Origin: Candidatus Latescibacterota bacterium | Lineage (GTDB): Bacteria > Latescibacterota > UBA2968 | Assembly (NCBI GenBank): GCA_022823725.1 | Contig: JAJEHL010000049.1 | Location: 310,001 to 374,000, forward strand | DNA: 64,000 nt | Reading direction: 5' to 3' | In this document: one piece after another, positions 1 through 64,000 of the stretch | How positions within the stretch are numbered: position 1 is the stretch's first letter | Layout: each line of letters opens with the position of its first letter | The notes under the pieces: model-generated | Told to the model about the DNA's origin: nothing | Database searches by the model: none | What the model saw: the letters and a program-made list of their open reading frames with translations, nothing else | Position numbers and translations under genes: made by a program

Positions 1-2
1 GA

Positions 3-890
3 GAGGCCGAGCAGATTGCTCTGGATGGTGTTGCGGCAGGACGGGAAAAACTAAAAAGCCAGAGGGAGTACTTCGATTCAGAGGAAGAGTATCAACAGGC
101 CATAAATGGGATGACCGGGTTGATGGCGGATGCTCTCGGATGGGTATTTTTTCAGGAAGGGCGTTTGGAAGATGCCGAGCGGGAATTGATACGCGCCCAT
201 GATCTGAATTCCAAAGATGAGGACACACTTTACCATTTGGGTCAGGTTTACGAGGCGATGGACAATTCCGATCAGGCCGAAGTGTTTTACAAAATGGGTA
301 TAGCAATCCAATCGTCGGGTGAAAATCCCAATGAGCAGGCTCTCAAGTCACTTTATTTGAAGCGACACGGGAGTTTGGATGGATACGACGATTACTTAAA
401 ACCTTTGATAGCCTCAGATCGAGAGACGCGCAAACAAGAGGTCCTGTCTTCTCGGATTGAGTCTCCAGAATCCGCTCTTGTGTTCAATTTGAAGACTCTA
501 AAGGGTAAGCAAGTATCACTAACTTCTTTGAAGGGAAAGGTCGTGGCGATCAATTTCTGGGGAATCTGGTGTGGGTGGTGTGTGGCAGAGATGCCGGAGT
601 TTCAGAATTTGTACGAGCATTACAAAGATGATCCAGATGTGGCGATTTTGACGATTAATAATGATCGCAATCCAGAGTCGGTACTGCCGTGGATGGAGGA
701 AAAGAGCTACACATTCCCGGTTTTGCTCGATGACGGATATGTGAATAAAGCAGGGATTCAGGGCTTTCCCACAACCTGGTTTCTCAACCGGGAGGGACAG
801 ATTGTATTTCTAAAGCGGGGATGGACGAAAGAATTGGAGGAGGAATTTAGCTGGCGTATCGAGGCGTTGAGGGGTGTTGAGGTAAAATAA
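3..890 (+). CDS. TPR plus thioredoxin-like (TlpA/ResA-type) protein, 5' partial
   Basis: The frame is open from the first bases, so the N-terminus lies outside the window. The visible part has tetratricopeptide helices (about bases 100-330, with a clear pattern of A/L/Y-rich 34-residue repeats). A linker follows, then a C-terminal TlpA/ResA-like thioredoxin domain with the active-site motif WCGWC near base 570 and the conserved cis-proline segment GFPTTWF near 765. Such domains reduce disulfides or help cytochrome c maturation outside the cytoplasm, but the missing N-terminus hides any signal peptide. The stop is immediately followed by the ATG of the membrane protein at 891, so the two are probably cotranscribed. 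TPR-thioredoxin fusions often sit near CRTAC1-type proteins, as here. The domain assignment is secure; the substrate is unknown. Confidence 0.85.
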   Translation, partial: EAEQIALDGVAAGREKLKSQREYFDSEEEYQQAINGMTGLMADALGWVFFQEGRLEDAERELIRAHDLNSKDEDTLYHLGQVYEAMDNSDQAEVFYKMGIAIQSSGENPNEQALKSLYLKRHGSLDGYDDYLKPLIASDRETRKQEVLSSRIESPESALVFNLKTLKGKQVSLTSLKGKVVAINFWGIWCGWCVAEMPEFQNLYEHYKDDPDVAILTINNDRNPESVLPWMEEKSYTFPVLLDDGYVNKAGIQGFPTTWFLNREGQIVFLKRGWTKELEEEFSWRIEALRGVEVK

Positions 891-2837
891 ATGGGGCAAG
901 TGCGAGACGATCGGTTTAAGATTCGCGCGGTGGTTCTGGGGGCGTTTTTTGTGGTGCTGGTGAGCGTTTGGGCTACCTATTCTGAGTTTATTGTGCGGGC
1001 CTCTCGGTTGAACATGAGCAATTTTGCGCTGGCACTATTTGTGCCCTTTGTGCTGTGTGTTCTGATTGTAAATCCGGTGCTCAAAGCGAAAAAACCCGAG
1101 TGGGCGTTCGGACGTTCGGATTTGCTGGTGGCATTGACGATGGGGTTGGCCAGTGCGGTGATCCCGGCGGCGGACGGACTGCCGGGGTATTTGTTGGGGA
1201 TTCTTGCAGCACCGTTTTATTTTGCTACACCGGAGAATGGGTGGGCACCCTACTTGCACAATCACATCAGACCGTGGATGGCGCCCTCGGAAGACGGGCG
1301 GGCGATGACATGGTTTTTTGAGGGATTACCGCCCGGACAGGCCGTGCCGTGGGGAGCGTGGGTTTTGCCACTGTTCTGGTGGTTGAGTTTTATTGGTGCA
1401 GCGGCGTGTGTGTCGATCTGTCTGGCGGTTTTGTTGCGGCGGCAGTGGGTGGATCACGAGCGATTGGTCTATCCGCTGGCAAATGTGGCGGTAGATCTGG
1501 TCTCGGTGCCAAAACACGGGATACGAATGATTGGGGGAAGGTTGTTCTGGTCGGGCGCTGTGACGGGATTTGGGATGATCGCCTGGAACATCCTGTCGTA
1601 TTTTTCTCCTGGGGCACCCAAATTTCCTACGGGCAGTTACCGGTCCGGAACATCGCTACCACTGGGGCGCAATTTTCCCGGAATCCGGATCAAGCTCAAT
1701 TTGTTTACGATCGGGTTTGTGTATTTTGCCAACCTGGAAGTGTTGTTTAGCGTCTGGTTTTTTTATGTGTTGAATGTATTTCAGGTGGGTATCTTAAGGC
1801 GTCTGGGATTTGGTTTGAAGAACTCCGATAGTTGGGGCTCGTCATACGAGGTGGCTGGCTGGGAGGGTTTCGGGGCATTGACCGTATTTGTGGGTTGGGG
1901 GTTGTGGATGGCCCGAAGGCACTTATACACCGCGTTCCGCAGTGCTTTTAGAGGGGGGCAGAACACCGGAGATACGGACGAGATGATGGGGTACCGGGCG
2001 GCGGTATGGGGGATGTTGATAGGACTGGGGTACCTGGTGTTGTGGTTACACGCGGCGGGGATGGCCTATGGCGCAGCCATTCTGTGTGTTTTAGCAACGC
2101 TGGTGACGTATGTGGGAGTAGCCAAGATCGTGGCGGAGACCGGGTTGATTTATGTGCGCACCCCGCTGAGCGGTCAGGCATTTACGATGGCTGCTCTGGG
2201 TACGCGTACCCTGTCGGGGGCGACGATGACGGCATTGGCATTTTCCTATGCGTTGATCTCCTACCGGGGATTGTTTATGCCCGGGTTGGTTCACGGGGCA
2301 CGGCTGGCAGATTTTGTGCGTGGCAATCGACGCCTTCTGCTCTGGGCTGTGGTGTTTGGCCTGGTGCTGAGTGCAGTGGTATCGCTTGCATTTACGCTTC
2401 ACCTGGCCTATGTCCACGGAGCCTATCATTTTGATGTGTGGCCTTATCGGAGTGGGAACAAAGCGGCGTTTAATGCAGCAGTTGCCAAGATGAAGACACC
2501 ACAGGGGACGGACAGTACCCGGCTGATGCTGTTCGGTATCGGTGCCGCGCTGATGGGACTGCTGAGTTTTTTGCGTTATCGGTTTCCGAGGTGGCCGCTT
2601 CACCCGATCGGGCTGACCATTCCCGGCACCAATTTTACACGGGAACTGGCGTTTTCTGCCTTTCTGGTCTGGGCGATCAAAGGGTTGTTGCTGAAGGGAG
2701 GGGGGATGGTATTATATCGCCAGTGGCAGCCTTTTTTTATTGGTCTGTTGGTTGGATATGCGCTGGCAGTAACGCTGTCTTTTGTGGTGGATCTGGTCTG
2801 GTTCCCCGGGCAGGGGCATGTGGTGCATGTATTTTGA
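891..2837 (+). CDS. Polytopic membrane protein, DUF6785/DUF6784 type
   Basis: This 648-residue protein has about 14 hydrophobic segments spread over its length and no signal peptide. The pattern, including an early NPVLKAK-type loop, a WDHERLVYPLA-like stretch near residue 190 and the segment KIVAETGLIYVRTPLSG near residue 415, matches the uncharacterised DUF6785 (with DUF6784) family as I recall it from Latescibacteria, Planctomycetes and Poribacteria. No function is established for the family; its shape suggests a transporter or a membrane scaffold. The start abuts the stop of the TPR-thioredoxin gene, and a gap of about 70 bases separates it from the FG-GAP gene downstream. The family call is from memory of the pattern, so it is moderately sure; that it is an integral membrane protein is clear. 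Confidence 0.7.
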   Translation: MGQVRDDRFKIRAVVLGAFFVVLVSVWATYSEFIVRASRLNMSNFALALFVPFVLCVLIVNPVLKAKKPEWAFGRSDLLVALTMGLASAVIPAADGLPGYLLGILAAPFYFATPENGWAPYLHNHIRPWMAPSEDGRAMTWFFEGLPPGQAVPWGAWVLPLFWWLSFIGAAACVSICLAVLLRRQWVDHERLVYPLANVAVDLVSVPKHGIRMIGGRLFWSGAVTGFGMIAWNILSYFSPGAPKFPTGSYRSGTSLPLGRNFPGIRIKLNLFTIGFVYFANLEVLFSVWFFYVLNVFQVGILRRLGFGLKNSDSWGSSYEVAGWEGFGALTVFVGWGLWMARRHLYTAFRSAFRGGQNTGDTDEMMGYRAAVWGMLIGLGYLVLWLHAAGMAYGAAILCVLATLVTYVGVAKIVAETGLIYVRTPLSGQAFTMAALGTRTLSGATMTALAFSYALISYRGLFMPGLVHGARLADFVRGNRRLLLWAVVFGLVLSAVVSLAFTLHLAYVHGAYHFDVWPYRSGNKAAFNAAVAKMKTPQGTDSTRLMLFGIGAALMGLLSFLRYRFPRWPLHPIGLTIPGTNFTRELAFSAFLVWAIKGLLLKGGGMVLYRQWQPFFIGLLVGYALAVTLSFVVDLVWFPGQGHVVHVF

Positions 2838-2910
2838 GTTCGGGTTTATTGATGGCCTGATAAGAGATATCGCGTCGATGTAGTTTCCAATTTTCAACTG
2901 GGAGGGAGTC

Positions 2911-4899
2911 ATGGCAAATAATGAACAATTGCTGGCGGAGATTGACCTATCGGGATGTCCGCTGGGTACGGTGCTGGATAAGACAGAACCGGATCAGAGT
3001 ATCGAGGAGCAGTATTTCAAGGGCTGGGGAAATGCGCTGGTCGCGCCCCCCAAGTGGAATATGCTGAGTAACTATCGGGTGGTGAAAGATGGCGACACAG
3101 AAGTGTTGGAGCACACTGCCAAGTCAGACCGGTGCCTGGTGACTGGTGAGCCTCTGTGGGGGGATTACGCGGTGGAAGCGCAGGTGCGACAGTTAAACGC
3201 ATATACCCAGCCGGGGAATGACGACCCCCATGCGATTGTCGCCCGGTCGGGGATTATGGTGCGGTATCAGGATTTGAGGCGGTATTATTATTTTTGTATG
3301 GAGGGATTTGATCGGTTTGTGCTCTATCGGAGAGAAGACGAGGCGTGGACGATGCTGGCTGATCTGCCCAATGGATTTGATAGGGGACAGTATTACACGC
3401 TGAAAGTGGTGTGTGAGGGCGAGCGGTTTGCGTGTTATGTGAATGGCGAGCAGGCATTTGTGGCTTATGACGATCGCTTTCCAACGGGGAAGGTGGGCGT
3501 GCGTACAAATACGCGGAGTCGCATGCGCGCGGTGCGTGTCACGACGAGTGGATCTGCCAATGCCGCGTATGTGAGTCGGTTGGATACATACCAAAAAGAG
3601 GTGGCAGAGGAGGCGGAAAAGTATCCGGAGCCAGTGCTGTGGAAGCGGATTGATATCGGCGAGTTCTGGCCGTGTGAGGTTCGATACGGCGATTTTAGAG
3701 GGGCGGGACAAAAGGAAATTGTGTTGCAGAAGGAGACGGATGAAGGCGTGCGCGTCGCGTGCTTGAATTTTGATGGGGAAGTGCAATACGATCGGACTTT
3801 TCCCGCGGCAAAAGGGCTGCAACGATCTGTGGTACACGACCTGGATGGGGATGGGGTGGAAGATTTTATCGGTATTGAGAATGATCGGTTAAAGCTGGTG
3901 AGCGGAAAATCGGGTGAGGTGACGGCGGAGACAGAACTGCCGAGGACAGGACCGTATCGGGGACACAGGAATGCGAGCATGGGAGATGTTTTGCATTCAC
4001 TCAAGGTGATCTGGCCGTGTAAAATTAGAAAGACAGAGAAGGCGCAGGATTTGATTTTGCGGGATGGCGACGGCGCGGGTACCGGGTATTCGATCTGGGC
4101 TTATGACGAAAATTTGAACTTGCGCTGGCGGCAGGATGCGCACAATGCGTGGTACGGGATGTATATCTGGTTTTACGATGTGGATGGCGACGGGCGGGAC
4201 GAAATTTTGCCCGGTTATGATTTGTACGATGGGGATGGCAATCATCTCTGGACAATGGAGGGTGCGGAGTACATTGAGGATTCTGGCGGTGCAGGTCATA
4301 TTGACCACGCTTCTTTTGGGGAATTGGATGGGGATGAGAGCAATGGGCCAGAGGTCGGGATTGCGGGGAGCGATCCGGGATTTTTCCTGGTGGATGCGCG
4401 GGATGGCACTTTGTTGCGGCACCATCGCTATGGGCATGTGCAGGGGATTTACGCGGGGAATTTTAGACCCGATTTGCCGGGGTTAGAGATGTGGATGGGC
4501 GATCGGTGGGGAACTTATGGAATTATGAATCTGGTGAGTGGGCAGGGAGATCCGCTGTCCCGGATGGAGCCGGATAACACGAGCCAGGGGGGACCTGCTG
4601 TGAATTGGGTGGGCGATGGACACGAGTTGTTGTTTGTCAGCACCAGCGCGGAATCATTCGGGTTTTACGATGCAGAGTGTCGCAAGGTGATCAAACCCGT
4701 GTGCGAGGGCGTGCCATTCGATTGGGCGGGCGGGGTTGTGGAAGATGTGGTGGGAGATCCGAGAGATGAGATTACGTATGTGTACGAGGGTGCCATTTAT
4801 ATTTTGACTCAGGACACGCCTTATAAGGGCGATAGGATCTACGCGCCTGAGCGTCGGATGGATATTTCGATACCGGGATGGAAGGAACACGATGCTTGA
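2911..4899 (+). CDS. FG-GAP propeller protein with N-terminal LamG/DUF1080-like domain
   Basis: The 662-residue product begins with a concanavalin-like jelly-roll resembling 3-keto-disaccharide hydrolase (DUF1080) domains: residues 30-215 with motifs WGDYAVEAQVR and GRYYTLKVVCEGERF-like strands. A seven-bladed FG-GAP/VCBS propeller follows, carrying repeated calcium-loop motifs DLDGDGVEDF, DVDGDGRDEI and ELDGDESNGPE. This layout is seen in rhamnogalacturonan-lyase-like and cell-surface proteins that bind or process glycans. No signal peptide is visible at the N-terminus, which is odd for a calcium-binding propeller. The start at 2911 is preceded by a strong GGGAGGGAG ribosome site. The last 8 bases overlap the next gene, which implies coupled translation. 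No catalytic residue can be named. Confidence 0.75.
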   Translation: MANNEQLLAEIDLSGCPLGTVLDKTEPDQSIEEQYFKGWGNALVAPPKWNMLSNYRVVKDGDTEVLEHTAKSDRCLVTGEPLWGDYAVEAQVRQLNAYTQPGNDDPHAIVARSGIMVRYQDLRRYYYFCMEGFDRFVLYRREDEAWTMLADLPNGFDRGQYYTLKVVCEGERFACYVNGEQAFVAYDDRFPTGKVGVRTNTRSRMRAVRVTTSGSANAAYVSRLDTYQKEVAEEAEKYPEPVLWKRIDIGEFWPCEVRYGDFRGAGQKEIVLQKETDEGVRVACLNFDGEVQYDRTFPAAKGLQRSVVHDLDGDGVEDFIGIENDRLKLVSGKSGEVTAETELPRTGPYRGHRNASMGDVLHSLKVIWPCKIRKTEKAQDLILRDGDGAGTGYSIWAYDENLNLRWRQDAHNAWYGMYIWFYDVDGDGRDEILPGYDLYDGDGNHLWTMEGAEYIEDSGGAGHIDHASFGELDGDESNGPEVGIAGSDPGFFLVDARDGTLLRHHRYGHVQGIYAGNFRPDLPGLEMWMGDRWGTYGIMNLVSGQGDPLSRMEPDNTSQGGPAVNWVGDGHELLFVSTSAESFGFYDAECRKVIKPVCEGVPFDWAGGVVEDVVGDPRDEITYVYEGAIYILTQDTPYKGDRIYAPERRMDISIPGWKEHDA

Positions 4900-7800
4900 T
4901 ATTCGTCGCATGATCGGGTTGTTGATGATGTTGGGTCTTGGGTGTGGAGAGGAAAAGATGGCTACGCCATCCGCGGATTATGTCTCTGCGTTCTATACGG
5001 GTGTGTTCGCGCTGGAGGTGGGTGCTTTTGACCGGGCAGATGCCAGTTTGAGCCGTGCTCTTACAATGGAACCCGATGAGCCAGCTGCGTGGGCAAATCG
5101 CGGGGTATTGCGGTTGCGGCGCGGGGATTACGACGGGGCTGCAAAGGACTTGGAGACAGCGCGTTCACTGATGCCTGAAAGCGGTGCTATCGCGATGTTA
5201 CAGGGATTGGTTGAGCGCAGTAGAGGACAATCCGATACTGCTATCGCGTTTTTCGAGGAAGCGACGCAACAGGGGCTTGTGAAGGCGCAGTACGCGCTGA
5301 TAAAGGAGGTTGAACGGCGAGGAGGAGCAGGGAGCGAGCAAGAGGTCTGGATAGAGTTGGAAGCTCTGATTAAACAGGTGCCGCACAATCCCGCGCTGTG
5401 GGTCGAGCGGGCGAGGCAAGCGGGCAAACGGGGCGATGAAGAGGCTCTGCGCGCATCGGTGGAGAAGTTGGGCGCGTGGGCAGAAGGCTGGCCGGATGCG
5501 GCGCGGGTGCAGTTGCGTCGTTTGCAGGATGCGGCGGAAGGAGAGAGCACTTTGCAAGCGATGTTTTTGCACAATGTGTTGTTGCGCGATCCGCTGTACC
5601 GGCGCGCGCTGGATGCACTGATTGTGCCGGCTGAACGCCTGGGAGATCCCGTGGTTGAATTTTTGAAGTTCAATACACCTCAGGCTATGCCGTCGCCTGC
5701 GGATTTGAACATGCATTTTGAATCCAAATCTGTTGCGGGTTTGGAGGGAAGTGATTGGCAGGTACTCAAGCCTTTCTGGTTGAAAGAAGGAGTAAAGGTG
5801 GTTTCGGCGAGTGCTTCTCAAGTGCGGGGGACGGAGGGGATTGCGCTCGATTTTTCCGGTGTGTTGGGGATGGATGGGATGCTGACAGTAGATTGGAATA
5901 ACGATTTTGCGTTAGATCTGGCGCTGGTGGGGGCACAGGGTTTTCGATTGTTCCGGCGTACTGAAGATGGCGGGGTTGAGGATGTGACGGATTCTATCGG
6001 GTTGGACGAAGGAGAGATGGCATATTCTGGCGTGTGGGGAGCAGATGTAGAGATGGATGGCGATGTCGATTTCGTGTTGGGGCGTTCTACAGGGCCGCCT
6101 CTCGTGTTGCAAAACAATGGGGATGGTTCGTTTGTGGCGCGAGAACTTTTCGGTAATGTGGATGGGCTGATGGGTTTTGTGTGGGCTGATGGGGATGGCG
6201 ATGGCGATCCCGATGCGACGATGCTGGATCGGGAAGGGCAGTTGATCGAAGCGATTAACGAGCGGGCGGGTGTATTTACGCCGGGGGTAAAGAAGGCGGT
6301 GAATGGGGTTGCGTTAAGCGCGGGAGACCTGGATCGAGACGGGCGCTTAGAGCGGGTGGTTGTAGATCGAGATGGTGCAGTGATCGCTGTGTCGCAAGGG
6401 GAGATACGCACGCTGATTCAGGGGGATTCAGCCGCTGGTCGTGTTTCGCTTTTTATAGCGGATCTGGATAATAATGGTGCGCTGGATCTGGTGTTTGGCA
6501 AACGCGCTTATCTGGCGTCGGAAATGGCTTACCATGCTCTGGATCTGCAAGCGAAAGTGACAGGTGTGGCGGATTTGACGGGCGATGGTCGGCTCGATTT
6601 GCTGGGTGTTTCGGATACAGGCGAGGCGTTGCAACTGGTGAATCGGGGTAATTTGGCGTATCGCTGGCAGGCGATTCGTCCCCTGGGCGGAAGGGCGCTG
6701 GGTGATGGGCGGATCAATGCTCTGGGTTTGGGGGCAGAAGTGGAGTTGCGTTCGGGTGCGTTTTATCAGAAGCAAGTGGTGGCTGATCCGGTGGTGCATT
6801 TTGGATTGGGGACTTATACGGGGGCAGATCTCGTGCGAATTGTGTGGCCCAATGGGATGCCCCAGGTGGAGTTTGATCTGGAGGTGGATCAGGAGGTGCG
6901 CGCTGTACAGCGGTTGAAGGGGTCGTGTCCCTGGGTTTTTGCGCACAATGGATCGGAGATGGGGTTTGTAACGGATTTTTTGTGGCGGTCGCCTCTGGGC
7001 ATGCGGATTAATGCCCAGGTGGTTGCGGGTATTGCTCGGACGGAAGATTGGGTGAAGATCAGAGGCGATCAACTGGTTGCGAAAAATGGGGTGTACGATG
7101 TCCGGATTACGGGCGAGCTTTGGGAGACGCATTTTGTCGATTGGGTATCTCTCGTTGCGGTTGATCATCCCGAAGGGACGTCGGTTTTTGTGGATGAACG
7201 TTTTGCCCGGGTTTCTCCATCGCTCGAGATTTACGCGACTACGCAGCCCCAATCCTTTGCTGTAGTGAAAGATGATCGGGGGCGCGATGTGACCGATAGG
7301 GTGCGGGTGCGAGATGGACAGTATGTGGATACTTTTGGATGGGGCATATATCAAGGGGTGACGCGAGAACACTATGTGGAGGTGGAGGTGGGAGACGAGG
7401 TGCCCAGGGAAGGATCTCTATGGCTGGTCGGTCAGGGATGGATTCACCCGACGGATAGTTCGATCAATGTGGCTCTGGGACAGGGTAGCCGTCCACCGCC
7501 CCAGGGACTTTCACTGCATGTATTTGACGGGGCTGATTGGCGCGTCGTGTATCCCGATCTGGGTTTTCCAGCCGGAAAGCGCAAGACGGTGTTGATCGAT
7601 CTGAGTGGCGTTTTTCCGCGAGATGTTCCCCGAAAATTTAGATTGCAGACCAATTTGGAGATTTATTGGGACCGTTTGGCGTGGGCTGTACCGCTTGAAG
7701 ACAGTGTGATGACGATTCAATCTGTGCCTTTGGCGCGCGCACAGTTGCGTTATCGCGGGTTTTCTCATGTGACGGAGGCAGATGCGAGTTCGCCCGAGGT

Positions 7801-8215
7801 GCCGGATTATGACGTGCTTAGTGGGACTTCGCAATTGTGGCGAGATCTCGTGGGGTATTATACGCGATATGGAGATGTAGAGCCATTGCTGGCACAGGTC
7901 GATGATCGATATGCGATTGTGAATGCAGGAGATGAAATTCAATTGCTGTTTACGGCTTTGCCCAATCCTGGGAATCAGGTGAGAGATTTTGTATTAAAAG
8001 GCGACGGATGGGTTAAGGATGGCGACTATAATACGGCTTTTTCTACAACGGTGTTGCCCTTGCCCGCGCATGGGGTTTTGTCTTATGATCGCGCGCCCAA
8101 AACGCTTGAAGACGATCCCGTGTTTAAGCGCAATGCAGAGGATTGGCAGCGGTTTCACACGCGGTATGTGACGCCAGATTGGTTTGATCGGGCGCTGAGG
8201 AATGACAGGCCATGA
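4892..8215 (+). CDS. Large lipoprotein: TPR plus CRTAC1/ASPIC-UnbV propeller
   Basis: The 1107-residue protein opens with a lipoprotein signal (hydrophobic LLMMLGLG then Cys18). TPR repeats span residues about 30-230. An FG-GAP propeller follows with loops DWNNDFALDLAL, EMDGDVDFVLG, DGDGDGDPDA and DLDNNGALDLVFG. An ASPIC/UnbV region (FGLGTYTGADLVRIVWPNG) comes near residue 640. The C-terminal 450 residues contain the CPWVF...GFVTDFLWRSPLGMRIN block found in large CRTAC1 proteins of several phyla. It is probably an envelope-anchored protein. It overlaps the upstream gene by 8 bases and the downstream CRTAC1 gene by 4 bases (ATGA), so the propeller proteins form one translational unit. Function is unknown; calcium-dependent adhesion or a scaffold role is inference. 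Confidence 0.8.
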   Translation: MLDIRRMIGLLMMLGLGCGEEKMATPSADYVSAFYTGVFALEVGAFDRADASLSRALTMEPDEPAAWANRGVLRLRRGDYDGAAKDLETARSLMPESGAIAMLQGLVERSRGQSDTAIAFFEEATQQGLVKAQYALIKEVERRGGAGSEQEVWIELEALIKQVPHNPALWVERARQAGKRGDEEALRASVEKLGAWAEGWPDAARVQLRRLQDAAEGESTLQAMFLHNVLLRDPLYRRALDALIVPAERLGDPVVEFLKFNTPQAMPSPADLNMHFESKSVAGLEGSDWQVLKPFWLKEGVKVVSASASQVRGTEGIALDFSGVLGMDGMLTVDWNNDFALDLALVGAQGFRLFRRTEDGGVEDVTDSIGLDEGEMAYSGVWGADVEMDGDVDFVLGRSTGPPLVLQNNGDGSFVARELFGNVDGLMGFVWADGDGDGDPDATMLDREGQLIEAINERAGVFTPGVKKAVNGVALSAGDLDRDGRLERVVVDRDGAVIAVSQGEIRTLIQGDSAAGRVSLFIADLDNNGALDLVFGKRAYLASEMAYHALDLQAKVTGVADLTGDGRLDLLGVSDTGEALQLVNRGNLAYRWQAIRPLGGRALGDGRINALGLGAEVELRSGAFYQKQVVADPVVHFGLGTYTGADLVRIVWPNGMPQVEFDLEVDQEVRAVQRLKGSCPWVFAHNGSEMGFVTDFLWRSPLGMRINAQVVAGIARTEDWVKIRGDQLVAKNGVYDVRITGELWETHFVDWVSLVAVDHPEGTSVFVDERFARVSPSLEIYATTQPQSFAVVKDDRGRDVTDRVRVRDGQYVDTFGWGIYQGVTREHYVEVEVGDEVPREGSLWLVGQGWIHPTDSSINVALGQGSRPPPQGLSLHVFDGADWRVVYPDLGFPAGKRKTVLIDLSGVFPRDVPRKFRLQTNLEIYWDRLAWAVPLEDSVMTIQSVPLARAQLRYRGFSHVTEADASSPEVPDYDVLSGTSQLWRDLVGYYTRYGDVEPLLAQVDDRYAIVNAGDEIQLLFTALPNPGNQVRDFVLKGDGWVKDGDYNTAFSTTVLPLPAHGVLSYDRAPKTLEDDPVFKRNAEDWQRFHTRYVTPDWFDRALRNDRP

Positions 8216-10008
8216 ACCGGGAAGACAGCGGGATAGAGGAGAGACGGCCCAATCGCGTCGTGCGGATTCTGGTGGTGCTGTTTTTTGGGCTGTTGCTGGT
8301 GGCACTGGGCGCGATGAAGTGGGGTGGGGAGCAAGAAGATAGCGTGAGTGGCACAGACTCTGAGCGATATGGATTCTACCTGAGAGAAGTTGGAAAACAG
8401 GTGGGGATCAATTTTGTACATGAAGCGCCTGTGCTGGATGCAAAGCTGGATCATATTATGCCGATTATCGCTTCAATGGGCGCGGCGGTGTCGGTGGTGG
8501 ATTACGACCGGGATGGATGGCAGGATTTGTATGTGACGAGTAGTCGCAAGGGCAGTTTGAATCGGTTGTATCGCAATATAGAGGGAATGGGTTTCCACGA
8601 TGTAGCGACCGATTTGGGTGTGGCAGATGTGAATCGGGTGGGTGTGAGCATGGGCTCTGTATGGGGTGATTACGATAACGACGGGTTTGAAGATTTGTTT
8701 TTGTATAAGTGGGGCCGTCCTGAGTTATTTCGCAATCGGGATGGGAAGGTGTTTGAGCGCGTGACGGAAATAGTGGGTTTGCCTGAGTGGATCAATGCTG
8801 GGAGTGCAATTTGGGTAGATTACGATTGCGATGGTTATCTGGATATTTTTGTGGCGGGTTACTGGCCCGAGTCCCTGAATCTGTGGGATTTGGAGACCAC
8901 GCGGATGATGCCGGAGAGTTTTGAATATGCGAATAATGGGGGACGAAAGTATTTGCTGAGGAACTCGGGCGGTGGGATATTTGAAGATGTGACTGTACAG
9001 GTCGGGATCACGAGCAGAAGGTGGACACTGGCGGTGGGGGCGGCGGACTTGAATGGTTCCGGGTTTCCCGATTTGTTTTTGTCCAATGATTACGGGATTT
9101 CCGAGTTGTATGTGAACGAGGGAGGAAAGCGGTTTGTCGAGATGGGAGAGCAAGCCGGGGTGGGACGCCAGCCAAAGAGCGGTATGAATGCCGCATTTGG
9201 CGATGTGCTGAATCGTGGAGATTTGGCAATTTACGAGACGAATATTTCTCAGGCGGGTGTTCTCATTCAGGGGAATAATTTGTGGGTGCCCATGGGGGGT
9301 GAGACCTTGCGGTTTGAAAATCTGGCCGGGGCGATGGGCGTGGATTTGGGTGGGTGGAGTTTTGGCGCGCAGTTTGGAGATTTGAATAACGATGGGGCGC
9401 TGGATCTCGTTTTGACCAATGGATATGTTTCGGCAGATGGAAGTGGGAATTACTGGTACGATTTTTCTCAGGTGGCGGGCGGGCATAGCGCGATTATTTC
9501 AGATGCAAAAAATTGGCCTCCAATGCGGGGTAGAAGTCTGGCTGGTCGCCAGACCAAGCGCGTTTGGGTGAACGACGGGGAGGGCCAATTTGTCGAGGTG
9601 GCACAGGCAGTGGGTGTGGAAGACCGATTCGATGGGCGGGCTGTGGCTCTGGTAGATTTGTGGAATCGGGGGGTGCTGGATGTGGTGGTGGCCAATCAGC
9701 GGGGACCGCTTTTGTTGTACCGCAATACAGTGCGGGCAGAGGCAAACTGGATTGGGTTCAATCTGGTTGGACAGCAGAGCAATCGCAGTGCGATTGGGGC
9801 GCGAGTGCAGGTGTTTTGGAATGATGAGGTGCAGGTGCAGGAGGTGCTGGGCGGCAGCGGCTATGCCGCGCAGAATCAACGCCCGCTACATTTTGGTTTA
9901 GGCGATGGTGCAGTGGTTGATAGCGTTGCGATACGCTGGCCGTCGGGACAAGTACAGATGTTTTACACACTCGATGTACGACGGGTGCATCGGATTGTAG
10001 AGAATTGA
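8212..10008 (+). CDS. CRTAC1-family protein with N-terminal membrane anchor
   Basis: The 598-residue product has one transmembrane anchor at residues 20-40 and then an FG-GAP propeller with at least five DxDxDG-like loops (DYDRDGWQD, DYDNDGFED, DYDCDGYLD, DLNGSGFPD, DLNNDGALD). It ends in an ASPIC/UnbV domain (GARVQVFWNDE ... FGLGDGAVVDSVAIRWPSG). It is a shorter paralogue of the protein encoded just upstream, with a 4-base overlap, and the RnfD-like gene starts one base after its stop. It is probably exported and membrane-tethered. The substrate is unknown. The family name comes from the human cartilage protein CRTAC1 and does not tell its bacterial role. Confidence 0.85.
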   Translation: MNREDSGIEERRPNRVVRILVVLFFGLLLVALGAMKWGGEQEDSVSGTDSERYGFYLREVGKQVGINFVHEAPVLDAKLDHIMPIIASMGAAVSVVDYDRDGWQDLYVTSSRKGSLNRLYRNIEGMGFHDVATDLGVADVNRVGVSMGSVWGDYDNDGFEDLFLYKWGRPELFRNRDGKVFERVTEIVGLPEWINAGSAIWVDYDCDGYLDIFVAGYWPESLNLWDLETTRMMPESFEYANNGGRKYLLRNSGGGIFEDVTVQVGITSRRWTLAVGAADLNGSGFPDLFLSNDYGISELYVNEGGKRFVEMGEQAGVGRQPKSGMNAAFGDVLNRGDLAIYETNISQAGVLIQGNNLWVPMGGETLRFENLAGAMGVDLGGWSFGAQFGDLNNDGALDLVLTNGYVSADGSGNYWYDFSQVAGGHSAIISDAKNWPPMRGRSLAGRQTKRVWVNDGEGQFVEVAQAVGVEDRFDGRAVALVDLWNRGVLDVVVANQRGPLLLYRNTVRAEANWIGFNLVGQQSNRSAIGARVQVFWNDEVQVQEVLGGSGYAAQNQRPLHFGLGDGAVVDSVAIRWPSGQVQMFYTLDVRRVHRIVEN

Positions 10009-10009
10009 A

Positions 10010-10831
10010 ATGGATCGAGCGAGTGGGTTCTGTAAGTCGGTCTGGACGGGGTTGCAAAGTCGCTATCTGTCACCGGCATTGATTACATGCATTCTGATTG
10101 GGGGACAGGTAACATTTGGCTTTTTGGAGAGTCTGGGGCAGACGCTGACAGCTATCCTGAGTAGCGTGCTGACGGAATTTGCACTGGGGCGGTTGACATG
10201 GGGGGTGTGGCCAGGGCTGGTCAGTGCGTATATTACCGGGATCAGTGTGGGCATTTTGATTCGCTCGCCTCTGTTTTGGCCTTATGTGTTGTGCAGTGTG
10301 TTGTCTATTGCATCTAAGTATGTGTTGCGATGGCGCGGCAGGCACTTGTGGAACCCGTCCAATTTTGGGGTGAGTATTATGCTGTTTCTCGCCCCTGAAG
10401 TGGTGGCGGGGTTGAGCATCCAGTGGGGCAATACGCTGTCGGTCATGGTAATTATCTGGGTTCTGGGGAGTGCTGCACTCTGGCGATTGCGGCGGTTTCA
10501 TATCTGCGCGGTATATGTTATTTCGTTTTTGGCTTTTGCACTTATTCGCTGCGCGTTTACCGAGCAGGCGTATTTGACGAGTATTGCGCCGATTACAGGA
10601 CCGATGTATCAGTTGTTTATTTTTTTTATGATTACAGATCCCAAAACGACTATGTTGACGCGAAAGGGACAGTGTTTTGTCGCGTTTCTGGTGGCTTTTG
10701 TCGAGATGATTTTGCGCTTGAATGAAGCGATTTACGCGCCGTTCTACGCGCTGTTTATAGTGGGGCCTGCGGCAAATGTGTATGAGATCTGGCGAGGAGG
10801 GGTGAAGGTAATCGCTGATGGACATAATTGA
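10010..10831 (+). CDS. RnfD/NqrB-like integral membrane protein
   Basis: This 273-residue protein has about eight hydrophobic helices and two motifs reminiscent of the RnfD/NqrB family: HLWNPSNFGVS near residue 115 and FMITDPKTT near residue 210. In true RnfD and NqrB, a flavin is attached covalently to a Thr in an SGAT-type motif; I see no such motif here, and the protein is shorter than usual (about 320-400 residues). No other Rnf or Nqr subunit is present in the window. It starts one base after the CRTAC1 gene and overlaps the TauE gene by 14 bases. It is more likely a CRTAC1-associated membrane partner derived from that family than part of a full sodium-pumping complex. Confidence 0.65.
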   Translation: MDRASGFCKSVWTGLQSRYLSPALITCILIGGQVTFGFLESLGQTLTAILSSVLTEFALGRLTWGVWPGLVSAYITGISVGILIRSPLFWPYVLCSVLSIASKYVLRWRGRHLWNPSNFGVSIMLFLAPEVVAGLSIQWGNTLSVMVIIWVLGSAALWRLRRFHICAVYVISFLAFALIRCAFTEQAYLTSIAPITGPMYQLFIFFMITDPKTTMLTRKGQCFVAFLVAFVEMILRLNEAIYAPFYALFIVGPAANVYEIWRGGVKVIADGHN

Positions 10832-11549
10832 TTTTGTTGTGTTGGGGGTTGGCGGTTTTTTGATTGGCGTGATGCGCGCGGGATTTGGCGGTGGGATTGG
10901 TGTGGTGGCTGTGCCGGTTCTCGCGCTCGCGGTGCCCGCAAAGTCCGCACTGGGGCTTGTTTTGCCGCTGTCGTTGGCGACCGATGTGATCAGTGCGCGG
11001 TACTACTGGGGGCATTGGGTTAGCGATCATGTCAAGGCGTTGATGCCCGGCATGGTGCTGGGTATTTTGATTGGTGCGGGTATTCTGGATATTGTGCCAG
11101 AGGCCTGGTTTCGGCGCATGTTAGGTGCTCTGGCATGCGTTTTTGCAGTGCTCCAGGCTATGAGAGATCGGGTGCTGGTCAATGTGAAACCGCCGGGACC
11201 GTGGATGCGTTTTGGCGTTGGCGTGACTCTGGGGGCGGTTTCCACACTGGTTTCTGCGGGAGGCGTGATTTTGATGTTGTATTTATTGCCGCAGGGCCTG
11301 GTCGGCCGCACGTTTGTGGGGACGGCGTGGATTTTTGGTATTGTTTTGAATCTTTTGAAGTTGACGCCTTATGTTTTTTTGGGATTGATTAATTTCCAGA
11401 GTTTGGTTATGGATGTATGGATGTTACCGGCTTTGTTCCTGGGGGCTGCGGTCGGTTTGTTTTTGAACCGACGGTTGTCCCCTGTGTGGTTTAACCGCAG
11501 TGTGCTGGTGCTGGTGCTGGGAATTGGTCTGAAATTGATGTTGTCGTGA
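10818..11549 (+). CDS. TauE/SafE-family membrane permease
   Basis: The 243-residue protein has eight predicted helices in two halves. The N-terminal GFGGGIGVVAVPVLAL stretch and the GAVSTLVSAGGVI stretch near residue 145 are typical of TauE/SafE (DUF81) permeases. Members export sulfite, sulfoacetate or other small anions. The start lies inside the 3' end of the RnfD-like gene (14-base overlap), so the two should be translated together. The substrate cannot be read from sequence. A link to sulfur anions is possible because sulfatases are encoded elsewhere in the window, but that is weak inference. Confidence 0.85.
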   Translation: MDIIDFVVLGVGGFLIGVMRAGFGGGIGVVAVPVLALAVPAKSALGLVLPLSLATDVISARYYWGHWVSDHVKALMPGMVLGILIGAGILDIVPEAWFRRMLGALACVFAVLQAMRDRVLVNVKPPGPWMRFGVGVTLGAVSTLVSAGGVILMLYLLPQGLVGRTFVGTAWIFGIVLNLLKLTPYVFLGLINFQSLVMDVWMLPALFLGAAVGLFLNRRLSPVWFNRSVLVLVLGIGLKLMLS

Positions 11550-11561
11550 GGTATTTATTGT

Positions 11562-12104
11562 ATGGAAAGTTCTGAACGCGGTCGTTTCTTGACGCTGTCA
11601 AATGCCGTTAGTTTGTTGCGCGTGGTGCTGATTCTGCCCGCTGTGTGGTTTATTGCATTGGGGAAGGATTACGTATGGGAAGCGTTTGGTGTGGTGGCGG
11701 TGATGATTGTCAGCGATTGGATAGATGGCTGGCTTGCGCGCAGGTGGGGCGAAATTTCACAGTGGGGGAAGATTCTCGATCCTCTGGCTGATAAAGTGGC
11801 TGTTGGTGCGATTACAATTGCCATGGTTGTGTTCAAAGGGTTGCCCGTATGGCTGGTTGTGGTCGTTTTGTTGCGCGATGTGGTGATTTTTTTGGGGGGG
11901 ATATATCTGGTCAAGCGACGCGATGTGTTGTTGTCTTCCAATTTTTGGGGCAAGGTCACAACGCTGGTGCTGAGTGGTTTGCTTTTGGCCTATTTGTGGG
12001 ATGCCGAAGTGCTCAAGCCCGCGCTGATTGGTTTGAGTGTTGTGTTCCTCGTTGTTTCACTGATTAGTTATGGTCGGCAGTTTTTTGATGTACTAAAAAA
12101 ATAG
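11562..12104 (+). CDS. pgsA: CDP-alcohol phosphatidyltransferase (PgsA-like)
   Basis: The protein has 180 residues, the normal size for phosphatidylglycerophosphate synthase, with five or six membrane helices. The CDP-alcohol phosphotransferase signature DGx2ARx8Gx3Dx3D is complete: DGWLAR, then G, then DPLADK, around residues 50-75. It probably makes phosphatidylglycerophosphate from CDP-diacylglycerol and glycerol 3-phosphate in the inner membrane, although cardiolipin- or inositol-type members share the motif. It lies 12 bases after the TauE gene and 10 bases before the glycosyltransferase. The enzyme class is sure; the exact acceptor is less so. Confidence 0.85.
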   Translation: MESSERGRFLTLSNAVSLLRVVLILPAVWFIALGKDYVWEAFGVVAVMIVSDWIDGWLARRWGEISQWGKILDPLADKVAVGAITIAMVVFKGLPVWLVVVVLLRDVVIFLGGIYLVKRRDVLLSSNFWGKVTTLVLSGLLLAYLWDAEVLKPALIGLSVVFLVVSLISYGRQFFDVLKK

Positions 12105-12114
12105 CGGAGTTGAT

Positions 12115-12789
12115 GTGCGGATCAGCGTGATTATTCCCGTTCTAAATGAAGAGGCCGTTATCGGCGCGTGTCTGGCACAGTTTTGCGGTGTTGAGGATGT
12201 GGAATTAATAGTGGTAGATGGTGGGAGTACGGATGGTACGCAACAAGTGGTTGAGGCGCGTGGTGGGGTGCAATGGGTTCAGGTAGAGAGAGCAGAACGG
12301 GCGCTGCAAATGAATGCCGGTGCAGAACGGGCGACGGGCGATGTGTTTTTATTTTTGCACGCCGATACATTTTTGCCGTCTGATGGGTTGAGGCTGATAC
12401 GCGACTCGCTGCGTGTATCCGGTGTGGTGGGCGGGCGGTTTCGGCTCGGGTTGTCGGAGAAGACGATTGGTTTTCGATTGGTTGCGTTTTTGAGCACCTT
12501 GCGCTCCCGATATTTGGGGATTACTTATGGCGATCAGGGTATTTATGTTCGGCGCGATACGTTTGATGATGTGGGGGGATTTCCATCCATGCAGTTGTTT
12601 GAGGATTCCGAGTTTTGCTCGCGTGTGGCGCGTGAGGGCAAATTTGTGATGCTCAATGCACAGGTATGCAGTTCCACGCGTCGGTGGCGCAAATGGGGTT
12701 TTGTACGCACTGTAGTAGAGATGTGGGTGTTGCGTCTTCTCTATATGTGTTCTGTGTCGGATGTCACGTTGAGTCGATGGTATCGGTGA
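12115..12789 (+). CDS. Glycosyltransferase family 2, TIGR04283-like
   Basis: The 224-residue protein has a GT-A fold signature: SVIIPVLNEE at the N-terminus, VVDGGSTDGT near residue 35, FLHADT (the DxD-like metal site) near residue 80, and GGFPSMQLFEDSEFCSR near residue 155. The pattern is that of the TIGR04283 glycosyltransferases, some of which are linked to arsenosugar synthesis; no arsenic gene is visible nearby. The start is GTG at 12115, fixed by the conserved IPVLNEE motif being only a few residues downstream. It follows the phosphatidyltransferase gene closely. The acceptor is unknown. Confidence 0.8.
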   Translation: MRISVIIPVLNEEAVIGACLAQFCGVEDVELIVVDGGSTDGTQQVVEARGGVQWVQVERAERALQMNAGAERATGDVFLFLHADTFLPSDGLRLIRDSLRVSGVVGGRFRLGLSEKTIGFRLVAFLSTLRSRYLGITYGDQGIYVRRDTFDDVGGFPSMQLFEDSEFCSRVAREGKFVMLNAQVCSSTRRWRKWGFVRTVVEMWVLRLLYMCSVSDVTLSRWYR

Positions 12790-12794
12790 TTGAA

Positions 12795-13697
12795 ATGGAA
12801 TACAGGATATTTGGTAAAACGGAATGGAAGGTCAGTGAGATAGGGCTTGGCGGGTCGTGGTTCTACGGGCGTCCCGAGATGGGGCTAAAACCGGTGTCGC
12901 ATGGCGTGGCGGTGGTAGAGAGAGCGCTGGAATTGGGTGTGAATTATTTCGATACGGCACCGCTTTACGGACGCGGGCGCAGCGAAGAGGTGCTGGGCGT
13001 CGCGCTGTCGGGTGTGCGCGAGCCGTATTATCTGGCGACAAAGGTGGGGTATTATCCCGAGCCGTTTGACTATACACGCGATGCAGTATGGCGCGGTCTC
13101 GATGCGAGTTTGAAGCGGTTAAAACGCGATCATGTACATCTTTTGCAGGTGCATGAGGCAGAAAAAGCCGGGTGGCCCGGACTGTTTGATGCGGGGCGAA
13201 CTATAGAAGCGTTGTTGGAGATACAGGCTCAGGGAATTTGCGATTATATTGGGCTGACGGGTTCTGATCTGGATTTGATGTCTCGGGTGCTCAAAGAGAC
13301 CGATGTTTTTGTTTCGGTGATTACGTTTTGCAAGTACGATTTGCTGACGCGGGAAGCTACTGAGGAATTGGTTCCTACAGCGGCAGCAGAAGACATTGCT
13401 GTGATTTGCGCTTCGCCATTGCACGCGGGGTTGTTGGGTTCAAAAAGGGAGCAGTGGATGGCGCAGGGGCGATTTGCCGATTTGTACGACAATTTAATGC
13501 GGGTAGAGAAAATTGTCGAAGGTATGGATGAGCCTATGACGCACACGGCTTTGCGCTATTTGTTGTCGGACAATCGGGTGTCGATGTTGCTGTGCGGAGT
13601 ATCGGATGTTGAAGAATTGGAGGATTGTGTGGATGTGTCGGATGGTGGGAGATTATCCGGAGAATTGATTGCAGAGATTGAGGGGGATAGTATATGA
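12795..13697 (+). CDS. Aldo/keto reductase
   Basis: The product has about 300 residues of the aldo/keto reductase TIM-barrel family. It carries LGLGGSWFYG at the N-terminus, the catalytic Asp/Tyr region YFDTAPLYGRGRSEE, the Lys in ATKVGYY, and a QVHE segment standing in for the catalytic His. It should reduce a carbonyl or oxidise a sugar with NAD(P)H in the cytoplasm. I chose the ATG at 12795; an in-frame ATG at 12777 would lie inside the glycosyltransferase gene. Its stop overlaps the oxidoreductase start at 13694 (ATGA), so both probably act on the same small sugar or polyol. Confidence 0.88.
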   Translation: MEYRIFGKTEWKVSEIGLGGSWFYGRPEMGLKPVSHGVAVVERALELGVNYFDTAPLYGRGRSEEVLGVALSGVREPYYLATKVGYYPEPFDYTRDAVWRGLDASLKRLKRDHVHLLQVHEAEKAGWPGLFDAGRTIEALLEIQAQGICDYIGLTGSDLDLMSRVLKETDVFVSVITFCKYDLLTREATEELVPTAAAEDIAVICASPLHAGLLGSKREQWMAQGRFADLYDNLMRVEKIVEGMDEPMTHTALRYLLSDNRVSMLLCGVSDVEELEDCVDVSDGGRLSGELIAEIEGDSI

Positions 13698-14734
13698 AAC
13701 CCGTTCGAGTAGGTATGATTGGTTTGGGCCATATTCCGCAGAATGCACATTTGCCAGCCCTTTCCCAATTGGTCGAAAAGGGCGAGGTGGTGTTGCAGGC
13801 ATTTTGCGATGTGGATCAGGGCGTTGTGTCTGATCAGGCAAAGGTGTGGGGCGCGAAATCTGTTTACACAGATCACCGCGAGATGTTTGACAAGGAGGAA
13901 TTGGATGGGGTTTATGTGTGTTTGCCTCCGACCTTGCATACAGATGCGGAGTTGATCGCAGCAGAGAAGGGGATCGCCCTTTTTGTGGAGAAACCACAAA
14001 GTTTAGATATGGCTCAGGCTGTGGCGTTTTGCGAGGCTATTGACCGTGCGGGTATTGTTTCTCAGGTGGGATTCATGAGCCGCTATTATCCTTCTGCTGA
14101 ATACTTGAAGGCGATGCTCGATGCGCGGATTCCGCGACACGCACAGGTGCAGTTGTTTTACAGCGGAAGGCATATCCGGTACTGGACGAGTCGCATGGCT
14201 CTGTGCGGGGGATCGTATGTGGAAAATACCATTCACATGATCGATCTGTTGCGCTTTTTCCTGGGCGATATTGAGGCGGTGTCGGCGTTTTATTTTTCTC
14301 GCGTGGAAGGTGAGGGACCAGAGCCGATTAACATGCCTTATGCCTATAATGTGAATTATCGATTTAAGAGCGGCGTGGTTGCCAATGCGATGACTTCGCG
14401 AGTGTTGACCAATGTGAATTATGCGCGGCGCGAGGTGACGGTGGTTGCCGACGACGCGCTTTTCGAGTGGTCGGCGCAAAATGTCGTGTTGAATGGTGAA
14501 GAAGTCGCGGCGTGGGATGATCGGCCCAATGCATTTGTGTTTCAGGCAGAGGCATTTGTCGGTGCGATACGGAAGGGAGATCGCACTGCGATGAGGAGTT
14601 CGTATGGCGATGCGCTGAACAGTCTGGCGGCTGTTCTGGGGGCCAATGCATCTGCCGAACGCGGTGGGGAGCTTGTGTTGTTAGAGGACATGATTACCGG
14701 ACGGGTGACGTGGTCGCCAGGAGAGGATGTCTGA
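13694..14734 (+). CDS. Gfo/Idh/MocA-family oxidoreductase
   Basis: The 346-residue protein has an N-terminal Rossmann domain (RVGMIGLGHIPQNAH at residue 4) and the EKPQS motif near residue 98, where Lys takes part in catalysis. The GGSYVENTIHMIDLLRFFLG block near residue 175 supplies the catalytic His and Asp. These enzymes oxidise or epimerise sugars and inositols with NAD(P). It overlaps the aldo/keto reductase by 4 bases. The amidase that follows starts 2 bases after the stop. The substrate is unknown. Confidence 0.9.
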   Translation: MKPVRVGMIGLGHIPQNAHLPALSQLVEKGEVVLQAFCDVDQGVVSDQAKVWGAKSVYTDHREMFDKEELDGVYVCLPPTLHTDAELIAAEKGIALFVEKPQSLDMAQAVAFCEAIDRAGIVSQVGFMSRYYPSAEYLKAMLDARIPRHAQVQLFYSGRHIRYWTSRMALCGGSYVENTIHMIDLLRFFLGDIEAVSAFYFSRVEGEGPEPINMPYAYNVNYRFKSGVVANAMTSRVLTNVNYARREVTVVADDALFEWSAQNVVLNGEEVAAWDDRPNAFVFQAEAFVGAIRKGDRTAMRSSYGDALNSLAAVLGANASAERGGELVLLEDMITGRVTWSPGEDV

Positions 14735-14736
14735 CT

Positions 14737-16125
14737 GTGGATATACATTTTGCATCCCTATCGGAATTGGGCGCGTGCTATCGGGCGGGCGATGTGTCGC
14801 CGGTTGAGGTGGTGGATGCACAGCTCAATCGCATTGACGAATACGGAGATCGGACACAGGCGTTTATTACAGTTACGGCAGAACGCGCTCGCGCCGAGGC
14901 ACAGGCGGCGGAGGCGATGTTGCGGTCGGGATCGGATTTGGGACCTTTGCACGGTATTCCAATCGCGCTTAAAGATCTGTTTCACACGAAGGGTATTCGC
15001 ACAACTTCAGGGGCAAAAGTATGGGATACTTATGTGCCGGAGGATTCGGCAACCGTCGCAAAGTGCCTTTCGCGTGCCGGTGCCGTGTTGATGGGCAAGA
15101 CCAATATGGTGGAACTCGCGTTTGGGCCTTATGGTTTGAATCCCCATTATGGCACACCGCCCAATCCCTGGGGATCAGAACGCGTGCCGGGTGGGTCGAG
15201 CAGTGGGTCGGGGGTGGCTGTAGCGGCGGGGCTGGTGCCTGTTGCTATGGGTACGGATACGGGCGGTTCTATTCGGATCCCGGCGTCGTTTTGCGGTGTC
15301 GTGGGTCTCAAGCCCACGCTGGAACGGGTGAGCCGCGCTGGTGCAATGCCGCTTTCGTGGACGCTGGATAGCATGGGTCCTTTGACGCGGTCTGTGGAAG
15401 ATGCCGCGCTGGTGTTTGAAGCGATTGCGGGGCCTGATGCGGCTGATCCGGTGACGCTAAATCAGCCGCTGGTAGATGTGGTTCGCGGGTTAAAGCGAGA
15501 TGTGAAGGGGTTGCGCGTCGGTTTTGTGCGCGATCCATTTTGCGATGGGGCAGATGCTGTGGTTATCGCTTCAGTAGAAGCCGCGGCAGGGGTGTTGTGT
15601 GAATTGGGGGTCAATGTGGAGGAAATACAATTTCCCGAGGCGAGAGAGGAGTTAGACGAAGAACTCGAAGGGCGCGGCAGTGCGATGATTATGTGCGTGG
15701 AGGGGTATGCGTGCCACGGAGAGTTGATTACCCGGCAGGGCGAGATGATGGATCCGCGCATTCGAGCGAGGATTGCACATGGTGCGTCTTTTTCTGCGCC
15801 AGATTATGCGGCAGTTTTACAACGGCGCGAGCAGTTGCGAATTTCTGCCCGCGAGACCCTGCGAGATGTGGATGCCGTGATTTGTCCGACGACGTTGACG
15901 GCTGCACCACGTATCGCAGATGTGGATGTTGCGCCCGTCAGGTTGACGACGCGGCTGGTCAATTTTTTGGGTTTGTGCGCGGTGTCGGTTCCGTGTGGAT
16001 GGACCGATGAGGATTTACCCATTGGTTTGCAGATTATTGGCAAGCCTTATGACGAGGCCCGGATTTTGCGTCTGGCGTATGCTTATGAGCAAGCGGTTGG
16101 ATCGCGGCGACCATCTGGATTTTAG
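14737..16125 (+). CDS. Amidase (amidase signature family)
   Basis: The protein has about 462 residues of the GatA-like amidase family. The catalytic Lys lies in ALKDLFH, the cis-Ser in PGGSSSGSGVAVAAG, and the nucleophile Ser in GTDTGGSIRIPASFCG. Members hydrolyse amides or act as glutamine amidotransferase subunit A. No GatB or GatC gene is nearby, so a stand-alone hydrolase is more likely. I chose the GTG at 14737, because AGGAGAGG lies about ten bases upstream and the upstream gene ends at 14734; an in-frame GTG at 14710 would begin inside that gene. It closes the long plus-strand run. Confidence 0.88.
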   Translation: MDIHFASLSELGACYRAGDVSPVEVVDAQLNRIDEYGDRTQAFITVTAERARAEAQAAEAMLRSGSDLGPLHGIPIALKDLFHTKGIRTTSGAKVWDTYVPEDSATVAKCLSRAGAVLMGKTNMVELAFGPYGLNPHYGTPPNPWGSERVPGGSSSGSGVAVAAGLVPVAMGTDTGGSIRIPASFCGVVGLKPTLERVSRAGAMPLSWTLDSMGPLTRSVEDAALVFEAIAGPDAADPVTLNQPLVDVVRGLKRDVKGLRVGFVRDPFCDGADAVVIASVEAAAGVLCELGVNVEEIQFPEAREELDEELEGRGSAMIMCVEGYACHGELITRQGEMMDPRIRARIAHGASFSAPDYAAVLQRREQLRISARETLRDVDAVICPTTLTAAPRIADVDVAPVRLTTRLVNFLGLCAVSVPCGWTDEDLPIGLQIIGKPYDEARILRLAYAYEQAVGSRRPSGF

Positions 16126-16188
16126 TAGTTAATCCGTTTTTTTTTCGCGCTCAGTACGACGAACACGGGCGGGCACAGGAGCACCGCC

Positions 16189-17175
16189 CTACTCCTGATC
16201 ACTGGCGACTGATTCAGGCATAAATGCTGTGGTGAAGAGCAGGTTGAGATCAATTTTTTGGTCGATCATGCCCAGGCTGTGGAGGATATCCTGTGTTTGT
16301 TGCCATTTTGCTTTTGTTTGAGCACCCAGGCCCTGTTGTTGTGTGTCGGCGCTTTGCAATAGAGGAATCAGATATTTGAAATTGGCGCGATTGAAGGCCT
16401 CGTCGCTTTCGGGGCGTGCGGCCATGTAGGCTGCTACCGCCTCTTCGGGATGATCGACTGCATGTTGCCATCCGCGCAGGCTCGCCCGCAAAAAGCGTTT
16501 GATCAGATCGGGATTTTCTTTCAAAAAAGACTCGTTGGCAATGATGTTGGTGCTATAGACATCGATACCGTAATCCGATAGGGCAAGGCGATTGACCGCG
16601 TGGCCCTGGAGTTCGACTGTGACGGGTTGATCTTCGGTGTATCCGAGCATGGCATCGACTTGACCCGCGAGGAGCGGTGCCGGGCTGGATTCGCTCATGC
16701 CCAGGAGTTGTATGTCTTCTTCGGGGATATTCTGGTGGCGCAAGAAGGCTTGAAATTCGCGGTGTTTTGTGCCGCCGATATTGACGCCGATGCTTTTGCC
16801 GATCAGGTCTTGCGGTGTTGTGATATTTTTTTCTACGAGCGAATAAACGACCACCGGCGTCTGTTGATTGATCACGGCGAGCGATATAATCGGGATGTTG
16901 CGCGCTCTCGCCATAACAGTAGCCGATCCGCTGGCTACGCCGAGGTTGTAGGTACCGTTGCCCACGACGCGGGCTGAAGTGGGAGCACCACTGCCTTCGA
17001 GAATTTCGATCTCAAGACCTTCTTGTTCATAAAAGCCCTTTTGTTTGGCGACAAAAAAGCCCGCGTGTTCCATCTGCGCTTTCCAGTCGAGAATGAATTG
17101 CACCTGTGTCTTGTCTGTACTCGTACAAGACAGAGTGATGAGTGCGAGGGCAAGAGCGATGAATATTTTTTGCAT
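16189..17175 (-). CDS. ABC transporter substrate-binding lipoprotein, NMT1/SsuA-like
   Basis: The 328-residue protein has a lipoprotein signal (ALALITLSC, Cys17) and the NMT1/THI5-like fold. Typical stretches are FILDWKAQMEHAGFFVAKQKG at the start of the mature protein and GKSIGVNIGGTKHREFQAFL near residue 130. It should bind a small ligand of the aliphatic sulfonate, taurine, nitrate or pyrimidine-precursor class at the outer face of the inner membrane. It lies 13 bases downstream of the permease gene. No ATPase gene accompanies the pair. A GGGCGG/CCGCCC hairpin (16167-16189) lies just after the stop without a clear U tract. Confidence 0.88.
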   Translation of the reverse strand: MQKIFIALALALITLSCTSTDKTQVQFILDWKAQMEHAGFFVAKQKGFYEQEGLEIEILEGSGAPTSARVVGNGTYNLGVASGSATVMARARNIPIISLAVINQQTPVVVYSLVEKNITTPQDLIGKSIGVNIGGTKHREFQAFLRHQNIPEEDIQLLGMSESSPAPLLAGQVDAMLGYTEDQPVTVELQGHAVNRLALSDYGIDVYSTNIIANESFLKENPDLIKRFLRASLRGWQHAVDHPEEAVAAYMAARPESDEAFNRANFKYLIPLLQSADTQQQGLGAQTKAKWQQTQDILHSLGMIDQKIDLNLLFTTAFMPESVASDQE

Positions 17176-17188
17176 GAGAATACTCCTT

Positions 17189-17971
17189 TTAGCGACCTAT
17201 GGTTTCAACGGTGCCGCCCCAGCGGCGCAGGGCAGTTTTTTCGAGGCCGTCAACGAGGAGAAAAAGGCCCGTGCCCATGCAACCGAGCGCGAGCAGAGCG
17301 GCAAACATCAAATCGGTGGCGAGTTCTGAATTGGCCAGGCGAATGAGGTGGCCCAGTCCCGCACTGGAACCGACAAATTCACCGACTACAGCGCCAATCA
17401 CACTGAGCGTGATACACATTTTGAGTGCGGCAAAAAGATAGGGGATGGCATTGGGCAAGCGCACTTTAAAAAAAATTTGTCGTTGACTGGCCGAGAGCGA
17501 CCGCATCAAGTCGAGGATGGATTTGTCAACGGATAAGAGGCCGCGCGTGGTGTTGATCACAACGGGAAAAAAGGAAATGAGGCCCGCAATAATCACTTTG
17601 GGCAAAAGGCCAAATCCAAACCAGATGACGAAGACAGGAGCCAGTGCCTCTTTGGGAAAGGTCTGGGTAGAGATGACCAGTGGATAGAGCATCCGTTCGA
17701 TCAGGCGGGAACGGGCCATTGCTATGGCGCAAAGTAGCCCCGATGATGCGCCTGTAAAAAAGCCGCCGAGGGCTTCGGTGAGTGTGACGAGGCCATGAGA
17801 GAGCAGGAGGCGATGGGATGCGGCGAATTTGGACAGGATTTGAGAGGGCGGCGGGAGTATAAATGCGGCGACATCGAGACTTCGCACGATCACTTCCCAC
17901 AAGCCGAGTAGCAAGATGATAAACAGCCCCGAAAGGGCGTATTCTCGGACAAAAAAATGGATTAGTTTCAC
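17189..17971 (-). CDS. ABC transporter permease, SsuC/TauC-like
   Basis: The 260-residue protein has about six membrane helices and the EAA-like loop region around SLSASQRQIFFKVRLPNA. It is typical of SsuC/TauC/ThiX permeases of the nitrate/sulfonate/taurine class and pairs with the lipoprotein encoded just downstream. The start is GTG at 17971 and overlaps the stop of the lectin-like gene by 4 bases (GTGA). The expected ATP-binding subunit is absent; a shared ATPase must be encoded elsewhere if the transporter works. Confidence 0.88.
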   Translation of the reverse strand: MKLIHFFVREYALSGLFIILLLGLWEVIVRSLDVAAFILPPPSQILSKFAASHRLLLSHGLVTLTEALGGFFTGASSGLLCAIAMARSRLIERMLYPLVISTQTFPKEALAPVFVIWFGFGLLPKVIIAGLISFFPVVINTTRGLLSVDKSILDLMRSLSASQRQIFFKVRLPNAIPYLFAALKMCITLSVIGAVVGEFVGSSAGLGHLIRLANSELATDLMFAALLALGCMGTGLFLLVDGLEKTALRRWGGTVETIGR

Positions 17972-18342
17972 AGGTCAAACAAGATGATTTGAGCGTGGAG
18001 AGAACCGGCCTGGCTATGGTATTCGGGATTTTCATTCATCGCGAGAAATAGCGGGCCTTCGTAGGGCGAATAAAAATCGAAATAATTGCCCACTGAAAGA
18101 ATGGGACTGTCGGCAATGCGCCCAACGAGTGCCCCCACATTTGTGCCGGGCAAGAGATATTGGTCATTGGCGGGACGCCCTTCAATACCATCGGGCCCAC
18201 ACCAGACAATTGTAAGCGGACGCATCTCGGGAGACCAGAGGCCCTCTGCCGTGATAATTACGCGCTGGTCTTTTTGTATCTGGAGATACATTTCTTGCCA
18301 CACGGCGTTTGGACGAACGGTTTTGGTAATTGTGAATGCCAC
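17968..18342 (-). CDS. PA-IL (LecA)-like lectin domain protein
   Basis: The 124-residue protein has almost the length of the galactose lectin LecA of Pseudomonas (about 122). It matches its layout: W near residue 32, a WGPxG-like WCGPDG, then LLPGTNVGALVGRI, then a YSPYEGPLFLAMNENPEY block. LecA binds sugar through calcium held by Tyr36, Asp100, Thr104, Asn107 and Asn108. Here the equivalent Asp-Val-Pro-Gly-Thr loop reads ENPEYHSQAG, so calcium binding may be lost or altered. No signal peptide is visible. The start is GTG at 18342, with GAGGAG about six bases upstream. It overlaps the ABC permease gene by 4 bases, an unusual pairing. Homology is judged by eye only. Confidence 0.6.
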   Translation of the reverse strand: MAFTITKTVRPNAVWQEMYLQIQKDQRVIITAEGLWSPEMRPLTIVWCGPDGIEGRPANDQYLLPGTNVGALVGRIADSPILSVGNYFDFYSPYEGPLFLAMNENPEYHSQAGSLHAQIILFDL

Positions 18343-18427
18343 AGCTTCTCCTCGGTTTGGGTTGTAAAACGGCTCGCAAAGTACGCCTGTATAAAATGCT
18401 TGTCAAGCGGAAAGTTCGAGAAAGAAA

Positions 18428-18455
18428 TTGACTCGAAATACAGAAGATTTATATT
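18428..18455 (+). promoter_or_regulatory. Sigma70-type promoter of the bactofilin gene
   Basis: TTGACT at 18428-18433 and TATATT at 18450-18455 are 16 bases apart, close to the vegetative consensus. Transcription would start near 18462, leaving a leader of about 30 bases that contains the AGGAGG ribosome site at 18477-18482. The region lies between divergent genes, which favours a real promoter. Confidence 0.55.
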
Positions 18456-18490
18456 AGGTGCCCGTTGAAAATTTTCAGGAGGAGATATCC

Positions 18491-18886
18491 GTGGATCGCA
18501 ATACCAATTTTGACAAAACCATGAATACCATTATTGGGCGTGGGGCAGTTTCTGAAGGTCATTTTCAAATTGAGGCCGGTGTGCGTGTGGATGGGGTCTT
18601 GAAAGGTGAACTCGAGTCATCCGGTACGTTGATTGTGGGAATGTCGGGTGTTGTTGAGGCCAATGTAAAGGTGCGCGACGCATTGGTTAGCGGGCGCATT
18701 GTGGGGAATCTGGTGGCTGAAGAGAAAGTGCATTTGCAGTCGCAAGCTACTTTTATTGGAAAAATTCAAACGGGTGTCTTGATTGTTGAGGATGGTGCTG
18801 TCTTTAAGGCTGACTGCGATGCGGGCAGTGAGATACAAGAGGTTGATCAGACCGAGAAAGAGAAAGAATCATCAAATGAAACATAA
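18491..18886 (+). CDS. Bactofilin family cytoskeletal protein
   Basis: The product has about 131 residues, mostly the bactofilin right-handed beta-helix: repeated short strands such as TIIGRGAVSEGHFQIEAG, VDGVLKGELESSGTLIVG and ALVSGRIVGNLVAEEKV. An acidic, disordered tail follows. Bactofilins polymerise without nucleotide and place cell-wall enzymes or shape structures at the inner membrane. I chose the GTG at 18491, because AGGAGG ends 8 bases before it; a longer frame from GTG 18458 has no such site and starts at the predicted transcription start. It is monocistronic, with its own promoter and terminator. An M23 peptidase, a common bactofilin partner, is encoded 29 kb away, not adjacent. 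Confidence 0.9.
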   Translation: MDRNTNFDKTMNTIIGRGAVSEGHFQIEAGVRVDGVLKGELESSGTLIVGMSGVVEANVKVRDALVSGRIVGNLVAEEKVHLQSQATFIGKIQTGVLIVEDGAVFKADCDAGSEIQEVDQTEKEKESSNET

Positions 18887-18919
18887 AAGGCACTGCGCGA
18901 GGAAGCGTAGTGCCTTTTT
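18887..18919 (+). terminator. Rho-independent terminator after bactofilin
   Basis: AGGCACTGCGC and GCGTAGTGCCT form an 11-base-pair stem with one G-U pair around a GAGGAA loop, followed by TTTTT. It lies right after the bactofilin stop. Confidence 0.85.
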
Positions 18920-18930
18920 GGGAAGAAGCA

Positions 18931-18975
18931 AAACCCCAGGTGATCGGTAGGGTTGCCGACGGCTTGGGGTTTTTT
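18931..18975 (-). terminator. Terminator of the RND pump gene
   Basis: AAACCCCAG (18931-18939) pairs with CTTGGGGTTT (18963-18972) and the minus strand continues with TTTTGC. It lies between the convergent bactofilin and RND genes and probably serves the RND gene whose stop is at 18977; T runs on both strands make it possibly bidirectional. Confidence 0.65.
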
Positions 18976-18976
18976 G

Positions 18977-21900
18977 TTATTGCGCGCGTGCTACGGCTGT
19001 GACGCGCTTGGCAAATTGGGAGAGGTCATCCATGAGGGAATAGACCGTGGGCAATAGCACAAGGGTCAGGATTGTTGAGATAGATAGCCCGGAAATCACC
19101 ACCAGACCGATTGGTCCCCAGCGCCTTGAGGTGCCTTCTGCATTGCCAAAGAGCATTGGCAGTACCAGCGGCATCAGACCGATGATGGTGGTGGTAGCGG
19201 TCATCATAATCGGACGCAAGCGATCTTGCCCACCGCGGATAATAGCATCGCGGCGAACAAGCCCCTGTTTTCGGTATCTGTTGATGTGATCGACCAGAAC
19301 AATACCGTTGTTGACCACGATACCAAAGAGCACGAGAAGGCCGTACTTCGCATTGCTATCCATGGCAATCTTGAAGGTGTAGAGACCGAGTGCGACGCCG
19401 ATGAAAGCGAAGAATATGCAGAACATAATGGTGAGCGGATGGACATAGGATTCAAAGAGCGAGGCCATGATGATGTAAATGAGAATGAGTGCTAAAATCA
19501 AGGTCTCGTAGTCCTGGTTCTGTTCTGCATTCATAGATCTGAATCGACGATCCATTTCATACGTATATCCCTTGGGCAGGGGGACGCCTTCCATGCGCAT
19601 TTTCATGATCTGCCCTACGCGAAATACCGCTTGCTGGTCTGTGTTGGCAAAAACTGTTACGGTTGACATGCGGTCTTCACGTCGAATGGTGTTGGTGCCC
19701 GTTGTCAGGTCGAAATTTGCCAGGCTGGAGAACGTGACCATACCGCCATTGTCGCTTTCAAATTCCGTTGTTTTGAGCTGTTCGAGGGTGGCGCGGTCTT
19801 CTTCGCGCAGCAGCACTGTGATGTCGATTTCACCGTCGGGAGTTTTGAAGTTAGAGCCACCGCGTGAGCCGAGTGCAGAGGCGATGGTGGTGGCAATATC
19901 GCGCGGTGAGAGGCCATAGCGCTGTGCGCGCTCGCGATTGACAGTGACGCGAATCTCCTCAGTTCCACTTTCGAGGCTGGTCTGTATTTCGTGAACGCCG
20001 GGCATGCCCTGCATGCTGGTTTCAATATCTTCAGCCAAAATGGCCAGCGTTTCCTGGCTGCGTCCTTTGAGCTGAACGCCAGCCCCCACGGCAGAACTCC
20101 CTCGACCTCCGCCGGATTTGAAACGCACGCCCGGAATGTCTTTGGGCAGGAGGGCCATAACTTTGCGCTGAACTTCATCTGTGGTGAGTTTGCCTTCGTC
20201 TGCCGGCGTGAGATAAAGGGTCAGGCGTGTGCCTCGCCGACCGCTGTATCGGCTGCCAATGGCTTCGATGTCGAGTTCGTTTTTTAAGGGAATGAGCATG
20301 TCTTCGGCAATTTTGAAGATCTCACGGGCTTTATCCACATCGTAACTGCGGGGCATTTCAATGGTGAGCCTTACGGCGCGACTGGGTTGATATCGGAAGG
20401 GCTGTTGTTCCACTTTGCCGTAGATGTAGTTACCGACAAAAAGGAGAACACATGCTACCGAGAGAGTTGCCCAGCGGTAGTGAAGGGTGGAAGATACCAA
20501 TTTGGCGTACATCGCTTTGGGGCCAATTGAACGATAGCGAATGTATAGAAAGATGACCAGCGCAATGACGCCGGGAAAACCGATTTTGGCAAATGTCGGC
20601 AACGCGCTGATGGTCGTGTTAAAATTTGCCCACAGGCCAGCGTAATCAATTTTGCTGAAGTCCGTGTAATAAATAAAGGCTCCCAGACCGAGCGCGGCTA
20701 CAAGGCCGACAATGCTCTTGAGAACGCGATCAAGGATTTTACCATCATCATTGAAGGCGCGAGAGGCTGCAAGCGGGATAAGTGAGAGCGCAATACTAAA
20801 TGAGGCAATAACGGATATGATCACGGTAACGGCAAAGTCGCGCATGAAAAGCGAGGTGCGCGAATCGGTGACAAAAATGACCGGGATAAATACGCAGATG
20901 GTCGTGAGCGATGCAGCGAGGACTGGAAGCCCGATTTCATCGCTGCCCTCAAGCGCGGCCTGCCTGGCATCTTGCCCAACTTCAAATCGTTTGCGAAAGA
21001 TATTTTCAAGGGCCACGACAGCGGGATCGACGAGCATGCCGATGGCGACCATTAGACCCATCATGGAAATGAGATTGAGGGTGATGTTCGATCCGGATTG
21101 CCGCATGAAATACATAATCAGGAATACGGTGAGCACGCTGATGGGGATAGCCGAGCCAATGATGAGCGTGCTGCGGAAATTGCGAAGAAAAATAAAGATG
21201 GCGATGACCGCCAGCAGACCACCTAAAATAGCAGATTGGCTGAGGCTCGTGATGCTATTTGTCACGTCGATAGACCGGTCTCGCACCATGTGCATTCGGA
21301 GATTGTCTTTGCCGACTTCTTCATGGATGAGGGCGAGTTCGTCGCGCACGAGTTTGCAGACATCAACCATGTTGGCGGTTGAGGCTTTCTGGACCTCAAG
21401 GGTGAGCGAGGGACGTCCATCGAGGCGTTCAAAGCTGCGGGATTCGGGATAATCGTACGTGACATTGGCAATGTCGTCGAGAGTGAGATTGGGGCGAATG
21501 GGCAGATCGCGAATTTGATCAACGGTTTCAAACTCGCCCATGCTGCGCACGGCGAGGCGCTTGTTGCCCTCGGTGACATATCCCGCAGAGACATTGATAT
21601 TGCTGCTATTCAGAGCGCGATTGATGGTGCGGAAGTCCAGTTTATAGGCTGCCATGGCTTTTTGATCGACTTCGATGAGAAGGTCTTTTTCCCGCAACCC
21701 TTCGAGCTCAACATTGGCAACGCCTTCGAGACGCTGGACTCTGGGCAAAATTAGCTGATTGTACACGTTGACGAGTTCCTGGTTGTTTTCGCCAAGCCAG
21801 GTGAGGGAGTATTCGAGTACGGGAAAGTCTTCGGTGTCGAAGCTGCGAATATCGATGCGATCGACATCGGCGGGCAGGTCGGCGCGAACCTGATCGAGGC

Positions 21901-22231
21901 GGTCGCGGATGTGAACACTGATGATGTCCATATCGGCATCCATCGCAAATTCCATGCCGACGCGCGCACTGGATCCGCTCGATGAAGAACTTATGCTTTC
22001 AACGCCCGACAGCGTGCCGAGGATTTCTTCGATAGGGCGCGTAATGAACCGCTCAATTTCTTCCGGAGAAGAGGAGGGATAATTGACAGAAACAAAGATG
22101 CGCGGAAATGTCAGACTGGGCAGGTATTCGAGCGGTAGCCTGAATAGGGAAATAAAGCCCATCATCATAATACTGAGCACTATCATAATGGTGCTGATAG
22201 GTTTATTAATGGCAAATTCACTGAGTTTCAT
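18977..22231 (-). CDS. RND efflux transporter (AcrB/HAE1-type inner-membrane pump)
   Basis: The 1084-residue protein has the size and two-fold layout of hydrophobic-amphiphilic efflux RND pumps. Helix 1 is followed by a large periplasmic domain (residues 35-330), helices 2-7, a second periplasmic domain (from about residue 600), and helices 8-12. In the proton relay, the usual Asp-Asp pair of helix 4 reads LVDPAVVALENIF, so one Asp is kept and the second position is Pro. The helix-10 Lys position reads VVNNGIVLVDH, an Asn variant seen in many HAE1 proteins. A central insertion (about residues 500-580) adds extra hydrophobic helices. A strong AAGGAGGAGG precedes the ATG. No membrane-fusion or outer-membrane partner gene is present, so the partners are encoded elsewhere. 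Confidence 0.9.
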   Translation of the reverse strand: MKLSEFAINKPISTIMIVLSIMMMGFISLFRLPLEYLPSLTFPRIFVSVNYPSSSPEEIERFITRPIEEILGTLSGVESISSSSSGSSARVGMEFAMDADMDIISVHIRDRLDQVRADLPADVDRIDIRSFDTEDFPVLEYSLTWLGENNQELVNVYNQLILPRVQRLEGVANVELEGLREKDLLIEVDQKAMAAYKLDFRTINRALNSSNINVSAGYVTEGNKRLAVRSMGEFETVDQIRDLPIRPNLTLDDIANVTYDYPESRSFERLDGRPSLTLEVQKASTANMVDVCKLVRDELALIHEEVGKDNLRMHMVRDRSIDVTNSITSLSQSAILGGLLAVIAIFIFLRNFRSTLIIGSAIPISVLTVFLIMYFMRQSGSNITLNLISMMGLMVAIGMLVDPAVVALENIFRKRFEVGQDARQAALEGSDEIGLPVLAASLTTICVFIPVIFVTDSRTSLFMRDFAVTVIISVIASFSIALSLIPLAASRAFNDDGKILDRVLKSIVGLVAALGLGAFIYYTDFSKIDYAGLWANFNTTISALPTFAKIGFPGVIALVIFLYIRYRSIGPKAMYAKLVSSTLHYRWATLSVACVLLFVGNYIYGKVEQQPFRYQPSRAVRLTIEMPRSYDVDKAREIFKIAEDMLIPLKNELDIEAIGSRYSGRRGTRLTLYLTPADEGKLTTDEVQRKVMALLPKDIPGVRFKSGGGRGSSAVGAGVQLKGRSQETLAILAEDIETSMQGMPGVHEIQTSLESGTEEIRVTVNRERAQRYGLSPRDIATTIASALGSRGGSNFKTPDGEIDITVLLREEDRATLEQLKTTEFESDNGGMVTFSSLANFDLTTGTNTIRREDRMSTVTVFANTDQQAVFRVGQIMKMRMEGVPLPKGYTYEMDRRFRSMNAEQNQDYETLILALILIYIIMASLFESYVHPLTIMFCIFFAFIGVALGLYTFKIAMDSNAKYGLLVLFGIVVNNGIVLVDHINRYRKQGLVRRDAIIRGGQDRLRPIMMTATTTIIGLMPLVLPMLFGNAEGTSRRWGPIGLVVISGLSISTILTLVLLPTVYSLMDDLSQFAKRVTAVARAQ

Positions 22232-22315
22232 GCCTCCTCCTTTCTGCGAATAAACGCGTCAATTCATTTCGATTTTGACGAAAATAGGAGAGAGATTGTT
22301 CCCCAGATACGGATT

Positions 22316-22825
22316 TTAAACAATGGTTTCTACAAATACAATGCTATCGGGGTCGAGAAGACGGTAATCGACGATCTCGTAGCGGTTGCCATCCGCGTCT
22401 CGCAGGATCACGCGCACGTCGTCAATTACGCGCACGTCGCGCCGGCTGCTGGGGATTTCAAATACGCGATGCCCGCGGTCCGTTTCCACATCCCATGTGG
22501 GGACGTGGAAATTGGAAACAATGCTATTTATTTTTAGAATGCGAGGCATAAAATATGCCTGTTCAAGTGCTATTTCCAATGCGTCTCGGCTGTCTGAGTC
22601 GAGATCACCCAGGTCGCGCACAATGCCAATTTCGGCACCGTCTGAATTTAGAAGTACGATGAATTTTGTAGGTGCGTTGAAGGGAAAGGCGCGTTGCACG
22701 CCGACCCTGTGGTGGATTTCACCGCGCAGGTCGAGTGTGAGATCGTCGAAATCGTCGAGATACAGGCGAATGTCGCGGGGCGAGAGTAAAGAGAGGTCGC
22801 CGGTCAGGTCTGGATGTGAAATCAT
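22316..22825 (-). CDS. DUF1854 protein, ABC-exporter partner
   Basis: The product is about 169 residues if started at the ATG at 22825, which has an AAAGG site upstream. A longer frame would overlap the ABC gene. Features match DUF1854: an AFPFNAP stretch, strand-rich halves around LLNSDGAEIGIVRDLGDLD, then TWDVETDRGHRVFEI and DADGNRYEIVDYRLLD. DUF1854 proteins occur beside an ABC exporter in gene sets linked to cyanophycin metabolism; the function is unknown. Here it starts 18 bases after the ABC exporter stop, the same pairing, but no cyanophycin synthetase or cyanophycinase gene is in the window. Confidence 0.75.
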   Translation of the reverse strand: MISHPDLTGDLSLLSPRDIRLYLDDFDDLTLDLRGEIHHRVGVQRAFPFNAPTKFIVLLNSDGAEIGIVRDLGDLDSDSRDALEIALEQAYFMPRILKINSIVSNFHVPTWDVETDRGHRVFEIPSSRRDVRVIDDVRVILRDADGNRYEIVDYRLLDPDSIVFVETIV

Positions 22826-22842
22826 TGATATACCTTTATTCT

Positions 22843-25140
22843 CTACCACGCGCGGAGTTTGGATAGTTCGGTTTGCATGCGGCAAAGGCGCGCGTAAATA
22901 CCATCGTAGGCGATGAGTTCGGCGTGTGATCCCATCTCGGCGAGTTCGCCTTTGTCGATGATAAAGAGGCGGTCTGCGTGTTTGAGGGTGGAGAGGCGAT
23001 GGGCAATGGCAAAGGTCGTGCGCCCTTGCACAAGTCTGTAAAGGGCTTCCTGAATCTGTGATTCTGTCTCGGTATCCATGCTGGAGGTGGCTTCATCGAG
23101 AATGAGAATACGCGGGTTTCGCAGGATCGCGCGCGCAATGGAGATGCGTTGTCTTTCGCCGCCCGAGAGCCGAACGCCGCGTTCACCTACGGGCGTGTCG
23201 TAACTATCGGGCAGGCGAAGGATAAAGTCGTGGGCATTGGCTGTTTTGGCGGCTGCGACGATTTCATCGAGTGCTGCGTCGGGGTTGCCATAGGCGATAT
23301 TTTCGGCTATCGGGCCATTGAAAAGAAAGGGGTCTTGCAGAACGACGCCGATCTGATTGCGCAGGGATTTGAGGGAAACATCGCGTATATCGCGCCCGTC
23401 GATTAAAATTGCGCCTTCTTCGATATCGTAAAATCTGCAAATCAGGTTGATCAGGGTGCTTTTGCCCGCGCCAGAATGTCCGGCGAGGCCAATCATTTCG
23501 CCGGGTTCAACGGTAAAATTGAGATTTTTGAGAACGGGTTTGCCGGGTTCATAAGAAAATGTCACGTCGTCAAATTGGATGCGTCCTTCAATGGCGGGCA
23601 TGGCATAAGCGGAGCGTCTGTCGGTTACGTCGGGCTGGGTATCGAGCACTTCAAAGACGCGCTCGGCAGAAGATGCGGCCCGCTGGAAACGGTGATTGAG
23701 GCGGCAGAGGCTTTCAACCGGGCCGTAAAAACGCCACATGTACTGCGTAAATGCCACAAAGTTGCCCAGGGTCAATGCGCCGTCGAGAACAGAGGTGCCT
23801 CCCACGAGCCATATAATCAGCGTTCCGATAGATGTAATAAAAGCCATGACGGGACTGAAGATGCTGCGAATGCCCGCAATTTTGATTTCGCCCTTGAGGA
23901 GGTCTTCGCTACGCGTCTGAAATTTCCCCACTTCGCGGTTTTCCTGTGCAAAGGCTTTGACCACGCGCACGCCGGGAATGGTGTCGGCGAGGAGTGCGCT
24001 GATGGCAGCCCAACGCCGAAACAGGCCGCGGTAAGTGCGATGCAGGCGGTGACCAAATTTGAGGGTTGCAATAATCAGAAGGGGCGTGGGAAGCAAAACG
24101 AGAGTGGCGAGTTTGACATTGAGCGTGAAGAGAATGCCGCATATAATGGCAATGGTGATGATGTCGCGAATAATTTCTTGCAGGCCATCGCTGATAAAAT
24201 CTTGTAAGCGGCCCACATCCTGGGTGATGCTGGCCATAATGGTGCCGGTTTCGCGTTCGTTGTAGAAGCTGAGAGAATGGCGATGGAGGTGCTGATAGAC
24301 CTCATTTCTGAGGTTGTAGGTGATTTTCTGCCCCAGAACGGACAGGATATACGAGCGTATGGCGCGAAGGCCCGATTGCGAGAGGTTAATCAGCAGGAGC
24401 AGACCCACGAGAAAATAGAGTATTTCGTATCCGGTTGGCATCCCATATATACTATTTGTGATGTCGCGGAAGAAGGTCGTTTCATAATTTTCAGAAGGTG
24501 CGAGTACGCCATCGATGAGTTCGCGCATCAAAAGCGGTGGGGTAAGGCCAATGAATGTCGAGGTGAGGAGCAGGGCAAGGCTCAGAGTTCCGAGTTTCCA
24601 GAAGGGACGCGCATAGGCGAGCAAGCGATACAGCAGTTTGCGGGTGTCGAGACAGTTGGTGCAGACTCCCACCCTGCGGGAAATGATTGTGCCGCACACG
24701 TCGCACCGTCTGCCCGAAATCGCGCGCCCAAGTTGGCCTTTTGCGATTTTTTCTTCGGTTTTGCGCGCGTCTTTTACAAGGGTTTCAAGTTGGTGCGTTA
24801 TCCGATTGAATTTCTGGTTCTGGCCTTTGGTAAATCGCGCGAGTGTGGTACCTGTGGTTGCGGTGCGGACTTTGAGTAAGCTGTTGCCAAACAGGTCTTT
24901 GACTTCGAGATTGGTAATTTCTGAAAGTGGGATACGCTCTGTGTGTGGTGTCGAATCGCCATTGGGGCTAATTGCGAACAAGTGTTTGTCTGTGGCGAGG
25001 AGATAGGCGGTTCCATACGTGCCGTCGAGACAAATGTCGGTACTGGCCGATAATTGGACCGTTTCGTGCGATGGGATAAGGCCATCTAAAATGTGCTGCG
25101 GAGGGATTTCCAGAAGATTTATCTCGGAAGCGTTTGCCAC
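22843..25140 (-). CDS. ABC exporter with N-terminal PH-like domain and zinc ribbon
   Basis: The 765-residue protein has three parts. Residues 1-130 form a PH/GRAM-like beta domain. A zinc ribbon follows near residues 145-170 (CDVC ... CTNC). A standard exporter comes next: six helices (about 180-480) and a nucleotide-binding domain with Walker A GHSGAGKST, signature LSGGERQRI, Walker B ILILDEATSSMD and the H-loop AIAHRLST. It is a homodimeric half-transporter by architecture. The layout and the DUF1854 partner gene downstream match the exporter type linked to cyanophycin metabolism. The cargo is unknown. No promoter was identified by eye upstream. Confidence 0.88.
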   Translation of the reverse strand: MANASEINLLEIPPQHILDGLIPSHETVQLSASTDICLDGTYGTAYLLATDKHLFAISPNGDSTPHTERIPLSEITNLEVKDLFGNSLLKVRTATTGTTLARFTKGQNQKFNRITHQLETLVKDARKTEEKIAKGQLGRAISGRRCDVCGTIISRRVGVCTNCLDTRKLLYRLLAYARPFWKLGTLSLALLLTSTFIGLTPPLLMRELIDGVLAPSENYETTFFRDITNSIYGMPTGYEILYFLVGLLLLINLSQSGLRAIRSYILSVLGQKITYNLRNEVYQHLHRHSLSFYNERETGTIMASITQDVGRLQDFISDGLQEIIRDIITIAIICGILFTLNVKLATLVLLPTPLLIIATLKFGHRLHRTYRGLFRRWAAISALLADTIPGVRVVKAFAQENREVGKFQTRSEDLLKGEIKIAGIRSIFSPVMAFITSIGTLIIWLVGGTSVLDGALTLGNFVAFTQYMWRFYGPVESLCRLNHRFQRAASSAERVFEVLDTQPDVTDRRSAYAMPAIEGRIQFDDVTFSYEPGKPVLKNLNFTVEPGEMIGLAGHSGAGKSTLINLICRFYDIEEGAILIDGRDIRDVSLKSLRNQIGVVLQDPFLFNGPIAENIAYGNPDAALDEIVAAAKTANAHDFILRLPDSYDTPVGERGVRLSGGERQRISIARAILRNPRILILDEATSSMDTETESQIQEALYRLVQGRTTFAIAHRLSTLKHADRLFIIDKGELAEMGSHAELIAYDGIYARLCRMQTELSKLRAW

Positions 25141-25388
25141 AGATCAACTCCTGATAAAAAAAAGATAGTGCTTACTTACTTATAAGTTACTGGAATTTGT
25201 CAAATGCGTCAAGACAAGATAGAAGTGGTATCCGCAGGCATGTCCCCCGTATAAGCATGTGCCGTAATGATTCTATACGGCAAACACTACGGGGCAGGCT
25301 CTGCGGGTGTAAGCAGGGATGGACGCAGATAGACGCAGATAGATGCAGATGAAATGCAGGAGATGAGTACAACCGTGAGGAGAGATGG
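25141..25388. repeat. Intergenic region with 10-base tandem repeat and a hairpin
   Basis: No gene is seen in these 248 bases. Bases 25321-25350 are three tandem 10-mers (GGACGCAGAT, AGACGCAGAT, AGATGCAGAT). A perfect 7-base inverted repeat, TGCCGTA (25260-25266) and TACGGCA (25276-25282), lies upstream. The 10-base unit recurs at 38431-38462 and 41545-41568. Confidence 0.7.
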
Positions 25389-26129
25389 TCAAGAGGATCT
25401 AAAAATGCGATGCCAGAGGGATGGCTTTTGAGACCGCTGCCAGGTTTTGAGACGCGATCGCCAGTCGCCTGGGCGTTCGGGCAGGAGGGGAAATCGTTTT
25501 TGTATGTATTCTCTCTGCGCTTCGATATCGACTTTGACACTGGGTGCATAAGTCGGCAAAAGGGAGCGGTTGACGAGTTGCCGCTTTTTGCTGGCTTCGA
25601 TATTTTCATGCGCGAGGCGCAGGTTTTCGAGGTAGCGGTATATCAGGTCGCGTACCCGCGCATTGTATTGTTTGCACAATTGGTCGAAGGTGCTGATGGT
25701 CTCAAGGAGATCGGACGCGGGGGGTGTTTCCGTATTGGGATGAAAATTTTCTGGTAGTGCGTTCAGGCCGAGTGCTTCGCACATTTCGCTGTCGTCGGAA
25801 AATGTGCGGATGAGTGTTTGCGCGAGGGGGAGAATCGCTTTTTGCAAGGGCGCGATTTTTTTTGTTGCGCGTTGCAGGTGTTCTTCGGCTTTTTTGAGGT
25901 ATTCTTCTGCGTCTTTGCGCTCCTGGAGGTGCGCGGGAAGCACATTGTTGTCGCGCAGGATTTTGCCCGCCATGCGATGTTCCGCATCGGGACGGAAATA
26001 CGTTTTTAAATCGAGTGGCTCGCCCTTGCCTGGGATATCGGTATCGTCTGACACGGCATCGCGCAGCATTTCATCAGGTGTACGTCTTTCTGGCTCTCCA
26101 TCGGGCGTGCGTCTGATTGTTTTGTCCAT
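25389..26129 (-). CDS. DUF1992 (DnaJ-homologue subfamily C member 28-like) protein
   Basis: The 246-residue protein has near its N-terminus the DUF1992 signature: DIPGKGEPLDL followed by a segment ending KILRDNNVLPAHLQ. The rest is mostly helical with long charged coiled-coil stretches. DUF1992 occurs in bacterial YhdN-like proteins and in eukaryotic DNAJC28, without a J domain in bacteria; the function is unknown. The ATG at 26127-26129 is preceded by GGAGAAATATA. It stands alone, divergent from the dehydratase gene. Confidence 0.7.
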   Translation of the reverse strand: MDKTIRRTPDGEPERRTPDEMLRDAVSDDTDIPGKGEPLDLKTYFRPDAEHRMAGKILRDNNVLPAHLQERKDAEEYLKKAEEHLQRATKKIAPLQKAILPLAQTLIRTFSDDSEMCEALGLNALPENFHPNTETPPASDLLETISTFDQLCKQYNARVRDLIYRYLENLRLAHENIEASKKRQLVNRSLLPTYAPSVKVDIEAQREYIQKRFPLLPERPGDWRSRLKTWQRSQKPSLWHRIFRSS

Positions 26130-26238
26130 TATATTTCTCCGGGAATTTTGCAGATAGGCCAGTTGTGGTAAATATATCCAGAACTGGGTCTCACATCAAG
26201 AAGCAGGGTAATAAATTTTTTACAATAGGAGATATCAC

Positions 26239-27270
26239 ATGATCATTACACATGTTCGTGCAGTGCAGCCCGATGCGGACCGCGCACCTGCTGGTTGGCG
26301 CGGGGATATTGGGCAGATTCTGGTTCGGATTGATACGGATGACGGGTTGTCAGGATACGGTGTTGGCGGGGGTGGCGCGGCGGGTATTCACGTGGTTCAG
26401 ACGGTGTTGCGCGAGGTTTTGATCGGCGCGAATGCAGAGGATGTCGAGGGATTGTGGGATGCGATGTATCGCCATACTGCAGCTTATGGGCGCAAGGGGA
26501 TTGCGATGATGGCGATTAGTGGCGCAGATCTGGCATTGTGGGATTTGCGAGGGAAGCGGGCGAATAAACCACTTGTCGAGGTGCTGGGAGGAACGCGAAA
26601 GGCAGTCCCATCGTATCGCACGGGGTGGTCCCGGGATGATCTTGGGGTCGCACTCGAGCTGGGCTATAAGGCATTAAAATTTGGGATTGGGGGGATGGAT
26701 CCCCATAGTGAATTAGATGCCATAGCCGATTTTTTTGCAGATGTGCGGTCGGTCGTGGGTGATGATATTCAACTGATGTGCGATGCGTCAATGGGGTGGG
26801 ATGTGGAAGGTACGTTGCGCGCTGCGGATCGGTTGGCTGAGTTCAATTTGGACTGGTTGGAAGAGCCGCTTTTGCCAGAGGATTTTGATGGCTATGAGCG
26901 GTTGATGCGCGAGAGTCCTATTCCCATTGCGAGTGGCGAGCACGAATATACGGCGCGAGGATTTGAGGTGCTGATGCAAAGGGGATTACACGCTATTTAT
27001 CAACCGGATGTTTGCTGGTGCGGTGGGTTGACAGAGTTGGTGAAAATTTACGCATTGGCAAAGGAGTACGATGTCGAGGTGTGTCCACATCGCGGGGGAG
27101 AGGTGTGGGCGCTGCACGCGATTGTCGCGCTCGATCCCGATCCGCTGGCTGAAAGTGGACGTCCCTGGATGACGTGGGTGAGGGATCAGCCGGAAGTTGT
27201 GGATGGCAAAATGGCGCCAGGTGAGGGACCGGGTTTTGGGGTATCGTTCGATGATGACCTGTGGGAATAA
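26239..27270 (+). CDS. Enolase-superfamily sugar-acid dehydratase (MR subgroup)
   Basis: The 343-residue protein has the mandelate-racemase layout. The barrel Lys region is GYKALKFGIGG, metal ligands come from DASMGWD and EEPLLPED, and GEHEYTARGFEVL follows. QPDVCWCGGLTELVKI and the catalytic-His segment CPHRGGEVWALHA are near the C-terminus. These last blocks resemble L-rhamnonate dehydratases most, so the likely reaction is removal of water from a six-carbon sugar acid to a 2-keto-3-deoxy acid; the exact substrate is inference. GGAGATATCAC gives a clear ribosome site. It converges with the sodium symporter gene 11 bases on. Confidence 0.88.
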   Translation: MIITHVRAVQPDADRAPAGWRGDIGQILVRIDTDDGLSGYGVGGGGAAGIHVVQTVLREVLIGANAEDVEGLWDAMYRHTAAYGRKGIAMMAISGADLALWDLRGKRANKPLVEVLGGTRKAVPSYRTGWSRDDLGVALELGYKALKFGIGGMDPHSELDAIADFFADVRSVVGDDIQLMCDASMGWDVEGTLRAADRLAEFNLDWLEEPLLPEDFDGYERLMRESPIPIASGEHEYTARGFEVLMQRGLHAIYQPDVCWCGGLTELVKIYALAKEYDVEVCPHRGGEVWALHAIVALDPDPLAESGRPWMTWVRDQPEVVDGKMAPGEGPGFGVSFDDDLWE

Positions 27271-27281
27271 CCCATAGCCCA

Positions 27282-29165
27282 TTATTTTTTGTAAAACGCT
27301 TCACGCTGTAAGGTCACATCTTCAATCGGAACGGGTTTGGAGAGGCCGACTTTGAAGGCGAGCATCCACATGACGAAGATGCCGAAGAGCAGCATGATGA
27401 GTTGCCAGACCCAGAGTGAAGGCAAGCCAAAAGGTGCCCAGGTGGCCGGGGTATTGGGATCTGAAAATAGGGTGTTGCCAACCGTGGCAAAAGGTCCGAA
27501 TCCGATGAGGAACCACAAAACTGTGAGAATCCACGCCGGTGTCACCCATTTCTTCTGGTCGTCGGTGAGGCCAGAGACGGCCTGGATAAAGGCGTGGTGT
27601 TTTTCGCGTTTTTCGCGTTCTCCGTTGTTTTCTGAGGCAAATTTTGAGACGAGCAGGGCAATGATCAAATTGGCGAAGATACCCCAGCCTGCGCTGTGAA
27701 TGGTGAGGGGGAATGCGCCCCAGGGAAGTCCAAATACGGCCACTGTGCGGTCGGTCAAGGTGACGGCAATAAGGCCGGCGACAAGGCCCCAGACCACGCC
27801 TTTGCGGGTGAGCCAGGGAAAGTAACACACGCCCATGAGAGCCGGGTACATCTGGAAGCCGTAAGCAACGGCCAGGCCACCGAGCATGACGATGGCTCCG
27901 GTAAATTGCGCGGCGACGAAGAGCGCGACCACTGTGACGACGATGACGAAGATGCGCCCGCAGAGTTTTTGCACGCTGTCCGATGCGTCGGGAGATACGT
28001 ATTGTTTGTAGAGGTCGCGCGTGACCATGCCCGAGAAGGTGGACATGTAGGCGGCTCCGGTGGATTGCATTGCGGCGAGGGCACAAACCGCGAGCAGGCC
28101 AACGAGCCAGGGCGCTGAGTCGGTGAGCAGGTTGATGAGTTGGGGGACGAGGTTTTTGTCATTGGCGGATTCAAAGATGCCGTTTGCGATGAGGATGTTG
28201 CCCCCAATGCCCTGAAAGATGGTAAAGGTGAAGAGGATGATGCCGATGATAATCGAGGATGCCACCACTTGCTGCCAGCGGAAGGGTTCGCTGGTTTTGT
28301 TGGAAAAGCACCACATGGAAAAGGCGGGTGAGGATTGAATGCCCATGAGCGCGAACATGTAGGTGAGACACATCATGCCGGTCCACACGCTGCCCTGTGC
28401 TTCTGCCCCTGAAGATACCGCCTGAATAGTTCCCGGCATAGCGACGATGTTTGAGTGGCCATCGGGGGTGAGTTTTTGACCCGATGCGAGATCTTGTTTG
28501 ACATAATCTGCAAGGCCGTCGGTAAATCCGCCCCAACCGCCTGCAAAGCTGATGGCGATGCCGCCCAGGATGACAATGCCGAGGGCGAGCAAGACGCATT
28601 GGGCACAGTCAACATAGGCTACGGAGCGAAGACCGCCGGATGCGACGTAGATCATAACAATGGCAGAGAGGGCGAACATACCTATTTCAATGCCGATCAT
28701 GCCGTCGGTGAGTACGTGGAAGAGGTCGCCAGAGGCGCGGAGTTGTACGCCGAGATAAGGTACTGAAAAGAGGAAGGCGACGAGAACCGTGAGCAGGCGC
28801 ATGGCGTTGCCACCGTAGTAGGTGGTGTACATTTCGCCAGGGGTAATGTGTTCAAAGGCTCGCCCGACGACCCATTGGCGGCGCAAAAAGAGCACGCCAG
28901 TAAAGGGAATTGTGAGCGCATAGAAGGAGGCAAATGCGTAGGGCAGGCCATCGATGAGGATTTTGCCAGGGTGTCCTACAAAGGTCCAGCCGGAAAAGCT
29001 GGTGGCGGTGGCCGCAAGGACAAATACCCATAAGCCAATCGTGCGTCCGGCCACGAAGTAATCGGTTGATGTGCGTGAAGAAATGGCACCTCTGACACCC
29101 CAGAAGAGGCAATAAGCCCAGTAAAGTCCCACAAAAGCAAAAAGCCAGATGAGTTTAGCGTCCAC
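27282..29165 (-). CDS. Sodium:solute symporter (SSS family)
   Basis: The 627-residue protein has about 13-14 membrane helices. Hallmarks of the SSS family are DYFVAGRTIGLWVFVLAATATSFSGWTF-type sequence at residues 35-65 (quoted in part: FVAGRTIGLWVF) and GGLRSVAYVDCAQ near residue 170. It should co-transport sodium with a sugar, sugar acid, amino acid or small organic acid. The start is GTG at 29165, supported by GGGAGGG six bases upstream. It lies 86 bases downstream of the alcohol dehydrogenase gene, a probable catabolic operon. Confidence 0.88.
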   Translation of the reverse strand: MDAKLIWLFAFVGLYWAYCLFWGVRGAISSRTSTDYFVAGRTIGLWVFVLAATATSFSGWTFVGHPGKILIDGLPYAFASFYALTIPFTGVLFLRRQWVVGRAFEHITPGEMYTTYYGGNAMRLLTVLVAFLFSVPYLGVQLRASGDLFHVLTDGMIGIEIGMFALSAIVMIYVASGGLRSVAYVDCAQCVLLALGIVILGGIAISFAGGWGGFTDGLADYVKQDLASGQKLTPDGHSNIVAMPGTIQAVSSGAEAQGSVWTGMMCLTYMFALMGIQSSPAFSMWCFSNKTSEPFRWQQVVASSIIIGIILFTFTIFQGIGGNILIANGIFESANDKNLVPQLINLLTDSAPWLVGLLAVCALAAMQSTGAAYMSTFSGMVTRDLYKQYVSPDASDSVQKLCGRIFVIVVTVVALFVAAQFTGAIVMLGGLAVAYGFQMYPALMGVCYFPWLTRKGVVWGLVAGLIAVTLTDRTVAVFGLPWGAFPLTIHSAGWGIFANLIIALLVSKFASENNGEREKREKHHAFIQAVSGLTDDQKKWVTPAWILTVLWFLIGFGPFATVGNTLFSDPNTPATWAPFGLPSLWVWQLIMLLFGIFVMWMLAFKVGLSKPVPIEDVTLQREAFYKK

Positions 29166-29251
29166 GAAAAGCCCTCCCTGTTATGCCTGTATATCGATGC
29201 TGTTGGTGCTTACATCATAATATTTCGGAAACAGAATGGCAACCTTTGATT

Positions 29252-30529
29252 TTACCAGGCGACCATTGCATCTTTGAACAGGCTTTCCAGGTCTTCGGCT
29301 TCTGCGGGGCGCGGTGAGAGTTTGGTGACGCGGTGTTGGGGGAGGGTGCCTTCGACGAGTGCGGGGATGTCGCTTTCGGTGAATCCGATTGCCGACAGGC
29401 CATTGGGTACTTCGAGCAGTTTCATCATTGCGACGACTTGATCGGCGAGGATGTGGCCCGCTTCGTCGGGAGATGCATTGGAGATGTCTGCGCCCATAAT
29501 TTGTGCTGCCCGAAGATGGCGGTCTGGTTGCGCGGGTCCTGTGAAGCGAAAGACGGGAGGGGCGTTGAGGACGACGGACATGCCGTGTGGGATGATGGCG
29601 TGGTCCGTGATCATGCCTTTGGGTTTGAAGTCTCGCACCATGCCCGATACGGGATACGACATGCCATGGCAGAGGTGAACGCCGGCATTGCCAAAGCCGA
29701 TGCCGGCGAGCGATGCAGCGAGGATCATTTGCGCACGGGCTTCGTCGTCGTCGGGGTTGCGAACCGCGCGGGGCAGGTATTGCGTGGTCATTCCTATGGC
29801 TTTGAGTGCCCACATGTCGGAAATGGGGTTGGCCCCCTGATAGGCGGGGCGTTCGATTGGGCGATTGGGTCTGGGGCGTTCGGTATAGGGGATGGCGGTG
29901 AAGGATTCGAGGGCGTGACAAAGGACGTCGAGGCCGGTTGCCGCCGCGATGGAAGGCGGCATGGTGCGCGTATTTTCTGGATCGACAATGGCGAGGTCGG
30001 GTTTGAGATAGCGGTGTGCGATACCGGTTTTGACATGGCGGTCAGAGAGATCCATAATGGCTACGCCCGTGGTTTCGCTTCCCGTGCCGGCTGTGGTGGG
30101 AATGGCAAAGAGGGGTTTGACGGGGCCGGGGACTGGTTTGCCCTGGCCGATGGGTGCGTTGATATAGGCGAAGAAATCGTCGGGATAGGTTGCAAATAGA
30201 TTCGCTGCTTTTGCCGTGTCGATAGATGAACCGCCCCCAATGGCGACATAGCCTTCGTAAGTGCCTTCGGTGGCGACGGCGATGGCGTCTTTGAAAGAGA
30301 CATCTGTGGGTTCCACGCGCACGCGGTCGAATAGGTCGTATTCAATGCCTTCGGATTCGAGGCTCTCTCTCGCGGTTTCAACAGGGGGGAGATTAACGAG
30401 GTTGGGATCGGTGATGACGAGGACGCGCTTGAGGCCCATGTCGGAAAGGTCCATGCCGATCTCTCGCGTTGTTCCCACCCCAAAGCGCAGGTTTGAGGCG
30501 CCCATTTGAAAGGCGGTGTCGTTGTTCAT
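29252..30529 (-). CDS. Iron-containing alcohol dehydrogenase, ADHFE1/HOT-like
   Basis: The 425-residue protein belongs to the group III metal-dependent alcohol dehydrogenases. It has the GGGSSIDTAKAANL nucleotide site near residue 100, PTTAGTGSE near 140, and metal ligands in GLDVLCHALESF, GVHLCHGMSYP and HAIIPHGMS. The YQGANPISDMWALKAI and ARAQMILAASLAGIGFGNAGVH-like blocks (the latter quoted in part: AGIGFGNAGVH) match hydroxyacid-oxoacid transhydrogenases, which oxidise 4-hydroxybutyrate with 2-oxoglutarate. The wider family also oxidises lactaldehyde or propanediol. Its symporter neighbour suggests use in catabolism of an imported hydroxy acid or sugar product. Confidence 0.85.
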   Translation of the reverse strand: MNNDTAFQMGASNLRFGVGTTREIGMDLSDMGLKRVLVITDPNLVNLPPVETARESLESEGIEYDLFDRVRVEPTDVSFKDAIAVATEGTYEGYVAIGGGSSIDTAKAANLFATYPDDFFAYINAPIGQGKPVPGPVKPLFAIPTTAGTGSETTGVAIMDLSDRHVKTGIAHRYLKPDLAIVDPENTRTMPPSIAAATGLDVLCHALESFTAIPYTERPRPNRPIERPAYQGANPISDMWALKAIGMTTQYLPRAVRNPDDDEARAQMILAASLAGIGFGNAGVHLCHGMSYPVSGMVRDFKPKGMITDHAIIPHGMSVVLNAPPVFRFTGPAQPDRHLRAAQIMGADISNASPDEAGHILADQVVAMMKLLEVPNGLSAIGFTESDIPALVEGTLPQHRVTKLSPRPAEAEDLESLFKDAMVAW

Positions 30530-30574
30530 GTTTTGATTCCGATAAGTAGCAGTTTTGATATTGTTGATCTTTCA

Positions 30575-30608
30575 GGTGCATCGCCCAGTGTCCGCTGACC
30601 GATGCACC
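30575..30608. repeat. Perfect inverted repeat downstream of the thioredoxin gene
   Basis: GGTGCATCG (30575-30583) and CGATGCACC (30600-30608) form a 9-base-pair stem with a 16-base loop. It lies between the thioredoxin stop and the dehydrogenase start. No U tract follows on the minus strand, so it is a stem-loop rather than a clear terminator. Confidence 0.6.
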
Positions 30609-30626
30609 GCAATTCGATCTCGTGCC

Positions 30627-31073
30627 TCACATGTCCATGTCCTCGTCGTCCTCAGTTGCGGCAATATGGCCCTCAATTTTGCCGATCATTTCATCGGCGG
30701 TGTTTTCCCTGGTCAGGGTTTCCAGCAGGGCCTTATCCGAGGGATTGATGACCAGGACCAGCCCGGTCTTGTTATTGGTTTTGAGGTGTTCTTCTATGCC
30801 GAGGGCAGCGGCCAGCAGGCGGGCCTGTCCAGTGCGGTCTTCGTCGGTCACGTCCAACGTGAGAAAGAGAACAGGCTCGGCAGACATGGTTTCTCGAACT
30901 TCGTCGAGAATGGGCACCAGTGCCTTGCAGGAGCCGCACCAGTCGGCGTGTACTTTGACCACGTACAGAGCTGGCGTGCCTTCGCCTTCCACTTCGACGG
31001 TGCCTGCAAAGGCGGGGGCTGCGGCGAACAAAAAGGCGAGGGCAATGAGGGAGAGCGTGCGTCGGGCTTGCAT
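30627..31073 (-). CDS. Exported thioredoxin-fold protein
   Basis: Started at the ATG at 31073 (AAGGAG upstream), the protein has about 148 residues. It has a signal peptide (ALAFLFAAAPAFA) and a thioredoxin domain with VHADWCGSCKALVP near residue 45. The active site is CGSC instead of CGPC. A His/Asp/Met-rich tail (DEDMDM) ends it. It should act in the periplasm as a disulfide reductase or shuffling enzyme. It is not obviously in an operon: 134 bases separate it from the sugar-ABC permease stop. The start is far better supported than the longer frame, which would lead with an unlikely 18-residue extension. Confidence 0.85.
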   Translation of the reverse strand: MQARRTLSLIALAFLFAAAPAFAGTVEVEGEGTPALYVVKVHADWCGSCKALVPILDEVRETMSAEPVLFLTLDVTDEDRTGQARLLAAALGIEEHLKTNNKTGLVLVINPSDKALLETLTRENTADEMIGKIEGHIAATEDDEDMDM

Positions 31074-31206
31074 GGGTGTACTCCTTGTAATGGGTGAATG
31101 AGCCATGTCGTTGGCTCGGATCTGCACCTTGCAGATATAAGATATGTTTTTTCTAACTCAAGTGATAAAAATAAGTTGCAAAAAACAGAGATGTGGTGGA
31201 TATCCG

Positions 31207-32145
31207 CTATCTTTCCCGATGTCTCAATCTATCGACTGCCACGGCGATGACGATAATAATACCGGTGACGATTTCTTGCACCCAATTTGGCAAGCCCATT
31301 TGTGAACAGCCAGAGCGGATGACGGTCATGATCAGGGCGCCGACCACGCTGCCGAGTACTGAGCCTTCGCCGCCCGAGAGGCTGCCCCCGCCGATGACAA
31401 CGGCTGCGATAACGTCGAGTTCGAGACCCACAGCGACCGTGGGATCGCCTACGGTGAGGCGAGAAAATTGGAGGAGTCCGGCTATGCCTGCGGATGTTCC
31501 AGCGAGGGCATAGACGAGTAATTTGGTGGCTTCGACACGGATACCGCACAGGCGAGCTGTGTTTTCGTTGGATCCAATGGCGACGATGTGTTTGCCCGGT
31601 CGGGTATAGGCGAGGAATCCGCCCGTGAGGAGGGCGAGGATGATGAGGAGCCACACGCCGGGCGGGAATATCCACCACGCATCTCGCGGAAGTGCTGCGA
31701 GCAGGTCGATGAGATAGGTGAGGGGAGCGTCGATTTTCTGTTCGTCAGCCAGCCCTTTGGCAATGCCGCGAAGGAGCAGTAGCGTGCCCAGGGTGACGAT
31801 AAAAGGTACGACACGAAAACGGGTGATAATCAGGCCGTTGACAAGGCCGCACAGCGTGCCTGTGAGTATGCCGATGAGTGCAGCGAACACGGGTGACAGG
31901 CCAGCTTGGAGCGATGCTGCGATGGTGACGGTGGTCAGGGCTATGATGGAGCCGACGGAAAGGTCAATGCCCCCGGCGATGATGACGAGGGTCATGCCGA
32001 GTGCTGCCGTGCCGACAATCGCTGTTTGACGTGCGATGGTTTCGAGGTTGCGACCACTGCTAAAGCTGTCGGGACCGAGAATGGCGAATAGGCCGTAAAC
32101 CATAAAGAGGCCGAGCAAGGGGGCAAAGCGCGATAGATGGTTCAC
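31207..32145 (-). CDS. Ribose-type ABC transporter permease
   Basis: The product is about 312 residues, with eight to ten helices, and shows the RbsC/AraH signature GIDLSVGSIIAL and the loop GSNENTARLCGI. I started it at GTG 32145, which has AGGAGG upstream and overlaps the ATPase stop by 4 bases (GTGA); the longer frame would run into the ATPase gene. It is the membrane subunit of the importer encoded here, together with the ATPase (32142-33635) and the binding protein (35143-36123). The substrate is a monosaccharide or polyol. Confidence 0.88.
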   Translation of the reverse strand: MNHLSRFAPLLGLFMVYGLFAILGPDSFSSGRNLETIARQTAIVGTAALGMTLVIIAGGIDLSVGSIIALTTVTIAASLQAGLSPVFAALIGILTGTLCGLVNGLIITRFRVVPFIVTLGTLLLLRGIAKGLADEQKIDAPLTYLIDLLAALPRDAWWIFPPGVWLLIILALLTGGFLAYTRPGKHIVAIGSNENTARLCGIRVEATKLLVYALAGTSAGIAGLLQFSRLTVGDPTVAVGLELDVIAAVVIGGGSLSGGEGSVLGSVVGALIMTVIRSGCSQMGLPNWVQEIVTGIIIVIAVAVDRLRHRER

Positions 32146-33635
32146 AGTGCGGCCTCCTGCCCGGTCGCTTCGAGCATGAGGCTGTGTTCGCTGCATTTGT
32201 CAACGGGACGCGCCGGACTGAGGCGGCCGCGATACATGACGGCGATGCGGTCGCATATTCCGAGGAGTTCGGGCAGGTAACTGCTCACGAGCAGAATGGC
32301 TTTGCCCTGTGTTGCGAGTTGGTCAATCAGGTGGTAGATGTCGGCTTTGCTGGCAATGTCGATGCCGCGCGTGGGTTCGTCCAAAAGAAGGCACGCCACG
32401 TCGTGGTGGAGCAGGCGGGCGAGTGCGACTTTTTGCTGGTTGCCGCCGGAGAGATCTGCAATGGGTTGTGCAGGTCCCGATGTGCGAATGCCGAGACGAG
32501 ATATCCACTGGCGCGTAATGGCGCGCAGTTTTCTGGGAGAGATGATTCCTCTGGGCAAGCGCGAGAGGGTGAGGTTATCGGCCAGGCTCATTGACTGGGC
32601 GAGGCCCTCGTCTTTGCGGTCTTCGCTGAGCAATCCCATTCCCTGGGCAAGACGCTGTGCAGGTGTTGCGCGGACTGTGTTATGCGCGAAGGTGATATGG
32701 CCTTTGCGGATGGGATCAAGGCCAAAGAGGGCGCGCAAGAGTTCCGTGCGGCCCGCGCCGATGAGTCCGCCGATGCCCAATACTTCTCCACGGTGCAAGA
32801 CGAGGGATGCGCTGTGAGGAAGAGGGTCGCCAGCGAGGTTTTTGAGGTCGAGGAGCGGCTCGCCCGGTGTGCGATTGGAGCGGGGGAAAAAGTCGTCGAT
32901 TTGACGACCGACCATGAGGTGGACGATGTCGGATATGGGGGTTGAGGCGACCAAACCGCTGCCGGCTTTTTTCCCGTCTCTCAGAACTGTGAATTGGTCG
33001 GCGACTTCTTTGATTTCTTCGAGGAAATGCGAGATATAGACGATTGCCAAATTTCGCGCTTTCAGGCGTTGCATCACGCGAAATAAGCGGTCGGCATCTG
33101 CGCGCGTGAGGCTGCTGGTGGGTTCGTCGAGGACGAGGACGCGGCATTGAACGGATAGTGCGCGTGCAATTTCTACGATTTGCCGTTCGGCAATGGTGAG
33201 GGTACTCACGCGCGCGTGGGGATCGATATCGGCATGGTCGAGTTCTGCCAGCGCATTTTGAACCAGGGCGTGCATGTCTGATTTTTGCAATAACCCATGT
33301 CGCGTGATTTCCATTCCGAGGAGAACGTTTTCCACAACGGTTAGATGGGGCGCGAGGGAGAGTTCTTGATAGATCATGACCACGCCCTGCTGTCGCGCCT
33401 GAAGGGGGGAGGTAGGTGTGAAGGGCGATCCGTCAACGGTCATTTCTCCAGCATCGGGTTGTAAGGCTCCCGATAGCACTTTCATCAGGGTGCTTTTGCC
33501 CGCGCCATTTTCACCGATGAGGGCGTGGATTTCCCCGGGTGAAACGACAAAATCGACGTTGTCGAGGGCGATGGTCGCGCCAAAGGTTTTGTGCATGCCG
33601 CGCATGGCAAAGCGCGGATGTTTGGGAATGGACAT
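32142..33635 (-). CDS. Ribose-type ABC transporter ATP-binding protein
   Basis: The 497-residue protein is a tandem double ATPase of the RbsA/MglA kind. The first domain has Walker A GENGAGKST and a signature near ISTLTIAERQ. The second has the degenerate GLIGAGRTELLRALFG and the signature LSGGNQQKVALARLL before LLLDEPTRGID. Duplicated ATPases with a degenerate second Walker A are the rule for carbohydrate uptake family 2. It lies 20 bases downstream of the metalloprotease gene and overlaps the permease gene. Confidence 0.9.
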   Translation of the reverse strand: MSIPKHPRFAMRGMHKTFGATIALDNVDFVVSPGEIHALIGENGAGKSTLMKVLSGALQPDAGEMTVDGSPFTPTSPLQARQQGVVMIYQELSLAPHLTVVENVLLGMEITRHGLLQKSDMHALVQNALAELDHADIDPHARVSTLTIAERQIVEIARALSVQCRVLVLDEPTSSLTRADADRLFRVMQRLKARNLAIVYISHFLEEIKEVADQFTVLRDGKKAGSGLVASTPISDIVHLMVGRQIDDFFPRSNRTPGEPLLDLKNLAGDPLPHSASLVLHRGEVLGIGGLIGAGRTELLRALFGLDPIRKGHITFAHNTVRATPAQRLAQGMGLLSEDRKDEGLAQSMSLADNLTLSRLPRGIISPRKLRAITRQWISRLGIRTSGPAQPIADLSGGNQQKVALARLLHHDVACLLLDEPTRGIDIASKADIYHLIDQLATQGKAILLVSSYLPELLGICDRIAVMYRGRLSPARPVDKCSEHSLMLEATGQEAAL

Positions 33636-33655
33636 AGAGAATATGCCTGACCGCT

Positions 33656-35131
33656 TTATCGGATAAATCCCAATGTGCGGTAGATAATGTGGGGGTCAAT
33701 CACGACAGCGGGTTTTGAGTTGCGCGTAATTTGTTTTCCAAAAGCAGAAGCGAATAGGAGGAAGTCCGAGAAGCCGACTATACCATCTGTATCGATGTCG
33801 AATCGCGGGTCAAAATCCGGCTCTGAACTATTCTTGCCAAAGTGGGCAGCGAATAAGAGGAAGTCCGTGAAGCCGATCACGAGATCGCCGTCAAAATCGA
33901 AGACTGCGAGCGCGACTGTGGGGGTAAAACGGACTTTTTCGAGGTACGCAAATAACAGGCCGAGATCCCGAGACGATTCAGAGATTAACACATCTGTCCC
34001 TTGTTGCTCAATCCTGAAATCTGTGGATCCGCGGTGTTTAATTGCAAGTACGTTTTCATAGGCGGTCTTGAACTCTGTCGCGTCCCGTTCCGTATCCCAG
34101 GTCGTGAACAGGACGAGAGCGGGTGTGTTATCCTGGCGGTGTTTGAGGACGACATACTGGTCGCCATGCCAGCCAGCGGCTGCCGAGTGTGATGGGGTAT
34201 TGACATCAAAGGTATTGAAGATAATTCTGAGGCCCAATTCGCCCAGTGTATCCCTATCCAGCAATTCCCAATCTCCTGCGAAGGGTTCATTTGCCAAATT
34301 TGGAAGCGCGATCTCTTCGAAGGATTCCCCTGAGAAGTATTTGTTCGGGTGAAGGATGTGTTCCATCGACATGGGCGGAGTGGTGTACGCGCGATTCACT
34401 GTTGCCCAACCTCCGCGTTTTTTCAACTCAAATACAAAGGCCAGCCCACGGAAATAGATTCCAATTTGCTGTTCAAATAGAAAATCGGGGATTTCGTCCG
34501 TTTCATTGACGGCCGTGTTGATAATATTGTTTATGATTCGCTGTAGTTCTGCATCTGATACCGCTTGTCCTGCACGATCAAAAGACCAGAGGAATTCCAC
34601 CAGCGTCGCGTCCCCTTCGGCCAGAGCTTGATGGGCCAATAATTGATCGCTGTTTGTTGCGCTGTTTTGTAAGCGGTCGAGTCCAAAGTGCTGGTCCTGT
34701 AGCACATGCGTGAGTTCATGTGCTATAATTACTCGAAGTATTTGTGGGGAAATTGATCCTATCGGGAAGTTGACAGAACGTGTTGCGGGATCGTAATAGG
34801 CTCCAACCTGTTCCAGCAAGGTCCTTTTCATCGCTTCGAAGTCGAAAGGGATACCGCCGCGGTGCAATCCGAGGACGCGGATAAACAGATCGTAGTTTTG
34901 GCGAGTTATTAGCGGTACAGATTCATTGAACTGTTCATTTAAGAAGGCGGCGATTTCCGCGTTTGTCTGATAGCGTATTGTGAATGGCTGGACAAAGTTG
35001 AGCGATCGAATTGACGATACTTGTGGCTTAATCGCTTCGCTCAGCGCAGTCAGGTCGGGTAAGAACTGCGATAGGGCGACTGAAGGGATGGCGATGATCA
35101 TTATTGCAATTCGAAAAAGTTTTTTCACCAT
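33656..35131 (-). CDS. Secreted metalloprotease-like protein with two EF-hand/dockerin-like repeats
   Basis: The 491-residue protein has a signal peptide (FRIAIMIIAIPSVALS). The mid-region carries the zinc-peptidase motif HELTH in IIAHELTHVLQDQHFGL near residue 135, and a possible glutamate ligand in HQALAEGDATL about 30 residues on. The C-terminal 80 residues hold two repeats of the form DFDGDLVIGFTDFLLFAAHFGK and DIDTDGIVGFSDFLLFASAFGK (cited in part: GFTDFLLFA, GFSDFLLFA), each a calcium loop followed by a helix, as in dockerins. It sits between the sugar binding-protein gene and the ATPase gene, with 11 and 20 bases of spacing, so it belongs to the transport operon. The substrate is unknown. 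Confidence 0.75.
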   Translation of the reverse strand: MVKKLFRIAIMIIAIPSVALSQFLPDLTALSEAIKPQVSSIRSLNFVQPFTIRYQTNAEIAAFLNEQFNESVPLITRQNYDLFIRVLGLHRGGIPFDFEAMKRTLLEQVGAYYDPATRSVNFPIGSISPQILRVIIAHELTHVLQDQHFGLDRLQNSATNSDQLLAHQALAEGDATLVEFLWSFDRAGQAVSDAELQRIINNIINTAVNETDEIPDFLFEQQIGIYFRGLAFVFELKKRGGWATVNRAYTTPPMSMEHILHPNKYFSGESFEEIALPNLANEPFAGDWELLDRDTLGELGLRIIFNTFDVNTPSHSAAAGWHGDQYVVLKHRQDNTPALVLFTTWDTERDATEFKTAYENVLAIKHRGSTDFRIEQQGTDVLISESSRDLGLLFAYLEKVRFTPTVALAVFDFDGDLVIGFTDFLLFAAHFGKNSSEPDFDPRFDIDTDGIVGFSDFLLFASAFGKQITRNSKPAVVIDPHIIYRTLGFIR

Positions 35132-35142
35132 TTTTGTTCCAT

Positions 35143-36123
35143 TTACTTAAGCCATTTATCCAGGTCTGGCGTCAATACATCTTTGATGTCTGGATCGTTC
35201 ATATTGTCTTTGGTGACGAGGGCAACGCCGGTGTCGATGCGCTTTTCAACGGGTTGATTTTTTAGATGTGCGACTATGGTTTTGACGCCGATGTAGCCCA
35301 TTCTAAAGGGGTTTTGCAGTACAAGCCCGTGGATCTGGTCGTTTTCGAGGGCTTCGACGAGTTTTTCCGAGCTGTCAAAGCCGATGAAGATGACACTGCC
35401 AGCGAGGCCCGCATCTTGCAGAGCGCGCAGCATGCCAAATGTGGTGGATTCGTTGGGGCAGAAGATGCCCTGGATGGTGAGTTTGCCATTTGCGTCCTTC
35501 AGTGGGGCGAGCATGTTTTCGCTGGCCTGATACGCGCTTTCAGTGGTGGCACCGCCGTGCTGATTTGATGAGACAATTTCGATGTCTGAATGCTCGCCTA
35601 TTGCGTCGAGGAATCCCTGTTCGCGTTTCATTGTGCTGGCAGAGCCTTCCTGATAGCGCAGCATAACGACTTTGCCCTTTTGGTTCAGGCGTTGGGCCAT
35701 GTCGGCACCTGCGAGGCGTCCTCCGCGATAATTGTCGGTGGCGACAAAGGCGACGAAGGCGTCGCTTTGAAGACCCGAGTCGATAATGACGACCGGGATG
35801 CCACTGCGCACGGCATTGGCGACGGGTACGCGAAGGGCTGTGTCGTCGAGGGGCGCGAGCACAATGCCCGAAACGCCGCGCGAGATGAAGTTTTCGACCA
35901 GTGCGATCTGGTCTTCGCGGTCGTCTTCTTTGAGTGGTCCTTTCCATATTATTTCTATGTCTAACTCGCGCTGTGCTTTGACTGCGCCTGCGTGAATCGA
36001 TTTCCAGAACTCGTGGGTTGTGCCTTTGGGTATGACGGCAATGGTTGTCTTTTCTGGGCCGGTTTGTTCACTGCCACAAGCGATAAAGAGCATAAGGGCC
36101 AATGAGATTAAGATGCGGTTCAT
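35143..36123 (-). CDS. Sugar ABC transporter substrate-binding lipoprotein
   Basis: The 326-residue protein has a lipoprotein signal (ALMLFIAC, Cys16) and a periplasmic-binding-protein type 1 fold of the RbsB class: IAVIPKGTTHEFWKSIHAGA at the start, GIVLAPLDDTAL near residue 90, and GRLAGADMAQRLNQKGKV near 135. Conserved aromatic and Asp residues suit pyranose binding. The ATG overlaps the short-chain dehydrogenase stop by 4 bases (ATGA). It feeds the importer encoded downstream. Confidence 0.9.
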   Translation of the reverse strand: MNRILISLALMLFIACGSEQTGPEKTTIAVIPKGTTHEFWKSIHAGAVKAQRELDIEIIWKGPLKEDDREDQIALVENFISRGVSGIVLAPLDDTALRVPVANAVRSGIPVVIIDSGLQSDAFVAFVATDNYRGGRLAGADMAQRLNQKGKVVMLRYQEGSASTMKREQGFLDAIGEHSDIEIVSSNQHGGATTESAYQASENMLAPLKDANGKLTIQGIFCPNESTTFGMLRALQDAGLAGSVIFIGFDSSEKLVEALENDQIHGLVLQNPFRMGYIGVKTIVAHLKNQPVEKRIDTGVALVTKDNMNDPDIKDVLTPDLDKWLK

Positions 36124-36971
36124 TCCTTCTTACCTCCTTCTCGTATATCCTCATCAGACGTAAGCCCCTCCCGGGCGATCCAGGATCTGTCCCATTTTTG
36201 GCCGCCGATGAGGCCGCCATCGACGACGAGGGCGTGGCCGTTGACAAATGAGGCGTGATCGCTGGCGAGATAGAGGGCGGCGTGTGCGATGTCTTCGGGT
36301 TGCCCCGCGCGATGGATAGGTTGTCCGCCAGCGAGTTTTTCGGTCATGAGTTGATATGCTTTGTCGGATTCTTCGGGCGCGAGGTCCAATGCGGGAGCAA
36401 ATATGGGGGTGGCAATGCCACCGGGGCATATACAGTTGACGCGGATGTTGTGAGGTCCCAATTCCATTGCCGTTGTGCGGGTGAGATGTATGACGGCGGC
36501 TTTACATGCGCTGTACACATGCGGCCCATAGCCCGTGCGAAGGCCCGCGACGGAACCCGTGCTGATGATGCTGCCCGATCCCTGTTTTTTCATTACGGGA
36601 GATGCGTGCTTGATGCCCATGAAGACGCCGCGCAGGAGAATGCTTACGGTTTTGTCAAAACCCCGCATGGATGTTTCTTCGACAGGTCCCGCTACACCGC
36701 CGTATCCGGCGTTGTTAAAGAGGCAATCCAGGCGTCCAAAGTGCGAGACCGCGAGGTTAATCACTGCTTTGATATCGGGTTCCCGTCTCACATTGGTGTG
36801 CTGGAAGATGGCGTTGGAGCCGAGTTCTTCCGCGACGGTCTGACCTTTATCTTCCTGGATGTCTGCGATGACGACTTGCGCGCCTTCTCGAACAAAGAGG
36901 CGAGCAGTTGCGCGACCAATGCCGCTCGCGCCACCCGTGATGATCGCGACTTTTTCTTTGAGTAATTCCAT
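36120..36971 (-). CDS. Short-chain dehydrogenase/reductase
   Basis: The 283-residue protein has the Rossmann motif TGGASGIGRATA at residue 12, NNAGYG near 90, the catalytic Ser in STGSVAGL near 140, and YSACK near 156. It should oxidise or reduce a sugar or alcohol with NAD(P). It is the first gene of the ribose-type importer operon, and an array of AATTAGTATG boxes lies about 70-100 bases upstream. It probably acts on the imported sugar or its derivative. Confidence 0.9.
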   Translation of the reverse strand: MELLKEKVAIITGGASGIGRATARLFVREGAQVVIADIQEDKGQTVAEELGSNAIFQHTNVRREPDIKAVINLAVSHFGRLDCLFNNAGYGGVAGPVEETSMRGFDKTVSILLRGVFMGIKHASPVMKKQGSGSIISTGSVAGLRTGYGPHVYSACKAAVIHLTRTTAMELGPHNIRVNCICPGGIATPIFAPALDLAPEESDKAYQLMTEKLAGGQPIHRAGQPEDIAHAALYLASDHASFVNGHALVVDGGLIGGQKWDRSWIAREGLTSDEDIREGGKKE

Positions 36972-37037
36972 TAATAGCCCTCTTTATACGTCTTTGGGTG
37001 TCAAACATACCCTATTTGGATGATTGGATATGATGTT

Positions 37038-37075
37038 CATACTAATTTTACATAAATTAGTATGAAATTAGTATG
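37038..37075 (-). promoter_or_regulatory. Candidate operator: three copies of an AAATTAGTATG box
   Basis: CATACTAATTT (37038-37048) and AAATTAGTATG (37054-37064) are a perfect 11-base inverted repeat with a 5-base loop, and a third AAATTAGTATG (37065-37075) follows directly. It lies upstream of the SDR-ABC importer operon and about 35 bases downstream of the PhyH stop. Such a spaced palindrome with an extra half-site is typical of a repressor operator, for instance of a LacI-, GntR- or AraC-type regulator; no such gene is adjacent. Confidence 0.6.
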
Positions 37076-37109
37076 AGTATCATCAATTGCACCTGTTGTG
37101 ATCTGATAA

Positions 37110-37985
37110 TCAGGCAAGAGCCAGATCTTCCTGCCAGACAGGTGGCCTGACGAGGGGCAGGTGGTTTTCTTCACACCAGGGTTTGAGCGGAGTTTCACCG
37201 CCGCTGGTTTGATATTCTTCTGTTTTGACCAGTGTTTCGCCAAGGAGGTACTGGCCCAATGGATCGAGTTTGTCTAATAACGATTGGGATTGTACGCGGT
37301 AATCTATCGGTGCGAGCCATCTGTAGCCATAACCGAACATGATGACTTTGCGGGTCTGGTCGGACAGGTTGACACCGCCAGCGTGATAGGTTCGGTTTTC
37401 AAAGATGAGACAGTCTCCAGGTTCGAGATGCGGTTCGAGTGCGCCTTCTGGGTCGCCATTGGGAGGAATGTCAAGTGGTTTTCGCAGGAGATTACTGCCG
37501 GGCACGACGAGGGTGGCACCCGCATTGGATTTGGTGAGGTCCGTGAGATAATAAGCGCATTTGAGCATGCCTCTGGGCGCTGCGTGCTGGAGGTCGTTGT
37601 TGAGGCGGCCGTAATCGCGATGCCAGTTTGGTGCTCGGGCAAAATCGGGCGTGCCGGGCGGGTCGGGGTGTTTGTATATCAGGTGTGAGGTGGTGAGGTG
37701 GAGATATGCGCCGAGAAATTGCACGACCATGGGGAAGATTGTAGGATGTGTGAGGAGTGGCAGAAAGGCGTCGTCTAAGGCGATGCAGTTGCGAAAGCCA
37801 TCGTAATATCCATTTTCGCGCGTTTGGCGGCTTGTTTTTATGTCGCTGTCAATGAGTTGGTCGCATATTTCGAGAAGGTGTGCGACCGTTTTTTTATCGA
37901 GTGCCCGGCGCACAATCAAACAGCCCTTTTCATCGAACTCCCGGATGGTTTCTTTGGGGAGGATATTCCAATTGGGAGTGGTCAT
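37110..37985 (-). CDS. Phytanoyl-CoA dioxygenase (PhyH) family protein
   Basis: The 291-residue protein has the jelly-roll of iron/2-oxoglutarate oxygenases. The iron ligands are the HxD in NWHRDYGR near residue 121 and the distal His in ENRTYHAGGVN near residue 197; the oxoglutarate-binding Arg is in TRKVIMFGYG. PhyH proteins hydroxylate diverse small molecules and are greatly expanded in environmental FCB-like bacteria; the substrate cannot be told. It lies downstream of the RhuM remnants and upstream of the SDR importer operon, with the candidate operator in between. Confidence 0.88.
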   Translation of the reverse strand: MTTPNWNILPKETIREFDEKGCLIVRRALDKKTVAHLLEICDQLIDSDIKTSRQTRENGYYDGFRNCIALDDAFLPLLTHPTIFPMVVQFLGAYLHLTTSHLIYKHPDPPGTPDFARAPNWHRDYGRLNNDLQHAAPRGMLKCAYYLTDLTKSNAGATLVVPGSNLLRKPLDIPPNGDPEGALEPHLEPGDCLIFENRTYHAGGVNLSDQTRKVIMFGYGYRWLAPIDYRVQSQSLLDKLDPLGQYLLGETLVKTEEYQTSGGETPLKPWCEENHLPLVRPPVWQEDLALA

Positions 37986-38002
37986 TTTGAGGTCCTTTTC
38001 AA

Positions 38003-38257
38003 TCAGGTCTCAGGTAAGTAGCCTTCCAATGTTTTGGTTTCTCTATCAAAATCAGATTCAATCAAAAGATTCTGGATAATTCGGTATTTTTCAAACTCGC
38101 TTTTGGCATTGTAATTTTTATCATCGGCGGCAGTTATTCGAAATCTCCGAATAACTGAATTTTGCTGTAATTCGCTGGAATCAAAGATGTTTTTCAGATA
38201 GGTACAGATAAACCTCTTATGAAAAAGATCATTAGGCATCTTTAGCAACGAATTCAT
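38003..38257 (-). pseudogene. RhuM-family remnant, internally deleted
   Basis: The 84-residue frame joins an N-terminal RhuM block (LKNIFDSSELQQNSVIRRFR then TAADDKNYN) directly to the C-terminal block EFEKYRIIQNLLIESDFDRE. The intact family has the YNLDAIIAVGYRVNS block and about 200 further residues between them. RhuM proteins are virulence- or phage-associated and of unclear function. Its ATG overlaps the stop of the second remnant just upstream (38254-38257). It looks like a deletion relic, although the frame remains open. Confidence 0.7.
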
Positions 38258-38445
38258 GACAAATCATTTGGCCATTGGCGAAATTGCGTGGCGCGTCTGG
38301 AGTTTACCCGATAACCGACCGGGATGATGGTGTCGAGGTTGTAGAAATCCAGATCACGTTCTACATCGCGATTTCCTTCCCTTTGAACTGTTCGGAAATT
38401 CCGAATAGTTGCGTTTTTAGTCAGTTCTCCAGACGCGAATCTGTA
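38254..38445 (-). pseudogene. Second RhuM-family remnant, N-terminally truncated
   Basis: Reading the minus strand from about 38445 gives a frame without a start: SGELTKNATIRNFRTVQREG, then NRDVERDLDFYNLDTIIPVG, then YRVNSRRATQFRQW and a stop at 38254. The YNLD-II-VGYRVNS-ATQFR-W block is diagnostic of RhuM. It comes from a different copy than the remnant below it, since both contain the early NIF/SGEL-like block. Its upstream edge merges with the 10-base intergenic repeat at 38431-38462. Confidence 0.75.
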
Positions 38446-38462
38446 TCTATCTGTGTAATCTG
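38431..38462. repeat. Copy of the 10-base intergenic repeat
   Basis: On the minus strand the bases read GATTACACAG, ATAGATACAG, ATTCGCGTCT: imperfect 10-mers of the same type as at 25321 and 41545. It marks the boundary between the sulfatase gene and the RhuM remnants. Confidence 0.55.
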
Positions 38463-38469
38463 AGGATAT

Positions 38470-40170
38470 TTATTTTAATGTCAACATCACGCGCCGCACA
38501 TCCATCACCTGAGTATTGGATACGTCAAGGGCGCGCAAGGTCAAGGTGCCTCTGTCCCCATTTAGATGGATCGTACCCAGTGTCAATGGCTCAAAATCCT
38601 TCACGTAGGACTCGCCGCCGCGCGGCCAGCGATCATCTGCTGCGCCGATTAGTGGTGGGTCGTGTGCGTCGGTTACCTGTCCTTGCACTTTTGTTACCTG
38701 CCCTTGCGAGGGGTGAAATGATAGCTCAATGGTTGACCCTATATCTTCCTCTGGACACGTATAATAAACCGCCGCTTCATAGTCGCCAGTTGCTCCGACT
38801 TCAATCTCCCAGGTCATCCGGTCACCCACCTGGGTCCAGTGTGTGAAATAAGAACAGTTGGGCGCGCCGGCACTGCGCTGGACTGTGCCGTGATGCACCC
38901 CGTCTCGCGCGGGCAAGCGGGTCGTTTTCCAGTAGCCCGTGGCAAAGGGGCGGTCGTCGTTGACGGGCAAGACTTCGGCGTGATATTTTGCCGTCGCATC
39001 TGACAATGCCGCATGTACATCGGGGTGTTCTTCGGATACATCTGTTGTCTGTCCGCCATCGGCGATCATATCGTACAACTTGCCCTCTGTATCCAATCGG
39101 AATCGCTGATTGCGCGCGCTCAATTGTGCCCGCTGGTGTGATAGAATGACGCGGTCAGACCATTCGACATCTTCGCCCAATAGCAGGGGTTTGAGGCTGC
39201 GTCCATCTATGGGTTTTTCGACTTTCAAGTCGATATCCGCGAGGTCTGCAAATGTGGGCAATAAATCAATCGCCCCGGCGATTTCTTCAATGACTGTACC
39301 CGCTTGAATATGCCCCTTCCAGCGCATCAAGCCCGCTACGCGCACGCCGCCTTCATCTGTGGATCCCTTTGTGCCCTTCATCCCGCCATTCCATCGCGCA
39401 CCATTGGGGCCATTGTCTCCAAAATAAAATACAATGGTATCTTCCGCGATTTCCAATTCGTCGAGTTTGTCGAGTAATCGCCCCACGTTCCAATCGATAT
39501 TTTCGCATAGAGCCAGTGCCGCCCGCGTGCGGTCTATGTCTTCCTGGTTGGGGCTGGTCGCCAGCATCTCAATCGGTTTGTCGCGGAATGGATCGTAGAA
39601 CTCGTCGGGTACCTGAAATGGGGTGTGTGGGATATTGTAGGGGAGATAGCAGAAGAACGGTTGATCTCGTTCGACATTTTCTGCCATAAAATCCATGGCG
39701 CGATCTGTACACTCATCAGGTAAGTATCCCGTTCCGCGGGTGAGTTCGCCGTTGTGTTCGAGTTCGGCATCGAAATATTGTCCCCAGTGTCCGGAACAGA
39801 ACCCAAAAAACTCGTCAAATCCCCGTGCGTTCGGATGATAGGGATGTTGCGTGCCATTGTGCCACTTGCCATAAGCCCCTGTGGCGTATCCGGCGGCTTT
39901 GAACACGTCGGCAATTGTTGTTTCATCGAGGTTTAGTCGCTCGGCGCCCGTGCTCACGCCGTGGACACCGCCGCGCAGATGATAGCGTCCTGTCAAAAAC
40001 TCTGCTCGCGTGGGCGCGCATACCGGGCAGACGAAAAATCGGTCGAATAGCGCGCCATCTCGTGCGAGAGAATCCACATTTGGCGTGTTGAGATTTGTGT
40101 TGCCGTGTACACTCAAATCGCCCCAACCCTGATCGTCGGTCAAGATTACGAGAATATTTGGTCTGGTCAT
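38470..40170 (-). CDS. Type I sulfatase (arylsulfatase-like)
   Basis: The 566-residue protein has the alkaline-phosphatase-superfamily sulfatase fold. NILVILTDDQG supplies metal-binding Asp residues, and the activation motif C-x-P-x-R is in CAPTRAEFLTGRY with Cys51 as the formylglycine site. YGKWHNG and the metal-binding FYFGDNGPNG near residue 265 follow. It hydrolyses sulfate esters, probably of a polysaccharide. No secretion signal is visible. A C-terminal domain of about 150 residues after residue 400 may bind glycan. Its ATG overlaps the stop of the second sulfatase gene by 4 bases. No sulfatase-maturation enzyme is encoded nearby. Confidence 0.92.
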   Translation of the reverse strand: MTRPNILVILTDDQGWGDLSVHGNTNLNTPNVDSLARDGALFDRFFVCPVCAPTRAEFLTGRYHLRGGVHGVSTGAERLNLDETTIADVFKAAGYATGAYGKWHNGTQHPYHPNARGFDEFFGFCSGHWGQYFDAELEHNGELTRGTGYLPDECTDRAMDFMAENVERDQPFFCYLPYNIPHTPFQVPDEFYDPFRDKPIEMLATSPNQEDIDRTRAALALCENIDWNVGRLLDKLDELEIAEDTIVFYFGDNGPNGARWNGGMKGTKGSTDEGGVRVAGLMRWKGHIQAGTVIEEIAGAIDLLPTFADLADIDLKVEKPIDGRSLKPLLLGEDVEWSDRVILSHQRAQLSARNQRFRLDTEGKLYDMIADGGQTTDVSEEHPDVHAALSDATAKYHAEVLPVNDDRPFATGYWKTTRLPARDGVHHGTVQRSAGAPNCSYFTHWTQVGDRMTWEIEVGATGDYEAAVYYTCPEEDIGSTIELSFHPSQGQVTKVQGQVTDAHDPPLIGAADDRWPRGGESYVKDFEPLTLGTIHLNGDRGTLTLRALDVSNTQVMDVRRVMLTLK

Positions 40171-41516
40171 TGTGTCTCCTTTTTTATTTCATCATATTCC
40201 GGATTTACACACTGTTCTCCCCACCTCTTCAGCGCCCATCGCAAGCCGGTTTCGGGTTCGGGATATTGGCCTTTGTCATCGGTCTGTGCAATCCACTGGG
40301 TCAGAATATCGCGGTGGTGTTGCAGGGCTTCGGCATGGTCTGGATCATCTACGAGATTGTTCACCTCTTCGGGGTCGGCGTCACAATCGTAAAACTCTTC
40401 TGCGATGCGTTCTTCTGCCCAAAAAAATGCCTGCTCGGGCGTGAGTTCGCCATTGGCATTCATGGTGCGTATCAGTTCCATATAATCCGATCCATCCCGG
40501 TACTGCGCCTGCATAAAGGGCCGATCGGTCATAAAGTTCCGCACATAGCGATACCGCTGGGTGCGCACTGTGCGCATGCGATCTATTGTGAAATCGCAGC
40601 GATCCTTTGCGGCAATTACGTAGTCCCGCTCGACGAAATGGTCGCCAAACACATTTTGGCCTTCCATGTAATCGGGTACATCGAGGCCAGCGAGCGCGAG
40701 TGAGGTGGGACCGATGTCAATGCCACTGACCAGGTCGGAGCGCACGCTTCCGGGTTTTACGACATCTGTATCGCCTTGCCATGAAATTATCAATGGGGCT
40801 TTGTGGCCGCCTTCATAGATAAATTGCTTGTGCCGCGGCAACCGCATCCCGTGATCGCTGAAGAAAAATATGATCGTATTTTCGCGCAATCCATCTTCTT
40901 CTAATCGCTCCAAAATCCATCCCACCTGCCGGTCTGTGTGCAGGATACAGTCGTAGTGCAGGGCAATTTCTCTGCGGATGATTTCGTGGTCGGGATAGAA
41001 CGATGGCACGGGTACCGAGGCGGGATCAATGCCCGGTCCTTTGAGCAAGCCTATGCTTTTGCCGCCCCGAAGCTGAATTTGTCCGAAGAACGGTTGGTCG
41101 TGTGGACAGCCCGACCAGTCGCTTCCATCTTTTGCCCCTTTGAAATCCATGCTTCCATGGTGGTTAAATAAGGTATCTAACTCAAAGACAAAGTTATAAT
41201 GCGTTTTGCCTTCGTTAAATGTGTAATATCCGGCGTCTCGAAAATACTCGGGAATTGTCTTTATCCCTTCGGGCAAACGGGGGTATGAACTGGTGTGGTT
41301 GTGCGCGCCTATGGTGGTTTGATACATTCCCGTAATTGTCGCCGAGCGAGAAGGCGAGCACACGCCAGAGGTTTGATACGCCCGATCAAATTTTACGCCC
41401 GAAGCCGCGAGCGCGTCTATATTCGGTGTTTGTATGGTCTGATCGCCATAACAACTCATCCACGGGTTCACATCTTCGAGAAAAAGCCAGAGGACATTCG
41501 GACGGGGGTTCGACAT
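40167..41516 (-). CDS. Type I sulfatase (second copy)
   Basis: The 449-residue protein has NVLWLFLEDVNPWMS near the start, the activation motif CSPSRSATITG with Cys53 for formylglycine, and the metal-binding segment FFFSDHGMRLPRHK near residue 215. It lacks the C-terminal extension of its neighbour and is not simply a duplicate. It is the first gene of the sulfatase pair. Its likely substrate is a sulfated sugar; no signal peptide is evident. Confidence 0.92.
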   Translation of the reverse strand: MSNPRPNVLWLFLEDVNPWMSCYGDQTIQTPNIDALAASGVKFDRAYQTSGVCSPSRSATITGMYQTTIGAHNHTSSYPRLPEGIKTIPEYFRDAGYYTFNEGKTHYNFVFELDTLFNHHGSMDFKGAKDGSDWSGCPHDQPFFGQIQLRGGKSIGLLKGPGIDPASVPVPSFYPDHEIIRREIALHYDCILHTDRQVGWILERLEEDGLRENTIIFFFSDHGMRLPRHKQFIYEGGHKAPLIISWQGDTDVVKPGSVRSDLVSGIDIGPTSLALAGLDVPDYMEGQNVFGDHFVERDYVIAAKDRCDFTIDRMRTVRTQRYRYVRNFMTDRPFMQAQYRDGSDYMELIRTMNANGELTPEQAFFWAEERIAEEFYDCDADPEEVNNLVDDPDHAEALQHHRDILTQWIAQTDDKGQYPEPETGLRWALKRWGEQCVNPEYDEIKKETQ

Positions 41517-41544
41517 TTTTTACTCCTTTGATCACGGATTAAAT

Positions 41545-41568
41545 GGATGACGCGGATAGACGCGGATT
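41545..41568. repeat. Copy of the 10-base intergenic repeat
   Basis: GGATGACGCG and GATAGACGCG are tandem 10-mers followed by GATTG, in the intergenic region between the M48 peptidase stop and the sulfatase start. It matches the copies at 25321 and 38431. Confidence 0.6.
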
Positions 41569-41610
41569 GTAAACCACTCCGTTGATGAGTTGCCAGCGCA
41601 GTTGTATCCA

Positions 41611-41630
41611 TTCGTCTATTCGTCTATTCG
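41611..41630. repeat. TTCGTCTA tandem repeat overlapping the M48 gene end
   Basis: Two copies of TTCGTCTA plus TTCG. On the minus strand this reads CGAATAGACGAATAG, which encodes the last residues and the stop of the M48 protein. A second copy of the double repeat is at 50291-50306. Confidence 0.65.
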
Positions 41631-42737
41631 TTTACACTGGCCCGCGCGAATTGCTTGTGCGAAACGCGCCCAGGTTGAGTCGGAGACAATTGGAATGGGA
41701 TCGACTTTCAGGGAATCTAAATAGGGCGATAGTGAACGAATGCGATTTTTTGTCAAGGGGTGGGTTGAAGCATAGACCAGACCATCTGGCATATCTCCCG
41801 TTATTTCGAGAAGGATTTCAAATGCTTCGACCATTCCTTTTGGGTCGATTTTCGCATCCAGGATCATTTTCATGCCCTCGATATCAGCAGAGGACTCGTG
41901 GTCTCTCGAAAAACGCAGGGCACCTGCCAGGGCGGCCCCGTCAAGCACATAGTCCAGACCTTCACCACCTCCGGAAATAGCTGCAATAAGTGTGCGCGTG
42001 GACATTTCTCGCAAGACAGCCCGCGTGCCGTGTCTTTGGACGACATGTTGCATCTCGTGTGCGATTATACCGGCGATTTGCTCGGCGGATTTTACGCGCT
42101 TTAGAAAACCGGTTGTAATTGCCATATAGCCGCCGGGAAGCGCGAAGGCATTTACGTGGGCGTTCTTGACGACGTAAATGCGAAATGTATAGGGCAAGTT
42201 TGTCGGTGCGGTCAAACGGGTGCCGATTTCATCAAAGACCTCAGTATAAATTTCATCCTGGCAGCGGTCTTTTTTTGGGGCGATATACGCGACAACGGAT
42301 CGGCCAAGTGATTCTTCCCAGACAACGGGCGCAATGTGTGCGATGCCATCGATGAACACGGGTAGAATATGGCCGTAGAGCAGCCAGATAATAAACACAA
42401 TAGAAACAAAAGAAAAACCGACAAGAGGCACTCGATACCGGCGAAGTCTGGGATTGTGAAAGCCCGAAATGGGGTTGCGTTCTCGAATGACCTCCAGAAT
42501 TTGCACATCGTCTATTACCAGTGCTTGCCCAAAGGTATCGCTCTTTTCAAACCTGACCAATTCTCCGCTGTGAAAGCCCTCGGTCTGACGAAAACTTCCG
42601 TAAGTCCAGATTTCAGATGGGCGATCTGAAAATATTACCTCAAGACCATTCGCCAAAACTTCTATCTGCACGGTATGGGGCTGTGCAGTTTGTCCATCGT
42701 AAAAGTGCGCGTGCCACCTGTGTGTATCTCGTGCCAT
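41616..42737 (-). CDS. M48-family metallopeptidase, membrane-anchored
   Basis: The product has about 373 residues if started at the ATG at 42737; an in-frame TTG at 42752 would overlap the previous gene. A beta-rich N-terminal domain (residues 1-90) is followed by one membrane helix (FVSIVFIIWLLYGHILPVF) and an M48 peptidase domain with the zinc motif HEMQH in AGIIAHEMQHVVQRHG, third-ligand region DHESSADIEG and substrate-pocket segment HPLTKNRI. Such peptidases degrade or trim periplasmic proteins. The partner gene upstream encodes a DUF898 protein; DUF898/YjgN and M48 pairs occur in other bacteria. The final residues come from a short repeat. Confidence 0.85.
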   Translation of the reverse strand: MARDTHRWHAHFYDGQTAQPHTVQIEVLANGLEVIFSDRPSEIWTYGSFRQTEGFHSGELVRFEKSDTFGQALVIDDVQILEVIRERNPISGFHNPRLRRYRVPLVGFSFVSIVFIIWLLYGHILPVFIDGIAHIAPVVWEESLGRSVVAYIAPKKDRCQDEIYTEVFDEIGTRLTAPTNLPYTFRIYVVKNAHVNAFALPGGYMAITTGFLKRVKSAEQIAGIIAHEMQHVVQRHGTRAVLREMSTRTLIAAISGGGEGLDYVLDGAALAGALRFSRDHESSADIEGMKMILDAKIDPKGMVEAFEILLEITGDMPDGLVYASTHPLTKNRIRSLSPYLDSLKVDPIPIVSDSTWARFAQAIRAGQCKRIDE

Positions 42738-42741
42738 AGAT

Positions 42742-45156
42742 CTAAAACTCAAATTCGAAATCCAGATAATCGCTCAAGCCTTCGCCCGTTGCTCCGGCGT
42801 CTGAAAAGTCCTGAGTAATACTGGAAAAATTCGGTTGGTCGGACAAAACGAGATAGTCGCACAGAAATCTGTTATTGCGAACCGCAACCCAGGGCCACGC
42901 CAACCCGAGGGAAATAGCGAGTAAAATAAAGTTTTCGATTTTTAGAAACAGAAGGCGGCTGCCAACAACGGTTGAGTGAAATGAGATGCCTTCAAATGTC
43001 GTGCAAGACCAATAGTAGCGCGTCTTGAGTGCAGTGTACCAATACCAGCACAAACCCAGTGTAAAAGGCGTGAGTAACAAATTTAGCACAAAATACCAGA
43101 ATAGCTTGCGCCCTGTGCCGAAAAACTTAAAACGCCCCGTGCCAAATCGCACGTTCCTGGTCAGGAATAGGCGAATCTTCGTTTCAAAATAGGGATAGTA
43201 CAACCCCAGGGTGAATATTGTTTTTAACAGCCCGGTATAATAGATTTTGAAAAATGTTTTGACATTGCCCCTGAAGGAAAAACGAATGCCTTGATAGGAA
43301 GTTCGGCTGAGTCTGAAACGCAGGGACCCCACAATGGCCAGGGGCAAAAATACAAAAAGCAGAAGCCCGTAAAACGCGAGCAGGGTGATCCACTCGTGCG
43401 TCATGTCTTCCCAGAAAAACGAGGGTATTTCCGAGATCAATACGATTGTGAGGATCAAAATAATGGCTTTAATCCAGCCGATACAGAGTTCGCCGCCAGT
43501 GGTATGGTTTGAGAACCGGCTGTTGTGCAATTCTGTTTGGCTGTGCATGTAACGCCGAATTTTTGCCTTGCCCCAAAAATAATACACGCCGAGCGTGAGG
43601 AGAGTGAGCAACACATTGATTACAAAAATGCCAAATAGACTGCTTCCATTTCCGTGAAAACGAAGACGGAGGGGGTTGTGTGCTTCACTCAGTTCGGGCA
43701 CTTTGAGCGGTTGCACGGCGAATGCGCGGATGACGATATAGAGCAAACTGGCGAGCACTATAATTATAAAAAGAAAAAAAACAAGTCCGAAAACGGTATT
43801 GCGCGTTTCCAGATCGGCAACCCAAAAGGGACGAATATCCACGCCACTGACAACCTCGTTAGGGGCTACGACTATGTCGCGTTTTCCACCCCATGCATCT
43901 GGTACTTGAACCCTGTATTTGCCGGGCAAGACCCTCATTTCGTAAAAACCTTGAGCATTGGTTACAGTGCTCGCTTTTACATGTCCTTTGGATGTAGTGA
44001 GAGATACTGCAATGTGATCTATAGCGGTTCCATCTCGATTTTCAACATGTCCCGAAATACGCGCCCATTGCGTTGTATCGGGTTCAAATATTACAAGTGA
44101 TTGATTGGACATTTGCAACGGCGTTGTGTCTGACTCAAATACTCTCGATGTTGATTTTCGAATCTGTAATAATAGCTTTTTGTCCATCAGTTCAGAAATT
44201 TTCAGAACGTGATTGCCCGGTAGTCCGTCTCTTTCTGTCAACACAAGCCACGATTGACCGTCAAAGCGAACCAGACCGCTTTGTTCTGGATCTGTTATAT
44301 CATCATAGTGTACACCAAACCAGAAGGTGCTATCTCGCGCACAAAGTGCTGCCCGTACTTCCCCAATAGGCATACCGGAATCCGTGTTGATCACGCGCCA
44401 TTTATCACCGTCATAAACGGAAATATCATCGCGACCGCCATGCGTACACCAGATGTCGCCATTTTTTCCCACTGCAATTCGATATACCTTCTGATTGCTT
44501 AAACCGTCTCCCCGGCCATAAGTGTGCCATTGTCCATCTCGATATTGGCTTACACCTCTGTAAGTCGCGGCCCAAAGGTGGCCTTTTTGATCTACGGTCA
44601 AGTCGTAAATACGGTCGCTCCTGAGTCCTGCTTCAGTTGTGTGGTGAAACCAGCGGTCATTGGAATACTCAAAGATGCCGTAGCCAGCGCTTGATCGGCG
44701 TTCATATAGGGGGTGAGCACGCATCCAAAATCGACCTTTACCATCTACAACCGCAGGGGAACTCACAATCAAATTCCACTTTAACTTTGTCTTTTTTGTT
44801 TCCCGTATCACACCATCGTAGCGCGCTGCAATGAGCGAATCGCTGTGATGCCCAAAAAACCACATGGCACCTGTTGAATCCTGCACTATCGCACTTACCT
44901 GCCATCCTATGGTTATCTTTGACAACTGCCTCTGCTTCAGCACAAAGACATCTTCTTGATATCCCCACCACATGCTGCCTTCTCTATCTATGTAGGGCCG
45001 TTCTCCGGCGTTCAAAAAAGCGGTGCCGGCTATAAGGCTCCAGCGGCCAGCAGCCGTCGTGTCTTGAGGCACTACAGCGACTTCCTGTGCAATGCCGGAG
45101 GAGATGGATCCCCAAAGGATAAAAAAATAAACTGTCAATCGAGACAATGATTTCAT
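42742..45156 (-). CDS. Propeller sensor-like membrane protein with C-terminal DUF898 (YjgN-like) domain
   Basis: The 804-residue protein has a signal peptide (RLTVYFFILWGSISSGIA) and then a two-component-type propeller (residues about 25-340) with ligand-like repeats such as VDQKGHLWAATYRGVSQYRD. A carboxypeptidase-regulatory-like beta sandwich follows (about 365-440, YEMRVLPGKYRVQVP), then one helix, then a DUF898/YjgN membrane domain (about 490-790) in which two halves each carry a VINVLLTLLTLGVYYFW-like helix. No kinase or DNA-binding domain follows, so the propeller reports to the membrane domain instead. It is coupled to the M48 gene. This fusion is unusual. Confidence 0.75.
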   Translation of the reverse strand: MKSLSRLTVYFFILWGSISSGIAQEVAVVPQDTTAAGRWSLIAGTAFLNAGERPYIDREGSMWWGYQEDVFVLKQRQLSKITIGWQVSAIVQDSTGAMWFFGHHSDSLIAARYDGVIRETKKTKLKWNLIVSSPAVVDGKGRFWMRAHPLYERRSSAGYGIFEYSNDRWFHHTTEAGLRSDRIYDLTVDQKGHLWAATYRGVSQYRDGQWHTYGRGDGLSNQKVYRIAVGKNGDIWCTHGGRDDISVYDGDKWRVINTDSGMPIGEVRAALCARDSTFWFGVHYDDITDPEQSGLVRFDGQSWLVLTERDGLPGNHVLKISELMDKKLLLQIRKSTSRVFESDTTPLQMSNQSLVIFEPDTTQWARISGHVENRDGTAIDHIAVSLTTSKGHVKASTVTNAQGFYEMRVLPGKYRVQVPDAWGGKRDIVVAPNEVVSGVDIRPFWVADLETRNTVFGLVFFLFIIIVLASLLYIVIRAFAVQPLKVPELSEAHNPLRLRFHGNGSSLFGIFVINVLLTLLTLGVYYFWGKAKIRRYMHSQTELHNSRFSNHTTGGELCIGWIKAIILILTIVLISEIPSFFWEDMTHEWITLLAFYGLLLFVFLPLAIVGSLRFRLSRTSYQGIRFSFRGNVKTFFKIYYTGLLKTIFTLGLYYPYFETKIRLFLTRNVRFGTGRFKFFGTGRKLFWYFVLNLLLTPFTLGLCWYWYTALKTRYYWSCTTFEGISFHSTVVGSRLLFLKIENFILLAISLGLAWPWVAVRNNRFLCDYLVLSDQPNFSSITQDFSDAGATGEGLSDYLDFEFEF

Positions 45157-45297
45157 TGGGCGATTATTGATCTTTCAAATAAGTTCCTTGCCTGAAGCCA
45201 CTGGACGCCTGCTTAAAACATGCAGGCGTGACGAACGGCAGTTGTCATTGCGGCAGGGTGTTAGCCGCAATCCAGTCTATTATTTATAAAGGACGGT
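45157..45297. repeat. Intergenic palindromic unit
   Basis: No gene is visible. Two perfect hairpins occur: CGCCTGC (45206-45212) with GCAGGCG (45222-45228), and ATTGCGGC (45247-45254) with GCCGCAAT (45264-45271). The second resembles the dispersed 'CATTGCG...CGCAATCC' palindromic intergenic units known from other bacteria. Confidence 0.6.
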
Positions 45298-46260
45298 TTA
45301 ACCCGTCTGATCATTGAGCTTGAGCCATTCGGGTGGGCCGTATAGCAATGGCTTTTCGTTCCATGTAAAAAGCGGTTCCAGATCTCGCAAAATATCGTCG
45401 AGGGCTTCGTGGTCGTACGCATCTTGAGTTGGAAAGCGGATTGTCAAACGGCTGTGCGCGCTCTTGATGACCTGGCGTCGGCGCAGTATTTCGGGATAAT
45501 TCGTACCTTTTACTGTCTCGAGCGCGAATAGGGGCGCCATGATGCCATATACTCGTTTTGCCTCTTTCAAGTCTCCAGCTTCCAGAGCATTCCACAGGCG
45601 CACCACGACGTCTGTTATGTGACAGCCCGGCATTTGTCCGGCCGCGCCGCGCGGATGTTCGAGCAATAAATAGCGCCCACTGGCTCCGCCAAATACGCCC
45701 TTCAATTTTGGACCGGCCTGTTCGATTAAGCCCGTAATCATGTGTGTTGGGGGGAAGACCTCTTCTTTGACGTATTCTATGTGTTCTACTTCATTGATCA
45801 AGCGCACGACTGTGTCGATTGACAACTCGCTGCCCCTCAGGTGATTTTGTACAAAAATTGGCATGTTCACTTCGCGGTCTATCGCCTGGTAATAGTGTAC
45901 CATTGTATCTTCGTCCTCGATTGGTTCCACATAAGGAGCCATTGCGATGACGCCGTCAGCTCCCAATGCCTGCGCGTGACGTGCGAACATCGCAGCGTGA
46001 TGACCACTCGTCCCCTGAACGCCGAGAATTGCTGGTATGCGTCCAGCGATGTGTTCTACGACCATCTGCATGCCGTGCATGCGTTCCTGATCGGTTAATA
46101 CGGGAAAACTGCTGGCATTTACGGGCCAGACAATTCCGTGCGCGCCACAGGTGATACAAAAATCCAGCACGCGCTTGAGATCGCCCCAATCAACATCTCC
46201 ATTTTGCTTAAACGGTGTTGACGGAATGGTGAAGACCCCGCGAAATGTATCAGAACTCAT
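45298..46260 (-). CDS. Dihydrodipicolinate synthase-family protein, atypical
   Basis: The 320-residue TIM-barrel protein has the family layout: GVFTIPSTPF at the N-terminus, GADGVIAMAPY near residue 105, and the Schiff-base Lys in YVKEEVFPP near residue 165. The usual G-T-T-G-E motif is replaced by NASSFPVLT and the usual Tyr-Asn-x-Pro by VQNHLRG. It is therefore probably a lyase or aldolase for a keto acid or sugar acid rather than true DHDPS. AAAGGAGACAAC precedes the ATG. Three TTGGCGTAAA boxes lie about 110-185 bases upstream. Confidence 0.8.
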   Translation of the reverse strand: MSSDTFRGVFTIPSTPFKQNGDVDWGDLKRVLDFCITCGAHGIVWPVNASSFPVLTDQERMHGMQMVVEHIAGRIPAILGVQGTSGHHAAMFARHAQALGADGVIAMAPYVEPIEDEDTMVHYYQAIDREVNMPIFVQNHLRGSELSIDTVVRLINEVEHIEYVKEEVFPPTHMITGLIEQAGPKLKGVFGGASGRYLLLEHPRGAAGQMPGCHITDVVVRLWNALEAGDLKEAKRVYGIMAPLFALETVKGTNYPEILRRRQVIKSAHSRLTIRFPTQDAYDHEALDDILRDLEPLFTWNEKPLLYGPPEWLKLNDQTG

Positions 46261-46371
46261 GTTGTCTCCTTTTTTTGCGAATAGTATAACGAAACAGTAT
46301 GAAAAATAAGTTATGAAATTTTATCTCCAAACAAAAAATTCCACCTGCGAATTATGTCTATTTGGACATTG

Positions 46372-46444
46372 TTGGCGTAAATTATGGCTGTTTATTCCAA
46401 TATTTGGCGTAAATTATGGAATTGAAGTCCAAATTTTACGCCAA
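46372..46444 (-). promoter_or_regulatory. Candidate regulatory boxes, TTGGCGTAAAWTWTGG
   Basis: TTGGCGTAAATTATGG occurs at 46372-46387 and 46404-46419 and, inverted with two changes, as CCAAATTTTACGCCAA at 46429-46444. The spacing of 32 bases between the direct copies is about three helical turns. It lies upstream of the DHDPS-like gene, beyond the stop-side terminator of the BNR-4 gene, so it may bind an activator or repressor. No regulator is identified. Confidence 0.55.
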
Positions 46445-46477
46445 AATGGGATATAACGTAAAAAATGAGTAAAACCC

Positions 46478-46515
46478 AAAAGCCCCCCGATGATGTTCAT
46501 TGGGGGGCTTTTTTA
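46478..46515 (-). terminator. Terminator of the BNR-4 gene
   Basis: AAAGCCCCCC and GGGGGGCTTT form a strong stem around a GATGATGTTCATT loop. The T-rich tail on both strands makes it bidirectional; it overlaps the BNR-4 gene stop. Confidence 0.85.
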
Positions 46516-47823
46516 ATTTTTACGAAGGATATAGAGTCTCAATTCACTCGGCGGTGGGATTTTTTCTCTGGGTCTATCGCGATTGCGATCCAGTGTTTCC
46601 CAGCGCAAGACGTATTGCTCATCGGGTCGTATTCCCTTGCCGCGCGCACCGCGCAGGTTGACAGTCATGCCCGGATAATCAGATGTCACTTGTTCCAATT
46701 CATCGGGGATCTCGTTATCGGGTGGTGGGTATGTCCCGATCACTTGCAGGGTTTGGGGATGCAATTTCCAGATCCCCTGGCCTTCTTTTATATGCCAGTA
46801 ACTCAGACTGAGATTCCCATCGGCCTCTGCCTGGACACCGCCCAATCGAATTTCGGCCCCGATAGAGCCGCCGCCCCCAAATTCCCATCTGTAGGTCCAA
46901 TTGCTCACCTTGTAAAATACCCACTCGCCATCTTCCAAACGCGCACAATAGGCCTGTGTGTATCCATTTTCGTCGTGTTTGTGATAGCTGATCACGGCGC
47001 GTTTCTGGTCGTCAAAGCCCAGTGATTGCGTCATGTTGATCAGTCCACCTCCTGGGGGTACGGGATCGACAGTGGCGCCGCTTTCTATTGTAATTGGTAA
47101 ATTCAGTGTGTCGCCGCCGCCTGTTTCCCAGGACAGGAGGTCTGGACTGCGGGCATAAGAAATACTGTGATTGGTCGCACAATCGGGGGTATCGCGCCAG
47201 ATCCAGACCATGTGATAATTTCCGTCTGGTCCTTTTTCCGGCATGCGCGCGTAGGCATTCATGCGGTCGAGTCCATCGAGCAATGGTGTACTGTGCATTC
47301 GGTGCCATGTTTTTGTCTGGACATCATACGCATTGTAAAAATCGACCCCATTGCCGCTGCTGCCGTCTCGATACCGGAAAATCAATTCATTATTCGGACC
47401 GCGCATAAACACGGGGTAGGTACAGCGATCCTCATTTTTGCCGACCATAAAGTCTATGCGTTCAAAACTCGCGACATCGAGTGGGCGCGTTGTGCGAAAG
47501 TAAATCAGCGGATCCACATGCATATTTCCGCACAAATGAATATGGCCATCGTCGTCGATGGCCATGGTCAGTGAATTGTGACTGTCCCATCCGATCTCCG
47601 ATGACAGTCGGCCTCGGTTCTCCAGCCATATACCTTCGGGATGTGCAAATGTCCATATCTCTTCATCTATCTTTCGCATTCCAACAGTCATTTTGCGCTC
47701 GGCATTGTAAAAAGCGATAAACTGCATATCGCCGTGGGTCAAAAGATCAAATCCGACGGGATGACCAGACCAGACCGTTGCGACAAATAGCGAACTGTAA
47801 ACGGAAAGTGTACTGGAACTCAT
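46513..47823 (-). CDS. BNR-4 repeat protein, possible polysaccharide lyase or sialidase-like
   Basis: The 436-residue protein has a seven-bladed propeller of the BNR-4 type, with blocks SHNSLTMAIDDDGHIHLCGN and RYRDGSSGNGVDFYN and AYARMPEKGPDGNYHMVWIWR (each quoted at or under 20 residues where longer). BNR-4 includes ulvan lyase-like families in which two His, a Tyr and an Arg act; SHNS and HLCGNMH are plausible positions for the His residues. No signal peptide is evident. It lies 18 bases downstream of the M23 peptidase gene. The lyase idea fits the sulfatases nearby but is inference. Confidence 0.65.
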   Translation of the reverse strand: MSSSTLSVYSSLFVATVWSGHPVGFDLLTHGDMQFIAFYNAERKMTVGMRKIDEEIWTFAHPEGIWLENRGRLSSEIGWDSHNSLTMAIDDDGHIHLCGNMHVDPLIYFRTTRPLDVASFERIDFMVGKNEDRCTYPVFMRGPNNELIFRYRDGSSGNGVDFYNAYDVQTKTWHRMHSTPLLDGLDRMNAYARMPEKGPDGNYHMVWIWRDTPDCATNHSISYARSPDLLSWETGGGDTLNLPITIESGATVDPVPPGGGLINMTQSLGFDDQKRAVISYHKHDENGYTQAYCARLEDGEWVFYKVSNWTYRWEFGGGGSIGAEIRLGGVQAEADGNLSLSYWHIKEGQGIWKLHPQTLQVIGTYPPPDNEIPDELEQVTSDYPGMTVNLRGARGKGIRPDEQYVLRWETLDRNRDRPREKIPPPSELRLYILRKN

Positions 47824-47841
47824 AGTTTATCCTTTGATTCG

Positions 47842-48768
47842 CTAAAACAAAGAGCGTGTTTTTTGATCAAAGATGTAGTGTTTGGGATTTTCGGGCTCGC
47901 CGTTTTTGATGACTGAGTAGTGGAGATGAGGGGCTGTTGAGCGTCCTGTTCTGCCCATCTCACCAATTTTTTCTCCGCGTTTGACGCGAGTTCCGAGCTT
48001 GACATGTGGCTTTCTGTTCAGGTGTCCATACAAGGTTTGCAGACCATAGCCATGGTCGATAATCACGTACCATCCCAAACGATTGTTGTGATCAATTTTA
48101 TCAATTGTGCCATCGGCTGTGGCGATAATGGGCGTGCCCCTGCGACCGGGATAATCGATGCCAAAGTGAAATTGTCTGCGCCCGGTGAATGGGTCGCGGC
48201 GGAAGCCAAAACCCGATGATATTCTCGGATTGTCCATCCGAACGGGGGTAATTGAAGGTATGTGCTGGCGCATTTGGATATCTTTGCTGAGCACTGACAA
48301 AATCGTATCAAAACTGGTTTTCAAGAAGTGCGCTTCTCGCAAGAGTTGGTCCATATTGGTGCGGTTATCAGTCAGAAGGTCTGATACGTCGTCTGAAACG
48401 GCGGTTTCCCATTCTGATAGTATGGCATCGCCGCCGCCCACACCTATTTGACGGACTTCATCACTCGGTTCGGACAGGTCAACCCAGGCGCGCATGATGC
48501 GATCTTTTTCCTGTAGCTGATCCATGTTGTGGCGCATGTTTCTCAACTCTTCTTGAATTAAGGCAAATTCGCGTTGGAGTGCTGTATTTTCCTCCTTGAG
48601 TTCGGCGAGCCTTTCCCGCTTGCCTATTGTGGCAACATAACCGAGCGAGAGCAATAAGAGCAGGCCCAATGTACTCACGATGCCGATAAATTTTGGTTTT
48701 GAAAGATGGTACTCTTTGATATAACCTTCATTGTGGGAGATAAACATTAAAGTCAGGTATTTTTTCAT
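47842..48768 (-). CDS. M23-family (LytM) peptidoglycan endopeptidase
   Basis: The 308-residue protein has a cytoplasmic segment of about 27 residues, one membrane helix (residues 28-48), a coiled coil (about 50-85), then a linker and the M23 domain. The domain has HFGIDYPGRRGTPI and the C-terminal HLHY zinc motif. Cell-wall cutting with D,D-endopeptidase specificity is expected in the periplasm. The layout matches bactofilin-associated M23 proteins, but bactofilin is encoded far away. The BNR-4 gene follows after 18 bases. Confidence 0.9.
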   Translation of the reverse strand: MKKYLTLMFISHNEGYIKEYHLSKPKFIGIVSTLGLLLLLSLGYVATIGKRERLAELKEENTALQREFALIQEELRNMRHNMDQLQEKDRIMRAWVDLSEPSDEVRQIGVGGGDAILSEWETAVSDDVSDLLTDNRTNMDQLLREAHFLKTSFDTILSVLSKDIQMRQHIPSITPVRMDNPRISSGFGFRRDPFTGRRQFHFGIDYPGRRGTPIIATADGTIDKIDHNNRLGWYVIIDHGYGLQTLYGHLNRKPHVKLGTRVKRGEKIGEMGRTGRSTAPHLHYSVIKNGEPENPKHYIFDQKTRSLF

Positions 48769-48841
48769 ACAATAAATCCAGGTGAAGGTGAGAGTGGCTT
48801 ATTTGTTTGAGGCTCGAATATAAAACTTTCCGGTTATTTTA

Positions 48842-50197
48842 TCAAGTACTGGCTATTGCCCAATTTTTCAGAAAGGCGAAGGCTTCGTCGCGCACAGCCT
48901 GACGCAATTTGGGAATATCGTCGCAGAAAATGCGTACCACTTTGGCCTGTGCTTCAAAATTGTCGAGCAGATAATTTTTGAGCAAAGAGACTTCCGGGTC
49001 GTCAAAGCTCAGGGGTTCTGGTTTTTCTACGGGGATGTGGGCATCGAAAAAGACTTTGAGATCTACTTCGGGGCTTTTGTCAAATTGGAGAATATCGAGG
49101 AGTATTTCATTGCCACAGAGATTTAGTTTGAGCTTTGAGGAAAGATGGGCACAAAAGGCTATTTCGAGTTCTCTCCGCTGGTCGGGCGCATCATAGAGAT
49201 GGCGAAATAAATTTATGAGGTGTTGCGCGTATTCATGAGGAAAGAATATGCGTGCAACTTTGAAGAGTTTGCGTCTTTTGAGACGTCCAATCAGGCTGGT
49301 TCGGTAGGAGATCCCGAGTTCGGTGTGTTCTTTTTCGAGACGGTGAAGCAGGTCAGATTCGGTGGCGCGGTCAAAGTCATTTTCTGTCAGCGAACAGTTG
49401 GGATGCGCCAAAAGATCCTGTATCCCGCGCTTGAACATGGCATTGGCAGAGCGAACCGCGTGGTGCCAATAGACGTTGCGATACATCAAATAGCTGGTAA
49501 AGATGAGTGCCTCAGCTGCAGATACGCCTTTGTAAGTGATGGCCGGTCGCTGTGTCGCGTGATGATATGTAATTGAGGACAGGAGGCGATCTCTGTTGAC
49601 GCTCTCGCCAAATGGAACACCGCAGTAGCGCGCGTCGCGCAGAAGATAGTCGATTTTGTCGGGGTCGAGCGTGCCGCTGAGAATATGGGCAAGGCGCGTA
49701 TCGCGGTCGGGAATGGTGCGCTGCCGGTAATCGATAACATTTGAGACGCGCTGGGGATCAATGCCCACTTTGAGAAGTGCGGCGTGGACCTCTGTACTCG
49801 GATCTTCAATGATGTAGCGCCCCCGCGTTTCATGGTCAATAAAAAACATCTGCATTTCTTCGAGCAGATGCGAAAAGGGATAATGACCGATGTCGTGCAA
49901 CAAACTCGCCGCGAGAAGCACGCGCACGTCATCGATATCGATATTGGGAGGGGGCTGAGTTTTGAGTAATTGTTTGAGGAAATGGCCCGCAATGTGAAAC
50001 ACGCCCAAAGCGTGTTCAAAACGCGAGTGGCGAGCTCCGGGATACACGAGCAAGACGTGCCCGAGTTGCGATATATCGCGAAGGCGTTGAAATTCTTCGG
50101 CATCAACGAGGGGTAAAAAATCGGGCGGTATGTGGATATAGCCCCAAATGGGATCCCGAATTGCTTTGCCTTCTTCGAGAAAGCGTAAATCGATCAT
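48842..50197 (-). CDS. HD-domain phosphohydrolase, dGTPase/SAMHD1-like
   Basis: The 451-residue protein has HSRFEHALGVFHIAG and AASLLHDIGHYPFSH at residues 55-110, the HD motifs. The GTLDPDKIDYLLRDARYCG segment near residue 175 is typical of SAMHD1/YwfO-type dNTP triphosphohydrolases. It should hydrolyse nucleotides in the cytoplasm. It lies on the minus strand between the TetR and M23 genes. Confidence 0.85.
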   Translation of the reverse strand: MIDLRFLEEGKAIRDPIWGYIHIPPDFLPLVDAEEFQRLRDISQLGHVLLVYPGARHSRFEHALGVFHIAGHFLKQLLKTQPPPNIDIDDVRVLLAASLLHDIGHYPFSHLLEEMQMFFIDHETRGRYIIEDPSTEVHAALLKVGIDPQRVSNVIDYRQRTIPDRDTRLAHILSGTLDPDKIDYLLRDARYCGVPFGESVNRDRLLSSITYHHATQRPAITYKGVSAAEALIFTSYLMYRNVYWHHAVRSANAMFKRGIQDLLAHPNCSLTENDFDRATESDLLHRLEKEHTELGISYRTSLIGRLKRRKLFKVARIFFPHEYAQHLINLFRHLYDAPDQRRELEIAFCAHLSSKLKLNLCGNEILLDILQFDKSPEVDLKVFFDAHIPVEKPEPLSFDDPEVSLLKNYLLDNFEAQAKVVRIFCDDIPKLRQAVRDEAFAFLKNWAIAST

Positions 50198-50290
50198 GAG
50201 AGGATAAAAGTAAAAGACGAATCAACGGACCAACGGCGGAGTTTGTAAAAATACTGACTTACATCATGTCTGCACATGCTTTGGGTGGGG

Positions 50291-50332
50291 TTCGTCTATT
50301 CGTCTATGAACTGGTCTGGGAAACGACCAGTT
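50291..50332. repeat. TTCGTCTA repeat and hairpin after the TetR gene
   Basis: Two TTCGTCTA copies (50291-50306) are followed by a perfect hairpin, AACTGGTC (50309-50316) with GACCAGTT (50325-50332). It lies just downstream of the TetR stop on the minus strand. The hairpin lacks a strong U tract. Confidence 0.6.
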
Positions 50333-50956
50333 TTACACCGCTCCGTCCATTCGCAGTCCGCGCACAAAAATTGCCACGAGATTTTTGATCATGGCGTCAT
50401 CGCGTTCTGGCATATCGGTTTCATTTCTGGCCACAAAACGGCTGATGCAGTGTTGCAGGAGTGCATAGAAGAAAGAGCGAAGCGATTCAGCCGGATCAAC
50501 CGCGCAAAACAGGCCCTGATCGACACCGGTTTGAATGGCCTGGCGAATGGATCGCATGTGGGGGTTGCTGTAAATTGCGAAAAATTTTTCTCGGAATTTG
50601 TGATCTTCGAGTGCGCTGTACATCATCAGGCGTATGAATGTCGAATCTCTGCGATTGCGATTGACAAATGTCTGGGCAAAGTCGCGCAAGAGGTGTTCGA
50701 TATTGCGCGGGTCTGGCGGAGGTGCTGTGTCTTGATCCCACTGTTCCGAGCGTTTTTCAACTGTGTATGTGATAATGGCATTGTAGAGGTCTTCTTTGGT
50801 CGCAAAGTGCCTGAAGATAATGGCTTCTGAAACATCTGCTGCACGGGCAATGGCACGCGTGGTGGTTCCGGTAAATCCTTTGGTGGCGAAAAGCGTCATC
50901 GCCACTTCGATAATTTGGGTGCGCCGTTCGGCCTGTGTAAGTCGTTTTCTGGGCAT
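50333..50956 (-). CDS. TetR-family transcriptional regulator
   Basis: Started at the ATG at 50956, the protein has about 207 residues. The N-terminal DNA-binding helix-turn-helix is clear (GTTTRAIARAADVSEAIIFR), and the ligand-binding C-terminal part is helical and unlike known subtypes. A longer frame from 51052 adds 32 residues without family similarity. The target is unknown. Confidence 0.9.
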   Translation of the reverse strand: MPRKRLTQAERRTQIIEVAMTLFATKGFTGTTTRAIARAADVSEAIIFRHFATKEDLYNAIITYTVEKRSEQWDQDTAPPPDPRNIEHLLRDFAQTFVNRNRRDSTFIRLMMYSALEDHKFREKFFAIYSNPHMRSIRQAIQTGVDQGLFCAVDPAESLRSFFYALLQHCISRFVARNETDMPERDDAMIKNLVAIFVRGLRMDGAV

Positions 50957-51052
50957 GTGCGGACCAGTACTCTTGAGGTGAATAGTTAAACAAAAAATAT
51001 CATCAGGGAAAGAATGGTTGTCAAGTTTAAAAAAAACTGGCATTTGGCGCAA

Positions 51053-51244
51053 ATTGGAGTGTAAAATCTGCCACTTATCGCGCAGGACTAAAGCTTTGCG
51101 AAGGATCTACAACTCAAGCTGAGGATGGGTGAGAGACGTTACTTTTACTTGACACTTTTTCATCAATATGATAATTTTGCTCTCACATAGGATGTGTATC
51201 ATATCAGTGTCGCCCTTTGATAGAATCCTTAAGGGCAGGTTTTT
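51053..51244 (+). promoter_or_regulatory. Region upstream of the tRNA pair with a candidate promoter
   Basis: TTGACA at 51149-51154 and TAATTT at 51172-51177, spaced 17 bases, give a plausible vegetative promoter for the tRNA-Arg/tRNA-His unit, with transcription starting near 51184. A further element, TTGGCGCAAATTGG (51044-51057), is close to the boxes at 46372-46444. No gene is seen otherwise. Confidence 0.5.
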
Positions 51245-51318
51245 GCTCCCGTAGCTCAGCTGGATAGAGCAACTGCCTTCTAAGCAGTAGGTCGCAGGTT
51301 CGAGCCCTGCCGGGAGTG
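51245..51318 (+). tRNA. tRNA-Arg (UCU)
   Basis: A cloverleaf folds with acceptor GCTCCCG/CGGGAGT (one G-U), D stem GCTC/GAGC, anticodon stem ACTGC/GCAGT with loop CTTCTAA (anticodon TCT at 51279-51281), and T arm around TTCGAGC. Discriminator is G; no CCA is encoded. Confidence 0.95.
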
Positions 51319-51333
51319 TTTTGCGTTTTGTGT

Positions 51334-51411
51334 GGTGGGTGTAGCTCAGTCGGTCAGAGCGCCTGGTTGTGGCCCAGGAGGTCGGGGGTTCAAATCCCCT
51401 CACTCACCCCA
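51334..51411 (+). tRNA. tRNA-His (GUG)
   Basis: Acceptor GTGGGTG/CACTCAC with an extra G at position -1 (51334) opposite discriminator C73 (51408), the histidine identity pair. The anticodon loop is TTGTGGC between CCTGG and CCAGG. CCA is encoded at 51409-51411. Fifteen bases separate it from tRNA-Arg, so both are one transcript. Confidence 0.95.
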
Positions 51412-51429
51412 CACTTTATACTATGTCTT

Positions 51430-51475
51430 GGGCTTTTAGCTTCTCTATAACAAGGGGTTAAAAGCCCTATTTTAT
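51430..51475 (+). terminator. Terminator of the tRNA unit
   Basis: GGGCTTTTA (51430-51438) and TAAAAGCCC (51459-51467) form a perfect 9-base-pair stem followed by TATTTTATT. It lies between tRNA-His and the phosphatase-like gene. Confidence 0.75.
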
Positions 51476-51492
51476 TGTGGGATGGGGGATAG

Positions 51493-52851
51493 ATGCTTAA
51501 TTTTTTTCGGCGAAATAGATCCAAATTTAGCCGGGTCGTTGTTCTGGGCTTAGACGGCATGCCACATAGCTTGTTGCAACGTCTGATTGCCGAGGGGGCT
51601 ATGCCCAATTTTCAGCAGTTGATCGTTCAGGGATCATTGATGTCTATGACGTCGGTGCTGCCTACGGTATCGTCAACGGCCTGGGCGTCAATTGCGACGG
51701 GTTGCAACCCGGGTAAGCACGGGATTTTTGGTTTTATTGACCGCGTACCCCAAACATATGAGATGTTTATTCCATCTTCGAGAACTTTGCGGGGCAAGAC
51801 GTGGGTTGATCTGTTTAGCAATATGGGACAGCGAGTTTTTTCTATGGGGGTGCCGACTACTTTTCCCCCTCGCAAAGTTAATGGCATCTTGATTTCGGGA
51901 TTTTTAGCACCCGATTTGAAGCGAGCGACCTATCCGCCTTCGATAGCGTCTGAACTGGAAGCCATGGGATATTTGATCGATATTGACGCCTGGCAGGCGC
52001 GGATAAATCGTCATAAATTTCTCGATGAGATCTTCTGGGCACTCGACCGACGTGCAGAAGCTATGTTCAAGTATTATGCCCAGGAATCATGGGATTTGTT
52101 TGTAGCGCATTTTATGGATACTGACCGGTTGCACCACTTTCTCTGGGGCGATGTGGAACGAGGAGATGTGTCGTACACCGCGTGGTTTAATCAGTTTTAC
52201 GCACGCGTAGATGAGATCATCGGAGAATTGGTTTCGCGGTTATACAGCGATACGTTGCTCATGATTGTGTCGGACCACGGTTTTTGCGCCCTACAGCGCG
52301 AGGTGCATTTGAATTTTTGGCTACAACAGATGGGGTTGTTGTCTTTTTCATCGCCTGAACCCAAACAGTTGAGAGACCTGGATCCCCGAACGCGGTGTTA
52401 TTCATTGTTGCCCGGGCGATTTTACGTGAATCTAAAGGGCAGGGAGCGCGAGGGCTGCGTTCAGGCAGGTGCTGAATACGAGCAGGTCCGGCGAGATGTG
52501 GCAGATGCGCTGATGGAAATTCGCGATCCCGATGGTGGGGTACCAATTATTGACCGCGTGTTGATGCGCGAAGAGGCTTTTTCCGGCGATGACCTCGATG
52601 CTGCCCCCGATCTTATGGCAGTGCCTGCGCGGGGATATGATTTGAAGGGCGGTTTTGAAAAGCGCGTTTTGTTTGAATCCAGCCCTGTGAATGGCACGCA
52701 TACTTTCGATGATGCGTTGTGGTTTGCCAATGCACCTGGTCTGGCATCTGATGACGCGACTGTGATGGATATTTTGCCTACGATGATGGCTCTGTTGGGG
52801 CTGGAAAGTCCTGAAGGAGTGGATGGTCGAGTCGTGAGAGGAGCTTTGTGA
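51493..52851 (+). CDS. Alkaline-phosphatase-superfamily phosphodiesterase/nucleotide-pyrophosphatase-like protein
   Basis: The 452-residue protein starts with the metal-binding core VVLGLDGMPHSLLQRL and PTVSSTAWASIATGCNPGKHG near residue 60; the Ser/Thr there is the nucleophile position. HFMDTDRLHHFLWGD and IVSDHGF supply more metal ligands. The family cleaves phosphodiesters, pyrophosphates or phosphonates, and the substrate is unknown. No signal peptide is seen. A GGGGGAT site precedes the ATG. The GTG of the tetraheme cytochrome gene overlaps the stop by 4 bases. Confidence 0.85.
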   Translation: MLNFFRRNRSKFSRVVVLGLDGMPHSLLQRLIAEGAMPNFQQLIVQGSLMSMTSVLPTVSSTAWASIATGCNPGKHGIFGFIDRVPQTYEMFIPSSRTLRGKTWVDLFSNMGQRVFSMGVPTTFPPRKVNGILISGFLAPDLKRATYPPSIASELEAMGYLIDIDAWQARINRHKFLDEIFWALDRRAEAMFKYYAQESWDLFVAHFMDTDRLHHFLWGDVERGDVSYTAWFNQFYARVDEIIGELVSRLYSDTLLMIVSDHGFCALQREVHLNFWLQQMGLLSFSSPEPKQLRDLDPRTRCYSLLPGRFYVNLKGREREGCVQAGAEYEQVRRDVADALMEIRDPDGGVPIIDRVLMREEAFSGDDLDAAPDLMAVPARGYDLKGGFEKRVLFESSPVNGTHTFDDALWFANAPGLASDDATVMDILPTMMALLGLESPEGVDGRVVRGAL

Positions 52852-53435
52852 AACGTTTTGTTTTTTGCTGTGCGGTTATCTCGCTTTGTGCCGATATACA
52901 CGCGGACGATCATCACGTTCTGGATACGAGCAAAGAGGGTATGGAAGCGATTTCTAATGCTCTGGGAGTAAAATGTAAGTATTGCCATCCGTCTGTGACT
53001 GAGGCTGGTGAACGCGATTACAAAGAACCGTCTCCGTTTAAGAAAACAGCGCTTTATATGAAGCATCATTTTGTGGATGGTCTGGTTACACCAACTGGGA
53101 AAACGATTGATTGTGCTTTTTGCCACACGGGCAAGGTGCGGTTTGTGATGCGCGATACGAGTGCGGCCAAACCCTCGCGGTTGGCGGGTATGTCGCGTGG
53201 AGAAATTGTGGCGATGATGAAAGAAATGCAGAAAGCATTGGGTGTGAAGGCATGCGACTATTGCCATGTGAGAAGGCGCGACGGCCGGCTCGATCCGGTC
53301 ACGCCTACCCCCAATAAGGTTGTTGCACGCATGATGATGGAGAAGTTTACAGATCGCTTATTGGATATTAAAACGGGCAAGCCCGCAACGTGCCAGACTT
53401 GTCATGAGGGGAAAGCGAGGTTTTTAGAGCGGTGA
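52848..53435 (+). CDS. Tetraheme c-type cytochrome, reaction-centre cytochrome subunit-like
   Basis: The 195-residue protein has a signal-like N-terminus and four CxxCH heme motifs: CKYCH, CAFCH, CDYCH and CQTCH. It is a tandem duplication: each half has an LGVK-C..CH site, about 50-60 residues, then a C..CHxGKxRF site. The VVARMMMEKFTDRLL segment before the last site resembles the Met-ligand helices of photosynthetic reaction-centre cytochrome c. It should be exported and carry electrons at the envelope. GTG start; it overlaps the phosphatase-like gene. Confidence 0.8.
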   Translation: MKRFVFCCAVISLCADIHADDHHVLDTSKEGMEAISNALGVKCKYCHPSVTEAGERDYKEPSPFKKTALYMKHHFVDGLVTPTGKTIDCAFCHTGKVRFVMRDTSAAKPSRLAGMSRGEIVAMMKEMQKALGVKACDYCHVRRRDGRLDPVTPTPNKVVARMMMEKFTDRLLDIKTGKPATCQTCHEGKARFLER

Positions 53436-53455
53436 GTACTGGCTCTTTACACATC

Positions 53456-53908
53456 TCATCTTTCAAGTTGCCTCAGTTCTTTTTCAAAGTCACTGAGGTC
53501 TTTGAATTGGCGGTACACAGAGGCAAAGCGCACGTAGGCAACGTCGTCGAGGCGTTTGAGCTCTGTCATGACAAGTTCGCCAATGTGCGCTTTGGCTTCT
53601 ATTTCGCGTTCGCCTCTGCTTACGAGTTGATCTTCGATTCGGTCGGCGATTTCTTCAATCTGAGCTGTTGAGATCGGACGTTTGGTGCAGGAGAGCCGGA
53701 TTTTATCCATGAGTTTGTTTTTGTCAAAGATTTCGCGTCGTCCATCGGATTTGATAACGGTAAGAGGGGTGTCTTCGATGTATTCGTAGGTCGTGAATCG
53801 ACGTTCGCACCCCAGGCATTCTCGGCGTCGTCGAATGGCGGTGCCTTCTTTGCTGGACCTGGAGTCAACCACTTTGTCCTCGATCACGCCACAATAAGGA
53901 CATTTCAT
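53456..53908 (-). CDS. nrdR: Ribonucleotide reductase repressor NrdR
   Basis: Starting at the ATG at 53908, the protein has about 150 residues, the standard NrdR length. MKCPYC and [14 protein letters not shown] form the zinc ribbon, and an ATP-cone follows ([16 protein letters not shown]). It represses ribonucleotide reductase genes when dATP is high, through NrdR boxes elsewhere. A strong promoter lies just upstream. No nrd gene is near. Confidence 0.95.
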
Positions 53909-53957
53909 GAAATAGGATTCCTTTCTTAAAATCAACATGATATTGTGTGTTGATCAA

Positions 53958-53987
53958 ATTATAGCACTAAATATAGGGTACTGTCAA
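53958..53987 (-). promoter_or_regulatory. Sigma70-type promoter of nrdR
   Basis: On the minus strand TTGACA (53982-53987) and TATAAT (53958-53963), both perfect consensus, are separated by 18 bases. Transcription would start near 53951, about 40 bases before the ATG. Confidence 0.75.
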
Positions 53988-54026
53988 GAGAGGAATTGTA
54001 AATGTGTGTTAAAATCAATGGCGTTG

Positions 54027-54068
54027 TAAAAAAAGGGACCCATCATTTACCCGATGCGTCCCATTTTT
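54027..54068 (-). terminator. Terminator of the outer-membrane protein gene
   Basis: GGGACCCATC (54035-54044) pairs with GATGCGTCCC (54053-54062) with one mismatch, and the minus strand continues into seven T. It follows the stop at 54088. Confidence 0.8.
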
Positions 54069-54087
54069 GACTTTATGTGGTGATTTT

Positions 54088-55002
54088 TTAGAACGCTTTT
54101 CCAAATCCTATGGCTGCGGAAAAGCCACTAAAATTGCCGGGTGAACCCATCGCGTCGATGAATCGCGCCAGGGTGTATCGGCCTTCAATGGTGAGGGCGA
54201 GTTCTTTTTTCGCGCCGAAATGAATATTCAGGCCAGAAGCGAGATGACCGCCCAGGGTTAAGGAGGTACTTGGGAAATCATCGAGGGTAAGGGGAACCGT
54301 AAGGTTGAGGCTGTTGTGTCTATTGCGAACTATTCTGTCTAACCCCAAATTATTTCCGTAGTACCCCAGTCGGTGTGATCGGTGATCCAGCCGGATGATG
54401 GGGCCAAAACCAAATCCAATATGGGGATTGATGCGCGATGTGGGCGCAAAGTGGCGTTGGAGGCCGATGGGTATGGTGATCAGGGTGATTCGCGTTGTAC
54501 CCAGGGGCATCAAGTCTCCCAGAATAGCCCTGGATCTGGATAAGCTATAGGTGAGAAATTCTGGACTGGCGGTAAAGCGCGTGTTTGGGGATATTTTATG
54601 ATCGTAGTTGATGCGAGAGCCAAAGCCTCCGCTGGCTGTTGAAAAGAAAATTCCGATTTGATTGAGCATTTTCATAGGGTCCGGAAGCGGTGTATATACG
54701 GGCGATAGTCTGGCTGGATTACTGAGAACTGATTGTCTGGGACCACCGAGGATGCAAGGGGCATGGGGACCGGATGGGCCTTTGGGCACTGTAGAGAGCG
54801 AATCGATCGGAAGTGAAATGGTGCCTTCGGGGATGTGGATCGTTATTTCCCCTCTGGTGTTGATGCCAATGTCACTGTTGCTTATTGAACCCGACAATTG
54901 GGCTTTGGATTTTTTGAGTGAGGGTTCAAAATTTGGTGCAGATGATGCTGTGACGGGCAAGCAGACGAGAGCGGCGAGCAAAAACAGTCGAATATATGAC
55001 AT
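54088..55002 (-). CDS. Putative outer-membrane beta-barrel protein
   Basis: From the ATG at 55002 (AGGAGG upstream) the protein has about 304 residues and a signal peptide (FLLAALVCLPVTASS). The N-terminal part is disordered, then a series of amphipathic strands (IGIFFSTASGGFG, YSLSRSRAILG, ITLITIPIGLQRHF, IGFGFGPIIRL) ends in Phe, as outer-membrane barrels do. I recognise no family. It could be a porin-like or opacity-type protein. Confidence 0.7.
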   Translation of the reverse strand: MSYIRLFLLAALVCLPVTASSAPNFEPSLKKSKAQLSGSISNSDIGINTRGEITIHIPEGTISLPIDSLSTVPKGPSGPHAPCILGGPRQSVLSNPARLSPVYTPLPDPMKMLNQIGIFFSTASGGFGSRINYDHKISPNTRFTASPEFLTYSLSRSRAILGDLMPLGTTRITLITIPIGLQRHFAPTSRINPHIGFGFGPIIRLDHRSHRLGYYGNNLGLDRIVRNRHNSLNLTVPLTLDDFPSTSLTLGGHLASGLNIHFGAKKELALTIEGRYTLARFIDAMGSPGNFSGFSAAIGFGKAF

Positions 55003-55036
55003 GGTAACCTCCTGAAAGTGTATGACCCCGGCTATT

Positions 55037-55065
55037 ATTATAGTAAGCAAAATTTGTGCCGTAAA
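55037..55065 (-). promoter_or_regulatory. Candidate promoter of the outer-membrane protein gene
   Basis: On the minus strand TTTACG (55060-55065) and TATAAT (55037-55042), 17 bases apart, lie about 40 bases before the ribosome site. The -10 is perfect; the -35 is weak. Confidence 0.5.
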
Positions 55066-55283
55066 GTGTCTTTTATGGAGAAAATATATAAGTGATTGTT
55101 TTTATGTATTTTGTATTGTATAGGCGAGAAAATAGCGGATGTGTTTTTTTTGCACAGGTGTTGTAAAATTGATACGGTAAGGGGTTGGAATGCGTAAAGA
55201 GTTGATATTTACAACTTGACCTGCATAGTAGATTTCTACATGAATAATTTAGTTACTTGAACAAAAACCAAAAAGGAAAATAC

Positions 55284-56042
55284 GTGCATATATCGCTGGA
55301 ATTTGAAAATGACGCCGTCAAGCGCGCGCTTGAGTCGTCCTATTGTCCCAAACCGATTAGAGAAGCTCGGCAGAGGCAGGACGAGATTCTCATCGAGCGA
55401 CTTCGGCATGGTCCATACAAAATTGCGGATATCGGATGTGGTGATGGCTACCACGCCGTTCTATTCTCGCGGCACTGTCTTTTGTATCACGGTTTTGAAA
55501 TATCACCTGAAATGGCTGAAGAAGCACGTATGCTGTGGGAGAAAGAACGCATTGACAATGCACAGATATTCATAGGCGACGCCGCCGAGGCAGTGGTTGA
55601 GGAAGCGTTTTACGACCTCGTTTTCTGTCTGTATTTTACCCCGGGTAATATCAGGGATAAATCCGATGATCTCAGCCTGTACAGCGATGAGTATCTCGAC
55701 CGCAATCCGCGGTTTATTCAGACGATTTCTCGTTTTTATCGCGCTCTGAAAATCGGCGGTTCCGCATTTTTTACCATGTATAAGGATGTGCCGGAAACTG
55801 AGGCCGCGCAAGTCGATTTTTATGAGCATACGGGGCAGCGCGTTGTGACGCCTTTGGGGGCGCGATTTGTGGCGACTGCCGAGGGTTTTTGGTCTGCGAG
55901 GTGGACGCGAGACAGCATTTTGTCCAATCTCGGTGCGTGTGGCATTGGGGCAGAGGATATCGTGTTTCACGACCTGAATGACATTGCGTGGTTGGTCGAG
56001 GTGGTGAAGTGTTCTCACTTGGGAAAAGGAGCGTTTGCATGA
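55284..56042 (+). CDS. Class I SAM-dependent methyltransferase
   Basis: The protein has about 252 residues from GTG 55284, which has AAGGA six bases upstream; a longer frame from TTG 55257 has no such site. Motif I is IADIGCGDGYHAVLFSR, followed by acidic segment SPEMAEEARMLWE and VFCLYFTPGNI. It transfers a methyl group to a small molecule or other target. The ATG of the XRE gene overlaps its stop (ATGA). Confidence 0.85.
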   Translation: MHISLEFENDAVKRALESSYCPKPIREARQRQDEILIERLRHGPYKIADIGCGDGYHAVLFSRHCLLYHGFEISPEMAEEARMLWEKERIDNAQIFIGDAAEAVVEEAFYDLVFCLYFTPGNIRDKSDDLSLYSDEYLDRNPRFIQTISRFYRALKIGGSAFFTMYKDVPETEAAQVDFYEHTGQRVVTPLGARFVATAEGFWSARWTRDSILSNLGACGIGAEDIVFHDLNDIAWLVEVVKCSHLGKGAFA

Positions 56043-56416
56043 CGAGGCGGGAGCTTTACAATAAAGAAATAGCAGGCGAGAAAATTCGGCGCTGGCAACG
56101 CGAATCGGGTTTACAGGGTCAGGAGATCGCCAAAATGGTTGGGATTAGTGCGCCCTATTACAGCGATATTCGAAAGGGCAAACAACGTGGGTCAATTCCC
56201 GTGTTGGCAAAAATTGCAGATGTGCTGGGCAGAAGTGTCGAAGATTTGTTGACGGATCAAGAAATCGGCCAGGAAACAATACAGGTCGCCGAACTGAGGA
56301 AAGCGTTGCTGCCGTTATTCAAATCAGAAACCGATGATGTTATTGAGGGGATTCAACTCTGGCGGAGCGCACCACACAATTTCAAAGCTGCGTTTCGATC
56401 CTTGCTCGATGGTTGA
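56039..56416 (+). CDS. XRE-family helix-turn-helix regulator
   Basis: The product is about 125 residues from the ATG at 56039. The DNA-binding domain covers residues 15-70 (WQRESGLQGQEIAKMVGISA, VLAKIADVLG), and a helical tail follows. It overlaps the methyltransferase gene by 4 bases, so the pair is coupled. A methyltransferase beside a small XRE regulator can be a restriction-modification relic or an unrelated regulatory pair; no endonuclease is seen. Confidence 0.85.
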   Translation: MTRRELYNKEIAGEKIRRWQRESGLQGQEIAKMVGISAPYYSDIRKGKQRGSIPVLAKIADVLGRSVEDLLTDQEIGQETIQVAELRKALLPLFKSETDDVIEGIQLWRSAPHNFKAAFRSLLDG

Positions 56417-56737
56417 AAATATCCGCAGATGTACGTAGAAAAAACGCGAGTGATCGGTGTACAACTGGCCGCCTATCAGAGCCTGCCCCACAAGTGGGTA
56501 ATGTGGGGCCAGTTCAGTTGAGCGTTTTACACAGATCGCTTAAAATAATAAAAGGGAACCGAAAAATTTTGGTTCCCTTATTTTTTTGGGGATTATATAC
56601 CAAAGTGAACAGACCTTTGAGTAGGGGATTATATACGAAAGTGCCACTGGAAAATATATTGTCACCTTACCCTACCAGCGACAGCGTTTTTAGGTATCTC
56701 TCCAGGTATGTTCAATCGAATATGTTTTAGAGCGGCG
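56417..56737. other. Intergenic region with terminator and direct repeats
   Basis: A perfect hairpin, AAGGGAACC with GGTTCCCTT (56552-56579), is followed by a long T run (56581-56587) and is a good plus-strand terminator for the XRE gene. Two copies of GGGGATTATATACCAAAGTG (56588-56607) and GGGGATTATATACGAAAGTG (56624-56643), 36 bases apart, follow. A 105-codon frame through this stretch spans both and is not a gene. Confidence 0.7.
56551..56588 (+). terminator. Terminator after the XRE gene
   Basis: A 9-base-pair perfect stem with a GAAAAATTTT loop is followed by seven T. Strong on the plus strand. Confidence 0.85.
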
Positions 56738-57190
56738 TTAGGTGGTTTGCAATAAATCTATTTGCACATCTCCTGTTGTGCCATCATAGAACATTTGACA
56801 GGACTTCAGGAAGTCCCTACCCATCAAGACCTTGTGATGCTGACTACCACCAGCCAGATCGACAACAGGAAACAGCCCAGAGAGCGTTTCTCCCAGTGCT
56901 GGAATATAAATCTGTCCCAAATGTACATTGACCGTCTCTGGGCCCGAAATACCAGCGATAAGAAAAGGCTCTCCGTGAATTGGTAATCCCATCTGCATAG
57001 CAAAGGTTTTATCAATACATGTATTGGAGGCTCCTGTGTCTATTAGTGCATATACTGGTGATGTCATTGTATCCAGATTGGGATCTGGGTATGTGTCATA
57101 ATCAAGCCCTACCCGAACCATAATGGTTGGACCTTGACTAATTAGACTTTCCGGGTTTACGAATCCTACTTTGGTAGATTTTGCAGGCAT
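56738..57190 (-). CDS. Retropepsin-like aspartic protease domain protein
   Basis: The 150-residue protein carries the aspartic-protease motif in VYALIDTGASNTCID (D-T-G-A-S) near residue 52, with the second half LMGRDFLKSCQ matching bacterial retropepsin-like families. It is soluble and has no signal peptide. One Asp per chain means a dimer would form the active site. It overlaps the small upstream gene by 25 bases; such pairs occur in many genomes. Function unknown. Confidence 0.75.
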   Translation of the reverse strand: MPAKSTKVGFVNPESLISQGPTIMVRVGLDYDTYPDPNLDTMTSPVYALIDTGASNTCIDKTFAMQMGLPIHGEPFLIAGISGPETVNVHLGQIYIPALGETLSGLFPVVDLAGGSQHHKVLMGRDFLKSCQMFYDGTTGDVQIDLLQTT

Positions 57191-57465
57191 TGTGCTCCCT
57201 CAAAGTTAATAGAGGAAACAGCCCCAAAAACTGTGGGTAATCCACTTCTGTATAGGCTTTCTGTTGCTCCCACTTGTTTTATCAAGAAAGCGTTGTCTCT
57301 GAATTTCTTGACAGCACTAATTACCGCTTCATTCTGTGTGTCAAAGACACCCCTGAGCTTGCCTTCGTAAACGATAATCCATTTACCAAAGTGCTCAAGC
57401 TCAAGACCGTCTTTACACATTTTTCTGTATGCAGCAATTTCGTCTTTAAGTGTCCAGTCACTCAT
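57166..57465 (-). CDS. Small protein paired with the aspartic protease gene
   Basis: The 99-residue protein has the pattern GKWIIVYEGKLRGVFDT followed by EAVISAVKKF and FLIKQVG, seen in DUF5678-like proteins that lie beside retropepsin-like proteases. It overlaps the protease gene by 25 bases, so translation is coupled. The family call is by pattern only, and the function is unknown. Confidence 0.6.
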   Translation of the reverse strand: MSDWTLKDEIAAYRKMCKDGLELEHFGKWIIVYEGKLRGVFDTQNEAVISAVKKFRDNAFLIKQVGATESLYRSGLPTVFGAVSSINFEGAQCLQNLPK

Positions 57466-57616
57466 AGCCCCCCTCCTTTGTTGTTACTGTTTAACCTCTT
57501 GGGCATCTTCACCCCTATTACCATATATAACGGAACCCCCTTTCAAAAAGTCAAGAATTTTTACTTATTTTACAAGATCGCTTCTCGGTTGGGAAGGTCT
57601 CGCCGAGAGGATGAGT

Positions 57617-57648
57617 AAAAAAAGCCGCATTCTCACGCGGCCTTTTTC
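57617..57648 (+). terminator. Terminator-like hairpin
   Basis: GCCGC (57624-57628) and GCGGC (57637-57641) form a short stem followed by CTTTTT, flanked on the other side by AAAAAAA, so it could act on both strands. It lies near the outer edge of the IS remnant. Confidence 0.6.
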
Positions 57649-57862
57649 ATAATCTTCTCATCGAACAAGGTCCTGATCCGTCCCCGTTGTGCCAGCGCAT
57701 CTTCGGCATGTCCTCTGGCACTTCTAAAGAAGGGCAAAGGTCACGATGTTGCGAGCCGCGCAATACTAAATCCTCAAGTACAAACAAAAGCCCGTCGATC
57801 ACCACTTGATTGAGGATAGCTTGGAGTTCCCCCGGTTCGGTGGAGAGTTTAGGGCTTGTGTT
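57647..57862 (-). other. Open 71-codon frame after the transposase stop
   Basis: In the same minus-strand frame as the transposase and directly after its TGA, codons stay open to a TGA at 57647-57649. The segment includes ELQAILNQVVIDGLLFVLED and SLEVPEDMPKMRWHNGDG. I do not recognise it. It may be a passenger or remnant within the IS end. Confidence 0.35.
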
Positions 57863-58597
57863 TCAAGCCTGTGATAGATGCAGTTTTTCATAAGCTATCG
57901 GTGCATGGTAGGCGATGGAAGAATGCCTACGATGCGGGTTATACCATCCTTCAATGTAGGAGAAGATAGCCAAACGAGCCTCCTTATGCGTACGGAAGGA
58001 TCGGCGGTTGATCAACTCGCATTCAAGCGTGGCGAAGAAGCTCTCGCACAGTGCGTTGTCATAGCAGTCGCCAGCAGCCCCCATTGAAGGACGTACGCCA
58101 GCTTCACGACAACGGTTTCCAAACGCTATCGAGGTATATTGCGCTCCCTGGTCAGAGTGATGGATCACGTCTTGTGGACGGCGCTGGTAAAGGGCCATAT
58201 TCAAAGCTGACAAGACCAACTCACTTTGCAAGTGTGTCGCCATTGCCCAACCCACGACGCGGCGGGAGAAGGCATCAATGACAACACTCAGATACAAGAA
58301 GCCCGACCAAGTAGGCACGTAGGTAATGTCAGCCACCCAGAGTTTATTGACCGTTGCAACCGTGAAGTCGCGCTTGACCAGATCGGGAGCCTTATTAGTC
58401 TGATGCGCCTTAACAGTGGTTTGGATGCCTTTTCTGCGGCTAACGCCACAAATGCCTATCTCACGCATCAGACGCGCTACGCGCTTCTTGCCTACTCGGA
58501 TACCCATATCCATCAGGTCTTTCCAGATGCGAGGGGCACCATAGGTGCTATCCGATCTAACTACTCATAAGGTACCCACCAAAACGGGTCAAGTCCA
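57665..58597 (-). mobile_element. IS3-family insertion sequence remnant
   Basis: It contains the C-terminal part of an IS3-type OrfB. The candidate left end on the minus strand, TGGACTTGACCCGTTTTGG (starting at 58597), resembles IS150-group termini. A weak matching end, ACGGATCAGGACC against ACGGGTCAAGTCC (10 of 13), occurs near 57670. OrfA and the start of OrfB are missing, so it is not mobile by itself. Boundaries are approximate. Confidence 0.6.
57863..58566 (-). pseudogene. IS3-family transposase OrfB, N-terminally truncated
   Basis: The open frame runs from about 58566 to the stop at 57863 and gives SDSTYGAPRIWKDLMDMGIR, then the integrase core: DITYVPTW (first Asp), HHSDQGAQYTS (second Asp) and CESFFATLECE (Glu). 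The DDE triad is intact, but the N-terminal half of OrfB and OrfA are lost. A frame starting at ATG 58513 gives 216 residues, against about 280 in intact OrfB proteins. Confidence 0.85.
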
Positions 58598-58955
58598 GTA
58601 TCAACGCGAAACTGGATGCCCTCGTGGAAGGCATTGCTGGACGCAAGATTGGCATAAAAACTATAGGTCAGAAAATCATCGACCTGGAAGAACAAAAAAG
58701 CCAGATAGAGCAGGAGATAATGGACAATGAAGCAACGCTGGCAGAGGCAAAAGAAAAAGTCGTAAATGTTGCCAATTTTCGGCAGTCACTTACGACTTTT
58801 GAAGGGTTATTCAAAGCAGGCACGCCAGAAGAACAGAGAGACCTGTTGCAAATGCATATTAGCCAGCTAATATACACTCCTGATGAGATTCAACTCGCCC
58901 TGTTTGCTGCTGGAAGCAAGGCTGATAAAGCCAGCAATCCGCTAAATGGGAATTT

Positions 58956-58977
<22 letters not shown>
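58598..58977 (+). pseudogene. Serine recombinase, C-terminal remnant
   Basis: The frame has no start and enters at the IS end: INAKLDALVEGIAGRKIG, then a coiled coil (IIDLEEQKSQIEQEIMDNEA) and the tail FKAGTPEEQRDLLQMHISQL, as at the C-terminus of large serine recombinases. The catalytic N-terminal domain is absent. The frame ends inside the 3' half of tRNA-fMet, with its stop at 58975-58977 in the T-loop region. It is probably what is left of an element that integrated at the tRNA gene. Confidence 0.7.
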
Positions 58978-59032
<55 letters not shown>

Positions 59033-59087
59033 ACCTTATGTCCAGATAAGCACTAAGAAAAAACGGGATTTTGGGGTTATTGTCAAG

Positions 59088-60404
59088 CTATTTCTGCGGT
59101 TTGTCGTTTTGCATTTGTGTCTCTTCAACATGTTCTGGGCCATCCTGTGAAGGCTCTCCGCGTTTGGTAATTTTTACTCGTGTAATGCGTTGTCCTACGA
59201 CCTGGAGGATTTCGATAAATAGATTTCCGTGTTCTAAGTTTTCATCTATCTGAGGTACGTGTCCAAGCACGTTGTATATAAATCCTCCGAGCGTTTCGTA
59301 ACCGTTTTGTGGCAGTTCGACGTTGAGCACAATATTGAGGTCTTCAATGTCAATGCGCGCATCTGCGACGAGTATTTTGCCCTCCTCGCGCCATTCAAAA
59401 AGCGGTTCTTCATCGTCGTATTCATCTTGAATCTCACCGACAATTTCTTCGATAATATCTTCCATTGTAATGAGGCCAGACGTGCCACCATATTCTCCGA
59501 CAACAATCGCCATGTGTACTTTTTCGCGCTTGAATTCGGCCATTAGATCAGCGAGTGTCTTATTTTCCGGCACAAAGTATGGCGTACGCATGATCTCCGG
59601 AATAGACCACGGCTGATTGGTCGCCAGATTGAGCACAATATCTTTGACATAGACGACGCCCTTGATGTTGTCGATTCGTTCTTCATAGATGGGGATTCGC
59701 GAGTGCCAGGATTGCTGGATCAGTTCGAGAAGCTCCTTGGGCGTGGCCGTTATTTCGGCAGAAATTATATCTATGCGCGGGATCATCACCTCTTTGACCG
59801 TTGTTTCATCAAATTCAAAGATGCCCTCAATCATTTCTCTTTCTTCTGCTTCGATTGTGCCTTCTTCTGTTTCCGACTCAACGATATTTCTCAATTCTTC
59901 TTCTTTTAGTGCTCGGCTATCGTCTTCGCTCAAGAAAACAGTTTGCGCTTTTAGCAACAAGAGTGTGGGAAGGACAAGAATAAAGTAAAAGGGCAAAAAA
60001 CATAACGGCAAAAAGGGCAGCGGACGGTCTGATCCCTCTTCCCTTCGGTAGGGGGGAACGATGCTGCGTATGACCAGGGCGATAAATACATAAAGTGCGA
60101 TGAGCAATGCCGCACTGGGATATAGCCAGAAACCTGGTTTTAACGTCTGAAAAAAAATGGATAGCAGTGCCAGAGCGCCTATAGATATGGCGATTGTCTG
60201 ACCGAGCAAAACCATTTGTGACACAAAATCGCGGGAGCGATAGAGCCAGAGGTAAAGCCCTGCACGTCCTATTTTTTCTTCGTGCAGGCGTTCGAGAGTT
60301 GTGCGCGAAACAACAATTGATCCGAGCCTGGAGAAAGCTGCTGTCAGGAGAATAGAAGCGACGGTTATAAAGATTGCTGGCCAAGGATCGTCCAAAAAAA
60401 TCAC
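59088..60404 (-). CDS. CNNM/CorC/HlyC-family transporter-like protein
   Basis: The 438-residue protein has an N-terminal DUF21 membrane domain (about residues 1-140). Two CBS domains follow, including EVMIPRIDIISAE near residue 205 and the YGGTSGLITMEDIIEEIVGE segment near 310. A CorC/HlyC domain ends it. Family members affect magnesium or cobalt export; hemolysin naming is historical. It is the last gene of the PhoH-HD-YbeY-CorC cluster. A GTG start at 60404 sits very close to its AAGGAG; an in-frame TTG three codons on is possible. Confidence 0.9.
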   Translation of the reverse strand: MIFLDDPWPAIFITVASILLTAAFSRLGSIVVSRTTLERLHEEKIGRAGLYLWLYRSRDFVSQMVLLGQTIAISIGALALLSIFFQTLKPGFWLYPSAALLIALYVFIALVIRSIVPPYRREEGSDRPLPFLPLCFLPFYFILVLPTLLLLKAQTVFLSEDDSRALKEEELRNIVESETEEGTIEAEEREMIEGIFEFDETTVKEVMIPRIDIISAEITATPKELLELIQQSWHSRIPIYEERIDNIKGVVYVKDIVLNLATNQPWSIPEIMRTPYFVPENKTLADLMAEFKREKVHMAIVVGEYGGTSGLITMEDIIEEIVGEIQDEYDDEEPLFEWREEGKILVADARIDIEDLNIVLNVELPQNGYETLGGFIYNVLGHVPQIDENLEHGNLFIEILQVVGQRITRVKITKRGEPSQDGPEHVEETQMQNDKPQK

Positions 60405-60439
60405 ACTCCTTTCGGGAGAAGAATTGTTTGTAGCAAGGG

Positions 60440-60865
60440 TTATCCCATCAAGGTCAGGTATTTTTTTTCTTCTTTTTGCATTTGCGTGTACCCCTCGGGG
60501 GTATCGTGTTCAAATCCCAGCAAATGCAGGGTCCCATGCACTGTCAGATGAGTTATTTCTGTCTGTAGGGATCGGTTATGCGTTTTTGCTTGCTGTCGTG
60601 CGCGATCTACTGAAATGTATATCTCTCCACAATAATGCGCTTCTGGATGGATCGCATCGGAAAGCTCAAATGAAAGAACGTCAGTCGTTTTGTCTATGTT
60701 CCGGTATTTTTTGTTGAGTTGTCGGATATGGGCGTCATGGGTTAGAACGCACGAAATGGGAAGATGCACCTCGTTGTCTGAAAGAAGTCGTTTCACTACA
60801 GCTTCTAATTGAGGGATATCCAGATCGCAGACATCGACCAAAGTTGTGATTTCCAGTGTATTCAT
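60440..60865 (-). CDS. ybeY: Endoribonuclease YbeY
   Basis: From the ATG at 60865 the protein has about 141 residues, a normal YbeY length. The zinc motif HGTLHLLGFEHD is near the C-terminus. It processes 16S rRNA and takes part in ribosome quality control. The ATG overlaps the upstream HD gene stop by 4 bases (ATGA); the longer frame would run into that gene. Confidence 0.93.
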   Translation of the reverse strand: MNTLEITTLVDVCDLDIPQLEAVVKRLLSDNEVHLPISCVLTHDAHIRQLNKKYRNIDKTTDVLSFELSDAIHPEAHYCGEIYISVDRARQQAKTHNRSLQTEITHLTVHGTLHLLGFEHDTPEGYTQMQKEEKKYLTLMG

Positions 60866-63117
60866 CCGCTCGCGCTTTGGCGTTCTTGTTGTTGTACTTG
60901 CCAGGGATAGGGGACTCGGTGGTGGTGCGAAGCCTGCAAGACGGGTAAAAAGGCTTCCTGAATTCGGGTCAGGTCGCGCAATGTAAGATCGCATTCATCC
61001 AGTTCCCCAGCATCATAACGGCCTTTGACAATTGTATGGACGAGTTCTCTAATTTCGTCTGGATCATTGTTGGGCAGAGACCGCGTCGCAGATTCAACAG
61101 CGTCTGCGAGGTTAATAATGCCCGCTTCTTTGGTCTGGGGTTTGGGACCAGGATAGTGGAAGTCGGCATCGCGGACTGCCTGTTCGTCTGTGAGTTGTGC
61201 CTGATGCTTAAACGAAGTCATTTCCGAAGTCCCATGGTGCTGAGGGATGAGATCAATAATCGCGAGGGGTAGTCCTTCTTCTTTTGCCAATTCGATCCCG
61301 TCCCTGACATGAGAGATGAGAATCAGGGCACTTATTTGAGGTTGTAACTCATCGTGAGGATTCACGCCGTGCTGATTTTCTATAAAATAGTGTGGGCGTC
61401 TCATCTTCCCAATATCGTGGTAATAGCACCCAACGCGCGCGAGCAAGGGGTCTGCACCTATTGCGACCGCGGCTTCTTCCGAGATATTGGCCATATTTAT
61501 GCTGTGACTAAAGGTGCCAGGAGCACGAATGGCCAAATTGCGCAACAGCGGGCGATTTAAGTCTGCCAATTCGAGCAATGTCATTGATGTTACGACATTG
61601 AAAACACTTTCGAATACAGGCAGTAATCCAATGGTGAGGATTAAGGAACCACAGGCAGACAAGATGCCCCAGAATAAATCTTCGCGTATTTCCGTGAGAA
61701 ACTCGGTGGTGTTGGCATAAGAAAAAAGGAGTCCAACTGTGGAGGTAATTGTCAAGGCATAAGCGGCAATCAGATACAGACCCGGACGGTAAAAATCTCT
61801 GCGATGGCGCACCTGATGTACCGAAAATGCGCCAATAATGCCTGTGGTGAGAAAGATGATCCCGTATTGGAGTTCGCCGAGTATGCTGGCACAAAGCGTT
61901 GTAACGACAAGGGTGATCACCATGCCGATGACGGCATCAAAGAGCACGGTTGCCAGCATTGCAGATAGTGCGACGGGGACGAGAAACGGCGATATGGCCT
62001 GACTTTGGGCGGCGTAATCAGCCACGGCTGTAGGGATTAAAATAATGATGCCAAACAGTACGATGTTTTTGGACGGGCGATAAAGGTCAGGACGATAAAA
62101 TTTTAGAAATGCAAAAAATATGATTAGCGTCAACGCGCAAAGTGATAGTCCAGCGCCTCGTTGAATGAGGTCAATGAATGGGTCTTGCTGGCGGCGTTGG
62201 TTGATATGTTCTGCCAGCGACCTGAGTTTATCTACGGCCTCAGATGTTACGCGGTCGTGTTTGTCAATAATGCGCTCGCCTTTGAGGACTGTCCCGGGCT
62301 TGGCGCGTTGGACATTGCTGGCTGCTTCATCTCTGCGCCTCTGCGTTTCGGTAGCGTCATAGGCAATGTTGGGGGATAGATAGGCCAGGACCAGTTCACT
62401 ACCCGCTCTCATTTCCATAGCGCTCGCTTTTGGCACTTGTTGTTCTATGGTTTGTTGAAGTCCCGAAGTAAAATTTTCTATATCGACCAGTTCTTCAAGG
62501 CTAATTTGGCGTTCTGAGCCATTGTTGAGTAGTATAACCTCTGCGTACCCTTCTTCGACGGTATTTATTTCCTGGTCGAGAATTCCGTTCTGATAAGTGC
62601 TTTGAAGAATTTTCTCGACTGCGGTGGTCAATTTACTGTGGCTGGATGATCGTCTCCGGGATACGGGTATGAGATATCTCAGAGTGGATTCCGACAGAGG
62701 GCTAATCTCTGGGTGTGAAAGCCGCAACTCGTGTGAGAGAGATTCGCTTAGCCGGGAGCCTGTGTGCTTTTTTGTGTCGTTGAGAAATGTTTTAAATGCA
62801 TCCAGTTTACTTTTCTCCACTGTGCTGTCATAGCGCAAAACCGGCAAAATTTGGAGGCGAGCTTCTGCGACTTCATTCTGGTATTCTTCCTCACTTTTAT
62901 ACACGGTGAAAGATTCGGATGCAATGACTTCATCTGGCGCAATCGCGCCTTCGCGGAAGGCACTGTACTCGTACTGCTGTTGCGTGGGAAATAAGACGGT
63001 TAGTACGCCTAAGAGGGCGAGCATCAATGCAATGCGAAAGGCTTGCTTTCCTCGCTGTTTCCACTGTTGTTTTGTCCGGCGCGTGCGTTCGCGCTGACGT
63101 TTTCTAAAGAACATCAT
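60862..63117 (-). CDS. 7TM receptor-HD phosphodiesterase (PgpH-like)
   Basis: The 751-residue protein has one N-terminal helix, an extracytoplasmic domain of about 280 residues, about seven helices (305-500) and a cytoplasmic HD domain with RVGCYYHDIGKMRRPHYF near residue 565. PgpH-type proteins hydrolyse cyclic di-AMP. It lies 4 bases into the PhoH gene (ATGA) and overlaps ybeY. The cluster order is conserved in many bacteria. Confidence 0.9.
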   Translation of the reverse strand: MMFFRKRQRERTRRTKQQWKQRGKQAFRIALMLALLGVLTVLFPTQQQYEYSAFREGAIAPDEVIASESFTVYKSEEEYQNEVAEARLQILPVLRYDSTVEKSKLDAFKTFLNDTKKHTGSRLSESLSHELRLSHPEISPLSESTLRYLIPVSRRRSSSHSKLTTAVEKILQSTYQNGILDQEINTVEEGYAEVILLNNGSERQISLEELVDIENFTSGLQQTIEQQVPKASAMEMRAGSELVLAYLSPNIAYDATETQRRRDEAASNVQRAKPGTVLKGERIIDKHDRVTSEAVDKLRSLAEHINQRRQQDPFIDLIQRGAGLSLCALTLIIFFAFLKFYRPDLYRPSKNIVLFGIIILIPTAVADYAAQSQAISPFLVPVALSAMLATVLFDAVIGMVITLVVTTLCASILGELQYGIIFLTTGIIGAFSVHQVRHRRDFYRPGLYLIAAYALTITSTVGLLFSYANTTEFLTEIREDLFWGILSACGSLILTIGLLPVFESVFNVVTSMTLLELADLNRPLLRNLAIRAPGTFSHSINMANISEEAAVAIGADPLLARVGCYYHDIGKMRRPHYFIENQHGVNPHDELQPQISALILISHVRDGIELAKEEGLPLAIIDLIPQHHGTSEMTSFKHQAQLTDEQAVRDADFHYPGPKPQTKEAGIINLADAVESATRSLPNNDPDEIRELVHTIVKGRYDAGELDECDLTLRDLTRIQEAFLPVLQASHHHRVPYPWQVQQQERQSASG

Positions 63118-64000
63118 GGTTTTGGCAGGGCCTCTTCTACGTCTGGTTCACTGGAATGTTCGCTTTGTTCATAGGCTGTTATGATTTGTTGGACCAATGC
63201 GTGTCGTACGACATCTTTTTCTGAAAAACTGACAAATTTGATGGCTTCTATATGAGACAGGATGTGTTGGACGTGTATAAGTCCAGACTGAATACCCGGT
63301 GGCAGGTCTATTTGTGTTATATCACCCGTAATCACGGCCTTGGCATTGTTGCCCAGGCGGGTAAGAAACATCTTCATCTGGTTGACGGTGGTATTCTGAG
63401 CTTCGTCGAGAATGACAAAAGCGTTATTCAGGGTGCGTCCTCTCATAAATGCAAGCGGTGCAATTTCAAGTGTGCGCATTTCCATAAGGTGTTGCAATTG
63501 TGTATCGGGTAACATGTCGCGCAGTGCATCGTAGAGAGGGCGCAAATAGGGATCGACTTTATCCTGTATATCTCCCGGAAGAAATCCCAGAGTCTCACCA
63601 GCTTCCACGGCTGGCCGTGTCAGAATAATTCTGGAGATGTGTTTGTTTTTTAGTGCAGCAACAGCCGCTGCGACTGCCAGATAAGTTTTGCCCGTGCCCG
63701 CAGGCCCAATGCCAAAAACAATGTCGTGGTTTTCTATCGCTGCCGAGTAAGTGACCTGAGTCCGTGAGCGGGGGCGAATGAGAATTTTGGGTGTTGATAG
63801 AATGGGTTTTGCATATTCGCCAATTTCAGATTCACAATTTTCCGGCGGTGGCGCAAGCAGGTGCAGAGGGTCAAACTGATCGCCACGCCGAAGGCACGAA
63901 ATCATTTCTTCTAATAGACCAGAGACGTGTTGCACTTTGTGTGGTGGCCCCTGGACATTTAGCTGATCACCGCGGGCGGTTAAACGCACGCCATAGCGGT
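63114..64000 (-). CDS. PhoH-like ATPase, 5' partial
   Basis: The frame continues past the window edge (RYGVRLTARG at the edge), so the start is not visible. The P-loop GPAGTGKTY and Walker B VILDEAQN are present, and the SRTQVTYSAAIENHDIVFGI segment precedes the core. PhoH proteins are RNA-associated ATPases, often encoded with ybeY. It is the first gene seen of this cluster on the minus strand. Confidence 0.92.
   Translation of the reverse strand, partial: RYGVRLTARGDQLNVQGPPHKVQHVSGLLEEMISCLRRGDQFDPLHLLAPPPENCESEIGEYAKPILSTPKILIRPRSRTQVTYSAAIENHDIVFGIGPAGTGKTYLAVAAAVAALKNKHISRIILTRPAVEAGETLGFLPGDIQDKVDPYLRPLYDALRDMLPDTQLQHLMEMRTLEIAPLAFMRGRTLNNAFVILDEAQNTTVNQMKMFLTRLGNNAKAVITGDITQIDLPPGIQSGLIHVQHILSHIEAIKFVSFSEKDVVRHALVQQIITAYEQSEHSSEPDVEEALPKP

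Follow-up and report, generated by a model that had tools for sequence, protein, structure and literature searches.

A lectin-like gene next to an importer permease

The window analysed here is a 64,000-nucleotide stretch of a Candidatus Latescibacterota genome (contig JAJEHL010000049.1). On its minus strand lies a stand-alone open reading frame of 124 aa (17968..18342), whose product is predicted by alignment, structural modelling and Foldseek to adopt a LecA/PA-IL fold and has no signal peptide. The frame begins with GTG, and a GAGGAG at 18348..18353 (minus strand), read from the sequence, is its likely ribosome-binding site. Its TGA stop shares four bases, GTGA (17968..17971, minus strand; tcac on the plus strand), with the GTG start of an ABC importer permease gene (BPD_transp_1, E 1.4e-32; 17189..17971, minus strand), a junction that was also followed in relatives. 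A 124-residue protein overlapping an ABC permease by four bases had been described in the first-pass annotation, and both the frame coordinates and the junction confirm it. The divergent neighbour is a bactofilin gene (18458..18886, plus strand; Pfam 1.8e-23), which we treat as context that is probably not part of the function. A bactofilin gene also lies beside the lectin-like gene in most loci of family f1 and at locus L077.

The permease is followed by a ThiY-like substrate-binding protein (SBP) of the NMT1/THI5 family (16189..17175, minus strand; NMT1 family E 1.2e-57). Its best solved relatives include the FAMP-binding protein ThiY (8e-27) and the fungal THI5/THI13 proteins, with taurine-binding proteins far behind (2.7e-8). 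The sulfonate/taurine-type label first given to the importer should therefore loosen, the SBP being nearer to the pyrimidine-binding ThiY/THI5 proteins, and we set aside a taurine or sulfonate importer on this similarity. Going by sequence matches, the system is better stated as resembling ThiY/THI5 importers. An Rfam search of the window returned only tRNAs, so no TPP riboswitch backs a role in thiamine metabolism.

Across 58 orthologues, drawn from the Latescibacterota class and from a second phylum, the start residue and the length of the lectin-like protein are conserved to at least 97%, and so are 29 alignment columns, among them R10, P11, W15, Q16, W36-S37-P38, W47-C48-G49, N68, D89, N103 and Q111-A112-G113. 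Values of dN/dS within the genus and family are 0-0.07 for pairs with unsaturated dS. Given this conservation of start, length and columns and these low ratios, the frame is, as judged by sequence comparison, a real gene under strong purifying selection. Neither a signal peptide nor a leader is seen in the lectin-like proteins, as all 58 members begin directly in the first strand.

A single copy of the gene is carried by 46 of the 47 genomes in the Latescibacterota class and by 77 of the 85 in the second phylum. Among the genomes sampled, no strong match was found in other members of its own phylum, and none in about 320 further genomes except three that belong to the second phylum. Searching the literature for lectins in combination with both phyla turned up no paper, and lectins go unmentioned in the genome paper on Latescibacteria.

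A predicted LecA fold and its altered calcium-site loop

Evidence for the fold came only from an alignment profile and a model, not from single-sequence searches: as a single query, the window protein had no match in Pfam, NCBIfam or the PDB. When an alignment of 35 orthologues was used, PllA was the only PDB profile match (E 0.11). The Pfam PA-IL family (PF07828) was matched by 7 of these 35 orthologues (best E 1.3e-4), with no genome of the Latescibacterota class above its curated cut-off and the window protein itself unmatched. The AlphaFold model of the lectin-like protein has a pLDDT of 93.2, and all 11 of its Foldseek matches to the PDB with E<=0.001 are LecA, EclA-N or PllA, the best being LecA (E 4e-6, TM 0.80, 21% identity). 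This is the comparison of a predicted structure with LecA that the first-pass annotation had proposed, and its outcome agrees with the PA-IL layout claimed there. We regard the LecA/PA-IL jelly-roll fold as established by prediction.

With LecA, PllA and the N-terminal domain of EclA (PF07828) the window family shares the jelly-roll beta-sandwich (TM 0.70-0.80), the length and an aligned C-terminal site loop. It differs from them in its low identity (about 20%), in the small fraction of members that PF07828 recognises and in being a core gene in two clades. Weaker relatives in the other genomes sampled (E 1e-5 to 1e-13) are PA-IL-like domains, most of which form part of longer open frames. At loci L081 and L116-L120, domains similar in sequence across most of their length (E about 1e-7 to 1e-14) belong to larger proteins from several other lineages, in two copies at L120, whereas members of the window family are stand-alone, leaderless proteins of 120-128 aa. 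The PA-IL-like family seems wider than PF07828 captures. Separately, PF07828 matches in frames of 655-694 aa in f2 genomes (L083-L086) were rejected, since they appeared to be short spurious matches lying in membrane proteins or in out-of-frame ORFs.

In EclA-N, calcium is bound by the side chains of Asp114, Asp121 and Asn122 and by two backbone oxygens, a pattern that its authors describe as mirroring other known calcium-binding lectins (PMC11875179). These canonical ligands (Asp, Asp/Asn and Asn side chains with two backbone oxygens) are not retained in the window family. At the positions of the LecA side-chain ligands D100, N107 and N108 the family carries E or D, then N in most members, then an invariant Q, and its loop has one residue fewer than that of LecA; a changed calcium-ligand loop had also been noticed in the first reading of the sequence. 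Across the 58 members, residue 104 is E in 50 and D in 8, residue 110 is N in 47, C in 6, S in 3 and D in 1, and N103, Q111, A112 and G113 are present throughout. The changes of D to E and N to Q thus usually lengthen two of the three side chains by one methylene. The loop (N103, E/D104, Q111-A112-G113) ranks among the most conserved segments of the protein, which argues that the remodelled site (D/N/N to E/N/Q) is in use rather than decayed.

Changed metal ligands would also be compatible with a LecA-fold scaffold that works through contacts with other proteins and has no small ligand; the conserved W, C and P residues might then be its contact surfaces. We consider such a scaffold unlikely, as the old site loop would not be expected to rank so high in conservation. 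Still less does the family look like LecA-like adhesins or glycan-binding lectins that are released without a classical signal and bind external glycans. The fold itself suggests such a role, and to our knowledge LecA likewise has no classical signal peptide. However, the canonical calcium ligands are altered throughout the family, core-gene conservation with a very low dN/dS is unusual for an adhesin, and the protein co-occurs with a kinase (see below), making release as an adhesin quite unlikely in our view.

Neighbouring genes and a candidate partner kinase

All 22 genomes of families f1-f3 have the permease gene directly downstream of the lectin-like gene, often with the four-base overlap, and the SBP gene comes next wherever the contig extends that far. 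The related ATPase gene lies in convergent orientation to the SBP gene in several genomes of f1, f2 and f3, and at an unlinked site (G000:C34) in the genome of the window. Both the permease and the SBP belong with the ThiXYZ/NMT1-THI5 importers, in which we know of no lectin-like component. The related importers of family f4 differ in this respect: the nearest one (ATPase-permease-SBP) is located elsewhere in the genome and has no lectin-like gene with it. In the second phylum, the lectin-like gene is preceded by two cyclophilin-like genes or by others, and permease matches with E<=1e-30 occur in only 50 of 83 genomes. Sampled members of the lectin-bearing families f175, f242 and f251 have no permease match at this threshold. 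The gene pair, whose recurrence had been suggested as a check on the original claim, thus recurs across three families, but the lectin-like gene stands without this neighbour in f4 and in the second phylum, and so in most of the genomes that carry it. The importer is therefore one of several contexts and not a constant associate.

Other neighbours recur as well. The divergent neighbour in f4 is often a MurD-like ligase, named by reading the sequence. In the second phylum (L113, L132-L149), tandem genes for cyclophilin-type peptidyl-prolyl isomerases immediately precede the lectin-like gene at 15 of 23 loci.

Directly downstream of the lectin-like gene, all 24 f4 genomes encode a protein of about 345 aa. 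It gave only a weak match to Bud32, and a Pfam search with one member returned no match. Its model (pLDDT 92.9) matches APH-type kinases (E about 1e-7, TM 0.5-0.6), with N-acetylhexosamine 1-kinase, homoserine kinase and aminoglycoside kinases among the relatives. Residues K45, E64, D195, N200 and E213 (D in a few members) are conserved in the family, and the catalytic Lys, Glu, Asp and Asn of the APH fold are present. Judged by the model, the f4 partner is an APH-fold small-molecule kinase. Fold and catalytic residues are common to it and to N-acetylhexosamine 1-kinase, homoserine kinase and corramycin phosphotransferase, from which it differs by its low identity (10-14%), by the lack of a Pfam match in the member searched and by an x-T-D or similar motif in place of HGD.

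The kinase is also found in all f1-f3 genomes, at loci unlinked to the lectin-like gene. At such loci in f1 and f2 (L087-L097) it follows a DUF362-like protein, often with a UbiA-type prenyltransferase resembling decaprenyl-phosphate phosphoribosyltransferase upstream, both named by reading the sequences.

In a survey of 386 genomes, strong matches to the lectin-like protein and to the kinase fell in the same 49 genomes, while weak matches to either one elsewhere did not overlap. Both are present in 74 of 83 second-phylum genomes and both are absent from G386-G389. Five genomes have only one of the pair; four of these are at most 81% complete, and the fifth (G453) is 94% complete. In the second-phylum loci, the kinase was not seen adjoining the lectin-like gene. 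The lectin-like protein travels with the kinase more faithfully than with the importer, although this co-occurrence does not represent many independent events, because it is confined to two clades.

These distributions bear on a role within the neighbouring ThiY-type importer, in which the protein would sit on the cytoplasmic face of the permease as an accessory or regulatory subunit; an accessory subunit had been one option in the first-pass annotation. The fixed pairing in f1-f3 is the reason that we demote this reading rather than drop it, but we hold it to be very unlikely for a protein conserved in single copy across the class and the second phylum, with the kinase and not the permease as its neighbour throughout f4 and with strong permease matches missing from several lineages that keep it. 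The importer operon of f1-f3 is best read as lineage-specific co-expression, not as evidence of a transporter subunit.

A possible intracellular role

We tentatively favour, at a little under an even chance, a cytoplasmic ligand-binding protein of LecA fold that is functionally tied to the kinase, with the importer operon as a lineage-specific arrangement. The stand-alone protein would probably reside in the cytoplasm and may bind a small ligand, such as a sugar or polyol-like metabolite, in its remodelled pocket; ligand binding inside the cell was also a suggestion of the first-pass annotation. It would serve the same pathway as the kinase, where it might sequester the enzyme's substrate or product, sense it or present it. 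The missing leader is no proof of cytoplasmic residence, since LecA too, as far as we know, is without a classical signal peptide. Against the tie to the kinase stand the unlinked position of the kinase in f1-f3 and the strength, within those families, of the permease pairing.

A more specific form of the favoured reading is an intracellular lectin-kinase module, in which a re-engineered and possibly metal-free pocket would hold a sugar-like metabolite of an orphan APH-type kinase as part of a core pathway in two phyla. We regard it as speculative, although conceivable; if true, we would know of no earlier LecA-fold protein with a housekeeping role. The window family is best described as a distinct subfamily, new within a known fold and unexpected in its role and lineage, and not as a new kind of system. 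Work on LecA-type lectins has dealt with them as adhesins and host-interaction factors in a few Proteobacteria. That a leaderless branch is strictly conserved as a single-copy gene in two uncultured clades suggests that the LecA fold also has a core cellular role, and its tight co-occurrence with an orphan kinase offers a concrete candidate partner.
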